Positions 1 through 64,000 of a DNA stretch of 64,000 nt are shown piece by piece. The DNA lies in assembly GCA_002698785.1 (NCBI GenBank), contig PAAG01000031.1, positions 62,001-126,000 of the forward strand, given 5' to 3'. The DNA is from Verrucomicrobiales bacterium. GTDB taxonomy: Bacteria > Verrucomicrobiota > Verrucomicrobiia > Verrucomicrobiales > DEV007. Each line of letters opens with the position of its first letter. Positions within the stretch are counted from its first letter, which is position 1. A program made the translations under genes and the position numbers. The notes beneath the pieces were generated by a model. The model saw only the letters and a list, made by a program, of their open reading frames with translations. It was not told where the DNA came from and searched no databases.

Positions 1-1101
1 ATTTTTCAGATCATGATGATTTATCTTTTCAGTTCGCTTCATAAAAACCATGCGATGTGGAGGGTCGAGTTCACTGCTGTGGAAGCTGCTCTTTCTCTAG
101 TGACATTTAAGGGCCCGGCCGCTGATTTTTTACTGGAATTTCCCGGTCTGCTTCGCGTATTAACACGGAGCGCTGTCATTTTGCAGGAACTTGGGCCTAT
201 TTCGTGGCTTATTTTTTACAAGAATCCTCATATTAGAATAGGGATCGTCGGTCTCTTTCTACTGTTTCACCTGACTACCGGGTTAATGCTCAATATCGGA
301 TGGTTCCCAATCGTGTGTATGGTCGCGTGGGTTCTTTTCATTCCGACGCCAGTTTGGGATCGGCTTTTTAAGATTTGTCGGGCTAAGGTGATTTTCAGCA
401 AGGTCGCCGAAGGAGGTGCACCTGATTCTCCTTTTTCTTGCCTGCTGTATCAACTGCGAGGCTTACCGATACTGATTTTGGTATTGGTATTTTTTTGGAA
501 TCTTTCAAACGTAAGTATTCCGGGTTTTGTTGGATTTGGTGATACTTTCGCTGGACAAGTGGTTCGTTTTGTCGAGCTTCAACAAAGATGGCCTTTATTC
601 GCACCGAGGCCTCCTACTTTCGACGGGATTATTTTTGCTAACACAGAGGTTGAAAGCAAGATAAGGAGTTATTACCCGACGGGGCGCGAATTTGCTACCG
701 CTCCACCTGATAAGCCGGCGAGGCATTATTTTAGTTCGCGATGGCACAAATATTTTCACAATTTGTACTCGGCAAGGGAGCCGGAGCTATTAAGAAGCTA
801 TGTCTCGTTCTTTGCGAGGGAGCATAATGTGAAAAGTGCAGAAATACAGTTGTTTGTGAGGGTGTTCCCAGTTGAAAAAAAGAGCTTTCCTGAAGATATT
901 TTAATTTTCCCGTTTCAGTCCATCAACAGTGAAGGTAAGGCTGTATACTCAAGCGAGTTTCCTCCGTAGGTTCCCCTTTGGACTACTGATCCGGATAAAA
1001 TGGATCCAGCAAGAGTGAAGTCATACTACGAGATAGAGAGCAGAGTTATTAAAGAGAAGATTCTCAGGGTCCTACGGGAAGAAGATGGCGGGAATTCTTG
1101 A
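1..1101 (+). pseudogene. C-terminal part of an HTTM-like membrane protein, 3' end apparently decayed
   Basis: The frame is open to the left edge, so the start lies outside the window. Counting from the first Met codon at 13, hydrophobic helices fall near residues 44-69, 74-112 and 148-168, and the stretch GLMLNIGWFP resembles the HTTM (gamma-carboxylase-like) transmembrane family. A TAG at 967-969 is followed in the same frame by 43 sense codons (VPLWTTDPDKMDPARV...) up to TGA at 1099. From 1085 another frame reads on in a protein-like way to 1315, broken by TGA at 1175. I infer one stop plus one frameshift in a decaying gene. A genuine stop at 967 with chance open sequence after it remains possible. 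The family call rests on pattern only. Confidence 0.55.
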
Positions 1102-1356
1102 AAACTGTGTGTGCGAAGGACAGGATAAGCGCCACGACTTTTACAACTGGAAGAACCAAAGTTGGTGCCGGGAATGATCGTGGCTATCGTATTTGCCTGA
1201 ATGCACCGGAGGAGGCGAGCATGCCGCTCCTGTGCTGTTTCGCATTTTTCTTGATGGCGATGGGTGCGTTTCGGATGATGCCGGAAGAACTGTGACAGCG
1301 TTCGATAGAAATTGAGCGGCGAGTAAGTGGAGAATTCGCGAAGGCTTTTCCTCGGA

Positions 1357-1578
1357 TCACGCAAACAACCGCTCGACGATCTCGGCTTTTACCAGTTCTC
1401 TGCGCTGGTTGAGGTGGTTGTAGGCGATTGTCTGGGGATCGATGGCCATGGCGTGGTAGATGGTGGCCAGGACTTCGGTGGGGTGGACGCGACCGTCGGC
1501 GCTGTTGGAGTTGCCGCTGGTGGAGACTCCGGTTCCGGGGCGAGGGCGGCTTTCGCAGGGGAAGTTTTCAAAGAATGA
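1357..1578 (-). pseudogene. Fragment of a DUF1501 gene (C-terminus), with an internal deletion
   Basis: The minus strand encodes about 70 residues nearly identical to the C-terminus of the intact DUF1501 protein at 17761-19230, including [18 protein letters not shown] and the ending VERLFA before TGA at 1357-1359. Relative to the intact copy about 108 bp (36 codons, in frame) are missing between the [10 protein letters not shown] part and the VHPTEV part; the missing piece corresponds to roughly 17894-18001. Upstream of the conserved segment (above about 1540) similarity is lost and no start is seen. It cannot make a functional DUF1501 protein. It is best read as the remnant of a second copy or of a partial duplication. 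Confidence 0.85.
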
Positions 1579-1670
1579 CGGTCGACGTCTTCTCTGAAAG
1601 ATACCTGAGTGGGGCTGGTTACTCTCATCGCGCCGGTTGAAGGGGATGGCAGGATATCGAAGTGTGAGGA

Positions 1671-2915
1671 ATGCCCGGTCGACTTTTCGATTTTTACTTT
1701 GTTCCGCTGCTGCTATTTATCCTCTTGGTTGGAAACTCGTTCGCGAGAGACTTGCACGTCGATCCTGAATCTGGTGACGATTCCAATGACGGCGTGGCGT
1801 TGCCCGTCCGATCGATCTCCAGGGGAATCGCTCTCGCGGGGCCGGATGATACGGTCCATCTGAAGCCGACGGTTTACTATGACTACGCCGGTTTTTACAG
1901 GAAGCAGGGTGAAGCCGGGCGCCCTGTGATTCTTGACGGGCACGGTGCAACTTTGGAAGGGAGCGACACCATCGATCCGGATGACTGGAAGGAAGTCGAG
2001 CCTGGCTTGTACCGCTCTACGGTGCTCCCACCGCATTGGAACGAGGCCGTCCTCGCCCGATGGTTCTTTCTCTTTGCCGACACGATGCAGCGTATGGACC
2101 GGGTCCTGAAAGGAAAGAGTGCTCCCCTGAAGCAACCTTACGAGCTGGGGGCCGGGGAATGGACTTTTGTCAGGAATGAGGGGGCGGCCGAGGATGACTG
2201 GAGTGGGACTTTTTACCTGAAGATTGCCGATGGAAAAACCCTCGCCGAATCAGAAATTCGCTGGCCCGTTCGTTCGGCGGGTGTGCAGTTTTCGGGGGAT
2301 AACGGCCACCTTGTCATCCGCAACCTGACGGCAACTCATCCGCACAATGATGGATTCAATATCCATGGCGACTGCTGAAACGTTGTCTTTGAAAACATTC
2401 GTGCGATCGAGTGTGGGGACGACGGCATCAGTGCACACGAGTCGGCCGAGTATCGGGTAGATGGATTCGTTTCCATCGGGAACGGAACCGGGATCTGCGA
2501 TACGGGCGATAGCACGACGACTTACAAGGATGTGTTCATCGCGGACTGTGTCGGGGTGGATCTATACTTCCTCGACCGAGGTCGATACGAGATTGAGAAT
2601 GCTTTTGTCCTTTCCTCGGCCCAGAAGCCACTGGTCGTGACCGGGCGAGCCGATGGAAACTGTAGTCTTACCCTGACAAACGTCTACATCAAGAGGGTGG
2701 GGCCGTCCGAACCTGCCCTGGCTGCGAGTCGGTCCGTCCTTAACGCTACACGACTGACTCTGGAAAACTTGCCTCTGAAGGTCACCGGCGAATCCAATTT
2801 GAAAGATTGCCTGATCGAGGGCAAAGCGGTGCCGGAGGATACGAGTGAGAATGGTGCTGATCTGCCTGGGCTTCTCAAAGCGGTGGTGCCGGACGATTAT
2901 TGTGAGAAGCTGTAG
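1671..2915 (+). pseudogene. Secreted parallel beta-helix protein interrupted by in-frame TGA
   Basis: One continuous frame of 414 codons runs from ATG 1671 to TAG 2913-2915, interrupted only by TGA at 2376-2378. The start has AGGA directly upstream and gives a signal peptide of about 25 residues (hydrophobic [15 protein letters not shown]). The mature part opens with DLHVDPESGDDSNDG, the usual start of right-handed beta-helix proteins that act on or bind polysaccharides. The sequence either side of the stop reads as one domain: DGFNIHGDC, stop, NVVFENIRAIECGDDG. A single C-to-T change in CGA (Arg) would explain it. Without readthrough the product is 235 residues and lacks the C-terminal coils. 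Selenocysteine here is unlikely because the site is not a redox motif. Confidence 0.75.
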
Positions 2916-3184
2916 CTGTTTCGGCCCGTTGTTTTGAGTTTGGCTCGTTTGCCCGGCCTTTTTGTTCTTTGTAGCTGGGCTCTTGTTCGGTTTGATGTGA
3001 ATTGGTGACTGACGCCGATGCAGGCGCCAAGACACATATTGTCTCCCCGTCGGCTTTGCCGGATTCTTACCGGTGGCGAGCTGGGCGGAGCCGGAGTATG
3101 TTCCCGTGCCCGGTGGTGCGGGGGGGCGTTTTGGTGTGGTTGGGGAGAAAGGTTTTCTGATACTGGTTCAGGGGCAAGGAGGTG

Positions 3185-3595
3185 TCACCGACGAGTGGAA
3201 AAGTATTGGATCATCGAGTCATCGGGATCAAATACAACTCCGCGGCTCCATTGCCCGTCTGATGCTTCTTCTCGACATTCGTTGCCTGAGACCATGTGAT
3301 CGTCCAGTCCCAACCTTTCTGCATATTTCTCGAATCTTTCTTTGTCCCCGCGGAAGGCGAGGGAGTAGGAGTAATCACCTAGAAAAGTGAAGACGGAATA
3401 GGACTCCTCGTAGTAACCGACGAATCCCATGGCATCTTTGGCGGTCGGATGAACGACGGCGCGGATCGCTCGAAAGCCAGGCACGAGTAAAAGTCCGATG
3501 AGAAACCATATGAAACGCCTTGCGAGTAGATTTTTAACGAGTCTTTTCACGTGGTATTTGGGGGCTAGTGCGTGTGGTGAGATGTTAGAATACAC
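3185..3595 (-). CDS. Small single-pass membrane or exported protein, unknown
   Basis: Up to 136 residues. The longest form starts at GTG 3593-3595; a second GTG at 3548-3550 begins 15 residues later, directly before the basic, hydrophobic segment VKRLVKNLLARRFIWFLIGL, and may be the true start. Neither has a good Shine-Dalgarno sequence. One membrane helix near the N-terminus is followed by a polar domain of about 95 residues with many aromatic and acidic residues. No family recognised. It is the last of the run of small minus-strand genes that extends leftward from about 15 kb, with 67 bp to its upstream neighbour. Confidence 0.5.
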   Translation of the reverse strand: MYSNISPHALAPKYHVKRLVKNLLARRFIWFLIGLLLVPGFRAIRAVVHPTAKDAMGFVGYYEESYSVFTFLGDYSYSLAFRGDKERFEKYAERLGLDDHMVSGNECREEASDGQWSRGVVFDPDDSMIQYFSTRR

Positions 3596-3662
3596 TCCCT
3601 AGTTCTGGTGCCGATTGCAAATTGTTGCGGACAGTTGGAGAATCCTGGATGACTGCCTATTC

Positions 3663-4613
3663 TTACCTCTGTGTATGGCCTAGGCCGAAACAGGAGGGGC
3701 AGGCGACAATCCTGGGAATGCTGTCGCTCTTATTCAGGTAGCCGTGAAAGCACACGGGGCACTTCTTCCAATCTGTTGCGTTGGATTCAATTCGCTTAAG
3801 AACCCTTTCTCTAACATCCACTACCGATCTGCTGCTGTCGTAAATCCTGTCGCGGATTGCAGTAGCGGCAGGCTTTCCGGCTGCTGGCCCGATCTTGCCT
3901 AGTGTAACCATAGCCTCAAACCGCGGCCCAAACATTCCCCCGCCTGACACCATCTCGATGAGGAACTCGAGGATCTCTGGATCATCCATCTGGAGGTCTC
4001 CCACAGCATCATTGAACGCCGACAGGGCTGACCAAAACTGCTGTTTGTTGTTGTCCCGGTTTCGCCAGACTTCCCGTATCACGTCTGGTGAGTTCGTCAG
4101 CACGGCCAAGTAGCAAATCAGTTGCCTGCGGCCTTGGTTTTGCTCTGGACATCGTGGTTCTGAGGAGGAAAATGATCTCAACCTATCAAGGTTTTCCTCT
4201 GTGAGAAATGGCCCGTGAACCTTGTATAATCGTTCGACGAGATGATTGGTTCCATGACGTGGGTCCATAGGCGAGGTGAAATCGGCATTGAAAATGACTT
4301 CGATCAGTTCTTCCGCAGGCTGGTGCTCCCAGGATCGGAATATGCTGATACGCCTTGCGATTTGTTCGGTTTCCTGCGCCTCGTCTTTAAGTGTCTGAAG
4401 AGTTGTGGTCGCTGGCGATAGGAATCTACCTTTCGTAGGCCCTGAGTAATCGGTCTTCATTTCCCCGAGAGCCTTGATCCTATCCTCGGGTTTGGCGTCC
4501 ACAGGTAATGGATGGACCGCGACGATGGTGTTTCGATCGGTTGCCCAGACCACGTAGCACTGTTCGTGCTGTTTGATTAGCTTCAATGCTTCTTCGTCAG
4601 TGAGATGGGGCAT
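3663..4613 (-). CDS. Hypothetical protein with C-terminal double-CxxC zinc motif
   Basis: 316 residues, no signal peptide, probably cytoplasmic. The middle (about residues 90-265) is helical with features of HEAT-like repeats (for example EAMVTLGKIGPAAGKPA), which usually mediate protein binding. The last 30 residues carry CPVCFHGYLN and, 17 residues on, CPSCFGLG, a pair of CxxC knuckles resembling the zinc centres of DnaJ-type cysteine-rich domains. The ATG at 4611-4613 begins MPHLTDEEALKLIKQ. I do not recognise the family; a scaffold or zinc-binding regulatory role is a guess. It lies in the minus-strand array of small genes, 88 bp from the gene upstream. Confidence 0.6.
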   Translation of the reverse strand: MPHLTDEEALKLIKQHEQCYVVWATDRNTIVAVHPLPVDAKPEDRIKALGEMKTDYSGPTKGRFLSPATTTLQTLKDEAQETEQIARRISIFRSWEHQPAEELIEVIFNADFTSPMDPRHGTNHLVERLYKVHGPFLTEENLDRLRSFSSSEPRCPEQNQGRRQLICYLAVLTNSPDVIREVWRNRDNNKQQFWSALSAFNDAVGDLQMDDPEILEFLIEMVSGGGMFGPRFEAMVTLGKIGPAAGKPAATAIRDRIYDSSRSVVDVRERVLKRIESNATDWKKCPVCFHGYLNKSDSIPRIVACPSCFGLGHTQR

Positions 4614-4701
4614 TTTATGAGAGTGAAAAGTCGAGGCGCCGCTTGAATGGGCTCGGAAAGGGCAGCTTTCTACCTCTAGCGACTTTGACGGTTTTCGCGG
4701 A

Positions 4702-5166
4702 CTATTTTATTGGCGTTTTAGGGGCTCGCTCGGTGTCTTGCCCGAATTCTTCGGGCTTGCCGATGAGAATGATGTCGCCTGGTTTCAGCGGAAATTGAGA
4801 CTCTTCGAGTTCTCTATTCTCGCCAACTATTCTTGCATACAGTTGTTTCGTCTCCATCCGGTATACCCTGACTTCATAGACCGTTTGGAGCCCGATCGGG
4901 GCTGCTGAAACTGCTGCGCCTAAACTGGAGGTATCCGCCGCGGGGAGGATCAAGATCCTCTTCGCGACGACATGGGTTTCGCCGTCTTCACCCGCATAGT
5001 ATTCGTCGACAAACTGTGGGCCCATGACGATGATTGAGGTATCGAGAGAGAACTCAGGAATATCGCGTCCGCGAGCGAATTCCGCGAGTTCGTCGTATGA
5101 GTCGGATGCACTGATGAAGGTAACAGCGGTGCTGAGGAGAAGGGCAAGGTGGAGAGAGAGCTTCAT
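4702..5166 (-). CDS. Small secreted protein, unknown
   Basis: 154 residues with a clear Sec signal peptide (MKLSLHLALLLSTAVTFISA, cleavage near residue 20). The mature part is acidic with beta-strand-like segments (TSIIVMGPQFVDEYY, YEVRVYRMETKQLYAR) and a short section, LKPGDIILIGKP, that resembles the turn of SLBB or beta-barrel type domains, but not strongly enough for a call. The intergenic gap to the gene upstream is 81 bp, so the two could be cotranscribed. No ribosome binding site stands out. Probably periplasmic or surface-bound. Confidence 0.6.
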   Translation of the reverse strand: MKLSLHLALLLSTAVTFISASDSYDELAEFARGRDIPEFSLDTSIIVMGPQFVDEYYAGEDGETHVVAKRILILPAADTSSLGAAVSAAPIGLQTVYEVRVYRMETKQLYARIVGENRELEESQFPLKPGDIILIGKPEEFGQDTERAPKTPIK

Positions 5167-5247
5167 TTTTCTGAATGGGTTGTTTTGGGTAAGGTGGTCA
5201 GGTTGTGGGGCGATTAGGGGCGGTTTTTCCGTGTGCTCGGTTTTGCC

Positions 5248-5724
5248 CTATTCGGTGAGGCTAAGCTCCTTTAAGCGTTTGGTCATGAGTTCCAGTTCCT
5301 CACGAGGAAGGCGTAAGTGAAGTTTTATGGGCTGATCTTGATCGAATGTCATGAATCGCAATTTCGCTCCGAGATCGCACATCTCACTGGCGACAAAGAA
5401 GCCGTATTTCGAACCGATTTCGCCGACAGTCGGAATCAGTTCATCGATTTTATTGAGTCCAGTCTCACCGTCTACGTTTAGTAGCACTGTTTTGCTTTCC
5501 AACTCTCCAGCAGCGACTAATTCTTCCAACGCTTTGTCGATGCCTTTCAGATCCTCCTCATAGGTTGAGAAGTCTAAGCCAGACGTAGCTCCGAATGCTG
5601 ATATTTGATGGTGAAGATTCTGAACCTTCGCAGACAAGTCAATCCATAGGTTCGTTACATCGTCTGCTTTAACTGAAGCCGTGGAAGAGAACGTGACCAG
5701 AGAAAGTAGAATAAGGATTCTCAT
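5248..5724 (-). CDS. Small secreted protein, unknown, with the shared upstream element
   Basis: 158 residues. The N-terminus MRILILLSLVTFSSTASVKA is a signal peptide; the mature protein is helical in its first half (about 30-75) and mixed later. No known family. It starts at ATG 5722-5724, and 8 bp upstream sits AACAGTGG (plus strand), the core of the element shared by seven minus-strand genes here. A second conserved block lies at 5795-5823. No Shine-Dalgarno is visible between core and ATG. Followed at 81 bp by another secreted-protein gene, perhaps one transcript. Confidence 0.6.
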   Translation of the reverse strand: MRILILLSLVTFSSTASVKADDVTNLWIDLSAKVQNLHHQISAFGATSGLDFSTYEEDLKGIDKALEELVAAGELESKTVLLNVDGETGLNKIDELIPTVGEIGSKYGFFVASEMCDLGAKLRFMTFDQDQPIKLHLRLPREELELMTKRLKELSLTE

Positions 5725-5732
5725 TTCAGGCT

Positions 5733-5823
5733 AACAGTGGTGATATGGATTCGGACTAGAGATAGTCGGTACCGGTTGCGATCTGCATAGAAAGAAAAGC
5801 GGAAAAGACCCGAAAGGTCAAGA
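5733..5823 (-). repeat. Shared upstream element, copy A
   Basis: Two conserved parts: AACAGTGG at 5733-5740, 8 bp before the start codon of the 5248-5724 gene, and a GC-rich block at 5795-5823 (AAAAGCGGAAAAGACCCG then AAAGGTCAAGA). The same blocks at the same 60-70 bp distance occur before the genes starting at 7695 and 12931. Coding-strand orientation reads TTGACCT, then TTTTCCGCTTTT, then CCACTGTT. Could be promoter, operator or recombination site. Confidence 0.5.
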
Positions 5824-6176
5824 CACCCATGGGATTCCCGTAGGAGTGCGAGAGTAGGAAAGTCCTGCGAAAGACATTCAATCTTTGCCTGTTCCGCACT
5901 GCCGGATTGTTCGCGATGCTGAGTTTTGACATAGCTTGAGTTCGTTCCCGGGCCGGGAGGGAAGAGGTAAATAGTTTGAAATGGTGGGGTGGCTCTCGAT
6001 TTGATGGCTGTTCTTCTTGGCTTCCTCTTCCTCTCGTATCTTCTCTACGAACGACGATCTGAATCGCTTTTTAAATAAGTTTTACAGTTTCTACCTTGTT
6101 CGACTCTTTCGATTTTCCCTATTGTTTCACCTGCTTCATGGAACAGAAGTTCCCGGTCGATAAGAGAGGTGCAGGT
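5824..6176. other. Stretch without a recognised gene
   Basis: About 350 bp between divergent genes. It contains TTGACA at 5926-5931 but no convincing -10 box at the right distance, and no hairpin with a T-run. The frame of the plus-strand gene is open upstream of 6177, but the better start is inside (see that entry). Nothing else seen. Confidence 0.4.
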
Positions 6177-7112
6177 ATGAATCTGAGGCTTAATGGTATT
6201 TTATTCGTTGTGGTTGGTTTGTTTCTTTCCGTGGACGCGGAGGCGCAGGAGGGTGGAGGTATTGCTGACATCAAAAAGAGAGGGGCGGAGTATCTGGAGA
6301 GTATCGATAACCTGAGTTTCTCGTATCGAGATGAGAGCTTTGTCGATAGGAAACCGAGTGGGATGAGCTTCGATGTGGAGACCACTTTTTCCGGTGAGCG
6401 CTTTCTCGTGAAGAGGACCGGGAGACCTTATCTGGCGGAGAGTGTGGGCCCCAATTTTGCCGGAGTACGATACGTGTGGGCTTTTGATGGGGAGACATAC
6501 GGGAGTTTTGCCTCTTCGACGGGGATTCTATCGAATACCCGAGACGCGGACTCGGTCGATGCGGGTGGGCAAGTTGCGTGGGGAGAAAATCCGCTACTGG
6601 CACCTTTCGTTCTGCTGTTTCCAGATGACCGGAAGGTGCGGTCTCGGCATGAGTTGGTGCAGTTTTTCCTGGAATCTGATTATGAGGTGATTCCCGCAGG
6701 GGAGGCAGTGCAGGTCAGGATCAGGGATGGTGGGGCAGTTCAGACGTGGAGAGAAGTGTTCTGGCAGGATATTAATCCGTTTCCCTATCATATGGAGGCT
6801 CGGCCGGTCGATAGTCCGAATGCACAGGTGCCGGGTGAAAATGGTGTTCCGAGTTTTGCGTGGCAAGTGACGCAGTCGGTTTGGAAGATTGAGAAGCTGG
6901 CGCGTATTTCTCTTGGTGGGACAAAGGTGAATGTGCCGGAAGTGACATCATACGTGGTTTACTCTACCTATGGGAAACAACAGGCTGCGACCAAGAGGAT
7001 TCTTACGGTTGATTTGAATTCGATCCGGGCTCTGACGGCCGATGAAAGAGAGGCTGAGATGTTTCAAATCTCTGGTTCGATTACGGACGAAGTGGGCGTT
7101 GCGGAGCGGTAG
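6177..7112 (+). CDS. Secreted protein resembling outer-membrane lipoprotein-sorting/DUF2092-like folds
   Basis: 311 residues from ATG 6177, chosen because AGAGG at 6165-6169 gives a proper ribosome site with 7 bp spacing and the product starts with a typical signal peptide (MNLRLNGILFVVVGLFLSVDAEAQ); an upstream in-frame ATG at 6096 would bury that signal. The mature part has alternating beta strands (SFDVETTFSGERFLVKR, YVWAFDGETYGSF), as in LolA/DUF2092-like half-barrels that bind lipids in the periplasm. The family is not certain. It is a single gene on the plus strand among minus-strand neighbours, ending in TAG at 7110-7112. Confidence 0.65.
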   Translation: MNLRLNGILFVVVGLFLSVDAEAQEGGGIADIKKRGAEYLESIDNLSFSYRDESFVDRKPSGMSFDVETTFSGERFLVKRTGRPYLAESVGPNFAGVRYVWAFDGETYGSFASSTGILSNTRDADSVDAGGQVAWGENPLLAPFVLLFPDDRKVRSRHELVQFFLESDYEVIPAGEAVQVRIRDGGAVQTWREVFWQDINPFPYHMEARPVDSPNAQVPGENGVPSFAWQVTQSVWKIEKLARISLGGTKVNVPEVTSYVVYSTYGKQQAATKRILTVDLNSIRALTADEREAEMFQISGSITDEVGVAER

Positions 7113-7168
7113 GTTGGGGACAATCGAAGTGATCGTTTTGTCTGCGTGAACTAGGAGTTCGATCGGGT

Positions 7169-7196
7169 ACAGGGCGCGTTTCGCCTGTTCTGTTTT
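7169..7196 (+). terminator. Weak possible terminator after the 6177-7112 gene
   Basis: An imperfect hairpin (ACAGGGCG with CGCCTGT, one bulge) is followed by TCTGTTTT. It lies 57 bp after the stop codon. The stem is short and the T-run interrupted, so this is only a possibility. Confidence 0.3.
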
Positions 7197-7296
7197 CTGC
7201 TCTGCTTCGAAAGAAAGCGCGGAGCAATTATGATTTGGGCAGGCGAATCACAAAGGTCATTTCGAGTCGGCGCGGTCGTGGCTTGAGCGCCTCGGC

Positions 7297-7695
7297 TTAT
7301 TCACTGTGATCGCTAGAGGGTATCGTTTCCATGTATGATCGGCGTCGAGGAGAATCCTTCAATAACAAACTGTCCAACTCCTCCGATAAATCCTCTGGGT
7401 TTGTAGAGTTGCCGAACTCGACATACATCTTCATCACCTTCGGATCACCGGGATCGGTCAACCAGAGATCGTGCCGGCATGGGGGATAGAGTATCTGTCC
7501 AGCTTCAATTTTTCCGACTTCGGTTTCGTGATAGGTAAGTTTCACCGTCTCGGTAAGTGCTACGACTTTGGAGTCATTAGGATGCGGGTCAATGATGTTC
7601 AAAAACATCGTCCGGGCGACCCAACTTTGGAGTAGAATTGCTTCGATGAGAAGTGTTCCGGTGATTGTTAGGAGAACTATCGAAATTGGTTTCAT
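7297..7695 (-). CDS. Small membrane-anchored protein, unknown, with the shared upstream element
   Basis: 132 residues from ATG 7693-7695, preferred over upstream in-frame codons because it opens with an uncleaved-signal-like helix (MKPISIVLLTITGTLLIEAI) preceded by GGA. The rest is a polar domain of about 105 residues with two Cys-poor beta regions (VVALTETVKLTYHE, ILYPPCRHDLWLTDPG). No family recognised. The core AACAGTAG at 7706-7713 lies 10 bp upstream, and the second block at 7773-7802. It is convergent with the 6177-7112 gene. Confidence 0.55.
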   Translation of the reverse strand: MKPISIVLLTITGTLLIEAILLQSWVARTMFLNIIDPHPNDSKVVALTETVKLTYHETEVGKIEAGQILYPPCRHDLWLTDPGDPKVMKMYVEFGNSTNPEDLSEELDSLLLKDSPRRRSYMETIPSSDHSE

Positions 7696-7705
7696 TTCCG
7701 GAGCA

Positions 7706-7802
7706 AACAGTAGAGTTGTAGGAATTAGATTCTGATATTCAGTTTCGAACCTAGTAGGTAAGTCCCGACTCACAAGAACGGAAAACTTCTGAGAGGTCAA
7801 GA
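7706..7802 (-). repeat. Shared upstream element, copy B
   Basis: AACAGTAG at 7706-7713 and the block CAAGAACGGAAAACTTC...GAGAGGTCAAGA at 7773-7802, laid out as in the copies at 5733-5823 and 12959-13054. It sits 10 bp before the start codon of the 7297-7695 gene. Confidence 0.5.
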
Positions 7803-7895
7803 TGCTCTCGTGTTTTCCTTTTGGGGTGGTAGGGAGAGGCATGCGAAGGGTGTCACTCTTTGCCTCTTTTGTTTCTCCCTCTGCTTTGCCGGTTT

Positions 7896-8303
7896 CTACT
7901 TAGGCGGGAGTTCCTGGAACTGGGGGAGGTCGTCGGTGATGGGATACCATTCTGCTTTGTCGGAAACGAAGACGTGCATGGTTGGGCCTGTCTCGAGTTC
8001 GGTGTCGAGCGAAGCAATGACTACCCCAATGGGAATGGAGGGATCGGAAAAGAAGGTGGCGATGTTGGATCCGCAAACTCGGCAAAAGGAGCGGAACTCA
8101 CCGGGTTTGTGCTCGTAGCGTGTCAGTAGGTCTTCTCCTGAGAGAAACTGAAAGTTGCTCGGTTCGACCGCTCCACGAGTTCGGAAGGCCGCGCCATGGG
8201 CCTTGCGGCAATCGGTGCAGTGACAGTTGAGGATGCTCTTGATTTTGCCGTCGATCTCGAAACGGATTCCTCCGCATAGGCAACTTCCTTGATAGTGGCT
8301 CAT
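7896..8303 (-). CDS. GFA (glutathione-dependent formaldehyde-activating)/CENP-V fold protein
   Basis: 135 residues from ATG 8301-8303 (MSHYQGSCLCGGIRFE), the normal start for this family; the frame is open far upstream but that part is not family-like. Zinc ligands are all present: GSCLCGG near the N-terminus, CHCTDCRKAHG at about 34-44, and CRVCGSN at about 80-86. The fold binds zinc and sometimes thiols such as glutathione; the substrate of most members, including this one, is unknown. GFA genes are common in accessory gene clusters. No strong ribosome site; GTTTGCC lies 8 bp before the ATG, faintly like the core element of its neighbours. Confidence 0.85.
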   Translation of the reverse strand: MSHYQGSCLCGGIRFEIDGKIKSILNCHCTDCRKAHGAAFRTRGAVEPSNFQFLSGEDLLTRYEHKPGEFRSFCRVCGSNIATFFSDPSIPIGVVIASLDTELETGPTMHVFVSDKAEWYPITDDLPQFQELPPK

Positions 8304-8403
8304 TGGTTGGGCAAACGTAATGGATCGCTCGACACCGATGGAGAGCGAGTGTGGATTGTAGGATGGGCTAGGAATTCGGAAAAGAGGTTTCGTTTCGGGG
8401 CGG

Positions 8404-8778
8404 TCATGGACTGAGTGGATCGCGTTGCTTGCCTCGTAATTTTCCGTGTGGAGGCCAGCCTTTAAAGAACCAGGGCAGGCCAAAGGTCAATACGTAGAGG
8501 AGCAAGGGGATTGAAATTAGAAATGCGAATCCATAAAGAAATTCTCCGAGGGACGCTCCTCCAATTGGAGACATTGGTGTGCCATCTGGAGGGCTGATGG
8601 GGCCTCGAGTGCTCAACTCCCATCCTTTCGTAAGAATCAAAGTGAGGGTCCCGAGCAAGTAGAATCCCCAGATCCAGATGTACGAACGCGACCGTTTCGG
8701 GAAAACAAGCAGTGGCAAAAAGAGAATTACTCCGAAAAGAACGAGATAAGAAATGATCGTGTAAGTTAGCGAACCCAT
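8404..8778 (-). CDS. Small integral membrane protein, unknown
   Basis: 124 residues with three membrane helices (about 7-27, 33-50 and 83-108) and a Gly/Pro-rich periplasmic or cytoplasmic loop between helices two and three. The C-terminus is basic (GKLRGKQRDP), suggesting a cytoplasmic end. It starts at ATG 8776-8778. Upstream, GGTTCC followed by AAAGCA on the coding strand resembles a piece of the upstream region of the gene starting at 15134. No family recognised. Confidence 0.6.
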   Translation of the reverse strand: MGSLTYTIISYLVLFGVILFLPLLVFPKRSRSYIWIWGFYLLGTLTLILTKGWELSTRGPISPPDGTPMSPIGGASLGEFLYGFAFLISIPLLLYVLTFGLPWFFKGWPPHGKLRGKQRDPLSP

Positions 8779-8888
8779 AGGGATTGGAATGCTTTGGAAC
8801 CTATGCTAGGATTATGAAACTATTCTGAGGGTTTTTGGGCTAGATGTATACCTGAGGATTTCATAACTCGGGAACTTGGCTAAAGTAG

Positions 8889-9287
8889 TTACCCCCAAAT
8901 CCTGTCCTTCGCTATGTAGGATAGGACCGAGGTGAGCGCTATCGCTAAAACAGTCATGCAACCTGACTTTGGTGACAGGTTTTCTTTTTCCCATTCGTAG
9001 GTATCAATCCAGGAAACATCACCTTTTGAGAACGCCGTGAAAGCTTTCTTTATTTCGTCCAGACTCAGTTCTTGATTCTTTACTCGATAGTGCTCTGCGA
9101 GGGAGCCTTTTTGATACTCCAAGACGAAACCTATGGCCGGATCCCCGGCTGTTTGAACGTAGGTCATATCGTCCGAACTCAGGATGGCGAAGTTGCATTC
9201 GTCTCCGTCGATGGAATCCAGACCGGTGAGAATCCGTTCTTCGGTGGGATTCTCGCTGATTCCTGCCAGTTCTGTTTCGAATTTCAT
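8889..9287 (-). CDS. Small protein with C-terminal membrane helix, unknown
   Basis: 132 residues from ATG 9285-9287 (MKFETELAGISENPTE). The first 105 residues form a soluble alpha/beta domain with the stretch GFVLEYQKGSLAEHY, which recalls small immunity-type proteins of accessory loci; this is an impression, not a family assignment. The last 25 residues (SGCMTVLAIALTSVLSYIA) form a tail anchor. The gene lies in the minus-strand array, with 110 bp to the next gene downstream. Confidence 0.55.
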   Translation of the reverse strand: MKFETELAGISENPTEERILTGLDSIDGDECNFAILSSDDMTYVQTAGDPAIGFVLEYQKGSLAEHYRVKNQELSLDEIKKAFTAFSKGDVSWIDTYEWEKENLSPKSGCMTVLAIALTSVLSYIAKDRIWG

Positions 9288-9721
9288 TTTTTGCTTACTA
9301 CTTTTCGTTGTGGCGAGGTCGCATGTTCTGGTGTTGGGAAAGTCTAGCGCGAAGTCGATTGATTGCAAAGCAGCGCCGTCAGTCATCGGTACTCATCGAC
9401 TCTGGGAGTTAGAGCCGAGAAACTTTCGAGCGAGCTCTCTCGCTCTCGGCGTTTTTTGATTTCGGTGCTGGTTCATGTGACTTCCTAAAGCTGAGATTAA
9501 GGAATGCGACACGCGATTCAGCCACCCTGAAAGTGGTATATTGTGCGAGGTGCATTCGGGGGGCGTTTCGGGTGAGGGTGTTGTCTTTATCCGATCGTCT
9601 CTCTTTCGGTCTTGTTTCTGTTGGTGGGTGTTGCAAGCTCTTTCAACCTTGGGGCAATACGCAGATTATGAGGTAGCGGCGGTTGGTAGAAGTAAATCCC
9701 TAACAATTGAAAAGAAATCCC
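9288..9721. other. 434-bp gap between divergent genes
   Basis: Contains one strong hairpin followed by a T-run (9414-9457, listed separately). Several small open frames exist on both strands but none has a ribosome site or protein-like composition. No clear promoter seen for the plus-strand gene that follows. Confidence 0.4.
9414..9457 (+). terminator. Strong terminator-like hairpin with no gene before it
   Basis: GAGCGAG (9428-9434), loop CTCT, CTCGCTC (9439-9445), then TCGGCG and TTTTTT (9452-9457); an outer pair GCCGAGA (9414-9420) can compete with the inner stem. The T-run is on the plus strand. The nearest plus-strand gene upstream ends 2.3 kb away, so the transcript it would end is unknown. 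Confidence 0.6.
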
Positions 9722-11765
9722 ATGTCAGAGAAGAAACGATGCATCCAGCTGTGGTCGAGGTTAGTCGCGGCCTTTGTGTTGCTGGGGTGGTGTGAATGGG
9801 CCGCAGGGGATGAGACATCGGCGGAGTCGCGGGACTACGGTCCGGAGCTTGAGTGCGTGGCGACGATCGATAAGTCGGGGGTGATGGATGCGGTCGTGGT
9901 CGGGGATCGTCTGTATTTTGTCGGGTATAATCTCTACGTTGCGGACATCTCGGAGCCGGCTGCTCCTGAGTTGTTGGGAGCGGGGTATTTTCCGGGGACG
10001 GGCCGGCAACTAGTGGTGAACGACGGGATCGCCTATGTCACTGCCCGAACGAATGGTGTGTTTATCTTTGATGTGCGGGGCTCGAAGCCGAAACTGCTCT
10101 TTCACTACGACTGCATCGAGTTGGCCACGGGGATCGAGGTACAGGGGAATCTGCTCTTCATCGCCCAGCGTCAGTATGGGGTGGAGATCGTGGATATTTC
10201 TGATCCGGCGAAGCCGGCCTACGTGGGCAAGATCAAGACGCATGAGGCGCAGTCGGTCGATGTAAAGGGGGAGGTGATGTATGTGGGGGGACTGGAGCGC
10301 CAGCAAGCTCACGACGATCGACATCAGTAATCCTCGCGAACCGAAGATTATCGATTCGGATGATCTGCGGGGCTTCGGTGATGGGGTGTGTGTCGATGGC
10401 GATCTTCTCTATGCGTCGACTGGACATCATGACAGAACGGTGAGCACTTCCCCGGAGTCGGCGCGTCCTGCAGAGGATGATCCGGCCTATGGGACGGGGC
10501 ATGGTTTGGAGGTCTTTTCCATCGAAGATCCGCGAAAGCCGAAGCTACTCGGCGGGGTGAAGTTCCCGAAACATTATTATGGTCAAGGCTATGACATGTG
10601 GAGCCCTGTCTCTGGAGGGGATGTCGTGGTTTGTGCGGATACGTTTAATGGGGTCTTCCTGGTGGATGTGAAGGATCCGCAAAGTCCTAAGACGGTCGGT
10701 CACTATCCCGAGCTCGTGGGCGGAGTGGCGGTGGTGGATGACTTTGTGTATGCGGCCTGTCCAAAGGCGGGGCTGAAAGTGCTTTCCGCGCCGTCGCTGG
10801 TGAAGCGGGTGTCGCGCGACCGGGGGACCACGATTGCTTTGCCTCCTGTAAAAGAGACGGATGAGAGGTTCCGCGCGTATCGTCCCGGAGGGCAGGTCTG
10901 GGGTGCCGATTTCTGCGGTGAATATGCTGTGGTCGCCGCCGGTGCTGGTGGGGTGCGGGTGGTGAAGCTGTGGCCGGAGATTCGCGAGATATCTCACATG
11001 CCGACGGAGGGCTTTGCGGTTGATGTGTCGGTCGCCGGGGAGCACGTCTATGTGTCTGAGAATACGGCGGGGCTATCGGTGTGGCGACTGGATGAATCGG
11101 GCGACCTGTCGCTCGTCAGCAGATTCGAACCGGAGCGGAAACAGGCGGTTCGTCAGGGACGAGTCTATGCGGACGGCACTCGGGCATTGATCCAGAGCGG
11201 CCAGCATTTCTTCGTGCTGGACATCACCGATCCGGCGAATCCGACGCAGATAGCCGAGCACAAGGTGAGCATTCTCTACGGCGACCAGATGTCGCAGGGG
11301 ACCATCGATGGCCGCTATGCCTGTGTCTGGGGGCACAATACGGGCATCCGCTGGTTGGACTTTGCCAAGGAAGGAGAGGCGATCAATACGGGGATCGATT
11401 TGTCCGAGCGGTACTATTTTTCTGCGGGAGTCGTTCCCGTGGGCGATCAATTTCTCTGTCCCACTCGGGGCGGATACCGCCTGGTGAAGGCTCTCGATAC
11501 GGACCTGGACGACAAACCGGTCTACAAGTTCGGCGGGTATTTCCTGGGACGACCGACGGTGGACGAAGACCTGCTGATTTTGACAACGAGGTTGAACTCC
11601 GGCGTTGCGATCGTGGACATCAGTAACAAAGAGGAACCTCACCTGGTGAAGGAGTTTCCGACGGCAGGTAACCCTAACACAGCCCTAGTGAAGGACGGGG
11701 CCCTGATCATCCCGGACGGCCATAATGGATTGCTGATCTATGATGATTACCGCGAGATGTGGTGA
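9722..11765 (+). pseudogene. Secreted LVIVD-repeat beta-propeller-like protein with a frameshift
   Basis: Two frames join to one protein of about 680 residues. The first runs from ATG 9722 (signal sequence LVAAFVLLGWCEWAAG) to TAA 10328-10330; the second continues to TGA 11763-11765. They meet in a run of six G at 10285-10290: with five G the sequence reads VMYVGDWSASKLTTIDISNP without a break. Repeats of the type L-(Y/F)-(V/I)-A-D-I-S-(D/N)-P recur about every 45 residues (ADISEPAAPEL, VDISDPAKPAY, IDISNPREPKI, DITDPANPTQ, VDISNKEEPH), as in LVIVD repeats of extracellular propellers. Function unknown; the family is widespread among secreted proteins of marine bacteria. The extra G may be an error, a recent mutation or a slippage site. 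Confidence 0.8.
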
Positions 11766-11845
11766 GGGGTTATTTGTTGTTTCGGTTGGAGCTTTTGTGC
11801 GCGTGGCGCTGGGTAAGGGAAAAGTGTGAGATTTTTCGCTGCGCG

Positions 11846-12217
11846 CTAATCGAGGCTACGTTTGGATATTGAGGAGAGTTTTCCGTCAGCGAAATGGAAA
11901 GTGAATTCCCAGCCGCCCAGACCGTGATCAAACCTATATGTAAGGCTCGCTGCGTCGTCCTGTTCGTGCGCTTGATTGAATGAATTGAGGTCTTCGGGAT
12001 TACCGAGAATCCTTAATACTTCGTTTCGCGACATCCCGGCAAAGGCATCTCGGTCGACAAGTCGGTGAATCGCTGCAAGTGCATCGTGGGTTGAGAAAAC
12101 GGTGTCGCCATCGACTCTAGTCTCTCTGACCACTTTTGACTCGAAGGTTGAAACTGGATCACCGGCTAGCGAGAGAAACGTGACAAACAGAACTGATGGC
12201 AATAGCAGTCGTTTCAT
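11846..12217 (-). CDS. Small secreted BamE/SmpA-like protein
   Basis: 123 residues with a signal peptide (MKRLLLPSVLFVTFLSLAG). The mature domain has the pattern of the BamE/OmlA fold: a helix with MSRNEVLRILGNPED (the usual M-x-x-x-E-V-x-x-x-L-G-x-P), then two or three beta strands (LTYRFDHGLGGWEFTFHF, GKLSSISK). No lipobox Cys is present, so it is soluble or differently anchored, not a standard BamE lipoprotein. Role in outer-membrane assembly is not shown. The core AACAGTAG at 12228-12235 lies 10 bp upstream of the ATG. Convergent with the LVIVD gene (80 bp). Confidence 0.65.
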   Translation of the reverse strand: MKRLLLPSVLFVTFLSLAGDPVSTFESKVVRETRVDGDTVFSTHDALAAIHRLVDRDAFAGMSRNEVLRILGNPEDLNSFNQAHEQDDAASLTYRFDHGLGGWEFTFHFADGKLSSISKRSLD

Positions 12218-12227
12218 TTTTAGAGCG

Positions 12228-12235
12228 AACAGTAG
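12228..12235 (-). repeat. Core of the shared upstream element, copy C
   Basis: AACAGTAG 10 bp before ATG 12215-12217. On the coding strand it reads CTACTGTTCGCTCT. The distal block is less clear here. Further upstream, at about 12272-12290, GCCGAGGCACTCAAGCC (coding strand) nearly repeats a 17-mer found just after the stop of the 7297-7695 gene. Confidence 0.4.
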
Positions 12236-12454
12236 AATAAAAGTAATTTTAACTCAATGGGTTAAGGCTTGAGTGCCTCGGCATGTTGTGTTCGTGCGAC
12301 CCCTTGAACGCAGGATCAAGAAGCTGTTTGAAGGTTCCTTAACACCGTAGGAGAAAAGAAACTCGGCTCCACAGTCTGCGCAGGTGATGATTTCAAAAGA
12401 AAGGGGGCCGCGAGTTTGAGACTTTTTGGGTGGGTAGTTCTATTTATCAGGGGG

Positions 12455-12931
12455 CTAGTTACCATCGTCATCTTGCTCGGCTGATTGAGGACTAGCGTCG
12501 GATTCGGGATGAAGTTTTCGGAACGCCATATAGGAAGGATGACCGGGAATTTCTTTTTCCGCACCGGGGGTTCGTGAAATGAGAAAACCGTCTTCAAATC
12601 TGATGTTCAGTTTAATCCAGCGTTCGCGGATCTTTACCTCGATTGTTTTATCCTGGTCGTCGGAACTCTCTTGTTGGCGCCAGACAGTTTTCGGAGTGGG
12701 GCGCGCCAATCGGCTGAATGATTGTAAAGTGCCATCTTTGCTGAACTCCCATTGAGTTTCTGCAGCAAGGAGGAGATCCATCGCAAATGGGGTTGCCTCA
12801 GGATTTAGAGAACGAGTTTTTGTCTCGTCGCAAATCCAGCGGCCAACCAGAGCATTTGTTACATCGTCGCTATCGCTGCAAATAGCACACCCGCAGACGA
12901 GAAGTAGAATACTGCAAACTCTGAATATCAT
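12455..12931 (-). CDS. Small lipoprotein or secreted protein, lipocalin-like, unknown
   Basis: 158 residues starting MIFRVCSILLLVCGCAIC, a signal with a possible lipobox (LVCGC). The mature part starts with VGRWICDETKT and contains repeated strand-like segments (ETQWEFSKDGTLQSF, IEVKIRERWIKLNIRF), the look of a small lipocalin-like barrel with its G-x-W motif; such proteins bind small hydrophobic ligands. No family confirmed. The C-terminus is polar and acidic. The shared core AACTGTAG at 12959-12966 is 27 bp from this ATG, further than in the other copies, so the start choice may be wrong. Confidence 0.6.
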   Translation of the reverse strand: MIFRVCSILLLVCGCAICSDSDDVTNALVGRWICDETKTRSLNPEATPFAMDLLLAAETQWEFSKDGTLQSFSRLARPTPKTVWRQQESSDDQDKTIEVKIRERWIKLNIRFEDGFLISRTPGAEKEIPGHPSYMAFRKLHPESDASPQSAEQDDDGN

Positions 12932-12958
12932 CGAAGATGAGCGTTACTTTTTGCTCTG

Positions 12959-13054
12959 AACTGTAGTAATATAGGAGGAGAAAATCGATATCAATGTTCG
13001 ATTGCGGTAGCTCAGTTCAGTCGCACAAAAGCGGAAGACGCCCGGCAGATCAAT
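12959..13054 (-). repeat. Shared upstream element, copy D
   Basis: AACTGTAG at 12959-12966, then AATCGATATC, and the block CAAAAGCGGAAGACGCCCG...CAGATCAAT at 13026-13054. The core-to-block distance matches copies A and B. Confidence 0.5.
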
Positions 13055-13223
13055 GGGTTTCGGGAGGAGCATAGTGTGGCTGTCCCGGGCGTGGAAAGAA
13101 GACGGAGAAGAATAGAGAATTGTGTGCTGACCTTGTTTTGAAGTGAGAATGGAAGGCTGCCGATGGGGAGGGGGCGTTGGGTTCTTTCGAACTTTGAGAT
13201 TTATCAACCGCCCCTTTTTATTG

Positions 13224-13718
13224 TTATACCTTTGGTCCATCGGGCGTTTCATCGTCGAAACAGAGTTGTAGAAGCCTGGTTGCCTCGGTTTTCACTTCAT
13301 CCAGTGTTCCATAAATACTGTCCCGCACTAACGAGTATTGATCCTCGAGAATGCTGACGGGCACGTTCAGGTGTTCAGGGAGTTCATGAATACGGTCTAA
13401 TCGATAAAGAGCGTAAACAGTCTCCTCCACGGAGCAGCGATCCGTTGTCAGGTCAGAATAGAGGTAGCGACAGAACATCGCCCACGCTAGATCATGATCA
13501 TCTTCGGTTTTTGGGAAATCGCGGAGTGCGTCAAAAAGAAGGGGAGGTTCGATGGTAGTTGCCGTCGCAAGTTCACATAACTCGTAGGATGGACTTGGAT
13601 CAATTTCAATCTGTGCTGTCGCCCAAGCCTCTACATCCCGTTCGACTCTGAACTTCGACGCGAGCTGAAGTCGGAAGAATTCAGTGACTGCGCCAGGTGA
13701 TGGTTCGAGAGAGGGCAT
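13224..13718 (-). CDS. Small acidic cytoplasmic protein, unknown
   Basis: 164 residues from ATG 13716-13718 (MPSLEPSPGAVTEFF); a TTG two codons upstream is possible but less likely. No signal peptide or membrane helix. The sequence is largely helical and acidic, with several Cys (ELCELATA, MFCRYLYS, LLQLCFDD). No family recognised. The core AACAGAAG at 13729-13736 lies 10 bp upstream. It ends in TAA 13224-13226, followed by 292 bp with no gene but with copy D of the upstream element. Confidence 0.55.
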   Translation of the reverse strand: MPSLEPSPGAVTEFFRLQLASKFRVERDVEAWATAQIEIDPSPSYELCELATATTIEPPLLFDALRDFPKTEDDHDLAWAMFCRYLYSDLTTDRCSVEETVYALYRLDRIHELPEHLNVPVSILEDQYSLVRDSIYGTLDEVKTEATRLLQLCFDDETPDGPKV

Positions 13719-13728
13719 TTCCAAGGAT

Positions 13729-13760
13729 AACAGAAGTATTATGGGAACAGAATATCGATA
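13729..13760 (-). repeat. Shared upstream element, copy E
   Basis: AACAGAAG at 13729-13736 and GGGAACAGAATATCGATA at 13743-13760. The second part is nearly identical to 15158-15173 before the gene starting at 15134. Further out, at about 13862-13873, CTTCAGTTGAAA recurs at about 14701-14711. Confidence 0.5.
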
Positions 13761-13918
13761 CTGATTTTCGAGTTCGGTCGTTGGTCATCCGGGCACGCGA
13801 GTGAAGAATTTCGAGGGAGCTAGGGACTAGCGGTGGGGGGCTCTCCCAAGGTGCACTTGCACTTCAGTTGAAAATTAGCAGGGACGAAAAGATTTTAGAT
13901 TCGACGCCTCCCGTTCTT

Positions 13919-14572
13919 CTATCTCGTCGTCCAGGGAATGTCGTAATGTGAAATCTTGTCTCCAGTTGGATGGTTCGAAATTACGATCGTGAAATTTACA
14001 CCTTTATTTAACTGCTCTGCATGTTGTGAACCCTCGCGCCATCCGAAGTGGCGATATACGTCGATTCGATATCGTGCAGGACGAACCGTCAAGAGGTGTT
14101 GGGAGTAGTCGGGATGATAATTCGATTCTGCGTCTATGTGCTCTTCCGGAAATTGTGCGCTCATCGTGATGTGCGTATAACTTCCAAAACAAAGCCGCCC
14201 TCCGGATTGAACGTAAAAACTAGTAGCTGCGGCGAACTCTGGTGTAGGTGGTTCGATAATGTATCCGTCACGAACAATAATCCGAATCTTAAGGTCTTGT
14301 TCCGGAGTTCCCCACGCAGCAATCCTCTCACTGTTCATCTGCTCTGTTACGTGCGACCAAAGCGAATCAATCGTCCAATCGGAAGACACGAATCCTTCAT
14401 AGCTGTCAGGATCTGCGACGAAAAGAAAAGCGGGGTCAGGGGAGTGCGCTATCGTAATATCAAGACCTGAAGTAGCGTCGTGATTTAATTTCATTTTTTT
14501 GTTTCCTTCGTTTGAACAAGCTGTTGATACAATGCTCAGGACACATAGCAAAGATAAGCGAAGTAGGCGCAT
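13919..14572 (-). CDS. Lipoprotein, unknown
   Basis: 217 residues from ATG 14570-14572, chosen because it begins a lipoprotein signal (MRLLRLSLLCVLSIVSTAC, lipobox VSTAC, mature Cys at 19). The mature part is mixed alpha/beta with many aromatic residues (PAFLFVADPDSYEGF, YRHFGWREGSQHAEQ). No family recognised. Likely attached to the outer membrane facing the periplasm or the surface. The core AACTGTAG at 14581-14588 is 8 bp upstream. The gap to the next downstream gene (200 bp) carries copy E of the element. Confidence 0.6.
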   Translation of the reverse strand: MRLLRLSLLCVLSIVSTACSNEGNKKMKLNHDATSGLDITIAHSPDPAFLFVADPDSYEGFVSSDWTIDSLWSHVTEQMNSERIAAWGTPEQDLKIRIIVRDGYIIEPPTPEFAAATSFYVQSGGRLCFGSYTHITMSAQFPEEHIDAESNYHPDYSQHLLTVRPARYRIDVYRHFGWREGSQHAEQLNKGVNFTIVISNHPTGDKISHYDIPWTTR

Positions 14573-14580
14573 TTTTTCAG

Positions 14581-14588
14581 AACTGTAG
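14581..14588 (-). repeat. Core of the shared upstream element, copy F
   Basis: AACTGTAG 8 bp before ATG 14570-14572. On the coding strand CTACAGTTCTG precedes the A-run and start codon. Confidence 0.4.
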
Positions 14589-14801
14589 GATTGAGAGAGG
14601 GATAACGTATTTGGTTTCAATTTGGGCAGTTCGTTGATCAAGAAGATGAGCTAAGAAGTCGCGACAGGGCAATGGGGCCTTTAATTTTTCTGCGGTACGC
14701 TTCAGTTGAAAGTCAGCACCTGCTTGTTCTTGTCCTTCTCTTGTTCGGCGCCATTTCCAGGCTTGTGCAACTGCGAATGCGAATGCCGCCTCTGAATCGA
14801 A

Positions 14802-15134
14802 CTACTCCGGGATCTCAGACTCAGCCAATTTGCTGCATCGCCAGATTCGGTGCTCTGGAGCTGTGGCTTTGATGACCATGACTTCGCCATCGAACGAAAT
14901 CTGACGAGTCCAACCTTCGGCTTCCTTCTTTGGACGTAGTCTATATGTGTCGTCGTCGTCGAACGAGCCCCAGAGTCGCATTGGGATCCATCGGCGTTTG
15001 GCTTCGGGGCGATCGTCCTCAGCGAAAGATACAAATCGGAAATCATCCAAGATGCGGAAAATGCTGGTCGTGGAAGTGTCCGAGACAATTTCCGCGTGCC
15101 ACGTCCCGATTATTCTTTCGTGGTCAAGCCTCAT
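14802..15134 (-). CDS. Small soluble beta-rich protein, unknown
   Basis: 110 residues, no signal peptide. It starts MRLDHERIIGTWHAEIV with a G-T-W motif, followed by alternating strands (TSIFRILDDFRFVSF, RLWGSFDDDDTYRL, GEVMVIKATAPEHRIW), suggesting a small lipocalin-like or META-type barrel. Family not confirmed. After the TAG at 14802-14804 the same frame stays open for 76 codons through the intergenic gap; I treat that as chance because the gap carries a motif shared with other gaps. The core AACAGTAG lies 9 bp upstream of the ATG. Confidence 0.55.
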   Translation of the reverse strand: MRLDHERIIGTWHAEIVSDTSTTSIFRILDDFRFVSFAEDDRPEAKRRWIPMRLWGSFDDDDTYRLRPKKEAEGWTRQISFDGEVMVIKATAPEHRIWRCSKLAESEIPE

Positions 15135-15143
15135 TTCTTGCCG

Positions 15144-15173
15144 AACAGTAGTGCTTTGGGAACCGAATATCGA
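15144..15173 (-). repeat. Shared upstream element, copy G
   Basis: AACAGTAG at 15144-15151 and GGGAACCGAATATCGA at 15158-15173, matching copy E in sequence and spacing. Nine bp from the start codon of the 14802-15134 gene. Confidence 0.5.
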
Positions 15174-15387
15174 CCTTCATCTTCGGTTTCGGAAGGTGAG
15201 TTTGCTCTCGCAAAGGCGGGCAAGCATACTGCGGCTAATGGGGGTGTTTCGCAGTTGGCGGGGTGAATCGACTTTTGTAGACGATTTTTGTGAAACTTGA
15301 GATTTGTCGGGTTACCCCTTCTACTTTCTACTTTCTGAAATTTGGAGTTTCGCGTTCTAAGTTTCAAAATCTGATGTATATAAATGT

Positions 15388-16311
15388 ATGCCTAAGCGAC
15401 ATCGATCGCATCAAATCGAGGATGAGTCGAAAACCTTTTTTCGATCGGTGATACCTGAGTCCTGGGTCTTTCGTGAACTGAGTCATGATTATGGAGTAGA
15501 TGGGGAAATCGAATGTTTCTCTTCAGATGGTGGTTCTACCGGCTTGAAAGCAATGTTTCAGATTAAGGGAACAGGAAGCGCTGCTAAAAGGACGCAATGC
15601 TCGATGAGTTTTCGAGTTGATACCCTGGAATATTGGAGGTCGATGGAAACTCCCGTGATTCTGGTGCGGTATTGTTCTGTTGGAAAACAGATCTACTGGT
15701 CTTGGTTTTTTGACAGGCGGATTCGGATTTCAAAGAATGGAAAGAACGCATCGATCAAATTCGGTGAAGAGGACTTGTGGAACGAGGAAACTCCTTTGTT
15801 GATTTTTGAGCGACTACGGGCTTTGAGGCTTCTTTGGAGTCAAAATGTGCAGCCGCCTGTTTCCGTTCGGTTTTCTCAACGGAAATCGCTCGAAGAAACC
15901 AAGTTAAGGCAAGAACTTCGTCGAGAGATGCGTGAGTTTCGCTCAATGGTAAGGTTTGAAGATCAGAGAGAAGATGTTTTTTCGATTGAACTCAGACTCG
16001 AAGGGGAGAACCTGCTTGTCGATCTTCAGGGAATTGCAACCGCGTTGATGCCAATTAGGACCAATCGTTCCGAGTTACTTGCATCGAATATCGTTATTGG
16101 CTCTGCGGTTTGTTTGGCTTCTGTGCGACAGACCCATGTTTCTCTGAAACTGTTGAAGGCGGCTTATCTGCGGGGGGATTATCATTCGATGGGCGATGCT
16201 GTATTCATATTAAGTCGGCTTCTTGTTGAGAATCGCGATTTTGGCTTTCTGAGGCAATTGGTTGGAGATTTACAGAAGAGGCGGCTGAGCAATTTCGCGG
16301 AGGAGGCCTAG
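15388..16311 (+). CDS. DUF4365 nuclease-like protein (N-terminal part of a split gene)
   Basis: 307 residues to TAG 16309-16311. The first 130 residues match DUF4365, a PD-(D/E)xK nuclease-like fold: the stretch DYGVDGEIE (Asp38, Glu40) and QIK (Gln58, Lys60) fit the D...(E/Q)xK active site. DUF4365 proteins are often found in defence or accessory loci, where they may cut nucleic acid; activity here is inferred from the family. Residues 150-300 are helical. The frame resumes directly after the stop (VYAF then the Met of the next entry), so the two entries are probably one DUF4365-TPR protein of about 590 residues broken by TAG. The region is A+T-richer than neighbouring genes. Confidence 0.75.
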   Translation: MPKRHRSHQIEDESKTFFRSVIPESWVFRELSHDYGVDGEIECFSSDGGSTGLKAMFQIKGTGSAAKRTQCSMSFRVDTLEYWRSMETPVILVRYCSVGKQIYWSWFFDRRIRISKNGKNASIKFGEEDLWNEETPLLIFERLRALRLLWSQNVQPPVSVRFSQRKSLEETKLRQELRREMREFRSMVRFEDQREDVFSIELRLEGENLLVDLQGIATALMPIRTNRSELLASNIVIGSAVCLASVRQTHVSLKLLKAAYLRGDYHSMGDAVFILSRLLVENRDFGFLRQLVGDLQKRRLSNFAEEA

Positions 16312-16323
16312 GTTTATGCTTTC

Positions 16324-17163
16324 ATGGCGATACGAAATTCGCTTTCGGACCATGAGAAGGTGATGCTCTATGAGATAGTTAGAGATTTAACTACTTTTGC
16401 AATTGAGGGGAAGCAGAATAGGGCCGGAAGATTGGCGTACAACTTTGGGGAGTTTTTGACTTTTTTAAACCAACACCGGCCTGCGATTAAGATGTTTCGT
16501 CTGGCTTGCGAACTTGACCCTGATTACGCAACGAAAGGCTATTTGTTCGAACAAGCTGGAGGGAATCTTTTTCGAAAGGGAAGATATACGGCAGCTTCTT
16601 TCGCATATGTTAGGGTTTTGCGAATGGAGCGCGTGCGTAATCCTTCAGTTTTTCTTTTGTTTGCAGAATCACAGTTGATGCGGGGAAGGACTGGAAGTGC
16701 ATTTTTTTGGTCGGAAGTTGGTTTGGCGTCTAAAGCGATTTCGGATGATGAACGCCTTCCCGCTTTCATGGCATTGAACCACGCAGTAAAAATCTTGAGA
16801 TTTCAGACTGGTTCAACTCGAGTTCATCGGAAAACTCTTGCAGCCAGAGAGCTAACCGAGAGTTCCATGAGTATGTCAGATGAAAATGCTATTGGTGTCT
16901 TGGAGAAGGCCGTGACTCTCGACCCAATGGATTGTGAGATTTGGTTCCTATTGGGGCAACGGTTGAATGAAATGGGAGAGCGAGAAAAAACAGTTCGAGC
17001 TCTTTTCCTGAGTTCTGTGCTTTCCAATGGAAATTTAGACAATTGGCTTAACTTGATTTTGGTTGCTTTCACTAGTCGTGTTTCACCTAACCATCTTGCG
17101 TTATTTTTGTCGGCCGCGGGTGTCTACGGTTATGATCATTTGGCTGAACTAGCGAGAGAATAG
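16324..17163 (+). CDS. TPR-like C-terminal part of the split DUF4365 gene
   Basis: 279 residues from ATG 16324, in the same frame as the preceding ORF and separated only by TAG and four codons. GGAGG at about 16299-16303 is too far for this ATG, which argues against an independent gene, though translational coupling is possible. Helical repeats resembling TPRs (AIKMFRLACELDPDYATKGY, AIGVLEKAVTLDPMDCEIW) probably bind a partner protein or sense a signal for the nuclease-like domain. After the TAG at 17161 the same frame again stays open and protein-like for 41 codons (ALRSKSNAEIQMLEVIAD...) to TAG 17287, so this end may also be a premature stop. Confidence 0.65.
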   Translation: MAIRNSLSDHEKVMLYEIVRDLTTFAIEGKQNRAGRLAYNFGEFLTFLNQHRPAIKMFRLACELDPDYATKGYLFEQAGGNLFRKGRYTAASFAYVRVLRMERVRNPSVFLLFAESQLMRGRTGSAFFWSEVGLASKAISDDERLPAFMALNHAVKILRFQTGSTRVHRKTLAARELTESSMSMSDENAIGVLEKAVTLDPMDCEIWFLLGQRLNEMGEREKTVRALFLSSVLSNGNLDNWLNLILVAFTSRVSPNHLALFLSAAGVYGYDHLAELARE

Positions 17164-17397
17164 GCTCTAAGATCAAAAAGCAATGCAGAAATTCAGATGC
17201 TTGAAGTTATTGCCGATACAATTTCAGCTATACCCATAATTGAGCGTCCCTTTTGTGTTCGAGTTCTTAAAGAGAAAGATGTTGATTAGGGTTCATCAGG
17301 GAATTGAGAAAACCCATAAGGTATGCTGTAGGTAGAAATTACGACTTTGCGTTGGGCCGGTTAAATTAAATGTGCGCAAATTTTTCTATGTTATCCG

Positions 17398-17688
17398 TTA
17401 GGTTCCCAGGCCGGTTGTCGATTGATGTTTTGCAGCGGCGAATTCGCTTCGAGCCGATGAATCATTTGGTTTTCCGGCCATTGCGCACCATTGCTGAATC
17501 TCGGTAAAAGAGATATCAATTTTGGCTACTGTTGCACCGTGCGCTTCTAGTTCACGAATTGTACTCTCAGCGTTGGTTTTCCAAGACTCATAGCTTTCGT
17601 CCCAGACTTCAGGATCGGCCGAGAGATGTTGGAATTTCGAATATTCCTCTTCTGTATACCATGCTAGTGCGAATACATTAGGGCCCAT
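17398..17688 (-). CDS. Small soluble protein, unknown
   Basis: 96 residues with no signal peptide (MGPNVFALAWYTEEEYSKFQ). It is acidic and helical, with a conserved-looking segment EEYSKFQHLSADPEVWDESY and a middle part EAHGATVAKIDISFTE. I have no family name for it. It stands alone between the DUF4365 gene and the DUF1501 gene, 54 bp from the palindrome at 17743. No Shine-Dalgarno is visible before ATG 17686-17688. Confidence 0.5.
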   Translation of the reverse strand: MGPNVFALAWYTEEEYSKFQHLSADPEVWDESYESWKTNAESTIRELEAHGATVAKIDISFTEIQQWCAMAGKPNDSSARSEFAAAKHQSTTGLGT

Positions 17689-17742
17689 CGTTGTCGTCTT
17701 GGTGGGGCGATTTCCGAGTTTCCTAGCAAGTCGATTTGCAGG

Positions 17743-17760
17743 CCACGGCTGAAGCCGTGG
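17743..17760. repeat. Perfect palindrome after the DUF1501 gene
   Basis: CCACGGC, loop TGAA, GCCGTGG: a 7-bp perfect stem directly abutting the stop codon of the DUF1501 gene. There is no T-run on the minus strand after it, so it is a REP-type palindrome or an RNA-stabilising hairpin more than a classical terminator. Confidence 0.6.
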
Positions 17761-19230
17761 TTACGCAAACAACCGCTCGACCATCTCTGCTTTTACCAGT
17801 TCTCTTGGCTGGTTGAGGTGGTTGTAGACGATGGTCTGGGGATCGATGGCCATGGCGTGGTAGATGGTGGCCAGGACTTCGGTGGGGTGGACGGGATCTT
17901 CCAAGGGGGCGGAGCCGGTCTTGTCGGACTTGCCATGCACATACCCGCGCTTGATGCCGGCGCCTCCTACGATGCTGGTGTAGCAGTAGGGCCAGTGGTC
18001 GCGTCCGTCGGCGCTGTTGGAGTTGCCGCTGGTGGAGACGCCCATCTCGGGGGAGCGTCCGAATTCGCCGATGGCGACGACGAGGGTTTCGTCGAGTAGG
18101 CCGCGCTGGTCGAGATCTTCAAAGAGGGCGGAAAGGCCGGTGTCGAGCATGGGGGCGGACTGGTCTTTCATGCGCTTGGGAAGTCCGACGTGGTGGTCCC
18201 AGGAGTGGTCGCTGGAATTGGCGACTTTGGGCCAAACGACTTCGACGACTTTTGTCCCGGCTTCGACGAGGCGTCGGGCAAGGAGACAGCTCTGGCCGAA
18301 GGTGTTGCGGCCGTACATGTCTTTGGTCTTTTCGGACTCGGAGGCGAGGTCGAAGGCATCGCGGGCGCGACCGGAGACGATGAGGTTGAGGGCTTTGTCG
18401 TAGTATTCGTCGAGGTTGTAGTTTTCGACGGCTTTCTCGATGACGGGCATCTGGTCGGTGAGGGCGTTGCGAAGCTTGGCACGACGCTGGAGGCGGAGGG
18501 AGAAGACGTCGGGCCGGAGCTGGAGATCGTCGATTTTGATCTTGCTCATTTTCTGCATGTCCATGTCGTCTCCGTCGGGGAAGAGGTAGTAGGGATCGTA
18601 GGCTTTGCCGAGGAAGCCGGCGGTGCCGCCTTTGTTGATGACGTTCGACTCCTGGAGGGGGCGAGGCATCATGACGAAGGGGAGCATGGGCTCGTCGGTG
18701 GGCTTGAGCCTGACGATGTTGGATCCGAAATTGGGGAAGTCTTTGGGAGAGGGGGGCTCGAGCTGACCGGAAGGGCTGACTTTGTCGGTGGTGTAGCCGG
18801 TCATGATCTGGTAGATCGCGGCGGTGTGGTTGAAGAGTCCATTCGGGGTGTAGCTCATCGAATGGATGGTGGTGAACTTGTCAGTCTTCTGCGCGAGCTT
18901 TGGAAGGAGCTCGGTAAACTGGAGGCCGTCGGTCTTGGTATTGATCGGCTTGAAGATGGAGCGGACGTTGTCGGGTGCGTCGGGCTTGGGATCGAACAGG
19001 TCGATGTGGCTCGGCCCGCCCTGCAAGTAGACCATGATGACTGACTTGGCTTTTCCCCAGCCGGGACGGCCGACGAGCTTGGAAGCGGCGCTGGCGTCTT
19101 GGACGGCGAGGATGTTGTTGAGCGTCATCCCGAGCATTCCGGCTCCGCCTACTCGCAGGAAGTCGCGGCGTCCGGGTTTGAGGTGGGAGTCGCAGAGGTC
19201 TTTGGCGATTTCTCCTGGTAGGCGGATCAT
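17761..19230 (-). CDS. DUF1501 (sulfatase-superfamily-like) protein with Tat signal
   Basis: 489 residues, the normal length for DUF1501. The twin-arginine motif RRDFLR is at residues 21-26, so the protein is exported folded. DUF1501 proteins belong to the alkaline-phosphatase/sulfatase superfamily; here [20 protein letters not shown] and [10 protein letters not shown] carry conserved family residues. The substrate is unknown. In Planctomycetes and Verrucomicrobia they are nearly always paired with a PSCyt1/DUF1549/DUF1553 cytochrome, as here (19765-24894), and the pair is thought to act in the periplasm on polysaccharides or other organics. The two genes are separated by an inserted four-helix-bundle unit. 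A partial copy of its 3' end lies at 1357-1578. Confidence 0.9.
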
Positions 19231-19246
19231 GGTGGTGTAATAGGCT

Positions 19247-19754
19247 GAAGGTTACAGGCAGAAGGCAGAAGTGGTTTTCTGCCGGATGGTTATTGATGGT
19301 TCGGTAGAGTAGGGAAAGGAAGGCGGAAGTGGCTGTTAGGCTCTGTGGGGAAAAGGCTTTTGCAGTGCTATTTGAGTTTTGACTTTAGTTTGGTGATGAG
19401 TGAGCTCAGCATTTTTTCGCACTCTGTTGCGAGTGCGTTTGCGGTCTGGGTTTGCTGGTGCCTGACAAATTCTAAGTTTTCCGCGATTTGGAGCTGGGTC
19501 TGTAGTTCGTATAGGGAACCGGAGGCGATTTGAAGGAAACGGATGTAGTCGGATGTAGAATTTCTCCCGTAGCCCTCTGCTATGTTGGACGGGACCGAAA
19601 CGGCGGATCGTCGGATCTGATTGGTAAGCCCAAACTTCTTCTCCTTTGGAAAGCTCGCGGAGAGTCGGTATATGTCAGTTACGAGAGTCATTGATTTCTG
19701 CCATACATGTAGGTCTCGGTAGGAATTCACTTCTGCCATTTGCCTGTAACCTTC
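19247..19754 (-). mobile_element. Four-helix-bundle gene unit flanked by 27-bp inverted repeats
   Basis: GAAGGTTACAGGCAGAAGG... at 19247-19273 and its inverse at 19728-19754 match at 25 of 27 positions. The right repeat contains the start codon and first codons of the four-helix-bundle gene. The unit of about 508 bp sits exactly between two genes that normally form an operon. No transposase is encoded, so it would need to be moved by another enzyme. Similar four-helix genes are known as intervening sequences in 23S rRNA genes. Confidence 0.6.
19368..19739 (-). CDS. Four-helix bundle protein (23S rRNA intervening-sequence type, S23 family)
   Basis: 123 residues, the normal length. The signature features are present: LHVWQKSMTLVTDIYRLS at the N-terminus, FGLTNQIRRSAVSVPSNIAE in the middle, and RFLQIASGSLYELQTQLQIA. 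The fold is a four-helix bundle that forms a pentamer in known structures; its biochemical role is unknown, with nucleic-acid binding suspected. The ATG at 19737-19739 (MAEVNSY) lies within the right inverted repeat of the surrounding unit. The gene interrupts the DUF1501/PSCyt1 pair. Confidence 0.9.
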   Translation of the reverse strand: MAEVNSYRDLHVWQKSMTLVTDIYRLSASFPKEKKFGLTNQIRRSAVSVPSNIAEGYGRNSTSDYIRFLQIASGSLYELQTQLQIAENLEFVRHQQTQTANALATECEKMLSSLITKLKSKLK

Positions 19755-19764
19755 TGCCTTCTCC

Positions 19765-22700
19765 TTATCTATTAAACAAAAATGAGGGGCTGTTTACAAG
19801 CGCCCAGACGAGGTCCTGGGCGGCGGTGAGGCGGCGGTTGGCGGCCTGCTCGATGGAATACTTCGTGTCCTGACGGAGCTGAACGAGTGGACGTGGCTCG
19901 GTGACGGGTGTCTCGGCTGTGGCGAGGGCGGCTTTCAACTGGTCCATCTTGGGATCGGAGGGAAGGGGGCGCTTCTCGGCGAGGAGGGTGCCGGTGCGCT
20001 TTCGCCATTCGGCGTCGTTGTCCCGCACGTAGGTGGTGAGTGCTTTTTTCTCGGCATCGGTGCGGGCGTTTTCGGGCTTGGCTACAGCGGCGGCTACATT
20101 GGCGGGAAGTCCGAAGTTCAGTGGATCGGCTGCGGTGGTATACCAGACGCGGAATTTGCCGAGGGGGTAGTCGCCGTTGGAGTAGCGGCAGATGACGCCG
20201 AGGGTGAGTTGGGCGCCTTTGGGATCGCCCTTCATGGGCTCTTTGAGCTGGAAGACAGCACGGTGGGGAATTCGGGGATCGGCTCCTCCGAGGGCCCAGC
20301 CTTTGTCGCTGCGATCAAGTTTACCGTTGTAGGTGTTTTTGACGTCGAAGCCGTTCTGGTTGTGATCGGCTTTGCTGCCAGAAAAGACGATGGGCATGGC
20401 TTTCTTCGGATCGGCGGCGGTGTTCCACTTGGGTTGGAGTTCGGTGATGACGAAGTTGCCGTTGTCGTTGAGTCCGGCGCCGTAGGCTTTGTTGGTTTCG
20501 TCAGGAACGGCCTCGATCATGATACCGGTGATGTTCTGGGTATTGGTCTTGCCAATGACGGTGTAGTCGAGGTTGCCTGGCTTGTTGCCACGCTTGGAAT
20601 GAATGGATCCGTCGGGAAGGATCTCGACTTCGGATTTGTCGCGGGTGGTGACTTTCTCGATGTCGAGAAGGTGCCACTGGGTCCAGAGTTGTTCGGCAGT
20701 GACTCCGGCCGCGAATTCGGTGGTGAGGCGTGGGATATTCTTCTCGTAGTTCTTCACTCCTTTTTCGGCTTCGGCGATGCGCTGTTTCTGGGCGGCTTCG
20801 GCCTCGGTCTTCTTCTTGGTATATTCGGGGGTGTAGGCGTCAATGTTAGACTGTGCCTTGGCGATTTTCTGGAGTCGCGCGATTTCGAGGTTGGAGTGCT
20901 GACCTACCCAATCGGCTTCGGCTTTGGCGGCTTTGCCGAGGAGGACTTTGTGGTCGCTCTCGATCTCTTTCATGGAGGCGAGGGCTGCTGAGGTTTCTGC
21001 TTCGCTGGGAGCGCGAGCGAGGACGCGGTAATAGATTTCCTCTATGAGCTTTTTGTCGTCGGGCTCTGCGGCGACGAGGGCGGGGAGGTTGCTGTCTTTG
21101 GACCCGATGGCGTCGGCAATGGCGGGGCCTGACAAAAATGCCATGACGGCGCTCATCTGAAGTTCGTCGGAGCGTTCGCACTCGCAGGAGCTTTCGCGGG
21201 CGGGGCGACCAAGGTTGGCGAGGAAGCCGCTCTTGAGATCGAGCTGGGCATCGGGCAGTTGGCTGGCACGGGTGCCCTCGGCTACGCCGGGAATTCTTGG
21301 CGTAGCGCCGACGACGTTATAAACGGCATCGTAGAGAACTTCGGCAGGGAGACGGCGCGCTTTGGCGTGGGAGAAATTGATCTCGTCGGTCTCGTTCCAC
21401 TGGTTGGTGCGAATGGAAAGCTGGTAGGTGCGCGACTTGCAAATTTCTGACATGAGGGCGTGGACGTCGAAGTCGGATTCGATGAACTGCTTTGTCAGGT
21501 AGTTGAGAAGGTCGGGATTGGTCGGTGGGTTGCCAGCGCGGATGTCGTCGAGTGGCTCGATGATTCCAGTGCCTAACAGGTAACCCCAGATGCGGTTCGC
21601 ATAGCTGGAGGCGAAATACTGGTTGTCTGGGCTGACGATCCAGGCGGCGAGTTTTTCGCGACGTGTTGGTTTCTCGGCTTCTTCGAAAGCGACTTTGGCG
21701 AGCGTGGCTTCGTAGGGGAACTCGGGTGCCTGGATCTCTCCGGTGCGGTCGTGTTTGATTTCGCCTTCGGTTTTGTCGTCGACGACTTCGTAGAGTGGTT
21801 TGGCGCCTTCGACAGCAGTTCCACCTAGGTTCTGGGTGGGGGCGTTCTTGGTGTCACGCTTGAGGTCGACCTGGGCAAAGAATGCGGCGGTCTCGTAATA
21901 CTGGTCCTGCGTCCAGCGTTCGAAGGGGTGGTCGTGGCACTTGTTGCAGTTGAAGCGCGTGGCGAGGAAGAGGTGCGTGGTGTTCTCCATGATGTCTGCG
22001 GGCTCGCGCAGAATCTTGTAGTAGGAGGCGGCCGGGTTGTCTTTGTTCGAACCGGTCGCGGTGAGGATCTTGTAAGAGAACTCGTCGTAGGGTGTGTTTT
22101 TGTCGATTTCTTCTCGAATCCAGGCACGGAATTCACGAGCACCGCTTCCTCCGAGGAACTTGGAGTTTACCTGTAGCATATCGCTCCACTTATTTGTCCA
22201 GTAATCGACGTACTGGGGGGAGCCAATAAGTGAGTCGACGAGAGCGTCGCGCTTTTCCCGAGTGGGACGATCGTCGCGGAGAAACTGGCGGACATTCGCG
22301 GCAGAAGGTGGTAGACCTGTCAGGTCGAGGTAGACGCGGCGGACGAATTCTTCGTCGGTGCAGAGCCCGCTGGGCTCGATCTTCATGCGCTGCCATTTCT
22401 CGGCGACGAGCTTGTCGATTTCTCCCCAGGTCTCGGGTTCTTTCCAGGTGAAGCCGGAGCGGTCGCCCATGACGGTGAGGGTGGTGGCAGCGTAGGCGCC
22501 TTCGTAGCGTGCGAGGATGGGGGCCTCGCCACGGCGGACGGTGGAGAGCATGCCGAGGTCGTCGTGCTCTGCGACTTCGGTGTTTCCGGATTCAATGAAG
22601 GACTCGAGGGTGACGTCGCGGGTTTCCCCATCGGTGAAGCGGGCAACGACGCGGAACTGCTGGGCGTCGCCGATATTCTGAATGACGGGATTTTTCGGAA

Positions 22701-24894
22701 AGAGCTCGATGGAGGCGACGCGAGGGACGTCGAGGTCGAGCTGGGCTCCGTCGGAGATCCATTTGCGGATGACGTGGTAGTAGCGCGAGTCGTGCTCGGT
22801 GAGCATGCCGCCTTCATGGGGGACGGCACCGGTCGCTTTGAGTAGCATGAGAGAGTCGTCGGGCGAGGAGAAGTTGACGCGGCGTCCGTTGTGATCGTCG
22901 GAGAATCCGCGAACATCGAAGAGGGGATCGTAGCCTCGGAGGGAGAGCTTGAAGCCGTTCTTTCCATCCTTCGCGCCGTGGCATGTACCCATGTTACAGC
23001 CGAGGCGTGTGATGACGGGGTTTACATCCTGAACGAAGTCGAGGTTTTCCTTTGCCTTGGTGGAAGTGACTTTGACGGGGGCGGTGGAGGAGATTCCTGA
23101 CAAAGACGCTGTGAGGACGGTTTCGCCTTCTTTCGATGGACGAACGACTCCGCGATTGGAAATTTCTGCAACGGGCTGGTCGATCTTCCAATCAACGAGG
23201 CCGGTGACGTCTGCGGTGGTACCGTTGTCGAGGGTCGCGGTGGCGAGCATCTGGCGATAATCGGAGGCCGCGCCGAGGTCGATGCTGGCTGGCTCGATCT
23301 TGATGGCGGTGACTTTGCGGCCTTCCGGAAGGGCTCCGGGGGACTCGTGGGTCTTCGCCTTTTTCAGGTTGATGCGTTTGGGATCGGCCTTTGCCTCGGC
23401 GAGGGTGCTGTCGATCTCCATGGGCGCGAAGGCGACCTTTTCCTTTAGGTCGGCTGCGTTGAGAAGGCGGACGGATCCGTTGGCGGCACCGGCGGCGATC
23501 GTTTTTCCATCGGGCGAAAAGGCGACGGAGAAAACGGGTGCGTCGATGTCGATGGACGCGAGTTGTTCCGCACCGCGGGTGTGGAATTCTTCGATCTTGG
23601 GATCGGAGTTGTCGCCTTCGGTATTGCGACGCGCGGTTTCGAAGAGCTTCTTCAGTTCGGGTGTGATAGTGGCATCGTACTCTGACTTGTAGAGATTGAT
23701 CTGGCCTTTTCCGTCGAGGCTGGATACGGCGGCGAAGGTTTTGCCATCGGGAGAAAAGGCGACATCCCAGATGCGGCCGTTCATGGCGGGGTATTTGCGG
23801 ATGAGGTTCGCGTTGTCTCCGATCTTGCGAGCTGTTTCGCGATGCATGCGGTAGATCTGCGGGACGCCATCGGAACCACCGACGAGAATGTGGTCTTCCT
23901 TAGGATGGCGTTCGACGGCGTTCACTCCTCCGACGAGAGCACCGGGGGTGATGGAGGTAATGTTATCGATGAAACGCTCGGTCTTTACCTCGGTGAGCTT
24001 CGAGCTCATGTCGCGACCGACGGAGACGAGGTGATCGCCTTTCACAGACCAGTCGGTGTCGAGGACCCAGTCGTTGTGGCTACCCATGAAGAGAACCTGC
24101 TCGCCGTTCTTTGCCTTGATGGCGCGGACAGTATTGTCGGGCAGGCCGAATGCGATGAGCGTCCCATCGGGCGACCAGCTTGCTCCATAGGCGGTGTCGG
24201 TGCCGACGATCTTGGAAAGCTCGAGCTCTTTCTTTGCCACGTCCCAGACCTGGATTTCACCCATACGACCGGGGAGTCCACCAGCGACGACGATCTGTTT
24301 TCCATCGGGGGAAAATTCGACAGACTCGATGCGCTCTGACAAACCTACCAATCGTGAAACGAGTCCGCTGCCGTCTGCTTTATGGATGAGGACTTCGTGG
24401 AAGGCAGCCATGGCGAGCAGCTTTCCATCGGGAGAGTAGGCGATAGATGTAACGACGGGAGGGACGGCGTAGGTCGGAGGCTTCGCCATAGTGAAACGCT
24501 GCATGGCGTTTTCCGGAGTGTCGTCCTTGGCACCCTGTTCGACCCACTTGCGAACGAGCTTCACTTCGTAGTCTGTGAGCGGTTCGTCCTTTGGAGGCAT
24601 CTCGGGGCGCGGCTCACCTTCGGCGGGAACAACGAGTTCGAGTAGGTAACTTTCGTGAGGCTTACCGGGAACAATAGCGACATCGGTTTCACCACCTTTG
24701 ATGAGGCTGGCGACTTCGGTCATGATATAGTCAGACTTTGCCTTGGCTGGTTGGTGACATCCCTGGCATTTCGCCTGGAAGACCGGGCGGATATGTTCGT
24801 AGTAGCTGACCGTTTCCGGGAGGCCTTCGGTTTTCATTTCGCCAAAGGCGGAAAGCGCGGGCAGTGCGAGAGCGATGGTGAGCAGGCGTTTCAT
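19765..24894 (-). CDS. Giant PSCyt1-WD40-Ig-DUF1549-DUF1553 cytochrome
   Basis: 1709 residues. Signal peptide (1-19), then a planctomycete-type cytochrome domain with CQGCHQ (Cys43, Cys46, His47) and the MPPKDEPLT methionine region. WD40-like repeats with SPDGK recur from about 145 to 490. A BIG2-type Ig domain lies near 550-640. A second PSCyt-like motif (GCNMGTCHGAKDG) follows at about 650, then DUF1549 (TDEEFVRRVYLDLTGLPPS) and DUF1553, with another CNKCHDHPFERW haem-like site. DUF1549/1553 proteins are exported multihaem proteins of unknown reaction, paired with DUF1501. The architecture suggests electron transfer coupled to oxidation of an external substrate. ATG 24892-24894 gives a good signal peptide. 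An insertion separates it from DUF1501. Confidence 0.9.
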   Translation of the reverse strand: MKRLLTIALALPALSAFGEMKTEGLPETVSYYEHIRPVFQAKCQGCHQPAKAKSDYIMTEVASLIKGGETDVAIVPGKPHESYLLELVVPAEGEPRPEMPPKDEPLTDYEVKLVRKWVEQGAKDDTPENAMQRFTMAKPPTYAVPPVVTSIAYSPDGKLLAMAAFHEVLIHKADGSGLVSRLVGLSERIESVEFSPDGKQIVVAGGLPGRMGEIQVWDVAKKELELSKIVGTDTAYGASWSPDGTLIAFGLPDNTVRAIKAKNGEQVLFMGSHNDWVLDTDWSVKGDHLVSVGRDMSSKLTEVKTERFIDNITSITPGALVGGVNAVERHPKEDHILVGGSDGVPQIYRMHRETARKIGDNANLIRKYPAMNGRIWDVAFSPDGKTFAAVSSLDGKGQINLYKSEYDATITPELKKLFETARRNTEGDNSDPKIEEFHTRGAEQLASIDIDAPVFSVAFSPDGKTIAAGAANGSVRLLNAADLKEKVAFAPMEIDSTLAEAKADPKRINLKKAKTHESPGALPEGRKVTAIKIEPASIDLGAASDYRQMLATATLDNGTTADVTGLVDWKIDQPVAEISNRGVVRPSKEGETVLTASLSGISSTAPVKVTSTKAKENLDFVQDVNPVITRLGCNMGTCHGAKDGKNGFKLSLRGYDPLFDVRGFSDDHNGRRVNFSSPDDSLMLLKATGAVPHEGGMLTEHDSRYYHVIRKWISDGAQLDLDVPRVASIELFPKNPVIQNIGDAQQFRVVARFTDGETRDVTLESFIESGNTEVAEHDDLGMLSTVRRGEAPILARYEGAYAATTLTVMGDRSGFTWKEPETWGEIDKLVAEKWQRMKIEPSGLCTDEEFVRRVYLDLTGLPPSAANVRQFLRDDRPTREKRDALVDSLIGSPQYVDYWTNKWSDMLQVNSKFLGGSGAREFRAWIREEIDKNTPYDEFSYKILTATGSNKDNPAASYYKILREPADIMENTTHLFLATRFNCNKCHDHPFERWTQDQYYETAAFFAQVDLKRDTKNAPTQNLGGTAVEGAKPLYEVVDDKTEGEIKHDRTGEIQAPEFPYEATLAKVAFEEAEKPTRREKLAAWIVSPDNQYFASSYANRIWGYLLGTGIIEPLDDIRAGNPPTNPDLLNYLTKQFIESDFDVHALMSEICKSRTYQLSIRTNQWNETDEINFSHAKARRLPAEVLYDAVYNVVGATPRIPGVAEGTRASQLPDAQLDLKSGFLANLGRPARESSCECERSDELQMSAVMAFLSGPAIADAIGSKDSNLPALVAAEPDDKKLIEEIYYRVLARAPSEAETSAALASMKEIESDHKVLLGKAAKAEADWVGQHSNLEIARLQKIAKAQSNIDAYTPEYTKKKTEAEAAQKQRIAEAEKGVKNYEKNIPRLTTEFAAGVTAEQLWTQWHLLDIEKVTTRDKSEVEILPDGSIHSKRGNKPGNLDYTVIGKTNTQNITGIMIEAVPDETNKAYGAGLNDNGNFVITELQPKWNTAADPKKAMPIVFSGSKADHNQNGFDVKNTYNGKLDRSDKGWALGGADPRIPHRAVFQLKEPMKGDPKGAQLTLGVICRYSNGDYPLGKFRVWYTTAADPLNFGLPANVAAAVAKPENARTDAEKKALTTYVRDNDAEWRKRTGTLLAEKRPLPSDPKMDQLKAALATAETPVTEPRPLVQLRQDTKYSIEQAANRRLTAAQDLVWALVNSPSFLFNR

Positions 24895-25090
24895 TCAAGA
24901 AAGGGATTTCGTCGCGGGGGAGAAGGCTGTTTTTTGACGATTTACAGAATAAGTCCCTGGGAAAAAGTGAACAATCACGCGAACAGGGGGCGTAAGATGG
25001 ATTTTCGACCAAGGGAATTCGTAAGATTTGATTTGTCACTTTTGATTCTGCGTTTTGCTTAAATGTTCTTTTTGAACCGTCATTTGTGTA

Positions 25091-28000
25091 ATGGACCGCA
25101 GAAAGAAACTGATCCGGCTGGGGATTGCAGTGTTGATTGTTATACTGCTGCTTTTACTACTTCGAGGTTGTGGAGAGAAGCCTCCTGCCGAGCCGGACGA
25201 GGATCTTCTCGGTATTTTGATCGAACTTCGGGACGAGTTGGAGTGGCCGGGAATCACAGTTGAGACAGCGGCGAAAAATCTCGAGACTGCCGAGGCAGCG
25301 ATAGACTTCGTTCGGAATGGCACGCTTTTCTCTGCCTACCCCAAGTCATTTGCCGATCCGGATGCAGTGCTTCGGACACGCGTGGCGAACTGTGTCGATC
25401 GAGCCCGTTTGTTGGAGGCATTGCTAAAAGAAATGGGGCTGGAGACAAGGGTGCGCTCGGCTGGCGGCTTTTCCACAAGACCATCAGAGAAATATCTGGG
25501 GGATCTTGATCGCACCGTCCCTGCTGCGTTGCAGAAGCTGGCCGACTATCTCGATCACGACCTGTCGACAACGGATGCTGAGTTTGCTTCGCTTTTCGAA
25601 GCTTTCGAGGAGAAAGCGGAATCGATGAATGGCGAGGTGACAGAGGCCTTGGAGAAGATTCGCGAACTGGTTCCAGAGACTTTCGAAGGCGAGGCTCCGG
25701 AGCTGGTCTACCCAAAGGTCAACGACTGGGTCTGGGTCGAGTATCGAAATGCTGAGGAAGAAGAATGGGTGAAGGCGGAGACAACGTTTACCTCGAATAA
25801 AATTACGCCCGGCTTTTCTGGAAATCACACGATTGCTTCGTCGGAGACCCGCATTCAGATCGAAGGTGTTCGCGGAGATGGGAGCCGAGTCGAGTTGATG
25901 TCGTGGAGTGGAGAAACTGCTGGCAGGGACGCCGAACTTTTCTTTCTTCCGGCCGACAGGAAGCCTGAGGATCTCCTGAACGTCTCGGAGCCGAATGAAA
26001 TCTGGGCGTGGGCACCTGTTCTGCAGATCGGTGGGAAAACTCACCGGGGCAAAGGTTTCACCCCCGAAGGCGCTGTGCTTTCGGATGTTGAGGGAGAGCC
26101 TGCCGTCGTTTTGAATCAGGAAGGCGACTTGGACTTTCACACTCCAAAAGTGGAGACTCTCACGACAGCTTCCGCGATGTGCGGAGATGGAAAGCGTGTT
26201 CGACTGCGTATGCATGCTACGACTTCGGAGAAGCCTCGTTGGCATGCGGGACACTTTTCAGTGACAGATAACGGTATGCCAGTGAGGGGGCTTCGTCTGG
26301 AGTCTGTCCGGGCAGAGCCACGCCCGGTGATTCTTGTCATCGATACCAGCGGGAGCATGACAGGAGGCAATCGAGTCCAGATGGCACGGGAAGCGGCCAA
26401 GGAGCTTGTGAAATTACTCGGAGACGAACAAAAGATTGCAATCGTCAGTCACGGATGGGGGAATGTTAGTGTTTCGCGTGAACTCACCCCGAAGCGGGAA
26501 GGGGATGCGAAGAAGACAATTGATGGGCTCCAGTTCTGGGGAGAACAGCGAATCCTAGGATCCATCAACAAGGCTCTCGAACTCACCGACGAGCCTTCTT
26601 ACATCGTGTTTCTCACCGATGGTGAAGATACCGAATCGGACAACCAGGGTTACAGTGACTACCTCGCTGATACTTTGCAGGCGTTGAAAGAAAGCGACTC
26701 TCTGATTTTTCCCATAGGAATAGGTGAAGCTGATTCCACGCAGTTGAGTCAGTTCGCTGAGGCTTCGGGAACGGACTACATGATCGCCGATAACACGGAA
26801 GATCTCCCTGGACTCTATTCCCAGCTGGGACGGCTTCTTTCTGGTGCAATTGAGCTTTCCTACGCCATTCCTGAAGACGCGGAGCCGGGGAGTAAAAGAA
26901 ACGCCATCGTCAGGTTGGAGGGATTTGAAGGAGAAGCGCCGGCGAACTACACGGTGAACGAGGGGACGCCCTTTGGGCTGGTGCGGATTGAGATGAAGGT
27001 AAAAGGCCCGCCCAACCTGAATGCCAATCGAACGATTGCTGATTTTTCCGACGGGTACGACGGCTGGCGAATGATGACCCGGACGGCGGTGTGGACCTCG
27101 CCTTCTTTTTATCCCCAGCACATCGTAGAATCGCGCCGGGTGGATAACTGGATCGAAACCTTGCTGATGGCAGAGTTCATTGACGGAGGCGATCTCGATC
27201 GTGAGCAACTGGGTAGAAGCATTTCGTTTCGACATACTCACACGATTAACACCATGCGCATCTACCACACTGCCCTCACGGGAGACGGCCATTTTCCGAT
27301 GGGGCCAGCGCTATGGCTTTCGAGCGAGTCCCTGAGGGTCGAAGGAGAGAACATTGTCCGTCGCAGCAGATTGGATTGGCCATCGAGTTTTGATTGGCCG
27401 GTGGCGAAAGACAGGGAGGCGATGGTGAAAAGCCTTCTCGCTGTCCTTGCCTCCGAAGGAGCCGCCTACAATACGGATAGTGTCAATGTCAGGCTGCTGT
27501 CGGAAACGAAGCCACTCGCTGTTCATAAAAGTGAAGAAGAAGTAGACGATAAACTGCCAGCGTCTCTTCAGCGTCAGTTGGAAAAGGACAATCGTGTATT
27601 GATCACCCAGGGAGAAAGCCCGAATGCCGGGTGGAGTATCGATCTCAATCAGGGCGCGGTATATGGATACATGGCCGAAGGATATGAGATTGCGAAGGGA
27701 GCGTCACTGGAGGAGGTAGCTGCGGAATATCGAAAGATTCGGTCCATGCTGCAATTGTATTCTTATCTTGGTGGGGCGGGTCTTTCAGGAACGTTCAATC
27801 CGGCAGGAGGAGTCTTTTCCGCTCTTTGCTCGTTCTTTGATCAGGTGGTCAGGATGTATTGCTATTCCGCCCTCATGATGAATCAGGTAGCGACTGCAAT
27901 CGAGACGGGGGGCGAAGATTTTGATCCTGAGCAAGCGAAGAAAACTGCCGAAAAACTTTGCGAGACATCAGGAGATCCCGAGGAGTTTGCACGCAACTTG

Positions 28001-28276
28001 ATGCGCGAAACCGCCTACGGTTTCGTAAGGGGGACCGCTGAAAACGTGGTGGCTGGCGGCGTAGCGAATGCCGTCGGGGAAAGAGCCGGAGTGAATAGTG
28101 GGAGTATGGCCGACGCTGCCCTTGGCGCAGTGACTAGCGCGGGTGTGAGTGTTGTCGATCCTACCCCTGGCAGTTTTGGCGATTTGATGAAGTCAATGAA
28201 TCGTATGGGTGGACCTACGGGAGTGTCGAGCCCCTCACTCATTCAGAAAGTGGATGCCGCGATACTGGGTGAGTGA
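25091..28276 (+). CDS. Large membrane-anchored vWA protein with transglutaminase-like N-terminus
   Basis: 1061 residues. An N-terminal membrane anchor (LIRLGIAVLIVILLLLLLRG) is followed by a transglutaminase-like segment near 95-130 (RVANCVDRARLLEALLKEMG, with a possible catalytic Cys) and a von Willebrand A domain from about 415 to 590, with the MIDAS motif DTSGS at about 418 and later LTDGED. vWA domains bind metal and partner proteins. The C-terminal third (YGYMAEGYEIAKGAS..., Gly/Ala-rich hydrophobic stretches) is unassigned. The ATG at 25091 follows an A/T-rich leader. Convergent with the EEP gene, only 6 bp away. The exact role is unknown; a surface or envelope-associated assembly function is an inference. 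Confidence 0.75.
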   Translation: MDRRKKLIRLGIAVLIVILLLLLLRGCGEKPPAEPDEDLLGILIELRDELEWPGITVETAAKNLETAEAAIDFVRNGTLFSAYPKSFADPDAVLRTRVANCVDRARLLEALLKEMGLETRVRSAGGFSTRPSEKYLGDLDRTVPAALQKLADYLDHDLSTTDAEFASLFEAFEEKAESMNGEVTEALEKIRELVPETFEGEAPELVYPKVNDWVWVEYRNAEEEEWVKAETTFTSNKITPGFSGNHTIASSETRIQIEGVRGDGSRVELMSWSGETAGRDAELFFLPADRKPEDLLNVSEPNEIWAWAPVLQIGGKTHRGKGFTPEGAVLSDVEGEPAVVLNQEGDLDFHTPKVETLTTASAMCGDGKRVRLRMHATTSEKPRWHAGHFSVTDNGMPVRGLRLESVRAEPRPVILVIDTSGSMTGGNRVQMAREAAKELVKLLGDEQKIAIVSHGWGNVSVSRELTPKREGDAKKTIDGLQFWGEQRILGSINKALELTDEPSYIVFLTDGEDTESDNQGYSDYLADTLQALKESDSLIFPIGIGEADSTQLSQFAEASGTDYMIADNTEDLPGLYSQLGRLLSGAIELSYAIPEDAEPGSKRNAIVRLEGFEGEAPANYTVNEGTPFGLVRIEMKVKGPPNLNANRTIADFSDGYDGWRMMTRTAVWTSPSFYPQHIVESRRVDNWIETLLMAEFIDGGDLDREQLGRSISFRHTHTINTMRIYHTALTGDGHFPMGPALWLSSESLRVEGENIVRRSRLDWPSSFDWPVAKDREAMVKSLLAVLASEGAAYNTDSVNVRLLSETKPLAVHKSEEEVDDKLPASLQRQLEKDNRVLITQGESPNAGWSIDLNQGAVYGYMAEGYEIAKGASLEEVAAEYRKIRSMLQLYSYLGGAGLSGTFNPAGGVFSALCSFFDQVVRMYCYSALMMNQVATAIETGGEDFDPEQAKKTAEKLCETSGDPEEFARNLMRETAYGFVRGTAENVVAGGVANAVGERAGVNSGSMADAALGAVTSAGVSVVDPTPGSFGDLMKSMNRMGGPTGVSSPSLIQKVDAAILGE

Positions 28277-28282
28277 CCAATT

Positions 28283-29170
28283 TTACTCGTCCGCGCCCTC
28301 GAGGAGAATCACGAGCGGGCGGTGGTCGCTGGCCTTTTCCCAATCCGCCCAATGGTGGATTCGTGATTTGTCAGGATCGACTTCTCTGCGAAGCGCTTTG
28401 CTGGCGAGGGCGAAATCAAAACGGGAATAGGCGTCGGCGTCATCCCAGAAGTGTGTCCAAGTCTGACCGTCGGTATCTTTCAGCCGGATTGCTTTGAGGT
28501 AAGTATCTTCGCCATAGGGGCCCTGGATGGTGCGGACGGCGGGTTGATTGCGTAGGGCATTGAGGTCGCCGGTGACGAGTAGGTTCGTCTCGGGAGCTGT
28601 CTGGAGAATGTCGTCGATGTATTTCCTGACGAGACGGGCTTCGTTGAGACGCATCAGGTTCTGATCGCCTTCAGGGACAGGCTGCTTGGATTTCAAATGC
28701 AGTCCGAGGCATCGAAGTTGGTAGTCGTCGGGTAGGTCGAGAGTTACATCCAGTATGCCCCGCTGAATGAGGAAGCGGTCGTTTCCGATGCGATAGGAGA
28801 GGGCGGTCTGGGAATTCGTTTCGAGAATGGGGTAGCGGGTGAGCAGGCCAAGATCCCGACCTTTGCCGTCGGCTGCCGGAATGTGTTCGGCATTTTCCAA
28901 ATGGAGGCCTTTCCCAGACAATCGAGCCTGGAGGTCTATGAGCGCATCTTTGCCGCCGAGTTCGGAAACCGATAGTATGTCCGGCTCCAGGGCAACGAGA
29001 GCATCGACGACGGCTGCGACCGAATCAGCAGGTTTGGGGCGGTCGGTGAGGAAGTAATTGTTCAGATTATAGGAAACACAGACAATTTCGTCATCGGCTC
29101 GGGAGGCGAGGGGACCGAGAAAGCACAAAAAAACCGCCAGGGTTACCCGGGCGGTTCTTTGGTAGGTCAT
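28283..29170 (-). CDS. Secreted endonuclease/exonuclease/phosphatase-family hydrolase
   Basis: 295 residues with a signal peptide (LAVFLCFLGPLASRA). The EEP fold motifs are in order: YNLNNYF, VSELGG (metal-binding Glu), LHLKSKQ (His), TGDLNALR (Asp/Asn), YSRFDFALAS and SDHRPL (catalytic His). EEP enzymes cleave phosphodiesters in DNA, RNA or phospholipid head groups; being exported, this one probably scavenges phosphate from external nucleic acid or lipids. The substrate is not predictable from sequence. It is convergent with the vWA gene. The gap to tatA upstream is 40 bp, so the two may share a transcript. Confidence 0.85.
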   Translation of the reverse strand: MTYQRTARVTLAVFLCFLGPLASRADDEIVCVSYNLNNYFLTDRPKPADSVAAVVDALVALEPDILSVSELGGKDALIDLQARLSGKGLHLENAEHIPAADGKGRDLGLLTRYPILETNSQTALSYRIGNDRFLIQRGILDVTLDLPDDYQLRCLGLHLKSKQPVPEGDQNLMRLNEARLVRKYIDDILQTAPETNLLVTGDLNALRNQPAVRTIQGPYGEDTYLKAIRLKDTDGQTWTHFWDDADAYSRFDFALASKALRREVDPDKSRIHHWADWEKASDHRPLVILLEGADE

Positions 29171-29210
29171 TACAACCTGTAAAGAGTATCAAAAGGGGAG
29201 GCCAGATTGA

Positions 29211-29465
29211 TCAGTCCTTGGGAGCGGAAGTCGTCGACTCTTTTGGCTTAGTCGTTTCGTCCCACTCACGCTTGCCTTCTTCTTCTCCAGCCTGGATTTC
29301 ACGTTCGAATTCAGTCTTTGCTTTTTTGAATTCGCCCATGCCTTTGCCCACACCACGTGCGAGTTCAGGGATTTTCTTGGCACCGAAAAGAAGGAGGACG
29401 ATCAGGAAGATGACGAGCATCTCCTGCATACCGGGGGCTCCAAATGCTAAATATGTTGTGTTCAC
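29211..29465 (-). CDS. tatA: Sec-independent protein translocase TatA
   Basis: 84 residues, normal for TatA/E. A short N-terminal segment and a membrane helix ([20 protein letters not shown]) carry the invariant FG hinge, followed by the amphipathic helix [20 protein letters not shown] and a charged tail. TatA forms the size-variable pore that lets folded proteins with twin-arginine signals, such as the DUF1501 protein in this window, cross the membrane. tatB and tatC are not nearby, so they must be elsewhere. Confidence 0.95.
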
Positions 29466-29537
29466 GCCTCAAGGTTATCCTTTTGGGCACTCCATTGCAA
29501 AAGGTATTTGCGGCCCTTTTCGTGTGGCCTGAATGCG

Positions 29538-30476
29538 CTATCCGGCGTTAGGATCGGGCTTTGGAGCGTTTTCGAGGATCGATTTGAGTCGCTTGATTTC
29601 CGCCTCATCTACCAGGTGCTTTTTTGCCGTCTGCAAGGCGAGTTCGATCTGGCCCGTGTTTTCGTAGAGTTTGACCAAAGCGACCCAGTCTTCTTGCGAC
29701 CAATCGTACTGGTGGGAGCCACCCGAAGAGAGGACGACGAGGGTTTCGTCGTATTTTTCGGCATCGACTCCGTAGCGAAGAATCCGCGAAGCGAATTGGC
29801 GATCGCCCACGCGACCGGTGCGGGCAAGCAGTTCCCAGGCTTCGTCAGGAGACCCGGTGGCCGCGAGGAGATCCGACTCAGAGAGGAGGAGAGAGTCAGA
29901 ATCTGGGAACACCTCGCGGCCGTCCCGGGTTATTTGGAGGGCCTGGGCTAATTTTCCGGCCTGTTCATGTGTCCGAACTGCGTTCAGGTACATGCCTTCG
30001 GTCGGGGAGGAGGAAACGGAAAGTTGCTCTCGCAACTCCCACAAGCCATTTGGATCTTCCTCGGGCTCGTCCGTCGTCGCAGCGGAAACTGGAGGCTCGG
30101 GAGCCTTTGTTTCCACCGGAACCGGCGGGTTGAGGGGCTCAGCCGGGTCCTGTTGCGGAACGGACTGAGCCTTTGGTGAGGAAGGTGGTTCGCCCTGCAA
30201 ACTGGTGGATTGCCCCGTTGCAGGTGAAATGGGATTCTGGTTGAACGGCTGCGCTGGCGGTTCGATCACACCCGAGACGGAAGGGGTGGAGAGAAAATAC
30301 TTTATGGTCATCCAGCCACCGGCGGCGGACGCAACCAGAAGGCCGAGGGTCATGAGAAAGCACACGAATTTCTTACCTCTCTGCGGCTTGGCAGCAAAGG
30401 ACTCACGCGAGACATTAGTCCGCGTCGATTCGGAATGCGAAGGTGGTACTTCGTCTGAGGAAGGAAAGGAACTCAT
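29538..30476 (-). CDS. Membrane-anchored proline-rich protein with TPR-like C-terminus
   Basis: 312 residues. A basic cytoplasmic N-terminus (1-35) precedes a membrane helix (KFVCFLMTLGLLVASAAGGW, about 36-55), a long Pro/Ser/Gln-rich linker (about 65-145) and a helical domain from 150 with TPR-like repeats (MYLNAVRTHEQAGKLAQALQ, LVKLYENTGQIELALQTAKK). This layout suits a periplasmic scaffold reaching across the envelope. No family recognised. The start ATG at 30474-30476 is divergent from the polyprenyl synthase gene, with a 238-bp A/T-rich intergenic region between. Confidence 0.6.
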   Translation of the reverse strand: MSSFPSSDEVPPSHSESTRTNVSRESFAAKPQRGKKFVCFLMTLGLLVASAAGGWMTIKYFLSTPSVSGVIEPPAQPFNQNPISPATGQSTSLQGEPPSSPKAQSVPQQDPAEPLNPPVPVETKAPEPPVSAATTDEPEEDPNGLWELREQLSVSSSPTEGMYLNAVRTHEQAGKLAQALQITRDGREVFPDSDSLLLSESDLLAATGSPDEAWELLARTGRVGDRQFASRILRYGVDAEKYDETLVVLSSGGSHQYDWSQEDWVALVKLYENTGQIELALQTAKKHLVDEAEIKRLKSILENAPKPDPNAG

Positions 30477-30670
30477 GACTGAGTGAGAGAATTATCTCAT
30501 ATAATTTTTACAAATGAAAATGAAAATTATAAAAAATGTGGAAAAGTTTGTCGCAAAAATGAGAAATGGGCAGGTTTGGCACTTCCAGATACAGGTTCGG
30601 CGTAGCCTGTGCTTAATCATGGGAGATCGTTGACTCTCAATTCGGTTCGAAGACGTAATCACACTCCGAA

Positions 30671-30676
30671 TTGACA
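30671..30676 (+). promoter_or_regulatory. Possible -35 box of the polyprenyl synthase gene
   Basis: TTGACA, 39 bp before ATG 30715. No good -10 hexamer follows at 16-18 bp (TTTTCAGTAG is the nearest), so this is weak. The same gap also holds A/T-rich sequence near 30496-30540 and an imperfect hairpin near 30592-30610. Confidence 0.25.
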
Positions 30677-30714
30677 TTTTCTCAGTAGCTTTTTCAGTAG
30701 GCGCACCCATCTCC

Positions 30715-31731
30715 ATGATATCCGAGACCTCAAGATCGACTTCGTCCGGCGAGCCGAATCTATCACCGTTTGCGTTCCTCAGACCGGAACTGGACCGTGT
30801 GGAAAAACTCATCCGCGCCCAGGCAGAGGACTTTGACCCTGCCGTAGAGCCTTACATTGGTTACATTCTCAACACTTCCGGAAAGCGGATTCGTCCGGCC
30901 CTGACGTTTCTTTCTGGCGGCTCGACGGGGGAAATCACCGACGATCACAGGAAGCTCGCCGTGATTCTGGAGCTCATTCACGTGGCCACGCTTATCCACG
31001 ACGACATCATCGACGGAGCGGAAATCCGCAGGCAGGCTCCTACGGCGAACGCGAAGTGGGGGAACGCACTCAGTGTGCTTCTCGGGGATTGTCTTTTTTC
31101 CCACGCGCTGATGCTGTCTACCGAGTTCGAAGATTCCATCATCGGTCGCAAGGTAGCCATCGCAGCGAATGAGGTCTGCAGTGGCGAGATCATTCAAACC
31201 CAGCGCAGGTTCGACCTCCAGTTGAGCCTCGAAGATTACTTCGACATTATCCGCAAGAAGACCGCTGCGCTCTTTGCCGCAGCGATGGAGCTCGGGGCAA
31301 GGTTGAATGGCCAGCCGGAATCTGTCTGCAGCACACTGCGCGAGTTTGGCGTCCATATCGGTACGGCCTACCAGATCTATGACGATTGTATCGATTTGAT
31401 TGGCGAAGAGCAGGAATACGGAAAGACGCTGCGAACTGATCTGAATAAAGGAAAACTGACCCTTCCGATTCTCAACCTGCTCTCCAGTGCCAACGAGAAG
31501 CAGAGAGAAAAGCTCCATCGGCTCCTCATTCAGAAAGAGCCAATCGATATCTCAGTCCTCGCAAACATCGCTGATTACGTGGGTTCGATCGAGGCCGCAG
31601 TCGATAAAGGTCAGGAGCTTGTCGAGGCAGGACGGAAATGCCTGGAGGTGCTCGATGATTCCGATCATAAGGAAGCACTTCACGGAATTACCGATTTTCT
31701 CTCCGTTCTGCTCGAAGGATGTCGTCAGTAA
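30715..31731 (+). CDS. ispB: Long-chain polyprenyl diphosphate synthase
   Basis: 338 residues. Both Asp-rich motifs are intact: HDDIIDG (Asp96, Asp97, Asp100) and YDDCIDL (223-227), with GKRIRP at about 56-61 for IPP binding. The residue five before the first motif is Ala91, small, as in synthases that make long chains (C35-C50) for the quinone tail, rather than FPP or GGPP. Product length cannot be fixed from sequence alone. Start ATG 30715 gives a non-conserved 20-residue extension; a later start is possible. The gene appears monocistronic; a sigma-54-type promoter for the next gene lies downstream. Confidence 0.9.
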   Translation: MISETSRSTSSGEPNLSPFAFLRPELDRVEKLIRAQAEDFDPAVEPYIGYILNTSGKRIRPALTFLSGGSTGEITDDHRKLAVILELIHVATLIHDDIIDGAEIRRQAPTANAKWGNALSVLLGDCLFSHALMLSTEFEDSIIGRKVAIAANEVCSGEIIQTQRRFDLQLSLEDYFDIIRKKTAALFAAAMELGARLNGQPESVCSTLREFGVHIGTAYQIYDDCIDLIGEEQEYGKTLRTDLNKGKLTLPILNLLSSANEKQREKLHRLLIQKEPIDISVLANIADYVGSIEAAVDKGQELVEAGRKCLEVLDDSDHKEALHGITDFLSVLLEGCRQ

Positions 31732-31772
31732 ACGTCCCTTTTTTACTCAAATCGGTGAAAATCAGGGGATTA

Positions 31773-31798
31773 TGCGACGAAGTTGTCATTTCGTCGCA
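31773..31798 (+). promoter_or_regulatory. Perfect inverted repeat upstream of the glutamine synthetase promoter
   Basis: Arms TGCGACGAA (31773-31781) and TTCGTCGCA (31790-31798) with 8 bp between. No T-run follows, so it is not a terminator of the preceding gene. It ends 15 bp before the sigma-54-type promoter and may bind an activator of NtrC type or another nitrogen regulator. Confidence 0.55.
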
Positions 31799-31813
31799 GT
31801 CTGCATTGACAAA

Positions 31814-31829
31814 TGGCATGGCGCTTGCT
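31814..31829 (+). promoter_or_regulatory. Sigma-54-type promoter of the glutamine synthetase gene
   Basis: TGGCATGGCGCTTGCT fits the -24/-12 consensus TGGCAC-N5-TTGCT with one mismatch; the invariant GG (31815-31816) and GC (31827-31828) are exactly 10 bp apart. The expected start of transcription is near 31840, leaving a leader of about 96 bases before ATG 31936. Nitrogen control by RpoN is typical of glutamine synthetase genes. Confidence 0.7.
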
Positions 31830-31935
31830 TCGCTCAGAAATTGGTTATTCAACCCGTTGCCCTCACAGTGTCCGCAGGACGCCCCTAAAAATGCGTGGGC
31901 TTCGAATCTAACATACTAAAAGACAAATAGTTCAA

Positions 31936-32952
<1,017 letters not shown>

Positions 32953-32999
32953 TACATCTTCCGGCTTCGTACTGGATACGAATTGCCATTGTCGAAAGG

Positions 33000-33029
33000 C
33001 GCCGTGGTCTCCGGATCACGGCGTTTTTT
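33000..33029 (+). terminator. Rho-independent terminator of glnII
   Basis: CGCCGTG (33000-33006), a 10-base loop, CACGGCG (33017-33023), then TTTTTT (33024-33029). It lies 48 bp after the glnII stop codon, before a convergent gene. Confidence 0.9.
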
Positions 33030-33038
33030 CGTGCCCAA

Positions 33039-33548
33039 TCAGGAGCGCAGCTCAGAGGGCTTTCTGTCCTGATCTTCGAGGTGGCGGATGATCCGGTCGT
33101 CCAGCGTCACCTTCCGTCCTTTCGCCTTTCTGGCCAGCTTCTTTGCATTCTCCGGTTCGTCGAAGATCTCCAGGTAGAGCCAGATCGATTTTTCATATGC
33201 TTCCGCTGTGTCCGGATAGTGCTTCAGGATCTTGGTGTACTCTTCGAGGGCTTCTCGATATCTCTCCTGGTTGATGTAGTAGGCAGGGAGTTTGAGATTC
33301 AGTGTTGGCTTGGCCAGTTTCCCGCCAGGGAAAAAGATCAAGTCGATCAGAAGAAGAAAGGGTCTGGTCGCGATGTGGAAAATCGTTTTCCAGAACATAA
33401 TCGCTCCCAGAAGGAAAAAGGGGACGCCTATCAGCAGCCAGGATATTTCCCCCGAATCGGCGCACTTGTTGAGGAACCATCCTGCGACAGCAAAGAACAA
33501 TACCCCCAGAGACCAGCGGAATAGCGTGCTGATGACTTCGGCCTTCAT
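33039..33548 (-). CDS. Membrane protein with a cytoplasmic TPR-like tail
   Basis: 169 residues with two membrane helices near the N-terminus (LGVLFFAVAGWFL, about 13-28, and WLLIGVPFFLLGAIMFW, about 37-54) and another hydrophobic stretch (FLLLIDLIFFPGG). The C-terminal 90 residues contain a TPR-like repeat (AYYINQERYREALEEYTKIL) and a charged end. No family recognised. ATG 33546-33548 (MKAEVISTLFRW) has no strong ribosome site. Transcribed toward glnII, separated from it by the terminator. Confidence 0.65.
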   Translation of the reverse strand: MKAEVISTLFRWSLGVLFFAVAGWFLNKCADSGEISWLLIGVPFFLLGAIMFWKTIFHIATRPFLLLIDLIFFPGGKLAKPTLNLKLPAYYINQERYREALEEYTKILKHYPDTAEAYEKSIWLYLEIFDEPENAKKLARKAKGRKVTLDDRIIRHLEDQDRKPSELRS

Positions 33549-33656
33549 TTCTCCAATCTACTCCTCCCTCGGGAGAATGGGGAGGAAAATCAGCTGAGGG
33601 AGGAAAATTGAATTGGCGATTCCCCGCCCTTTACAAGAACGGTGAGGACAGGTTCA

Positions 33657-34619
33657 ATGCGCGGTATCATGATTCGATCTTTCAGCCTTTCCTTTTTTGC
33701 TCTTTGCCTGCTTGGTGCCACTCTGGCTCAGGCCAAACCACCCAAAGTCGCTGTGCCGGTCTGGACAGACCCGAAGAAGGCTGCGGCAGCCCATCCCGAC
33801 TTCAAGATCCAGGGAGAGTATTCGGGCGAGATCGATGGGAAAAAGGTAGGGGTGCAGGTCGCAGCTCTGGATAATGATGAATTCCATGTGCTCACTTACG
33901 ACGGCGGGCTTCCCGGAGCGGGTTGGGATTCTTCGAAGATCAAGGCGGAGAAGCTGGTTCGCAGTTCCGCACAGACCCTCACCGAAGATCTCAAGAAAGT
34001 GAACCGCAAGAGCGATACGCTAGGTAAAAAAGCGCCAGAGGGTGCAATCGTTCTCTTCGATGGGGAGAAGACCGAATACATCGAAGGCACGGTAAAGGAC
34101 GGCTTTTTCTGGTCGGGTGGAAAGACCACCCAGCCGGTCGGCGATTTCCACATGCATGCGGAGTTTCGCCTCGCCTACAAACCAGGCCGTCCTCTCAGTA
34201 GCCAGGATCGTGGAAACAGCGGACTCTACATTTTCGACAACTACGAGATCCAGATCATCGATACCTTCGGGCTGGATTTCGATGCGGCGAACAACGCGAT
34301 TCCCACCGAATCATTGAGCACGCAGTGGTGCGGCTGTTTCTACAAGTTCAAGGAGCCTGATGTGCCTATGGCATTCCCTCCGTTAGCCTGGCAGACTTAT
34401 GATATCGATTTCACCGCACCTCGGTTCATAGATGGGGAGAAAGTGGTAAACGCCCGCATCACCGTCCGGCACAATGGTGTCGTGATTCATGACGATGTCG
34501 AGATGGCTACTGGAACAGGAGCCGGAGCGAAGCGTCCTGAGAAAGAGAAAGGGCTCATTATCTTTCAGGATCACGGAAACCCTGTCGCATTTCGCAACCT
34601 CTGGTTGGTCGAGAAATAG
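33657..34619 (+). CDS. Secreted DUF1080 (3-keto-disaccharide hydrolase-like) protein
   Basis: 320 residues from ATG 33657; GGTGAGG at about 33641-33647 precedes it, and an ATG at 33669 (MIRSFSLSF) is also possible. Signal peptide ends at about TLAQA. The C-terminal 190 residues carry the DUF1080 concanavalin-like fold with SSQDRGNSGLYIFDNYEIQI, the family hallmark, and DFTAPRF. DUF1080 enzymes act on 3-keto-glycosides in sugar breakdown; members without direct evidence may only bind carbohydrate. The N-terminal 100 residues are a separate beta domain (DFKIQGEYSGEIDGKKVGVQ). The flavoprotein gene starts 5 bp after its stop, so the two are likely cotranscribed. Confidence 0.85.
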   Translation: MRGIMIRSFSLSFFALCLLGATLAQAKPPKVAVPVWTDPKKAAAAHPDFKIQGEYSGEIDGKKVGVQVAALDNDEFHVLTYDGGLPGAGWDSSKIKAEKLVRSSAQTLTEDLKKVNRKSDTLGKKAPEGAIVLFDGEKTEYIEGTVKDGFFWSGGKTTQPVGDFHMHAEFRLAYKPGRPLSSQDRGNSGLYIFDNYEIQIIDTFGLDFDAANNAIPTESLSTQWCGCFYKFKEPDVPMAFPPLAWQTYDIDFTAPRFIDGEKVVNARITVRHNGVVIHDDVEMATGTGAGAKRPEKEKGLIIFQDHGNPVAFRNLWLVEK

Positions 34620-34624
34620 CCAAT

Positions 34625-35857
34625 ATGCCGGGGGAGGACTACGACTTTGTGGCCATCGGAGGTGGCGCTGCGGGATACTTTGGGGCGATCTCTTTTGCCG
34701 AGGCTGCTCCGGGCAGTCGCGTGGCGATCCTCGAAAAGAGCAGGGAGGTTCTTGGTAAGGTCAGGATCTCGGGCGGGGGACGCTGCAACGTTACTCACGC
34801 CTGCTTCGAGCCGAAGCCTCTCACCACACATTATCCGAGGGGAGAGAAAACTCTCATTGGCCCGTTCCATCGCTGGGCATCGGGAGACACGATCGATTGG
34901 TTCGCACAGAACGGTGTTGAACTGAAGACCGAGGAAGACGGTCGTATGTTTCCGACCACCGATCAGTCACAGACGATCATCGATTGCTTCACGCGTAGAG
35001 CGGAGGAGTTGGGAATCGAAGTCATCACCGGTATCGAGATTGATTCGATTGAGAAAAATGCGGAGCTTTGGCGTTTGATCCCGAAAGATGGTCCCGACAT
35101 TCGGGCTCAGTCTATACTTATAGCAACGGGCGGCATCCGAAATGGCGCGGGAGCTCGGCTCGCCGGGAGTGTGGGGCATACGATCATTCCGGCGGCACCA
35201 TCGCTTTTCACTTTCAAGATTCCGGATCGCAGATTAGAGGGGCTGTCAGGAATCTCGGTGGCTTCCGTTCTCGCTGCGATTCCCTCGAAGAAATTACGAT
35301 CGACTGGGCCTTGTCTGATTACACATTGGGGGCTCAGCGGTCCTGCGATTTTGCGGCTTTCCGCCTGGGGAGCGAGGGAGCTTGCAGAAAGTGACTACTC
35401 CTTCGAGGTCGTGATCAACTGGCTGGGGAAGGGAGGGGTTGAAGAGGCCGATGCCATGCTCTCTGCCGCACGCGAACAGCATCCGAAGAAAATGGTCATG
35501 TCAGGCCTTCCGGATACGGGAATACCGTCTCGACTCTGGCAGCGTCTCGCGGAAATGTCCGGGGTGGGGGAACAAATAACCTGGTCGAACCTGTCGAAAG
35601 ACGCACGACGGCGTTTCGCCAACGAGCTCACTACGGGAACCTACCGGGTGCAGGGCAAAAGCATGAACAAAGACGAATTCGTCACGGCAGGGGGAGTGAA
35701 GCTTTCCGAGGTGAATTTTAAAACGATGGAGAGTCGTCTGGCTCCTGGTCTGTATTTTGCCGGAGAAGTTCTCGACATCGACGGGATCACCGGCGGCTTC
35801 AATTTTCAGTCCGCCTGGACCACTGCACGCATTGCTGGAGAATCGGCAGCAGGATAG
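34625..35857 (+). CDS. HI0933-family flavoprotein (NAD(P)/FAD-dependent oxidoreductase)
   Basis: 410 residues, normal length. An N-terminal Rossmann motif (VAIGGGAAGYFGA) binds FAD, followed by the family signature SGGGRCNVTHAC and a C-terminal FAD segment (GLYFAGEVLDIDGITGGFNFQSAW). HI0933/BaiN proteins are flavin oxidoreductases whose substrates are mostly unknown. In this operon-like pair with a DUF1080 protein (5 bp gap), coupling to sugar oxidation is an inference only. Cytoplasmic. It is followed by a convergent small gene at 35870. Confidence 0.9.
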   Translation: MPGEDYDFVAIGGGAAGYFGAISFAEAAPGSRVAILEKSREVLGKVRISGGGRCNVTHACFEPKPLTTHYPRGEKTLIGPFHRWASGDTIDWFAQNGVELKTEEDGRMFPTTDQSQTIIDCFTRRAEELGIEVITGIEIDSIEKNAELWRLIPKDGPDIRAQSILIATGGIRNGAGARLAGSVGHTIIPAAPSLFTFKIPDRRLEGLSGISVASVLAAIPSKKLRSTGPCLITHWGLSGPAILRLSAWGARELAESDYSFEVVINWLGKGGVEEADAMLSAAREQHPKKMVMSGLPDTGIPSRLWQRLAEMSGVGEQITWSNLSKDARRRFANELTTGTYRVQGKSMNKDEFVTAGGVKLSEVNFKTMESRLAPGLYFAGEVLDIDGITGGFNFQSAWTTARIAGESAAG

Positions 35858-35869
35858 AGAAGCGCTTCG

Positions 35870-36367
35870 TCAGACAGGTGATTTCCACTTCTGGTGATCG
35901 ACGCGCTGCAGGTAGGGGAGGCCGTGCTCTTCAAACAGTTCCAGTATCTCATCAGAGATCCGTCTGCATTCAGCTTTGAGAGACCTCTCATTCAAGGGCA
36001 CAGAAGAGGTTGTAGCCTGAGGTTGCCAGACAATATCGTCCTGGCCTGCCACATAGAGCAGCGAAACGACATTCTCCCGTAAATCCATCGCAGCGCCCTC
36101 CAGATCGAATGCACGAAGGTCGGCCACTTCCCTGACGTTGCAGGCTGCGTTTCTGCTCCAGCCGATCCCGACTGTAAAGCCATCGCCCTTGGGAGTGCCC
36201 TGGAGCCTGAGAAAAAGGAAGATTCGGGACTTTCCTCTCTGGGTGAGAAGGGCGGCATTCTTCGACGTTTCTCGACTTCGAGAGAAACCGTATTCACCGA
36301 GTTGGATTTGCAGGTTGTTGGCGACTTGCTGAATCAGGTGCATCTGGCGGAGGAAGGACTCCACCAA
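35870..36367 (-). CDS. Hypothetical soluble protein (DUF4304-like impression)
   Basis: 165 residues, no signal peptide (MVESFLRQMHLIQQVANNLQ). The start LGEYGFSRSRETSKNAALL, then GKSRIFLFLRLQGTPKGDGF and later GIGWSR, is alternating strand and helix, resembling small DUF4304-like proteins; this is a weak resemblance. The C-terminus LFEEHGLPYLQRVDHQKWKS is also typical for that type. It lies convergent to the flavoprotein gene with a 12-bp gap. Another minus frame overlaps but is less protein-like. Confidence 0.5.
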   Translation of the reverse strand: MVESFLRQMHLIQQVANNLQIQLGEYGFSRSRETSKNAALLTQRGKSRIFLFLRLQGTPKGDGFTVGIGWSRNAACNVREVADLRAFDLEGAAMDLRENVVSLLYVAGQDDIVWQPQATTSSVPLNERSLKAECRRISDEILELFEEHGLPYLQRVDHQKWKSPV

Positions 36368-36482
36368 TCACTCAAAACAGAAGAGGAACAACAAAAGAAT
36401 GCTCCGCTTATGCGGAAAACTTTTTTCCCTGCCAAAGCCCCAAAATTGATTGGGTCAAAGGCGCTGCCTGATGTTGAAAGCC

Positions 36483-37178
36483 TTACTCCGATCCGAGACT
36501 GTTTGCCTTTGATAGAACCTCGGATTTGCCTTCGGCGAGCATCTCGCCTTCTGCATTCACGAGGATGTAATGGGGCACGACATTCTTCACCTTGAACTCC
36601 ATCAAGTCGTCTGCGACCCGATCTCCTGGCAGAACAGTCAACCAAGGGAATTTCTCTTTCACTGCCCAGTCTTCCGCGCTGTCCTCGTCCGAATCGTGCG
36701 AAACGTGAATCAGAGCAACTTTTGGATTCTCAGCGATTTCCTTTGTATAGGACTCCACAAACTGTGGAGCCGAAGCCCTGCAGGGGCCTCACCACGACGC
36801 CGAGTAATATAGGATGTAGTATTCGGGCGACTTATCGAGTTCCGCTTTTTCAAACTTGTCTTCCTCGATCTTGTGGAGCTTGGCTCGCGAAATCAGCTTG
36901 CCGACCTTTGTGTCGGGATTGGGACCGGCAGCAGGCGAAGGAGCCGATGTGGTTTCTGCTGATTCTAAGAACTCGAGATCCTCTTTCGACAGGAGGTCCT
37001 GCTGAAATTCGATCGAGCGACCATTGCTCAACACAACTGTCACAAATCCGGTTTCGGGATTGTAGTTTCGAAGCTCACCATCGAAAGACTTCGATCCGTC
37101 CGCGCTTTTCCATGTCCGGGCAGAGCCGGAGGAGATCCCGATGGAAAGGATCGCCAGGGAGAGCAAGATAGCTTTCAT
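36483..37178 (-). CDS. Probable selenoprotein: secreted SHD1-thioredoxin with U-G-P-C active site
   Basis: 232 codons from ATG 37176-37178 to the stop at 36483-36485, with UGA at codon 130 (36789-36791). Signal peptide 1-20 (MKAILLSLAILSIGISSGSA), then an SHD1-like domain (RTWKSADGSKSFDGELRNYN to about 70), a Pro/Ala-rich linker, and a thioredoxin fold from about 95. The active site reads YYILYYSASW-UGA-GPC-RASAPQF, so UGA takes the place of the first Cys of the WCGPC motif (Sec130, Cys133). The downstream thioredoxin strands (VALIHVSHDSDE, KFPWLTVLPG, VVPHYILVNAEGEMLAEG) are intact. A hairpin 19 bases after UGA fits a bacterial SECIS. Role: extracytoplasmic thiol/disulfide or peroxide chemistry. 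Alternative: a Cys-to-stop mutation. Sec machinery cannot be checked here. Confidence 0.75.
36753..36769 (-). promoter_or_regulatory. Bacterial SECIS-like hairpin after the in-frame UGA
   Basis: On the minus strand CTCCACA, loop GTT, TGTGGAG: a perfect 7-bp stem that can extend by two pairs. It starts 19 bases after the UGA; the apical loop begins 27 bases after it and its first base is G. Bacterial SECIS elements need a small apical loop with G among its first two bases, 16-37 bases after UGA. The hairpin lies within the coding sequence, as expected. Confidence 0.65.
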
Positions 37179-37342
37179 ACTCACAGGTTACGGTAGGCCT
37201 GGGGAAAAGGTCAATGCAAACTCCCTACGGAATAAGGGAGCGTCGGGAAACTCTAATGATCACTTTAGTAAACGGTAGCCTTTTCGTAGACCGGATTGTG
37301 CGGCGACTGAACGAGCCAGACCAATCGATTTGATGATACCGA

Positions 37343-38812
37343 TTACTGCTTAATCTGACCGTCAGTCATAGAGCGTGAGGACAGGAGTCGTCGAGCTTCG
37401 GTTCTTTCCTCTGCACTCAATTTGCCATCTCCATCTGAATCCAGTTTCGCGATAGCTGCTTCGCGAAGTTCTCCAAAGCCACGGAGTTTGTCTTCGCCAA
37501 GGACGTGCTTGCCCGCCACCCACACGACGTGATCGCGATAGGCATTGCGTAGCGTTTTCATTTCACGACCGGGATTCTTTCCGGTGGGAACAACAAAGAG
37601 GTCGATGCTGCCCATCTCGTCAAAAGACTCGAATCCCCAGCGCACGCGCACGGGTGGGACGATGGGGTTGTCGGTCGACTCGGCGGAGTTGTCCCAGGCG
37701 ATCGTCGATGTCAGTTTTGTTCCGGCTGGTAGAATGACAGGGTTTTCAAAGCGATACTCCTCTTGCCAGTTCATGTCCCATTCGGGAATATTGAGCAGCA
37801 CTTGCTCTGTTCCGTCAGGGAGTGCGGCGGTCAGGTTGAGCGACTTGCCTCGATAGTGGGCGTGGGGCTGTAGACCGAACGCCTCGACTTCGACCGGGAT
37901 TTCAAAAGTGTCCACGATCGTGACGTCATCCGCTCCGGGTGCGAGGTCGATGCCGGAGAAGGCACCGAACACCGGAGGCACCTGGATCGAGGTGAAAGGT
38001 TTCTTCGGCGGGGTGTCGGTGAAATACAGCCCGACGGTCGATGCTTCTTTCTCTGGTTTTCCTGTCAGGTGAAAGTGCGTCTGGATCACGATGTCGCTAC
38101 CCGCGGGAACCTTGTGGGCGAGTCCTTCGGGAAGTGGTTTGGGCAGGGTTCCTGGCACCCAGCCGCTCACTTGTCTGCCCGTGCCTTCGCCCACCGGCAT
38201 TTCGGCAAAGCCCGGTTCGGGATCCTGTTTGTCGACCTCGCGAGAGCGACCGGAACTGTCGACATAGATCAGGGCATGGTGCACCACCTCGGGAGATGAG
38301 GCGCGAAACTCGACTGCTTTGAGGTATTTTTCTTCTTTTAATCCTGACGCGATCACAAAATTTCTGTAGATGTCCGGGCCGTCGGCGGGCAGTTCGTAGG
38401 CTTCGTCCATTGTCAGGACGAGGTCTGGTTCGCCGAGCAGCCAACCATCGGGAAATTCCAGAGGCTCCGGCATATCGGCGGGATCGCCTTCAGGGCGGCC
38501 GGCCGCGACCCAGTCCTGAATGAGTTGCTTTTCGTCTTCGGTCAGCCTTCTGTCACCTTCAATGGCGACGTCGCCTCCGATCGCATGCCACGGTGGCATG
38601 TAACCTCGATCAATGACCCTTTCGATGGTTTTTGCCCGGCGTCGCACGGAGTCGTAGTCGGTTAGTTGGAAAGGGGCCGATGCTCCAGGGCGGTGACAGG
38701 TCACGCACTTTTCATTCATCACCGGGGCGATGTCCTTTGTGTAGGTTGGGGCTCCTTGGAGCGGAATGGCCAATGGTGCGAGAGCGAAGGGTAGAAGAAA
38801 GATAGATCTCAT
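37343..38812 (-). CDS. Secreted cytochrome c / copper type II monooxygenase-like protein with EF-hand
   Basis: 489 residues. Signal peptide to about Gly20; c-type haem site CVTCH (Cys36, Cys39, His40) with MPPWH later as possible axial Met; then a Cu-dependent (ascorbate-type) monooxygenase-like region with His motifs EVVHHALIYVD, IQTHFHLTG and LQPHAHYRGKSL; finally an EF-hand-like DSDGDGKLSAEER at about 458-470. The fusion suggests an exported oxidase with its own electron carrier; the substrate is unknown. Its ATG overlaps the stop of the RND exporter gene upstream (ATGA at 38809-38812), so the two are translationally coupled. Family names are by motif only. Confidence 0.8.
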   Translation of the reverse strand: MRSIFLLPFALAPLAIPLQGAPTYTKDIAPVMNEKCVTCHRPGASAPFQLTDYDSVRRRAKTIERVIDRGYMPPWHAIGGDVAIEGDRRLTEDEKQLIQDWVAAGRPEGDPADMPEPLEFPDGWLLGEPDLVLTMDEAYELPADGPDIYRNFVIASGLKEEKYLKAVEFRASSPEVVHHALIYVDSSGRSREVDKQDPEPGFAEMPVGEGTGRQVSGWVPGTLPKPLPEGLAHKVPAGSDIVIQTHFHLTGKPEKEASTVGLYFTDTPPKKPFTSIQVPPVFGAFSGIDLAPGADDVTIVDTFEIPVEVEAFGLQPHAHYRGKSLNLTAALPDGTEQVLLNIPEWDMNWQEEYRFENPVILPAGTKLTSTIAWDNSAESTDNPIVPPVRVRWGFESFDEMGSIDLFVVPTGKNPGREMKTLRNAYRDHVVWVAGKHVLGEDKLRGFGELREAAIAKLDSDGDGKLSAEERTEARRLLSSRSMTDGQIKQ

Positions 38813-41037
38813 GACTGTGCTTTCTCAGGTTGGGGGGCCGGTTGGCGATGGAATTTCTCAACCAACCAGGGTAAAACGATCAGGTCGGCGAGCAGGGCGG
38901 ATATCGCAACGATCCCGAGTGTCACGCCGGTCCACTTCATTGTGGTAAAGTTAGATCCTATATAGCAAAGGGCTGCGACGAGCAGGACCAGCGATGTCAA
39001 CGTGATCGCGAAGCCACTCGATACGACCGCTTTGTCCATCAAATCCCGCAAGCTGCTCGTCGGGCTTTCGTTCTGCAATTGCTTGAAGCGCACCATCAGG
39101 TGGATGGTATCGTCCACGGCAAGTCCCAGTCCGATGGAAAAGACGATCAGGATTCCGAGGTGCAGCGACTCGCCCAGCCATCCACTGATGCCAGCGACGA
39201 CGAGAAGGGGAATCGCATTTGGCACAAGACAGAGCAGAGCCAGCCGGAAAGATCGGAGCACTGCGATGAGTATGATAGTGATCATTACCAGCGAGCAGAT
39301 CAGGCTGATCGCGAGAGTCTTTGAAATCAGCGTCGTGCTTTCGTAGAACATGGGCAGGTGCCCGTTCAGCTTCATGCTGGCTCCATCGGGAAGCTGATCA
39401 GCGTATTCCTTCACGCGATCTCGAAATGTCTCGTAGGCCTCGGTCCCGAAGTCGCCTGTTCGGTAGAAAACGATGCACGCTCGATCGAGGTCGCGATTCA
39501 ACAGGTTCAATGGCAGTCCATTTCCTGAGCCGAGGGCCTGTATGCCGAGTATGGGACCGTCTTCGGTTTCCAATACCTCCGGTGCCAGCGTCATGCGAAT
39601 CGCATCGACATAGGATCGCGATCCCGAAATGCCTGGAAAATCTCGCAGGTCCTCCTGCATCCTTTCTACAAGGGAGAAAACCTCGGGCTCTCGCAAATCG
39701 GCGTGAAGGTCGACCTCGATTCGATCAATGCCTCGGAAGTGCTCGGAGAACCAGTTGGTATCTTGGACGACTTTCAGGTCCTCTGGCAGCTCTCGCTCAA
39801 GAGAAGAATCCATCCGTGTCCTGACGACTCCTGCGGAAAGAAGCACTAACAGAACCGTCACAGGAGCAGCGAAGCGTCGCAGGTAGCGTGTGCCGGAAAA
39901 CGCCTGCGCCCGTGTTCTCTTTCCTTTTCCGGGGAAAAAGACGAGCGCCACTGGGACCAATAGCATGACCGTAAGGTAGGCGACTCCCACACCGATAGCG
40001 CACCATACTCCGAAGTCGTGGACTTCTTCGTGCCGAGCAATTGTCAGGCTCAGGAAACCGCAGGCCGTTGTCAGTGAGGTCAAAGCGCAGGCCCTCCCCA
40101 CTGTTGTAAACATGGAGAGGAGCGATTCTCGCACACCCAGGCCATCGGCCCGCGCATCGTCGAATTTCTGTTGTAGGTGGATCGCGTCTGCCAGACCAAT
40201 GATTAGGATCAATCCCGGTCCGGCGAGGTGCATGACGCCGAACTGCTTATCACACAAAATGAAGAGCGCGACGTAGGCGAGCTAGGCGGTAAAGGAACAG
40301 GCGAGTGGAAGATACGCACGCCGCAGTGATCGCATAAAGAACGGAATAATGATGATGAGTGCCAGCAACTGAATCCGGATCAGGGAGTGGAAATTCGACT
40401 TCAGCAATTGGCCCATTTTCCACAGGAGAAAACCGGGGCCGACCACGCGGACCTCGGCGCCATCCCATGGTTCTGCCAGGGAATCCACTACAGCTCGTTG
40501 GAGTTCTGATTGCCGCACTCCCTTTGCTTTAATCAGATAAACAGCGACCGATTTCAAATCGCGCGACACCAGTGTTCCCTTGAATGTCTCCATTCCTGCG
40601 CCGTCACCGAGGTCGATTGGTTCGGCACCGGTTCCACCGAGGCGAGCCCACTCGTCGAGGGTGAATCCGTCCATCTTCAGATCGAGCATCTGCTTCACCG
40701 AGATGACGCGCTGCACTTCGGGCAATTCTTCAATCGTTTTGGCCCATTGTGATGCCTGTCTCAATTGATCCACGGTCAGCGTGGTTGGCGAGGTAGCGGC
40801 AACAATCAGGTGGCCGTCAGAAGGGGGGAAGGTGCGGTAGAAGGTCTCGACTTCCTTGATCGTTTCGTCATCACCGCGTAGCATCTGTCCGAGGCTGAAT
40901 TTAAAGTCGAGTTTGGGGATCAGTGCAAGAGCACCCCACAGAAGTGCGATCCAGAGAATGGCGAACAACCAACGGCCACGCAACAGGACGGTGACCCACA
41001 GTTCTAGCGGAGACTGGCGACGGATAAACGGGAGCAT
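38809..41037 (-). pseudogene. MMPL/RND-type exporter interrupted by in-frame TAG
   Basis: One frame of 743 codons from ATG 41035-41037 to TGA 38809-38811, broken once by TAG at 40282-40284 (codon 252). Before it: an N-terminal membrane helix and a periplasmic domain of about 190 residues, ending in helix two (IRIQLLALIIIIPFFMRSLR). After it the membrane domain continues without loss (LAYVALFILCDKQFGV, IIGLADAIHLQQKF, RACALTSLTTACGFLSL), then the second half with IGLGLAVDDTIHLMVRF. RND/MMPL proteins export lipids, hopanoids or drugs using proton flow. Without suppression both fragments are probably non-functional. Coupled to the cytochrome gene by an ATGA overlap; the substrate is unknown. Confidence 0.8.
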
Positions 41038-41134
41038 GGAAAGGGAAGTGGATCGAAAGTTGGCAAACTCGATTCCGGCGGAGTGTATCGAATCCGCTCC
41101 CTTCTGACGATGGAAAAATCACTTTCTTTCCGTC

Positions 41135-42046
41135 TCAGGCTGGTTGCTCCAGCTCAACAGTATCAACGAATACTGCGTGATCGGACGGCTCGATTGGCGA
41201 TCCCTTGCGGTTCGCGTAGGCATGGGTGAACTCCGCCCCAAGGAAGAGAATCAGGGAAGAGTAGTAGACCCAGAGCAATACCAGCACGAAGGCACCTGCC
41301 GCGCCATAGGCTGATGTGGTGCTTTCCCGACCGAGATACCACGCGAGGAAAAACTTACCTATGGTAAAAAGGGCGCTAGCAATAGCGGCACCGACTGCGA
41401 CATCACGTGTTCTGACATTGGCATCTGGGAGCACTTTGAAAATCATGCCGAACAGGACGGCGATCGCGAGGAAAGAGATCGTGACGTTCACTGCGGGGAG
41501 CAGCACTTCCGGGACGGAAAGCTGAGTCGATAGGGTATTTGTCATCGACGAGATGACGGTCGAAAGGGCGAGTGAAATCAGCAGCAGGAAACCGATCACG
41601 AGGATCATCCCGAAGGAGAGAAGCCGCTTTTTGATCATATTGAGCCAGCCCTTTTCCGGTTTGCTCTTGATACCCCAGATACTGTTTAGGGAGTCCTGCA
41701 ATTGTCCGAAGACTCCGGATGCGCCGAAGAAAAGAGCGCCGAATCCGACGACGGTCGCCCAGACGGAATCACCGGACTGCGATGCATTCTCTGCGAGATT
41801 CATCAGAGTCTCAGCCGTTTGTGGAGATGTCATTTCACCCAGTTGTTCCCGAAGTTCATCTCGGGCGGTCGCCTCTCCGTAGAAGAATCCTGTCAATCGC
41901 ACCAAGATCAATAACAGGGGGGCGATCGAAAACATCGAGTAGAAAGCCAACGCAGCCGCGAGCCGGGGTACCTTGTCTTTTACCCAGTTCGTGCCCGCGT
42001 CTTTTGTGGTCGCCACCCAGAAGTTTTCGAGAAGTTTCATTCGCAT
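41135..42046 (-). CDS. YihY/BrkB-family inner membrane protein
   Basis: 303 residues with about six membrane helices, the normal layout for YihY. The family pattern is clear: VPRLAAALAFYSMFSIAPLL at the N-terminus, a central GALFFGASGVFGQLQDSLNSIW, and a C-terminal YGAAGAFVLVLLWVYYSSLI followed by LGAEFTHAYA. The family was once named ribonuclease BN in error; its real function is unknown, perhaps transport or lipid handling. ATG 42044-42046 has MRMKLLENFW; a start two codons later is possible. It stands alone. Confidence 0.9.
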   Translation of the reverse strand: MRMKLLENFWVATTKDAGTNWVKDKVPRLAAALAFYSMFSIAPLLLILVRLTGFFYGEATARDELREQLGEMTSPQTAETLMNLAENASQSGDSVWATVVGFGALFFGASGVFGQLQDSLNSIWGIKSKPEKGWLNMIKKRLLSFGMILVIGFLLLISLALSTVISSMTNTLSTQLSVPEVLLPAVNVTISFLAIAVLFGMIFKVLPDANVRTRDVAVGAAIASALFTIGKFFLAWYLGRESTTSAYGAAGAFVLVLLWVYYSSLILFLGAEFTHAYANRKGSPIEPSDHAVFVDTVELEQPA

Positions 42047-42141
42047 CCAAGGTTACGAATGGACCCTGAAATGGGTTCTCGCAGGAAAGGTCACAAATGG
42101 AAGCTGGCTAAAATTTGAGATTTTCGTTAGGTAGGGGAAGT

Positions 42142-42450
42142 ATGCGCAGTGAAGGAAAAGTGAAACCCTGCCCGAAGTGTGGATCGAAAGAGACTCAAGT
42201 CGTAGCGAAACGCTACTGGCTCTATCCCTCTGGGTGCTTCATACTTCTCGGGCTGACGGTGGGAATGATTCATCAGTTGCAGGCGCCTATTGAGTATGAG
42301 TGTCTCTCCTGCGACCATCGGTTCGCAAAGCGGACTCCACTCGGCATCGTCGGTTTGGTCTTGTTTATCGGCGTGGCGGTAGTGATCGCTTATTTCTTTG
42401 TCATCTACATCCTGCAATTCCTCTTCCTCATTCTGGTCCAAGGACTGTGA
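42142..42450 (+). CDS. Small zinc-ribbon membrane protein
   Basis: 102 residues from ATG 42142, chosen because AGGGGAAG at about 42133-42140 precedes it. N-terminal zinc ribbon: CPKCGSKET at 9-12 and, after the first helix, CLSCDHRF, so the ribbon is interrupted by a hydrophobic segment (LYPSGCFILLGLTVGMIHQ) and a second long helix (LVLFIGVAVVIAYFFVIYIL) follows. No enzyme activity is predicted; such proteins may be redox- or zinc-responsive membrane adaptors. It ends 6 bp before the convergent SulP gene. Confidence 0.7.
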   Translation: MRSEGKVKPCPKCGSKETQVVAKRYWLYPSGCFILLGLTVGMIHQLQAPIEYECLSCDHRFAKRTPLGIVGLVLFIGVAVVIAYFFVIYILQFLFLILVQGL

Positions 42451-42455
42451 TGAAA

Positions 42456-44282
42456 TCACTTCTTATCCTTATTCGGATCGTAGAAAATCCGAATGTCCGC
42501 CTCGGTGGTGCCGAGTAGTTCCTGCGCCCTCATCAGTGCCTTCCGGGTGGAAAGGTTAGGGTTCTGGGGATTGTTGAGGAAAACATTGTGAGGATCGAGC
42601 ACTCGCAGGGTACCCGCATTTTTCAGCACTCGATAGACATCCTTCGATGCACCACTCACGATCACGTGTCGGTCGTGTGCATTGAGGAATTGCACCAGTT
42701 CTTCCAGTGCTGTCACGCTCGTCGCATCGAGGTGGCGGGCATTCTTCAGACGAAGGATGATCACGCGCAAGTCTGGGTCGAGCGAGGTTTTCTGGATCTG
42801 CGTCCGAAACAGCTCAGCAGCACCAAAGAAAAGGTCACCTTCCACATGCACGATGGAGATCGCGGGAAGGGGACGAGCCCGTTTTTCACCCGCCTCGCGC
42901 AAAACGCCCTGTTCGGAGAACTCGTATTCTGTGAGATAGGGCTTACTCGCAGCACGCAGATACAGGGCGATGGAAATCCCGACGCCGAGGAAGATCGCCA
43001 CGTTCAAAGGCATGATCAGCGCGGCCACAAACGTCGTGACCAACACTGCCGCATCTGCTGGAGTGGCGAAAAGCGAAATTCGAATGTGATGGCGATTAAT
43101 CACCGATGCCGCGATGCTGATCACGAGCATTCCCAGCACACACTTTGGCACGAGGTCCATGTGCTTACCGAGCAGCAGCAAGCCCACGGCACAGAGAACT
43201 CCACTGAAAATACTCGACAGGCGAGATACCGCACCGCTCGTGAAATTGAGAGCTGAACGCGTGAGCGAAGCTGAGGAAGGCATGCCCCCGGTCAGGGACG
43301 AGGCGATATTTGCTAATCCCACGCTCAGCATGTCCTGATTCACATCTGGCCGGTCACCGACGCGGCTGGCGAGTGTTTTTGACATCACCGAGTTTTCCAG
43401 CGCGGCGAGGAAGGCAATGGAAAAGGCAATGCCGATCAGTTTGTTCAAATCGGAAAAGAACCCACGGGAACTCACTTCGGGAAGGCGCGGCACGAGGTCG
43501 GAGAGGGTGAACTCGGAAAATGTCGCGACTTCCCAACCGGCGTAGAGTTTAAGCAATTCATACACCCCCGTCATGACCAGGAGCGAGATAGCGAATCGCG
43601 GTAACTTCCCGAATTTCTTTTTCAGGAAAAACCACACGCCAAAGGTCACGACCGAGAGCACCACCGGCTCCAATCGGGTATGAGGAATCTCCACGATCAA
43701 ATCCTGGAGAATGGTGAAAAACGTCGTCGGCCCATCCGAGACATCGTGGGTTTCCAACTCCACGCCGAGCACATGCTTTGCCTGATTGACCATAATCAGG
43801 ATGGCGGCTCCGGTGATGTACCCGACAATGACGGAGCGGCTCACATACTGCATCAGCTCCGCGACACGGAAAAGAGCCCCAATGGTCAGCAACAGCCCGA
43901 TCAGGAGCATCAGCAAAGGCAGGTAAAAGAGACGATCTGCCGCCGTGAAGGCCGCGAGACTCGCGAACAACATGAAAGCCGTCGCATTTGTCGGTCCAAG
44001 CACCGTGTGCCGGGAACCGGAGAAAAGGGGAGCAATGATCGCTGCGACCGCTGCGGACACGATTCCATATTGGATGGGCAGATCAGCAATCACCGCATAG
44101 GCCATCCCCTGCGGGAATCCCAGCAGCGCCACATTCAGCCCTGCCTGTAGGTCGGAGCGTAAATCACCCGCTGTGTATCCCTTAAACCCCTTACGAATTG
44201 GCAGCGGATCGATGTTGTTGTCCCTGACAAATCCTCCTACCTGTCGAAAGACACGTTTCAGGAGCCAGCGGAATCGTCTCAT
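42456..44282 (-). CDS. SulP-family anion transporter with STAS domain
   Basis: 608 residues. The membrane domain (about 25-430) begins with AGLNVALLGFPQGMAYAVIA, the usual SulP motif, and contains ANIASSLTGGMPSSASLTRS. The cytoplasmic STAS domain (about 465-570) has IVHVEGDLFFGAAELF and ILRLKNARHLDATSVTALEE. SulP proteins move sulfate, bicarbonate, molybdate or other anions; the substrate cannot be read from sequence, and no carbonic anhydrase or sulfate gene is adjacent. It follows the RND pump operon by 69 bp on the same strand, so it may be cotranscribed. Confidence 0.9.
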   Translation of the reverse strand: MRRFRWLLKRVFRQVGGFVRDNNIDPLPIRKGFKGYTAGDLRSDLQAGLNVALLGFPQGMAYAVIADLPIQYGIVSAAVAAIIAPLFSGSRHTVLGPTNATAFMLFASLAAFTAADRLFYLPLLMLLIGLLLTIGALFRVAELMQYVSRSVIVGYITGAAILIMVNQAKHVLGVELETHDVSDGPTTFFTILQDLIVEIPHTRLEPVVLSVVTFGVWFFLKKKFGKLPRFAISLLVMTGVYELLKLYAGWEVATFSEFTLSDLVPRLPEVSSRGFFSDLNKLIGIAFSIAFLAALENSVMSKTLASRVGDRPDVNQDMLSVGLANIASSLTGGMPSSASLTRSALNFTSGAVSRLSSIFSGVLCAVGLLLLGKHMDLVPKCVLGMLVISIAASVINRHHIRISLFATPADAAVLVTTFVAALIMPLNVAIFLGVGISIALYLRAASKPYLTEYEFSEQGVLREAGEKRARPLPAISIVHVEGDLFFGAAELFRTQIQKTSLDPDLRVIILRLKNARHLDATSVTALEELVQFLNAHDRHVIVSGASKDVYRVLKNAGTLRVLDPHNVFLNNPQNPNLSTRKALMRAQELLGTTEADIRIFYDPNKDKK

Positions 44283-44351
44283 TCAGTCAGAAAAAACAGG
44301 TAGAAATTCGGTTCCTTCTACTATCCAACCCGACTGGCAGTATGACAATCG

Positions 44352-47300
44352 TTAATCGTTCTTCTGCAACGCTTCAGTGCGGTCATGACCAAAGCGTTTT
44401 GCCACATCTTCGAGCATCAGGTAGATACAGGGAACCAGGAACAACGTGATCAGCGTGGCGAAGAGAATTCCGAAGGAAAGCGAGACCGCCATGGGAATAA
44501 GGAATTTTGCCTGCACATCGGTCTCCAGGAGCATCGGAGTCAGGCCGGCGAAGGTCGTCATCGAGGTCAAAAGAATCGGGCGAAAACGTGCCGCACCAGC
44601 CTCCCATGCCGCATCGTGGAGTGACTGGCCATCTGCCACGTGGCGATTTACATAATCGACGAGCACAAGGCTGTCGTTCACAACCACGCCGGCCAGGGCC
44701 ACAATCCCGCACATGCTCATGATGCTGAAATTATACTGGAGCAGCAGGTGCCCCACCACCGCTCCCACGAGGCCGAAGGGAATCACGCTCATCACGATCA
44801 TCGGCTGGATGTAAGAGCGAAGCGGAATCGCCATCAGGATATACATCCCCAGCAGGGCGAGCAGCGCCTTCTGGCTCATCTCACTGACGGACTGTGCCTG
44901 GTCCTTCTGTTCCCCCTCGAAGCTGTAGCGGACTCCGGGAAAGTCTTCTTCCATTCTTGTCAGGGCACCTTTCTCTGGCGGGGTGAGGGGATCTTTGCCC
45001 AAGATCTTGCGGAAAAAATTTCGGATATTGCGAGACCATTGCTTTCCGTAAGACTCGTCCTCGATAGAGCCCGATGTCAGGGCTTTTACCACTTCGGTCG
45101 CGTTGGCGCCGGTGGCTTTGTCCACATCGGCTGTGATGCGGATCGCCCGTTGTTGATCCGTGCGCTGGATCGATGCATTCGCGCGATCAAACTCCACTGT
45201 AGCGACCTCGGAGAAAGGAACTTCCAAACCATCAGGTGTCCGGATCTTCATGTTTTCCAGATCGGCGATCGAACTTCTCTCGTCGCGCGGGTAACGAACG
45301 TAGACTTTTACCTCGTTCTTACCTCGCTGGAGACGTTGGATTTCATCTCCGTAAAAGCCCTGCCTTACCTGGCGTGCGACATCCTCGAGGCGCAGGCCGA
45401 GGGCGATTCCTTCAGGAAGAATATCGAGCTTCAGTTCCGGCTTTCCTTCAATATCCGAATCGGCGATATCGATCACTCCCTGGAACTCCCCGAGTGCCTT
45501 TTTGGCTACTTCGGTGGCTTCCTCAACTTCTTCGAGGTTTTCGCCGATGATCTCCAGGTCGATCGCATTACCGCCTGCGGCTGATTCAGTGGCAAAGGTC
45601 AGCTCCACTGCTCCCGGAATCGGTCCGACCAACTCCCGCCATTTCGAGACAATATCCACGCCAGTGACCTGGTCCTTTCTTTCCTCGGTCTCCACGAGCT
45701 CGATGGTTACCTCACCGATATTGTTTCCTTTGGGAACACCGCCAGAACCTTCGAATCCCTGGAGTAGAGGCTGGGTTCCCACGCTCGCGAGCATGTGTTT
45801 GATCACGCTTTTTCCGTCGGTGGTTTCGAAATGGTCGTTCAGGTCAAAGGCCTTTTCCTCGATCTTCTTGATCGCCGCTTGCGTCGTTTTGAATGAGACG
45901 CCCTGCGCCAGTTTGATCTTCGCGTTGATCACGTTGGTCTCGACCTCGGGGAAGAAGACGAACTTGATGTGCCCGGAGCGAATCGTTGCCGCAGTAATGA
46001 TCAGCAGCGAAACGAATATCATCAAAACGATGTATCGGTTCTTGAGTGCAATTCCAAGAATGGGGCGATATACCCGGTCGACGAAGTTCTCCAATCCCCG
46101 GGAAAATTTCCTTTGGAATCGGATGATCGGCCCGGGCTCTGTCTCCTGATCCGCAGGTTTCAATGCCGCCAGGTGAGAGGGGAGAATGAGCTTGGATTGA
46201 AAAAGGGAGAACAAGAGCGTCGGGATGACGATAAGGGGAATGTTAGGCCAGATCTTCCCGCTCACGCCGCTCAAGCCGAGCATCGGCGTAAACGCCATCA
46301 TCGTCGTCACCACGCCAAAGATCACAACCACCCCCACTTCGTGCGTTCCTCGTGGCGCCGCGTCTTTCGGATGCTCGCCCTTTCGCATGCGGCTGTAGAC
46401 ATTTTCCCCAACGACAATCGCATCGTCCACCACGATCCCCAGCACGAGGATAAAGGCGAAAAGGGAGATCATATTGATCGAAATATCCGTGTAGGGCATC
46501 AGGGCGATCGCACCGGCGAAAGACACTGGGATACCGATCGCGACAAGAAACGCCAGGCTCGGGCGCAGGAACAATGTCAGGACGATGGTCACGAGAATTA
46601 GACCGAATAGCCCGTTTTTCGCGAGCAGTGTGAGGCGTCCCGACAGGTATTGCGAATCGTCCTTCCAGATCTCCAGCGTTACGCCATCAGGCACATGGGC
46701 CGGAGCAACATCATAGACATACTCTTTCACCGTGTCGGCGATCTTGATCGTGTCTTCGTTGCCCACGCGAAAGACGTTGATCAAAATGGCAGGGTGTCCG
46801 TCGAAGCTCGCCTCGATAGGATCTTCCTCAAAGCCGTCCCGAATCGTGGCGATTTCTCGCAGTGTTACCTGAGATCCATCAGGGCGGGTGATCACCGGAA
46901 TCGAACTGAAGTCCTTTTCATTATAGCGACGCTTTTCTGTCCGCAGGAGAACCTCTCCACCTTTGGTCCTGACCGATCCACCAGGGAGGTCGAGCGATGC
47001 CTTACGCACGGCTGCTGCCACCTGGTCAAAGGTTATCCCATATTGCCGCAGCGTTTGCTCCGATACTTCGATGGAAATCTCATAGTCCCGAACGGCCGCC
47101 AGGGTTGCCTGGGTGACCGGTTGTTTCCCACCTTCATACACCAGCAGGCCGGTCCGCACCTTTTCCGCGATCTCTCGGAGAGTTGCCTCATCGGTGTCCG
47201 CAGATACCGCGATGCTCATGACCTGCGCTTTGATCAGGATCTCCTGGAGCACCGGCTCTTCTGCCTCCTCCGCGAGATTTTGAATGGCATCGACGCGGCT

Positions 47301-47648
47301 CTTCACGTCATCCATCACATTTCGGACATCGTAGCCGGTTCCGACTTCGATCGTCACGGTGCCGGCGCCCTGATTGGCAGTGGAGCGAATCGTATCGATG
47401 CCGTCGACGTCTTGGATCGCTTCCTCGATCGGGATGATGATCCCTTTCTCCACTTCCTCCGGAGTCGCGTTGGGAAAGGGGACTGCGACCGTGAGAGCGT
47501 CTACAGACGTTTCTGGAAAGATCTCCTTTTTCAGCGTCGGCCACGTGCCAAATCCAACGACCACGATGAGAACCATCAGGAAGTTGGCGGCGACGTGGTT
47601 CCGGCTGAACCAGTAAATGATGCCGGAGTCTTTGTAGGAATCGCTCAC
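44352..47648 (-). CDS. RND efflux pump permease (HAE1/AcrB type)
   Basis: 1098 residues, the usual size. Family landmarks: an N-terminal helix, the large periplasmic porter domain starting PFPNATPEEVEKG, the helix-4 segment LVLGIVVDDAIVVGENVYSR (with the proton-relay Asp pair), a second porter domain, and the helix 8-12 block with MCGIVALAGVVVNDSLVLVD. It pumps drugs, metals or bile-type compounds across both membranes using the proton gradient; the substrate is unknown. It begins 4 bp after the adaptor gene and forms an operon with it and the TetR-OMF gene. An insert of about 30 residues near GSIEDESYGKQWSRNIRNFF is unusual. Confidence 0.9.
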   Translation of the reverse strand: MSDSYKDSGIIYWFSRNHVAANFLMVLIVVVGFGTWPTLKKEIFPETSVDALTVAVPFPNATPEEVEKGIIIPIEEAIQDVDGIDTIRSTANQGAGTVTIEVGTGYDVRNVMDDVKSRVDAIQNLAEEAEEPVLQEILIKAQVMSIAVSADTDEATLREIAEKVRTGLLVYEGGKQPVTQATLAAVRDYEISIEVSEQTLRQYGITFDQVAAAVRKASLDLPGGSVRTKGGEVLLRTEKRRYNEKDFSSIPVITRPDGSQVTLREIATIRDGFEEDPIEASFDGHPAILINVFRVGNEDTIKIADTVKEYVYDVAPAHVPDGVTLEIWKDDSQYLSGRLTLLAKNGLFGLILVTIVLTLFLRPSLAFLVAIGIPVSFAGAIALMPYTDISINMISLFAFILVLGIVVDDAIVVGENVYSRMRKGEHPKDAAPRGTHEVGVVVIFGVVTTMMAFTPMLGLSGVSGKIWPNIPLIVIPTLLFSLFQSKLILPSHLAALKPADQETEPGPIIRFQRKFSRGLENFVDRVYRPILGIALKNRYIVLMIFVSLLIITAATIRSGHIKFVFFPEVETNVINAKIKLAQGVSFKTTQAAIKKIEEKAFDLNDHFETTDGKSVIKHMLASVGTQPLLQGFEGSGGVPKGNNIGEVTIELVETEERKDQVTGVDIVSKWRELVGPIPGAVELTFATESAAGGNAIDLEIIGENLEEVEEATEVAKKALGEFQGVIDIADSDIEGKPELKLDILPEGIALGLRLEDVARQVRQGFYGDEIQRLQRGKNEVKVYVRYPRDERSSIADLENMKIRTPDGLEVPFSEVATVEFDRANASIQRTDQQRAIRITADVDKATGANATEVVKALTSGSIEDESYGKQWSRNIRNFFRKILGKDPLTPPEKGALTRMEEDFPGVRYSFEGEQKDQAQSVSEMSQKALLALLGMYILMAIPLRSYIQPMIVMSVIPFGLVGAVVGHLLLQYNFSIMSMCGIVALAGVVVNDSLVLVDYVNRHVADGQSLHDAAWEAGAARFRPILLTSMTTFAGLTPMLLETDVQAKFLIPMAVSLSFGILFATLITLFLVPCIYLMLEDVAKRFGHDRTEALQKND

Positions 47649-47652
47649 GACG

Positions 47653-48843
47653 TCAGTTCTGGGATTGAAGGATCGTTGGATCTTCTTCTTCTTCAGGAGC
47701 TACCTGACGAAGTTGAGGTTCGACCGGCTGGTTTTTGATCAACGCAGAGGCGTTTGTCAGGCACACGCGATCTCCCTCTTCCAGGCCACTCGAAACGTAG
47801 ACGTGGTCTTTGCTCCGGTGAAGAATGCCCACCTTGCGGTAGCGGATTTTGTTCGTCTCCTCTTCGATAACCACGACCTCTTCCAGGTTGCGGAATGCTT
47901 CCGACGGAACGGCGGCGACATCGTGAAACTCCCGGCTCGGGATGGATGCTTCGACGAAAAGGCCGGGGCGCAAATAGATTCCCGATTTGTTGGTGGGGTC
48001 TCCCACCTTGGCCACCAGGTAAAGGGAGCGTGTCTCCCGGTCGATTTGACCTTCGTTACGAATGATCTCGGCATTCCATTTCCGTGTGTCTCCACCCGCC
48101 TGGGCACTCAAAGAAACGGTCCCTTTGGGCTCTCCTTTCTCGTCGGTTGGGAGTAGGGAGGCTTCGTCTACTGACACAGGCAAGCGCACCTCGAAGGGGC
48201 TGGACTGGTAGAGTTCGGCGACCGGAGCCCCGGGGGTGAGATAGCTTCCAATTTCGGTGTTCGTGGACGTCACAACAGACTGAAAAGGTGCTTTGATCGC
48301 GGTGTTTTTCAGATCGTTCTCTGCCTTTTTCAGAGCCGCCTCGGCTGATTTGATTTTCTTCTTCGCACTCTCAAGCTGAGGTTTTCGCAAGGCAAGGTCG
48401 CTGGGAGCGCCACCGCGACCGAGTTTCCTCCAGTCGCGCTCGGCCTGGTCGGCCTTGGCTTGCTCGTTTGCCAGGGCAGTCTGAGCGTCGGCAAGGTTGG
48501 CGGCTGCTTGGGCGACAGCAGCCTCGTAGTCAGTCGCATCGAGTTGGACCATCAGTTCGTCCTTCGCGAATTCACCACCGGCCTCGAATTTCTCCGATAC
48601 CGACTCGACCCGCCCGGCTACGGGAGCTGCGATCAAAGTCTGCCGATCGGCTTCAACGATTCCCTGGGAGGGAAGGTCAAACGTCAGTGTCTCCAGGTCG
48701 ACCACCATATATTCCGCCACCGGCAGCTCGGCCTGCTCTTCCTTCTTTTCTGCGACCGGTCGTGTGATCCAGAGAAGCCCTGCGATCGCGAAGGCTACGG
48801 CGATGATTCCGACGCCGATAATAACTTTGAGAAAACGTTTCAT
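47653..48843 (-). CDS. RND efflux periplasmic adaptor (membrane-fusion protein)
   Basis: 396 residues from ATG 48841-48843 (MKRFLKVIIGVGIIAVAF); this start overlaps the previous stop as ATGA, so translation is coupled. The N-terminal helix anchors it in the inner membrane. A lipoyl-like hybrid motif (GRVESVSEKFEAGGEFAKDE), a coiled-coil hairpin (about residues 100-160, Ala/Gln-rich), a beta barrel and a membrane-proximal domain follow. It links the permease to the outer-membrane channel. Substrate unknown. It sits between the TetR-OMF and permease genes. Confidence 0.9.
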   Translation of the reverse strand: MKRFLKVIIGVGIIAVAFAIAGLLWITRPVAEKKEEQAELPVAEYMVVDLETLTFDLPSQGIVEADRQTLIAAPVAGRVESVSEKFEAGGEFAKDELMVQLDATDYEAAVAQAAANLADAQTALANEQAKADQAERDWRKLGRGGAPSDLALRKPQLESAKKKIKSAEAALKKAENDLKNTAIKAPFQSVVTSTNTEIGSYLTPGAPVAELYQSSPFEVRLPVSVDEASLLPTDEKGEPKGTVSLSAQAGGDTRKWNAEIIRNEGQIDRETRSLYLVAKVGDPTNKSGIYLRPGLFVEASIPSREFHDVAAVPSEAFRNLEEVVVIEEETNKIRYRKVGILHRSKDHVYVSSGLEEGDRVCLTNASALIKNQPVEPQLRQVAPEEEEDPTILQSQN

Positions 48844-50987
48844 GACTGAGGTGTCTTTTCCGGAACGGGTTCGCAATGGCGGAAGCTTCCACCGAGGGCG
48901 AGGTAAAGATCGACCCGGTTATCCAGTCTCATTCGACGAACAGAGAGGAGTTGTGATTCAGCTGCAAAGGTTCGCTGTTGAGCGCTCAGCACGGTCAGCA
49001 CGTCACCGGTTCCGCCGGAAAATTCCTCCAATGAGCGCTGGTAGGCGTCACGCGAAAGGCGGGCTGATTTCAAAAGCGCAGAGACTCTCTGGTTGTAGAA
49101 AGCTTCGGCGGCGAGAGCATTTTCCACTTCGGAAAAAGCGGTCAGGGCAGCCTGTTCATACTCGGTCACGGCGAGGTCCAGTTCCGCATCTCGTTTTGAG
49201 ATGTTGGCGCGCAATCTTCCGCCCTGCAAAATCGGCTGGGCCAGATTGCCGGCGACACTCCATACGGTGAAGTCGCTGTCTAACAGGTTACTGAAATCTT
49301 CGCTCGTTGTGCCGAAGCTACTGGTCAATCCGATCGTGGGAAGGAGGGAACGTCGCGCTTCGAGAAGGCGTTTGTCAGCCGCAGCAATCCTGCGTTCTGC
49401 TGAAGCAAGGTCGGGTCTGCGATCGAGGAGAGTGGCGGGAATATCGGCGGGCACTTTTCCGGGATATCCCGGCAGGCTGGCTGCAGTTCCTTCGCGCCCT
49501 TCCGGATAGGCACCGGCGAGAACCTCCATTTGGCGCGACGTGCGACCGACCAGTTCCAGTCTCGTCTGGAGCGTTTCCTTGGCGTTTTCCACATCTGCTT
49601 CGGCGAGGAGAAGTTGCGAGGCAAATCCCTGCCCGCCTTCTTCAATGCCAGCTTCGAAGCGATCTCGGATCAAACGCTCCGTTTCCGAGTAAATGGTGAT
49701 CGTGTCTCGTGCGAGCTCGGCTTGGTCACGAGCTTCCGCAAGAGCGAACCACGATTTGGCTGCCTGTCCTGCGATTGACAACTGGGCCGTCCCGCGATCA
49801 AACTGGGACTGCTCGAATTCCGCCACTGCGGCCGACTTAGCAGCACGAATCCTTCCCCATAGGTCAAGCTCCCAACTCATGTTCAGGGAAAGGCCAAACT
49901 GATTGCTGCGGCTCGACAGCACACCGGGGTTACCGCCAGGGCCTCCAAACGGAAAACCGATAAAGTTTTGCAGGCTGCGCTGACCGGAAAGACCACCATC
50001 AATCTGGGGATACAAATCCGCGCCGATGATTCGTGCATTTGCCAGGGCAATTTCTATGCGTGACTGGGCGCCCTTGAGGTCTTTGTTATGCTCCAGCACC
50101 CGCTCGATGTAAGAGGTCAGGGGAGGGGAAGAAAAGTTCTCGATCCAATGGTGATCGGGCCAGTGGGATGGTCTCCACGTCGGGCCTGCCACCCAGTGGG
50201 CTGGCGCCTTAATCGTTGCAAGGTGCTTTGCATCCTCGGGAGAGGCAGACTTGCAACTTGAGAGTAAGGCCAGCGCGGCAATTGCGGTGATCGTTGCGCC
50301 CGCCTTCACACGCTCTGGTTTTGCCTTTTTCTTTTTCGCACCAGCTGCTGCCTTGAGACCGCCCGCAGTAAATTCGATCAATTGCTGAAGAGTTTCCTCT
50401 GGATCGGATGACTCAAATGCACCGCGGGAGATCAGAGGCAGGCGATCTTCGTGTGTGAGCGCATACACCATCGTTCCGAAAGAGAGATGCATTCTCCAGA
50501 AAATGTCCTCGTCTGAGAGATGCGGGAGTGTTTTTGCGAGAGCCGCCATCACCCTGCCGATCACTTCCTGAAAGAGCCCCACCAGTCCGTCTGACAAATG
50601 ATCGGCCGATTCAGAAAGGCAACGACCTGCCAGCCGCAAGTATACGCTGGTCTGCAGTCCGGAGTCTTTCAACTGATCGACCACGGGCCGGTGCATCGCT
50701 TCAAGAATTTCTTCTACAGGAACGGGATCGTCGCCGTATTTCGCTTCCGCCTCCTCAAGCAGGGCGAGCCGCTGGCGATTGATCGGTGTGACGACTCGAT
50801 CCATCACTTCGATCACCAGCTTATCCTTCGATCCGAAGTGGTAATTCACCGCCGCGATATTCACTCCCGCCTCAGTTGTGATCTGGCGCAGCGATACATC
50901 TCCGAAGCCACACTCCGAAAAGAGCGTCTCCGCTGCGTCGAGGATACGGTTCTTCGTATCCGCCTGTTTGTCCGGTTCGCCCGACAT
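48840..50987 (-). CDS. Fused ORF: TetR/CerR-type regulator joined to NodT-type outer-membrane efflux lipoprotein
   Basis: 715 residues in one frame. Residues 1-70 are a TetR HTH (ILDAAETLFSECGFGDVSLR, then ITTEAGVNIAAVNYHFGSKD), and about 75-210 form a CerR-like C-terminal domain. After a basic linker (AGAKKKKAKPERV) the frame enters a lipoprotein signal (ITAIAALALLSSC) and a TolC/NodT channel with two OEP repeats to the end. A DNA-binding protein and an exported lipoprotein cannot work as one chain in a simple way. An in-frame GTG (PERV, then KAGA, around 50307-50312) could start the channel separately, but no strong ribosome site is seen. The adaptor follows with an ATGA overlap. Either a fusion by indel, an internal start, or a real bifunctional precursor. 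Confidence 0.8.
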   Translation of the reverse strand: MSGEPDKQADTKNRILDAAETLFSECGFGDVSLRQITTEAGVNIAAVNYHFGSKDKLVIEVMDRVVTPINRQRLALLEEAEAKYGDDPVPVEEILEAMHRPVVDQLKDSGLQTSVYLRLAGRCLSESADHLSDGLVGLFQEVIGRVMAALAKTLPHLSDEDIFWRMHLSFGTMVYALTHEDRLPLISRGAFESSDPEETLQQLIEFTAGGLKAAAGAKKKKAKPERVKAGATITAIAALALLSSCKSASPEDAKHLATIKAPAHWVAGPTWRPSHWPDHHWIENFSSPPLTSYIERVLEHNKDLKGAQSRIEIALANARIIGADLYPQIDGGLSGQRSLQNFIGFPFGGPGGNPGVLSSRSNQFGLSLNMSWELDLWGRIRAAKSAAVAEFEQSQFDRGTAQLSIAGQAAKSWFALAEARDQAELARDTITIYSETERLIRDRFEAGIEEGGQGFASQLLLAEADVENAKETLQTRLELVGRTSRQMEVLAGAYPEGREGTAASLPGYPGKVPADIPATLLDRRPDLASAERRIAAADKRLLEARRSLLPTIGLTSSFGTTSEDFSNLLDSDFTVWSVAGNLAQPILQGGRLRANISKRDAELDLAVTEYEQAALTAFSEVENALAAEAFYNQRVSALLKSARLSRDAYQRSLEEFSGGTGDVLTVLSAQQRTFAAESQLLSVRRMRLDNRVDLYLALGGSFRHCEPVPEKTPQS

Positions 50988-51161
50988 TCAATTCCCAATC
51001 AACAAAATTCAAACACACGTTTGAAACGATTGTTGGGATAAGCAAGTGAATCTTTCTACAGAAAGGAAAAAGACCGACACCCGATCCCGAAAATCAATAC
51101 GTCGCAGACCGTCGAACAGGGGACGGTGAAAATGGTTAAGGAAGCGATTTGAGCCTGACGA

Positions 51162-52079
51162 TCAAGGTCTTACCGTAGTGCCGGAGGGCGTCTCAATGTT
51201 CATGATCCGGTCGTGGATCTTGAGGATCTCTTTTGATTTCTCGAAGAACTCAGCCACATCGTCTGCGCTTTTCTGATTCGAATCGATCACGTTTTCCAGT
51301 TCGAGAAGATACTGGTTCACATCCAGAGAGACGCTGGCCATCTGCCTTTGAGCCGAGGCATAGGCAGATGCGACACGACCTTTGGCTTCTACCAATGCCG
51401 AACGCCGTCCCTGATCCTCGAAGTATTGATTTCTTTCCTCCTTGAACTGCTTGTTCTTAAAGATCCGCTTCCCGAGAGGAGTCGTCTCGATAGGATCAAC
51501 CTGGTCGGCAGGAATCGCCGCCAGCTGCTGCGCGAAAAAGCGGTCCAGCTCACGAAATTCAGCCAGGGGCTTCTTATATTGTTCGTGTAAAAACGCGAGT
51601 CCATTGACTACTCCTGTGAGCTTTGTGATTTCCTCGCGATCGAGATTCTCTCCCTCTCGAAGACGTGTCTCGATGTCGCCGATGTAGGCCAGTGTTTTTC
51701 GGCTGTCATAGACGATTTCGTTCATCTGGCCGTAGGTCCGCTGGAGCTGCTCTTTGTGCTGGGTTTGCAGGGTTTCGACCTGTGTGGCCCATTCCTCTTT
51801 CAAACGCTCCGTTTCAGCCTGCTTGTCGGCGAGAAGGGAAGAGAGTTCCGCATTCTTGTTCTCAAGTTCACTTACTCGCGAACTCATCGACTCCACCTGT
51901 TGTTGAAGAGTCAGGACTTTCGACTGATCGTCGCTCCAGAGTTTTCCGAGGACGATGGCCGCAGCGACAGCTGCCAGGAAGAATATGGAGAGAATCACAA
52001 TGACTATGGTTTTGCCCTTGCCGGACTTTCCATAGCCGTATGCTTCCAGAGTTTGGTCTGAATCGTAATCTTCAGTCAT
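51162..52079 (-). CDS. Membrane protein with a long periplasmic coiled coil
   Basis: 305 residues from ATG 52077-52079 (MTEDYDSDQTLEAYGYG). A 30-residue cytoplasmic N-terminus, one membrane helix (TIVIVILSIFFLAAVAAAIV, about 26-47), then a heptad-rich coiled coil (LTLQQQVESMSSRVSELENK on to about 125) and further helices. Repeated charged helices at 200-290 may form a second bundle. No family recognised. A structural or scaffold role in the envelope is inferred from shape. The gene stands between the pump operon and the divergent AraC gene, 97 bp from the latter. Confidence 0.65.
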   Translation of the reverse strand: MTEDYDSDQTLEAYGYGKSGKGKTIVIVILSIFFLAAVAAAIVLGKLWSDDQSKVLTLQQQVESMSSRVSELENKNAELSSLLADKQAETERLKEEWATQVETLQTQHKEQLQRTYGQMNEIVYDSRKTLAYIGDIETRLREGENLDREEITKLTGVVNGLAFLHEQYKKPLAEFRELDRFFAQQLAAIPADQVDPIETTPLGKRIFKNKQFKEERNQYFEDQGRRSALVEAKGRVASAYASAQRQMASVSLDVNQYLLELENVIDSNQKSADDVAEFFEKSKEILKIHDRIMNIETPSGTTVRP

Positions 52080-52176
52080 AACGCATGTGCAATGTAGCGG
52101 CATTCACCGCGATTTCTAGCAATCAACCCATTTTACCCGTAAGGACAACATACGAATCGAACGAAGTACATCTTTC

Positions 52177-52926
52177 ATGACAAGCGAGAACGGATTGGAA
52201 TTGAGGAAGAGGTTTTTGGAAGACATCCAGCCGGATCAGGCATTTCACCTTCTCTTCGACCATCTGCCCGGCGTTCTCTTCTTCGCGAAGGATACAAAAG
52301 GCCGACTTCTCGCTGCAAATAGAGGCCTTCTAGACCTGTATGGGTATCCCGATTCGGACGACTTCTGGGGCGTTACTGATTTTGAGCTTCTCCCCAGCAG
52401 CCTCGCCGAGAAGTTCCGTGCTGACGACCTGAAAGTCATGGAGTCAGCAGAACCGATGCTGGAGATCGTCGAGGTCTTCATCAGTCGGCAGGGGATTCCT
52501 GCTTGGTTCCTGACGAACAAAATTCCAGTGCGCTCCCGCGATGGCGAAGTCATCGGAGTCATGGGCACGATCCAGAATTTCGACCAGCAGCGCGAGCTTC
52601 TTCCCGCCGATTCCGACCTCCTGCCGGCACTCAATTTCATCGGCGCTCACTTCAATCGCGAGATCCAGATTCCTCGCCTCGCCGAGATGTGCGAGCTGTC
52701 CGTCCGTCAATTTGAGCGGAAATTTAAAGAGCATCTCAAGACGCCTCCACAGCAATACATCATCAAAATGCGTGTCCATGCGGCATGCGATGCACTGCGG
52801 GCCACCCGAAAGCCCATCGCCGAGATCGCCACCGAACTCGGGTTTTACGATCAGGCCGCCTTTTCCCGCCAATTCCGAAAGCACATGGGCATGACGCCGA
52901 TGTACTACCGGAAACAATACCGTTAG
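52177..52926 (+). CDS. PAS-AraC-type transcription regulator
   Basis: 249 residues. The N-terminal half (about 20-140) is a PAS domain (LPGVLFFAKDTKGRLLAANR, DFELLPSSLAEKFRAD), suited to sensing a small ligand, redox state or partner protein. The C-terminal 100 residues hold two AraC HTH motifs: LAEMCELSVRQFERKFKEHL and IAEIATELGFYDQAAFSRQF, with the end FRKHMGMTPMYYRKQYR. A DNA-binding activator or repressor, target unknown. The adjacent divergent coiled-coil gene and the following kinase are possible targets. Confidence 0.9.
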   Translation: MTSENGLELRKRFLEDIQPDQAFHLLFDHLPGVLFFAKDTKGRLLAANRGLLDLYGYPDSDDFWGVTDFELLPSSLAEKFRADDLKVMESAEPMLEIVEVFISRQGIPAWFLTNKIPVRSRDGEVIGVMGTIQNFDQQRELLPADSDLLPALNFIGAHFNREIQIPRLAEMCELSVRQFERKFKEHLKTPPQQYIIKMRVHAACDALRATRKPIAEIATELGFYDQAAFSRQFRKHMGMTPMYYRKQYR

Positions 52927-52974
52927 ACGCTCGGCCTTTTGACAGGACGGTAAAGAGGGGCGTCAGTCCCGGCT

Positions 52975-55230
52975 ATGGGGCTGGATCCCGATCTGGACGT
53001 AGGCGACATCCTCCGCGACTTCGATGCGAACGTGGATGAGGAGTTCTTGCGCGATTCCGACTTCGGCGAGAAGGCCGGGGAAACCCTGGGCAACTACACT
53101 CTCATCGAATGCCTCGGTGAAGGTGGATTTGGTTCTGTTTGGAAAGCGAAGCAGAATCAGCCCATCCGACGGGAGGTCGCGCTGAAGATCCTGAAAATGG
53201 GAATGGACACACGCGAAGTCCTCGCCCGTTTCGAGCAGGAGAGGCAAGTCCTCGCTATGATGGAACACCCCGCGATTGCCGGAGTCCTCGACGCCGGGGC
53301 CACTCCATCAGGCCGTCCTTTCTTTGTGATGGAGCTGGTCAAAGAAGGAAAAGCCATCACCCAGTATTGCTCCGAGAGCGGACTCGAAACCGCCGGCAGG
53401 CTGAAACTATTCACCGCCGTCTGCGAGGCCATCCAGCACGCCCATCAGAAGGGTATCATTCACCGAGACTTGAAACCAACCAATATTCTCGTCTCGGGCA
53501 GCGTGGATTCTCCAGAAGTTAAGGTGATCGATTTTGGAATCTCCAAGGCGACCGGCGAAGACCGCCTCACTGATTTCACCATCCTGACACGGGCCGACCG
53601 CATGATGGGCACTCCCGCCTACATGAGCCCCGAACAGCTGGCAGGAAGAAAGGACGTCGATACGCGATCCGATCTGCATAGCCTGGGCGTTTTGCTTTAC
53701 GAGTTACTCACGGAGACGACGCCGTTCGTAGAAACCGAGACCAGCTCAGCAGAACCCGGAGAATGGGCACGCCTCGTTCGCGAACGGACTCCACCGAAGC
53801 CATCTACCCTGATCGATGGCAAGCGATCCGAAAAGAGCCGTCACCTTCGATCCGAGCTGAAAGGCGATCTCGACTGCATTGTTTTGAAATCGCTGGAACC
53901 CGAGATTGACCGTCGATACGACTCGGTGGGCGATTTCGCCGCCGACATTCAGCGCCACCTGAATCACGAGCCCATCGAGGCGCGTCCTCGGAGTTTTGGC
54001 TACGTGGCCAAACGCTTCACCCAAAGGAACAAGGCAGCCGTCATCGGGAGCGTTGCCGTTCTAGTGGCCTTGTTAGCGGGGCTCGTTGCATCGTCGATCC
54101 TTTTCCTTCAGGAAAAAGAAGCCAGGCGTCTCGCCGACCTCGAGGTAGAGCGCAGCAGGCAGGTGACGACAATCCTGCGAGAGACGCTTGAGAGCGCGGG
54201 TGTCTCAAAGTCCCTAGGTCGGGATTCGACAATGTTACGGGAAATTCTCGATTCAACAGCAAACCGAATCGACGCGGATTTGGATCTTCAGCCAGAGATT
54301 GAGTCGGAGATTCGTGAAATTGTCGGGCGCACCTACTTCGATGTGGATGCCTATCCTGAATCGCAGAGGCAATTTGAGCAGCTTGTGGCATTGCGCCGTG
54401 AGACCGGGGAGCCGACAGCTCTCGCTGAGGCTTTGATAGACCTGGGAGAAGTCGTGTCGAAAAGTTCGCCGAAGGCAGCAGAACCTTATGCTGCAGAGGC
54501 CCTGGAACTCCTGAGAAAATCCGGGAATGAGGGTGGAGAGCGTTGGTATGGAGCCAGGATTCTCCAAGCATGGACTTTACTGAAAACTGGACGAGCAAAG
54601 GAAGCGCTCCCGATAGCAGAAGAGTGTTATCGGAAATGGGAAGAGGATCCGGAGAATCCCTACTACTCGCGCGCTCCGGATTCCCTCGGTATCTGCCTGA
54701 ATCTGGTTGGCCAAAAAAGGGAAGCGCTACAGGTGTATCGAGCAGAATTAGAGCAGCTGCGTACAGTCCACGGCTCCGAGCACCCGGAGATCGCCAATGC
54801 GCTCGACAACTATGGGATGATTCTGGTTCAGGTAGGGGAATTGGATGAGGCGGAACAGGTCCTGACAGAAGCACTCGAACTCAGTCACAGACTCTGGGGC
54901 AAAAATGCGCCGGACGAGGATCATATCCTTTCCTACCTTAGCAAAATCGCCGGGCAAAGAGGAGACTTCGAACGCGAAAGGGAATTGCTTCGCCAGGCAA
55001 TGGCTGTCTGCAATCGAAACTACAAGCCCGGACATCGCTACCGAAAGGAGATCCAGGGCTACTTCGCGAAAGCCCTCGTTCGCCAAACAGAAATCGCATT
55101 GAAGAACAAAGAATACAATCTCGCTGCCGATCGCATCGACGACATGGAAAAACTCATCGCATCGGAACCGGATCACCGGATCGATTCGAAGAAGCTTGCA
55201 GAGCTGAAAGCGAAACTACCGTCGCCCTAA
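52975..55230 (+). CDS. Membrane Ser/Thr protein kinase with C-terminal TPRs
   Basis: 751 residues. The kinase domain (about 40-320) has LGEGGFGSVW (Gly loop 48-55), VALK (Lys71), HRDLKPTN (catalytic Asp165) and DFG (186-188), then MGTPAYMSPEQL; all key residues are intact. A membrane helix (about 345-370, AVIGSVAVLVALLAGLVASS) separates it from a coiled stretch and TPR repeats (about 440-720) outside or in the periplasm. This PVC-type Pkn architecture is typical. It ends within the convergent ECF sigma factor gene by a 4-bp overlap; kinase-ECF neighbours are often functionally linked. Start ATG 52975 is not strongly supported. Confidence 0.9.
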   Translation: MGLDPDLDVGDILRDFDANVDEEFLRDSDFGEKAGETLGNYTLIECLGEGGFGSVWKAKQNQPIRREVALKILKMGMDTREVLARFEQERQVLAMMEHPAIAGVLDAGATPSGRPFFVMELVKEGKAITQYCSESGLETAGRLKLFTAVCEAIQHAHQKGIIHRDLKPTNILVSGSVDSPEVKVIDFGISKATGEDRLTDFTILTRADRMMGTPAYMSPEQLAGRKDVDTRSDLHSLGVLLYELLTETTPFVETETSSAEPGEWARLVRERTPPKPSTLIDGKRSEKSRHLRSELKGDLDCIVLKSLEPEIDRRYDSVGDFAADIQRHLNHEPIEARPRSFGYVAKRFTQRNKAAVIGSVAVLVALLAGLVASSILFLQEKEARRLADLEVERSRQVTTILRETLESAGVSKSLGRDSTMLREILDSTANRIDADLDLQPEIESEIREIVGRTYFDVDAYPESQRQFEQLVALRRETGEPTALAEALIDLGEVVSKSSPKAAEPYAAEALELLRKSGNEGGERWYGARILQAWTLLKTGRAKEALPIAEECYRKWEEDPENPYYSRAPDSLGICLNLVGQKREALQVYRAELEQLRTVHGSEHPEIANALDNYGMILVQVGELDEAEQVLTEALELSHRLWGKNAPDEDHILSYLSKIAGQRGDFERERELLRQAMAVCNRNYKPGHRYRKEIQGYFAKALVRQTEIALKNKEYNLAADRIDDMEKLIASEPDHRIDSKKLAELKAKLPSP

Positions 55231-55955
55231 CGAAACGCTATCGCCGAACGTAGCCATTCCAGTTCGTTCTTTACGTCGTTCGAATCCACCACCGTCTTCG
55301 CGACGTCTTTCTCCAACTGCGTGCGGAACTTTTTCCGTGTCCGATGAACGAGTAAACGCACTGCTCCTTCGGTCGAGTTCAATTCCTCAGCCAGTTCCTG
55401 GTAGGGGGGAGTGTCGTCATCGGTGGTGAGAAACGGTTCGATTTTCCGGTAGAGATCCTCGCGACCCTCTTCTGAAAAGGCGGTGAGGACCTTGCCACGC
55501 GCATTTTCCAAGACCTGATTCGCCCACGCACGCAGGTAGATCTTCTCGGGGTCGTCTGTGTCGGCAGGCTCGTTTCGATAGCGCTCCTCCGCCTCCAGAT
55601 GGTCGAGGGAAAAGTCGGGCACCCCACCGCCACGTTTGGCTGCCGTGCGGTAGCGTATTTCATCGACCAACATTCGGTTCAACACGGCGAGAAGAAACGT
55701 CCGTAGTCGGCCTCGCTCTTCTTCTGCTTCCTTCAGCGTTTCTTCTGAAATCAGCTTGGCGAAAAATGCCTGCGTCAGATCCTCGGCATCCTGCTCGTTT
55801 CTTCCCGAGCGTCTTAAGTAAGCATAAACAGGATACCAGTATCCGTGGCAAATCTGGTTCAAGGCGTGTTCCACCTCATCCGAATCACCCGTCCGAATCG
55901 TCTGGACCAGGGTCCAGTGCGTCGTCGGAAATTGCGGGCTGTCGGAAGACTTCAT
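55227..55955 (-). CDS. ECF sigma factor (STK-associated type)
   Basis: 242 residues from ATG 55953-55955 (MKSSDSPQFPTTHWTLVQTI), the usual start for this ECF group; an open frame extends upstream but is not family-like. Region 2 (HGYWYPVYAYLRRSGRNEQD, AEDLTQAFFAKLI, LRTFLLAVLNRMLVDEIR) and region 4 (PPYQELAEELNSTEGAVRLL, then VHRTRKKFRTQL) are both intact. No anti-sigma gene is nearby; instead a Ser/Thr kinase gene overlaps convergently by 4 bp, as in ECF groups thought to be controlled by kinases. Target genes unknown; the divergent secreted-protein gene (56070) is a candidate. Confidence 0.9.
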   Translation of the reverse strand: MKSSDSPQFPTTHWTLVQTIRTGDSDEVEHALNQICHGYWYPVYAYLRRSGRNEQDAEDLTQAFFAKLISEETLKEAEEERGRLRTFLLAVLNRMLVDEIRYRTAAKRGGGVPDFSLDHLEAEERYRNEPADTDDPEKIYLRAWANQVLENARGKVLTAFSEEGREDLYRKIEPFLTTDDDTPPYQELAEELNSTEGAVRLLVHRTRKKFRTQLEKDVAKTVVDSNDVKNELEWLRSAIAFR

Positions 55956-56069
55956 CAGGCGGGAAAGCGGTGCCGGGACAGAATAGTGACACAAATTCAC
56001 AAAAAGTGAAAATAACGTGAAACGAAGCCCATGCGTTTCCGAGAGGAAGGGAGAATACCTCTCATTTCC

Positions 56070-58133
56070 ATGAACCATCGCTACGCCATCTGGATCGTCA
56101 GTATCCTCGCTCTGTGCCACCCATACGCCCACTCGGGCCCCCTCGAAGACGCCCTCGATGGCGGAGCCGGGACCTACACCACGGCGGGGACGGGCAGCTG
56201 GGGCTCGACAGGTTTTCCTACTCACGACGGCGTCGATGCGGCGGTCAGCCCACAGATTTCCATCGGGCAGAAGGCACAAATCCGAGTCACTGTGGATGGG
56301 CCTGGAGTGATTGCCTTTTGGTGGAAAGTCGAGTCTGAGTTTAGTTCGGGAACCTCTTTCACGGCTTCCAGCGATGTAGCTGGCGCGGGAATAGGCCCTT
56401 TTACCGATTATGAGCCGGGCAGTCTCGTAGTGGTTAACCCATCGGCACAGATTCAATGGGAGTATATTCAAAGCGTTTCTCCCACTGGGGGGATTCAAAA
56501 CCGGGCCTACCTCGATGAGGTCTATTACTTACCCCAGCCAAAGCGTGTCGCGGGAGGGATCACCAGTGGCGATAAATTCGGCCTCCGAACTAAAGTGGCT
56601 GGAACCCTGGCTGCCGTGGGTTCCGAAGGCGGAGTCGATCTCTTCAGCCTGGGGGATGCGTCGAACCCGACCGAACGCGGGCGATTTTCGCTGTTAAATG
56701 ATTCTCCCAGGTTTGATCTAGACGGAACTCTTCTCGTGGTAGGGGATGGGGATGACGACGATTCCGGAACTGATTCGGGAGCTGTGTATCTGGTCGATTG
56801 TTCGGACCCGGACAATCCATCGCAAATCATCAAGCTGAAGGCACCGACGCCGACGGCTTACACGAAATTTGGAGAGTCAGTCAGCCTGTGTGGAACCATG
56901 CTCCTCGTCGGTGCGCCTACCTCAGCCAACGATGTCGATATACCGGGCGAATGTTTTCTTTTCGATATCTCGAATCCGGCATCTCCCGAATTTCTCTCTT
57001 CCTTTCAGGGCAGCGATGCAGAGGCCGACAACTTCTTTGGAAGCACGGTAGAGCTCGAAGGGAGCAAAGCCGTTATGAATGGGAGACGCAATACGCCTTC
57101 TGTATTGGTCCATGTCTATCTCTTCGATGTTTCCGATCCAAAGAACCCGACAGAAACATTCAAGTTTTCGCCACCTGTCATCCAGTCTTTCGGATTTGGA
57201 ACGGAGGCATTGTCGATCGAGGGCGACCTCCTCACGATTGGCGATCTCATTGCCAATGATGTGGGCACTTTTGGAGGCGCGGTAGATCTTTACGACATCG
57301 GGAATATGGAAAGCCCAGTATTGCAAAAACGAATCACTGCGTCCGACGGAGAAGAAAATGACGTGTTTGGATGCCAGGCTCAGCTCTCCGGGGATTTTCT
57401 GCTCGTCGGTGCGTATGGAGACGACTCCCAGCGCGGAGCAACCTACGTGTATGACGTCAGCACGCCGACCGCTCCCGTTCGCCGCGCCAAGCTCGAGGCG
57501 CACGACCAGGAAACTGGCGATCTATATGGCTTTGGAGCCTCCATTTTCGGCAATCGAATGGCGATCGGCGCTTTGGGAGATGGAGTTAATACAGGCGCCA
57601 CCTACTTTCCCTACATGCCGTGGGTCGGCGAACATTATGAGCTGTGTCCCACGACTCCCGAGATTACCTACACTGGTAAAGAATACACGCTGCCTCTGAA
57701 TGCCACAGGCCTCTGGAACGCCAGCAGTGACTCAACCTGGGCTACGATCGATACCACTTTTGGTTTTGGTAACGACTCCATCGGCGTCACCGTTTCCACA
57801 AACAGATCTACACTGCCCCGTACTGCCAAAATCTCCGTTGGTGACGCTGAGCACGTGATTACTCAGGCCGGAGCCCCCGGTGGACCTCGCATCAATGCAC
57901 CGAAGAAACTGAACGTTCGCAACCGCGGGCGCATAAAGACCAGCATCTCATCCGAACTCAATGTCAGCCTGAAAGCAAAAGCCACTGGCGGAGCCAAAGC
58001 AAAGGTGAGAGGGCGCAATCCCTACAAAGTCATCGTTAGCAAATTGAAGCGCAAAGTGACCCGCGTAAAGCTCACCGCCACCGACGAATTCGGCCGGTCT
58101 TCGCGAAAGACCGTGAAGCTCAAGAAAAAGTGA
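56070..58133 (+). CDS. Large secreted FG-GAP-like repeat protein
   Basis: 687 residues from ATG 56070 (MNHRYAIWIVSILALCHPYA), chosen for its signal peptide. After a beta-sandwich-like N-terminal domain (GVIAFWWKVESEFSSGTSF), repeats of the FG-GAP type with KFG.SV, VDLYDI and LFSLGDASNP motifs recur from about 165 to 520 (DLFSLGDASNPTERGRFSLL, YLFDVSDPKNPTETFKFS), suggesting a seven-bladed propeller of adhesin or enzyme-binding kind. A Lys/Arg-rich C-terminal tail (about 625-687) may aid surface attachment. No catalytic site seen. It is divergent from the ECF sigma gene. Confidence 0.7.
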   Translation: MNHRYAIWIVSILALCHPYAHSGPLEDALDGGAGTYTTAGTGSWGSTGFPTHDGVDAAVSPQISIGQKAQIRVTVDGPGVIAFWWKVESEFSSGTSFTASSDVAGAGIGPFTDYEPGSLVVVNPSAQIQWEYIQSVSPTGGIQNRAYLDEVYYLPQPKRVAGGITSGDKFGLRTKVAGTLAAVGSEGGVDLFSLGDASNPTERGRFSLLNDSPRFDLDGTLLVVGDGDDDDSGTDSGAVYLVDCSDPDNPSQIIKLKAPTPTAYTKFGESVSLCGTMLLVGAPTSANDVDIPGECFLFDISNPASPEFLSSFQGSDAEADNFFGSTVELEGSKAVMNGRRNTPSVLVHVYLFDVSDPKNPTETFKFSPPVIQSFGFGTEALSIEGDLLTIGDLIANDVGTFGGAVDLYDIGNMESPVLQKRITASDGEENDVFGCQAQLSGDFLLVGAYGDDSQRGATYVYDVSTPTAPVRRAKLEAHDQETGDLYGFGASIFGNRMAIGALGDGVNTGATYFPYMPWVGEHYELCPTTPEITYTGKEYTLPLNATGLWNASSDSTWATIDTTFGFGNDSIGVTVSTNRSTLPRTAKISVGDAEHVITQAGAPGGPRINAPKKLNVRNRGRIKTSISSELNVSLKAKATGGAKAKVRGRNPYKVIVSKLKRKVTRVKLTATDEFGRSSRKTVKLKKK

Positions 58134-58179
58134 TTCCCTACTGATTTCGCATCGTGGATGGGCTACAATCGTCCGTCCC

Positions 58180-59307
58180 ATGATGAGGTTTCTTCTCCCT
58201 TCCATCCTCCTTTTTTCTTCAGTCCTTCTCGTGAGCGGTGAGGAAAAAGTCGAGACCATCCCCCAATCGGTCTGGTCCACCGGTGGCACCAAACCGAAAT
58301 CCGAACGGATGAAAAAGCACACCGATGGCATCACTTCCATCGTCATCCACCACACCGAGACGCCCAACCAGCTCCCCAGCAGCGAAGTCAGCCGCCTCAT
58401 CAACGTGCAGCGTTACCACATCGAAGACCGGGGGTGGGGAGACATCGCTTATCACTACCTCATAGGCCCCTCCGGGAAGATCTACGAAGGCCGTGACTGG
58501 CACTACCAGGGAGACAGTGGCACGAAATACGATCTCAACGGCCGACTTCTCGTGTGCATGATAGGGAGCTTCACCGATCGCCTTCCGGAAAAGGAAGCCT
58601 TGATATCTCTCATCGAATTCGTCGCGGCGAAGATGCAGGAACACAACGTCGATTCTGAGAACCTCGTCACACACCGTATGGTTGCCTCTACCGACTGCCC
58701 CGGCGACATGCTCCAACAATGGTTCGATGCCAGCGGAAAGGACTCCATGGAAAAGCGCTACGAAGGCATCAAGCGCCACCTTGCCTACTACCATACTCAG
58801 GACGGGATACCCGACCCTACCGGGGGACTTTACGTGCACAATGAAAACGAGAGCCCTCAGGCCGAGACCCTCGTAGTCCCCGAGCATTTCACTTCCAGGC
58901 CGTCCATGGCCGTCGCGCCCCCTCTGGCGGAGACTGATGATGTCCTTATCGACAGACGGTTTCGTTCTCCTGACCGCGACTGCGAATTCGCCGTCACCAT
59001 AGTTAAAATCGGTAAACTCGGAACCGGAGAATACGACCGCCTCATAGCCTGGCGCCCCATGCAAAAAGGCGAAATCGAAACTTCGACAGAATCCATCGAG
59101 AAAGAAGACAAGGTCATTCAGCGCTTCGGTATCACCAGCCGCAACGGACACTACACCCGCTATTTTCAACGTTCCTACTCGCTCTCCAAAGACGAAGATG
59201 CCCTAGCCATCCTCTGGGAGTTTATGATCTACGGCCCCGAAGCTCATGAAAAATGGAAACAAGCCTACGCCGAATTCAAAGCCTCACTGGACCTGAGTAA
59301 ATTGTAG
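58180..59307 (+). CDS. Secreted N-acetylmuramoyl-L-alanine amidase (PGRP/amidase_2 fold)
   Basis: 375 residues with a signal peptide (ILLFSSVLLVSG). The amidase fold (about 45-200) has zinc ligands His57 (IVIHHTET), His165 (VTHRMVAS) and Cys173 (TDCPG); the His-x7-Cys spacing equals that of T7 lysozyme. YHYLIGPSGKIYEGR is the family core. It cuts the bond between N-acetylmuramic acid and L-alanine in peptidoglycan. The C-terminal 150 residues are unassigned. The caspase-SPOR gene starts 24 bp after its stop, so the two are likely cotranscribed. Confidence 0.9.
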   Translation: MMRFLLPSILLFSSVLLVSGEEKVETIPQSVWSTGGTKPKSERMKKHTDGITSIVIHHTETPNQLPSSEVSRLINVQRYHIEDRGWGDIAYHYLIGPSGKIYEGRDWHYQGDSGTKYDLNGRLLVCMIGSFTDRLPEKEALISLIEFVAAKMQEHNVDSENLVTHRMVASTDCPGDMLQQWFDASGKDSMEKRYEGIKRHLAYYHTQDGIPDPTGGLYVHNENESPQAETLVVPEHFTSRPSMAVAPPLAETDDVLIDRRFRSPDRDCEFAVTIVKIGKLGTGEYDRLIAWRPMQKGEIETSTESIEKEDKVIQRFGITSRNGHYTRYFQRSYSLSKDEDALAILWEFMIYGPEAHEKWKQAYAEFKASLDLSKL

Positions 59308-59331
59308 GACCACATTTCCCCTGACGAAACC

Positions 59332-60684
59332 ATGAGAACGCCGCACACCATCATTCTCACTCTCGCTACGCTACTTAGCGCTGGCCTCACAAATGCCGCC
59401 GACCGAGTTGCCCTCGTCATAGGCAACAACGCCTACGAGAATGTCGCCACTCTCGACAATCCACTCAACGACGCCCGTGCCGTCGCCGGCCAACTTCAGG
59501 CAGGAGGCTACGAAGTCATCAAGGTCGAAGATGGGGGAGTCAACGAGATGTCTTTTGCTCTCAAGAAATTTGCCCGCGCCGCTGCAGGTGCCGACGTCGC
59601 TGTGTTCTTCTACGCAGGTCACGGCTTCGAGGTGAACCAGAAAAACTACCTCGCACCCGTCGACGCCAACCTTGAGATCGATCCGAACCTTTCCGGCGAA
59701 GATCAGGAACTCGCGCTCGACTTTGCCCTCGATCGCGAGACCATCCCGCTGGAAGACATCATGCGCGAGCTGCGCGACTCCGTCAGTGGACTCAAGCTCG
59801 TCGTCCTCGATTGCTGTCGTAACAATCCCTTCGCCAAGTCCCGCAGTTGGGCACGCACCCGCTCCGGCGACTCCGGCGGTCTCGCTAAAGTGTCTGAGAA
59901 AGAACTTCCCGAAGGCACCATGATGGTGTTCTCCGGCGAACCCGGGAAAGCAGTCCCCGATGGCGCTGGCAACCACAGCCCCTTCACCTCGGCCCTTCTC
60001 GCCGAACTCGATGCCAAGAAAAACGCGGGCATGATGCTTCTTTTCACCGGCGTCTCCCAGCGCATCGAGAGCGACCAGAAACCCTGGCTCAAATTCGACG
60101 GCACCGGCGCCAGCGTCGCCGCCTTCGTAGACGAGCCACTCATCCCGGGCGACGCCACTCCTGGTTCCGTAGTCGATACCACTCCCGCAAAGCCTGACAC
60201 GACTCCTGCTCCCGAACCGGGTGGAAACAGCAACATGCAGGCCGAACTCGAAAAACTCCGTGCCGAGATGGCTCAGAAAGAAAAAGACGCCGAGATGGCA
60301 GCCGAGATCGCGAAGCTGAAACAACAGCTCGCCGACATGCAGACGAGCAATACTCCAACCACTCCGCCGCCAGCTCCGCAGAACTCCTCTCGCAATTTCA
60401 ACCAGTCTCAGTGGGTGATCGCCTGCGAAGCAGAAGATTCTAGGAACTCAGCCCAGGCCGCCGCTTCACGCTGGTCTGCCCGCGGCTTTCCCTCCGGCGT
60501 CTTGTGGATTCCCGACTACTCGTCCCTCAGTGGAGCCAAGCTTTGGCTCGTCTACGTCGGTCCATGGGACTACAACGACCGAGGCTCCGTACAGTCCACA
60601 TTAAACCAGGTCGTGAGCTACTACCGCGATGCCTACGGCATCAAAATTGACCAGTCCGGTAAACGAGAGACCATAGCTCCGTGA
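59332..60684 (+). CDS. Secreted caspase-family peptidase (C14) with C-terminal SPOR-like domain
   Basis: 450 residues. Signal peptide to about residue 22, then the C14 domain (DRVALVIGNNAYENVATLDN) with the catalytic His97 (FFYAGHG) and Cys161/162 (VVLDCCRNNPF). A Pro/Thr linker, a charged coiled coil (about 295-340, AELEKLRAEMAQKEKDAEMA), and a SPOR-like C-terminal domain (QWVIACEAEDSRNSAQAAAS, LWLVYVGPWDYNDRG) follow. SPOR domains bind denuded septal peptidoglycan. The neighbouring amidase could produce that glycan, so the pair may act together; this is inference. The substrate of the peptidase is unknown. Confidence 0.85.
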   Translation: MRTPHTIILTLATLLSAGLTNAADRVALVIGNNAYENVATLDNPLNDARAVAGQLQAGGYEVIKVEDGGVNEMSFALKKFARAAAGADVAVFFYAGHGFEVNQKNYLAPVDANLEIDPNLSGEDQELALDFALDRETIPLEDIMRELRDSVSGLKLVVLDCCRNNPFAKSRSWARTRSGDSGGLAKVSEKELPEGTMMVFSGEPGKAVPDGAGNHSPFTSALLAELDAKKNAGMMLLFTGVSQRIESDQKPWLKFDGTGASVAAFVDEPLIPGDATPGSVVDTTPAKPDTTPAPEPGGNSNMQAELEKLRAEMAQKEKDAEMAAEIAKLKQQLADMQTSNTPTTPPPAPQNSSRNFNQSQWVIACEAEDSRNSAQAAASRWSARGFPSGVLWIPDYSSLSGAKLWLVYVGPWDYNDRGSVQSTLNQVVSYYRDAYGIKIDQSGKRETIAP

Positions 60685-60757
60685 TTTGGGCGCGCTTTAC
60701 CCCACACACAGTAGCAGCGAGTGTAAACGAGCAGACGAACTCACCCTCTCATCCTCG

Positions 60758-61120
60758 CTACACAAACGAAACAAAATACACCACGACACACACGACCGCC
60801 CCCAGTATCCCCAACACCGCCATAGTCCCTCCGGTCCACAAGCACACCTTCCGCACTTTCCTCCACGCGATTCCCAGCCCGATCGGAATCCCCGCAATTC
60901 CTGCCACACCGATGCTGATCATTTCACCGACCAGCATCGCATTCTGAAGCTCCGGCTTGCTAAGCCCCGAGTCGCTGCCGAAAGCCATCATCAGCATGGC
61001 CATGAACCCGAGCCCCACCGCGATGCCTCCCCAGACAAAGGGGAGGAGAATCCCGATCACGATCACCCACGCGGGCGTTGGCTTGGCCGGAGCCTTGGGC
61101 ACAGGCGGTGGCGATTCCAT
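60758..61120 (-). CDS. Small integral membrane protein, unknown
   Basis: 120 residues with four predicted membrane helices (about 18-40, 61-80, 90-108 and 112-120) and a proline-rich cytoplasmic start (MESPPPVPKAPAKPTPAW). No motif for transport or enzyme activity. It is flanked by convergent and same-strand secreted-protein genes with short gaps (73 bp and 29 bp). The frame and hydrophobicity support coding; no family known. Confidence 0.65.
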   Translation of the reverse strand: MESPPPVPKAPAKPTPAWVIVIGILLPFVWGGIAVGLGFMAMLMMAFGSDSGLSKPELQNAMLVGEMISIGVAGIAGIPIGLGIAWRKVRKVCLWTGGTMAVLGILGAVVCVVVYFVSFV

Positions 61121-61149
61121 AACAAGCGGTCGATGGTTCAGTCGACCCC

Positions 61150-62076
61150 TTAAGGTTTCACTTTTACCTTCGCTTTGACAAGGTCAGAAATGGCTCCATC
61201 GGCACGAGAGGTCGCGAGGCAGCGGAACGTTCTTGCACGTCGTTTCCCATCTGTGTTCGGCTTCACCTTTACTTGGATTCGGGCATTTTCGCCCGGTAGG
61301 TAGCGTGGCGTGGTGAATCCGTTTCGACTCATCGCACCCGTCACATTCGTCCAGGCCTTTCCCGTCCAGAAACGATACTTCACTGCAAACTGGCGATTTT
61401 TCCGGGTTCCAGCCACACGAAAGCCTTCAGGCACGTCGGCATCACTGTTCACCGAGTAATAGAATTTCGTGTTTCGCTTGTCGCGTGCCCGCACCGTCAC
61501 CTTCTGGTTGGCGATAGGGACGAACTCATTGCCGGGGCTGTAGACATCCTTTCCGATTTGTCCAGCAGGAGAGATGGTTTTTCCGACCATCGCGTCTGGC
61601 CGCGCTTCGACATCGGGAATGATGGGGATCAGGATCAAAGTAGCAGAAACATAGGTGATGTTGTCTTTTGCGTGTCTCACTTTGCTGTCCCCGATATTCC
61701 CGCCTGAGTTCGGCTGAAAGCCAAAGAAAATATGCTCGTGCCCCTCGACAAAGGCATTCGCTCCGTTCGTGTAGGCTCCACTGGCCCGGGAGAATTCCGT
61801 CGCGTGAGTTCCATTCCATTGAAAGCCCAGGTTCGGTTGATTGATGATAAGTCGCCTCTGGCTGGCTGTTCCGGCAGTAAATCCCAGCGTGGTTTGCGTC
61901 AGCGCGATATCCTTGATGGTGAAAGCGTGGTCGACGACCACATCGTTGATATCTCCGTCAGTCAGGAAATACCCGGCTTCACTGGCGAAATACCATTCCC
62001 ACCAGACGTCGGCCTTGGCGGGTAGAGTCGTGATTACGAGTGCTGCGAGAGCAAGAATAATAGATGTGTTTTTCAT
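61150..62076 (-). CDS. Secreted beta-rich protein, unknown
   Basis: 308 residues with a signal peptide (MKNTSIILALAALVITTLPAKA). The first half has many aromatic and Gly residues (DVWWEWYFASEAGYF, FGFQPNSGG), and the second half is a Lys/Arg-rich beta domain (VTVRARDKRNTKFYYSVNSD, RIQVKVKPNTDGKRRAR) ending KAKVKVKP. The basic end recalls the tail of the 56070-58133 protein and may serve attachment to the outer membrane. No family recognised. It is divergent from imuA; the LexA-like box lies 86 bp upstream of its start. Confidence 0.6.
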   Translation of the reverse strand: MKNTSIILALAALVITTLPAKADVWWEWYFASEAGYFLTDGDINDVVVDHAFTIKDIALTQTTLGFTAGTASQRRLIINQPNLGFQWNGTHATEFSRASGAYTNGANAFVEGHEHIFFGFQPNSGGNIGDSKVRHAKDNITYVSATLILIPIIPDVEARPDAMVGKTISPAGQIGKDVYSPGNEFVPIANQKVTVRARDKRNTKFYYSVNSDADVPEGFRVAGTRKNRQFAVKYRFWTGKAWTNVTGAMSRNGFTTPRYLPGENARIQVKVKPNTDGKRRARTFRCLATSRADGAISDLVKAKVKVKP

Positions 62077-62162
62077 GGGAGTAGTTGGTTTCTACTCCCG
62101 GAAAAGAAGAAAATTCCCGTCCGTTACACGGAAAATAGCCTTGCACGCAGAAAATTAGGGCA

Positions 62163-62182
62163 TACTGTTTATTTGAACAGTA
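62163..62182 (+). promoter_or_regulatory. LexA-like SOS box upstream of imuA
   Basis: TACTGTTTATTTGAACAGTA, a 20-bp near-perfect dyad (8-bp arms ATACTGTT/AACAGTAT around TATTTG). It fits both a TACTGT-N8-ACAGTA reading and a TGTTY-N4-GAACA reading. It ends 10 bp before ATG 62193. SOS control of imuA-imuB is typical. Confidence 0.8.
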
Positions 62183-62192
62183 TACACGAAGC

Positions 62193-62906
62193 ATGGCAGA
62201 AATCGGCGAGCACAAGATCGCTGCATTGGCGGAACTTCGCAACCAGTTGGGAAACCAAATTACCTCTGGCAGCGACCTCCTCCGGGTGCAGGAAACGCGG
62301 GAGACCCGTGTCGCCACCGGTCTACAGGGGCTCAACGAGCAACTTGGCGGCGGACTGCCACGCGGCCAGCTCACCGAGATCATCAGTCCCGGCTATTCGA
62401 AGGGTGGGGGACTCGTCATGGCCGAACTCATGGCCCGCGCCCGGCGCGAAAGACAATACGCCGTCCTCTTTGATGTAGGTCGCGGCTTTACTCCCGAGAG
62501 TTTTCCCGAGAGCGATCTGGAAACACTCCTCTGGGTAGGCTGCGAATCCGCCAAGCAAGCCGTCGAGGCCCTCGACATCGCATCGCGCGATGAAAACTTC
62601 CAGCTCTTCCTTCTCGACCTGCGCGACTGCGAACCCTCCGACTGGAGCGCCGTCCGTTCCGGCCAGTGGTACCGCATCCTTGGGCAACTGCGCCCCCGCG
62701 AGGCAGTCACCGTCATTTTTTCGCGCAAGGCGGTAACCTCCGCCGCAAAACATCGTCTTTCCGTAGAGAACACCCTTTCGATCGATAGCCTCGATTCTGA
62801 GCGGGCGGGACTTCTCGAACAGAGTCGGTTCACCCCGATGACGTTTCCCGTATCGACCAGCCATGATAGCAGGAAGTCCCGCTCCGCTCTATCGATCGCC
62901 GGATAA
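62193..62906 (+). CDS. imuA: ImuA-type SOS mutagenesis protein (RecA-like)
   Basis: 237 residues, of the small RecA-like ImuA/SulA type. GLQGLNEQLGGGLPRGQLTE resembles the P-loop region of RecA-like proteins (Walker A altered), followed by LVMAELMARARRE and a Walker-B-like FQLFLLDLRDC. ImuA partners ImuB and the error-prone polymerase DnaE2 in SOS-induced translesion synthesis. The LexA-like box lies just upstream. imuB follows after 217 bp of palindromic repeats. dnaE2 is expected beyond the right edge. Confidence 0.85.
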   Translation: MAEIGEHKIAALAELRNQLGNQITSGSDLLRVQETRETRVATGLQGLNEQLGGGLPRGQLTEIISPGYSKGGGLVMAELMARARRERQYAVLFDVGRGFTPESFPESDLETLLWVGCESAKQAVEALDIASRDENFQLFLLDLRDCEPSDWSAVRSGQWYRILGQLRPREAVTVIFSRKAVTSAAKHRLSVENTLSIDSLDSERAGLLEQSRFTPMTFPVSTSHDSRKSRSALSIAG

Positions 62907-62981
62907 AAAACAGAGAAGCCAATGACGAACTAAAACATCACACACCCCAAGCCGTAGAACGGACATCCCAGTCCGTTTCCC

Positions 62982-63106
62982 AAAGCCTACCAGCGTAGCG
63001 GAGTTGGCCACAACTTCGACCAGAGCCCACCCGCCGAAGCCCACCAGCGTAGCCGAAGATGCAAATCTTCGGGCCAAGAGCCCACCCGCCAAAGCCCATC
63101 AGCATC
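62982..63106. repeat. 2.3 tandem repeats with hairpins between imuA and imuB
   Basis: Units of 54 bp (62982-63035) and 55 bp (63036-63090) and a partial third (63091-63106). Each unit starts RAAGCCYACCAGCGTAGC and ends GAGCCCACCCGCC, with a hairpin between: CGGAGTTG-GCCA-CAACTTCG (62999-63018) and CCGAAGAT-GCAA-ATCTTCGG (63053-63072). No T-run follows, so these are REP-type elements rather than terminators. Confidence 0.75.
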
Positions 63107-63123
63107 CCACCATCCATTCACCC

Positions 63124-64000
63124 ATGGGCTACCACAACCACACCACAACCAACTCCGGCTTCGCCGTCCTCTGGTGCCCCGACTTTCGTCTCCAGGCCGT
63201 CGCCCGTGGCGAACGAAATCACGAAACACCCCTCATTCTTGTCGACGACAGCAAACGCCAGTCCGTTGTTCTTTGTGGAAATGACAGGGCCTACCAATGG
63301 GAAGTCGAGGCCAGCATGTCCACCGTCCAGGCCTTGGCTCGCTGTCCCGGCCTTCAAGTGCGCCGTCCCTCCGCCGCCGCAGAAGAAACTGCCGCACGCC
63401 TCCTTCTCGAAGCCGCCCTCAGCTGGGTGCCCGGCATGGAAGAAACCGAGCCCGGACTCCTCACCCTCGACCTCGCCAGCCAGCCGTCCGAAGAATGGGA
63501 GCAAAACGGCTACCGAGTGCAACGCCAGCTCGCCGACCTCGGCTTCTCAACCGTTATAGGAATGGGCCAAACACCCTCACTCGCCCGCATCGCCGCCGTC
63601 GCCGCGCGCGAAAGTGGGGAAATCCTCTGGCATCTCGATCCCGACCGCCGCCTCGAATTTCTTGACCGTTTGCCCCTCACCATCGCCGAAACAGGAGCGG
63701 AATTGAACGAGCGCCTCCACCTCTGGGGAGTCAAGACGCTCGGCAGCTTCGCCCGACTCAGCCACCAGGCCGTCGCCGCTCGACTCGGGGAAGAAGGCGT
63801 CGAACTTTGGCTGCGCCTTACCGGTCGCCTGCAGCGCCCTTTGCGACAGGCCCAACTCGAACACCTCTTCGAAGAGCGCTACGAGTTCGACTACGAACTC
63901 AACGACAAAGAGCCGCTCTTCTTTCTCATAAACCGGCTCATCGAGCGCCTTAGCAATCGAGTCTCCCGCACCGGTCGAGCCGCCGCCGCAGTCGTGCTCG
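63124..64000 (+). CDS. imuB: ImuB-type Y-family polymerase-like protein (partial)
   Basis: 292 complete codons from ATG 63124 to the window edge; the C-terminus is missing. The start GFAVLWCPDFRLQAVAR is the ImuB/Y-family opening, and the later parts (GFSTVIGMGQTPSLARIAAV, LEFLDRLPLTIAETGAELNE, LWGVKTLGSFARLSHQAV, then AARLGEEGVELWLRLTGRL) match the palm/fingers and little-finger parts. In place of the usual first catalytic D-x-D the chain has CPDF, as in ImuB proteins, which are thought to be catalytically inactive partners of DnaE2 that bind the beta clamp. Cotranscribed with imuA in most genomes. Start choice fits family length. Confidence 0.85.
   Translation, partial: MGYHNHTTTNSGFAVLWCPDFRLQAVARGERNHETPLILVDDSKRQSVVLCGNDRAYQWEVEASMSTVQALARCPGLQVRRPSAAAEETAARLLLEAALSWVPGMEETEPGLLTLDLASQPSEEWEQNGYRVQRQLADLGFSTVIGMGQTPSLARIAAVAARESGEILWHLDPDRRLEFLDRLPLTIAETGAELNERLHLWGVKTLGSFARLSHQAVAARLGEEGVELWLRLTGRLQRPLRQAQLEHLFEERYEFDYELNDKEPLFFLINRLIERLSNRVSRTGRAAAAVVL

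Follow-up and report, generated by a model that had tools for sequence, protein, structure and literature searches.

Bacterial selenoproteins with a thioredoxin-like fold and selenocysteine (Sec) in a UxxC motif have been described before. They include a UxxC thioredoxin (PF00085) and the "thiol-disulfide isomerase-like" UxxC selenoproteins, for which the Sargasso Sea supplied the first prediction (PMC1088965, PMC9312934, PMC13188914). The isomerase-like family has been placed under Thioredoxin_8 (PMC9312934) and under cd02966 (PMC13188914). Selenoproteins of Planctomycetes are the subject of PMC4807772, which also mentions Verrucomicrobi.

The window analyzed here is a stretch of 64,000 nucleotides from a Verrucomicrobiales bacterium (contig PAAG01000031.1). 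It contains a gene that very probably encodes an exported selenoprotein, in which SelB-dependent reading of UGA as Sec, directed by a downstream hairpin, yields a product with an SHD1 domain and a tryparedoxin-like thioredoxin domain (Table 1).

The interrupted frame and its product

A preliminary description of this DNA had reported a frame of 232 codons broken by one UGA, at the first cysteine of a WCGPC motif. Both statements hold: the minus-strand frame 36483-37178 comprises 231 residues and a stop (TAA, 36483-36485), and its sole internal UGA, codon 130 at 36789-36791, lies in the context ASW-U-GPC. Reading with translation table 11 splits the gene into two open reading frames, 36789-37184 (131 aa) and 36483-36758 (91 aa), so that an ordinary gene caller would cut it in two.

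Table 1. Features of the probable selenoprotein gene and its product
Feature	Position	Strand	Remarks
Coding sequence	36483..37178	minus	231 residues plus stop if the UGA at codon 130 is Sec; supported by orthologues
UGA, probably read as selenocysteine	36789..36791	minus	Residue 130, first position of WUGPC
SECIS hairpin	36751..36771	minus	GUU loop on a 9-bp stem that includes one G-U pair; core conserved at 36753-36769
Likely signal peptide	37119..37178	minus	Residues 1-20 (MKAILLSLAILSIGISSGSA); judged by eye from sequence
SHD1 domain	36942..37124	minus	Residues 19-79; sub-cut-off Pfam score, PDB profile match, predicted fold
Tryparedoxin-like thioredoxin domain	36486..36911	minus	Residues 90-231; Pfam Thioredoxin_8 and fold matches
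Cys133, presumed resolving cysteine	36780..36782	minus	Second residue of the UxxC pair; invariant in 21 aligned rows

The gene looks stand-alone, since non-self, non-overlapping neighbor clusters were common to at most three of 29 loci (flanks of up to 1.5 kb, 12 largest clusters). The product of its upstream neighbor (37343-38812, minus) is 489 residues long and has a CxxCH motif; a cytochrome match was found for it only below cut-off.

In the predicted structure the extreme N terminus, residues 1-17, has pLDDT values below 50. The N-terminal part was also predicted and searched separately. An SHD1-like domain had been proposed at this position, and the proposal stands as regards fold but not as regards sequence score. 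The predicted domain superimposes on the solved SHD1 domain of Sla1 (2hbp) with Z 9.2 and rmsd 2.3 over 58 residues, the next best match having Z 5.6; Foldseek gives E 7e-4 and TM 0.78/0.72 for the same pair, and 2hbp is also the best PDB sequence match of the domain profile (E 0.0083). The Pfam SHD1 model (PF03983), with a curated cut-off of 23.7 bits, scores 15.9 on the whole protein and 19.5 on the domain alone. SHD1 is matched at E <=0.05 by 10 of 17 orthologue domains (best 6e-7), and the RimP SH3 family DUF150_C is also matched by 10 of 17 (best 4e-5).

The C-terminal domain scores above the Pfam cut-offs for Thioredoxin_8 (43.7 bits; cut-off 27) and Thioredoxin (42.1 bits; cut-off 23.5), and has profile matches to tryparedoxin/thioredoxin PDB entries at E 2e-17 and 6e-16. 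The predicted model has the thioredoxin fold, and its nearest solved folds are the nematode thioredoxin 4fyu and tryparedoxins. Sec130 would be the nucleophile, and Cys133 presumably resolves, as in established thioredoxin chemistry. Given this fold and the likely signal peptide, the most probable role of the product is that of a disulfide (or peroxide) reductase or isomerase working beyond the cytoplasm. The SHD1 domain, an SH3-like barrel, might serve as a tether or as a module for binding partners.

In two related loci (L022 and L024) a similar SHD1-like segment (ARTWKSADGSK) after a signal peptide precedes sequence that, by eye, is unlike thioredoxin; these bacteria may therefore reuse the SHD1-like segment as an N-terminal module. 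Such arrangements, together with the content of the piece encoded before the UGA (signal peptide, SHD1 and linker), lend some appeal to the idea that the gene has two outputs, the selenoprotein and, when selenium is low, a shorter but working exported SHD1 protein that results from stopping at the UGA. That piece, however, breaks off just past the strand of residues 120-126 in the predicted model, partway through the thioredoxin fold, and would thus carry an unfinished domain; no sign of regulated termination was seen in the sequences analyzed. A functional second product is unlikely.

The hairpin and the protein sequence it encodes

The preliminary description also noted a perfect 7-bp hairpin with loop GUU beginning 19 bases after the UGA. 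This core, CTCCACA-GTT-TGTGGAG, is found at 36753-36769 on the minus strand, 19 nt past the UGA. Folded alone, the segment 36751-36771 forms a 9-bp stem of -12.3 kcal/mol (z -5.0), and none of 200 shuffles was as stable. The fold of the 48 nt from the UGA onward has z -4.1; with 60 nt past the UGA the stretch stands out less (z -2.0, with 3 of 200 shuffles equally stable), though the six core pairs persist in the predicted fold. According to PMC13188914, bacterial SECIS elements have a stem of 4-16 bp, a loop of 3-9 nt whose first two positions include a G, 16-37 nt between UGA and loop, and a minimum free energy of at most -7.5 kcal/mol. The loop GUU, the 9-bp stem, the distance of 26 nt from UGA to loop and the energy given above all lie within these limits, as had been asserted of the hairpin from the outset.

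Comparison of relatives indicates that the stem is maintained where the UGA is present. The core pairing, counted from the UGA, joins positions 20-25 with 31-36. In the set from the host's taxonomic family, all six pairs form in 32 of 44 Sec rows and in none of the 24 Cys/Ser rows; under synonymous shuffling with pooled codon use, 0.5 full stems would be expected among the 44, and the maximum in 1000 runs was 3. The mean number of Watson-Crick pairs in these Sec rows is 5.55, versus 3.02 (sd 0.14) in the shuffles. A second set, drawn from the order outside the family and not used to define the stem, gives 5.25 pairs versus 2.90 (sd 0.12), with six pairs in 23 and five in 34 of its 59 Sec rows, where about 0.5 full stems are expected. 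In Cys/Ser rows the mean is slightly higher than in shuffles of those rows (2.17 versus 1.73 in the family, 2.57 versus 2.07 in the second set).

The loop and the fold follow the same division. A G occupies one of the first two loop positions in 103/103 Sec rows, versus 20/45 Cys/Ser rows. When the 57 nt past the codon are folded, four or more of the six pairs are predicted in 76/103 Sec rows (33/44 and 43/59) versus 3 of 45, and the core reaches -7.5 kcal/mol or lower in 68 of 103 (33/44 and 35/59) versus 4 of 45, so that this energy limit is not reached by every Sec relative. Two of the 21 Cys rows outside the family (L165 and L166), both from SelA-bearing genomes, keep a six-pair stem with loops that lack the G; these stems may be relics of a SECIS left by a recent change from Sec to Cys.

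Covariation within the family set points in the same direction, with measures of unequal strength. Both-side changes occur in five of six pairs and amount to 57 cells, versus 20.3 in column shuffles. The covariation score is 0.584, versus at most 0.28 when the partners are slid, and pairing falls from 94% to at most 54%. The count of pairs with double changes exceeds the shuffles only modestly (5 versus 4.0; 16 of 500 shuffles), and in the same test the count of pair types is not above column shuffles (7 versus 6.5). Recurrence of both the UGA column and the position of the hairpin in relatives argues for more than chance.

A hairpin within a coding sequence may also constrain the protein. Nine residues after Sec (+9), 101 of the 103 Sec rows have Gln and the other 2 have Glu, whereas a single one of the 45 Cys/Ser rows has Gln there; the codon at +9 (C-AG) spans the joint between stem and loop. 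At +8, Pro is present in 45/45 Cys/Ser rows. Among Sec rows, Lys at +8 goes with Ser at +12 (16/16) and Ala with Gln (2/2), as stem pairing demands, shared ancestry contributing to this coupling since the Lys/Ser rows come mostly from one subfamily. The case is weakened by rows with Pro at +8, which are not tightly coupled and allow Glu, Lys, Ala, Asp and Ser at +12. We lean slightly towards the view that exported SHD1-thioredoxin selenoproteins form a large family in Verrucomicrobiales, in some cases as multiple or tandem copies, and that the in-gene SECIS dictates part of the protein. If so, an RNA signal, rather than protein function, would have fixed part of the active-site helix.

In a covariance-model search of the genome, the gene and its paralogue were recovered at E <1e-8. 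Five further matches at E 0.5-9 (including L187) were considered as additional genes with the same SECIS and were taken as chance.

Selenocysteine machinery and the UGA column in relatives

The preliminary description proposed a search of the genome for selA, selB, selC and selD, and all four are found. SelA scores 402 bits and SelD, encoded next to it, 386 bits; SelB, on the same contig, scores 290 bits against a cut-off of 242. One Rfam match to tRNA-Sec was obtained (59 bits; cut-off 47), and ARAGORN also calls a tRNA-SeC with anticodon tca. The Rfam model alone is not specific, since its cut-off was also passed in 5 of 14 control genomes; SelA was found in 2 of the 14. Contamination of the host genome is estimated at about 5%, and the machinery contigs are assigned to it by binning alone. 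The host SelD (L018, G000:C53) has an in-frame TGA of its own, at SCAG-U-ASK. PMC13188914 lists UxxK as the Sec site of SelD, and the host SelD is likely a selenoprotein itself. The genome also encodes a paralogue that lacks SHD1 (L026, G000:C31:4696-5079, minus), with a WUGVC motif and a six-pair SECIS stem. Many family genomes hold a second, short group of rows (ASWUGxCK), which this paralogue resembles.

The UGA might instead be read by general suppression, or as Trp or Cys under an altered code. UGA readthrough does occur in other bacteria, and beyond this no specific point speaks for such a reading here. Against it stand the Sec machinery, the position of the UGA at a redox site beside a conserved hairpin, and at least two orthologues (L035 and L048) in which the frame appears to terminate at UGA. 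On these grounds a reassigned code was rejected, and we regard it as scarcely credible. Reading as Sec, for which the case is made from comparative sequence data, is very probable for codon 130.

Homologues were used to ask what occupies the position of 36789-36791, and the column holds UGA, Cys or, in four rows, Ser. Matches at E <=1e-10 occur in 52 of the 74 genomes of the host's family. TGA stands at the first motif position in 44/44 TGA rows examined there (45 listed), and 24 further rows have Cys (20) or Ser (4). Across the order, the profile has matches at E <=1e-12 in 277 of 386 genomes. From the matches listed, with preference for the better-scoring ones, 55 loci with TGA and 20 with no stop make up the order set. 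Among those matches TGA is at the motif in 54 of the 55 TGA loci examined outside the family (62 rows, 59 by script and 3 by eye), the exception being L157 (G210), with TGA away from the motif and Cys at it; Cys occupies the column in 21 rows. Rows with UGA at the motif column thus total 106 (44 + 59 + 3). In a draw of 387 genomes from the phylum, 32 match at E <=1e-30; every row with TGA belongs to the order, and in the 11 matching genomes from other orders and classes the frames contain no stop.

The family set leaves out five rows with the SHD1 part only (G056:C91, G002:C100, G065:C176, G049:C354 and G067:C277, the last of which lists one TGA), as well as L029 (SHD1 part only) and L056 (no thioredoxin motif). 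L021, L059 and L091 were dropped as repeats of other loci, and L027 and L028 are counted as Cys. In the order set, L142, L146 and L147 fall outside the motif used by the script and were read separately, and a further TUGPC copy in L124 is uncounted.

Several variants were seen among these rows. Thr replaces the Trp before Sec (TUGPC) in L146, L147 and one copy in L124, and Ser stands at the redox position (WSPNC, WSPSC) in L086, L088, L093 and L095. Two or three UGA copies lie close together in G015:C270, G282:C132, G249:C58, G317:C154 and G078:C1. One UGA form, L142 (G248), lacks the second Cys (WUPSA), and SelA was not found in its genome; some UGA copies, such as this one, may be decaying.

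A simpler account is that the UGA is a nonsense mutation or a sequencing error (TGC or TGT to TGA) in a Cys gene, leaving a pseudogene or a truncated protein. In a single genome such a change would be indistinguishable from a Sec codon. The earlier observation that the window has other in-frame stops is also accurate: an MMPL-family gene (38809-41037, minus) is broken by a single TAG at 40282-40284, both parts matching MMPL in one frame. UGA, however, recurs in the same column in the 106 rows, and the sequence after it is under purifying selection in the pairs tested: dN/dS is 0.05-0.16 in five of eight orthologue pairs, the three more distant pairs being saturated at synonymous sites. Decay elsewhere in homologues, which the preliminary description named as a warning sign, is not seen in these pairs, and the low ratios indicate that the gene family is not decaying. 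The covarying hairpin and the co-occurrence with SelA likewise speak against mutation or error, which was rejected on all these grounds and is very improbable. Selenoprotein status, first put forward as likely, is supported, since the machinery, the SECIS limits, the homologue column and purifying selection all point that way.

The tree was built from 131 columns and leaves many forks open. Within it the gene clusters with two Sec orthologues (SH-aLRT 99), and the Cys row L044 is sister to the Sec row L046 (SH-aLRT 100). The Sec/Cys label requires 8 changes on the tree versus 39 when shuffled, and starred branches force only three of these eight changes.

The UGA form and SelA tend to occur together, although relatedness among the genomes means that the P values overstate their independence. 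In the family, SelA exceeds its cut-off in 36 of 39 genomes with the UGA form versus 13 of 35 without (Fisher P 4e-7); at completeness of at least 90% the counts are 22/22 versus 5/21. The three UGA-form family genomes in which SelA was not found are 53-59% complete, and a UGA form at E <=1e-10 is missing from 13 SelA-positive family genomes. Outside the family, SelA occurs in 50 of the 54 genomes with TGA rows among the matches listed (G210 left out), versus 20 of 258 others (P 1e-36). It was not found in G248, G325, G354 and G380, of which G248 is 96% complete.

Direct support exists for the UGA, for the hairpin with its covariation, for the presence of the machinery, for conservation and, at the level of predicted models, for both folds. 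On the mechanism suggested by them, SelB would recognize the hairpin 18-38 nt downstream in the coding sequence and bring Sec-tRNA-Sec to the UGA at 36789-36791. The resulting protein would carry a signal peptide, the SHD1 barrel and the thioredoxin domain, and would probably be exported.

Relation to described selenoproteins and thioredoxins

No NCBIfam model (June 2026) exceeds its cut-off on the protein or on the scanned stretch of the paralogue. NF053656, a TUGYCR-motif thioredoxin-fold (seleno)protein, is a weak match at 15 bits (18.5 for the paralogue; cut-off 100). Words starting with Verrucomicrob or SHD1 are absent from the main text of the 2026 review of the prokaryotic selenoproteome (PMC13188914), and Verrucomicrob is unmentioned in five further papers on selenoproteins. 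The judgement of novelty also takes in PMC12013277, PMC1794560, PMC2398784 and PMC5330540. Within the literature searched, little selenoprotein work on this bacterial group came up, SECIS and Verrucomicrobi occurring together in three papers, PMC4807772 among them. The branch is absent from the catalogues searched and is regarded here as a new form within a known kind of selenoprotein, the UxxC thioredoxin-like proteins; some other publication or database may already record it.

The locus adds a well-documented selenoprotein family that has no NCBIfam model over cut-off and that a table-11 reading splits. Exchanges of Sec and Cys in close relatives, together with the coupling of hairpin and protein, make the cost of an in-gene SECIS measurable.

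The UxxC thioredoxin-like selenoproteins already described share with this protein a thioredoxin-like fold, Sec in the first position of UxxC and a bacterial SECIS right after the UGA. Thioredoxin_8, under which the thiol-disulfide isomerase-like family has been placed, is also the best-scoring Pfam family of the present protein. Judged by their descriptions, the published UxxC families, with which the present one may overlap in membership, would differ from it: here SHD1 stands ahead of the thioredoxin domain, and the UGA forms detected are from Verrucomicrobiales.

Among solved structures, the thioredoxin domain is nearest to the Wuchereria bancrofti thioredoxin 4fyu (Z 14.8 over 125 residues) and to tryparedoxins (PDB 1i5g, 1fg4, 3s9f and others; Z about 13-14 over about 130 residues). 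These are eukaryotic Cys proteins with about 21-29% identity to the domain, and their solved chains lack SHD1. The yeast Sla1 SHD1 domain, which binds NPFxD peptides, appears from the predicted model to have the same fold as the N-terminal domain, with 29% identity over the 58 residues superimposed. Unlike that of Sla1, the SHD1 domain described here sits in a probably exported bacterial redox protein.
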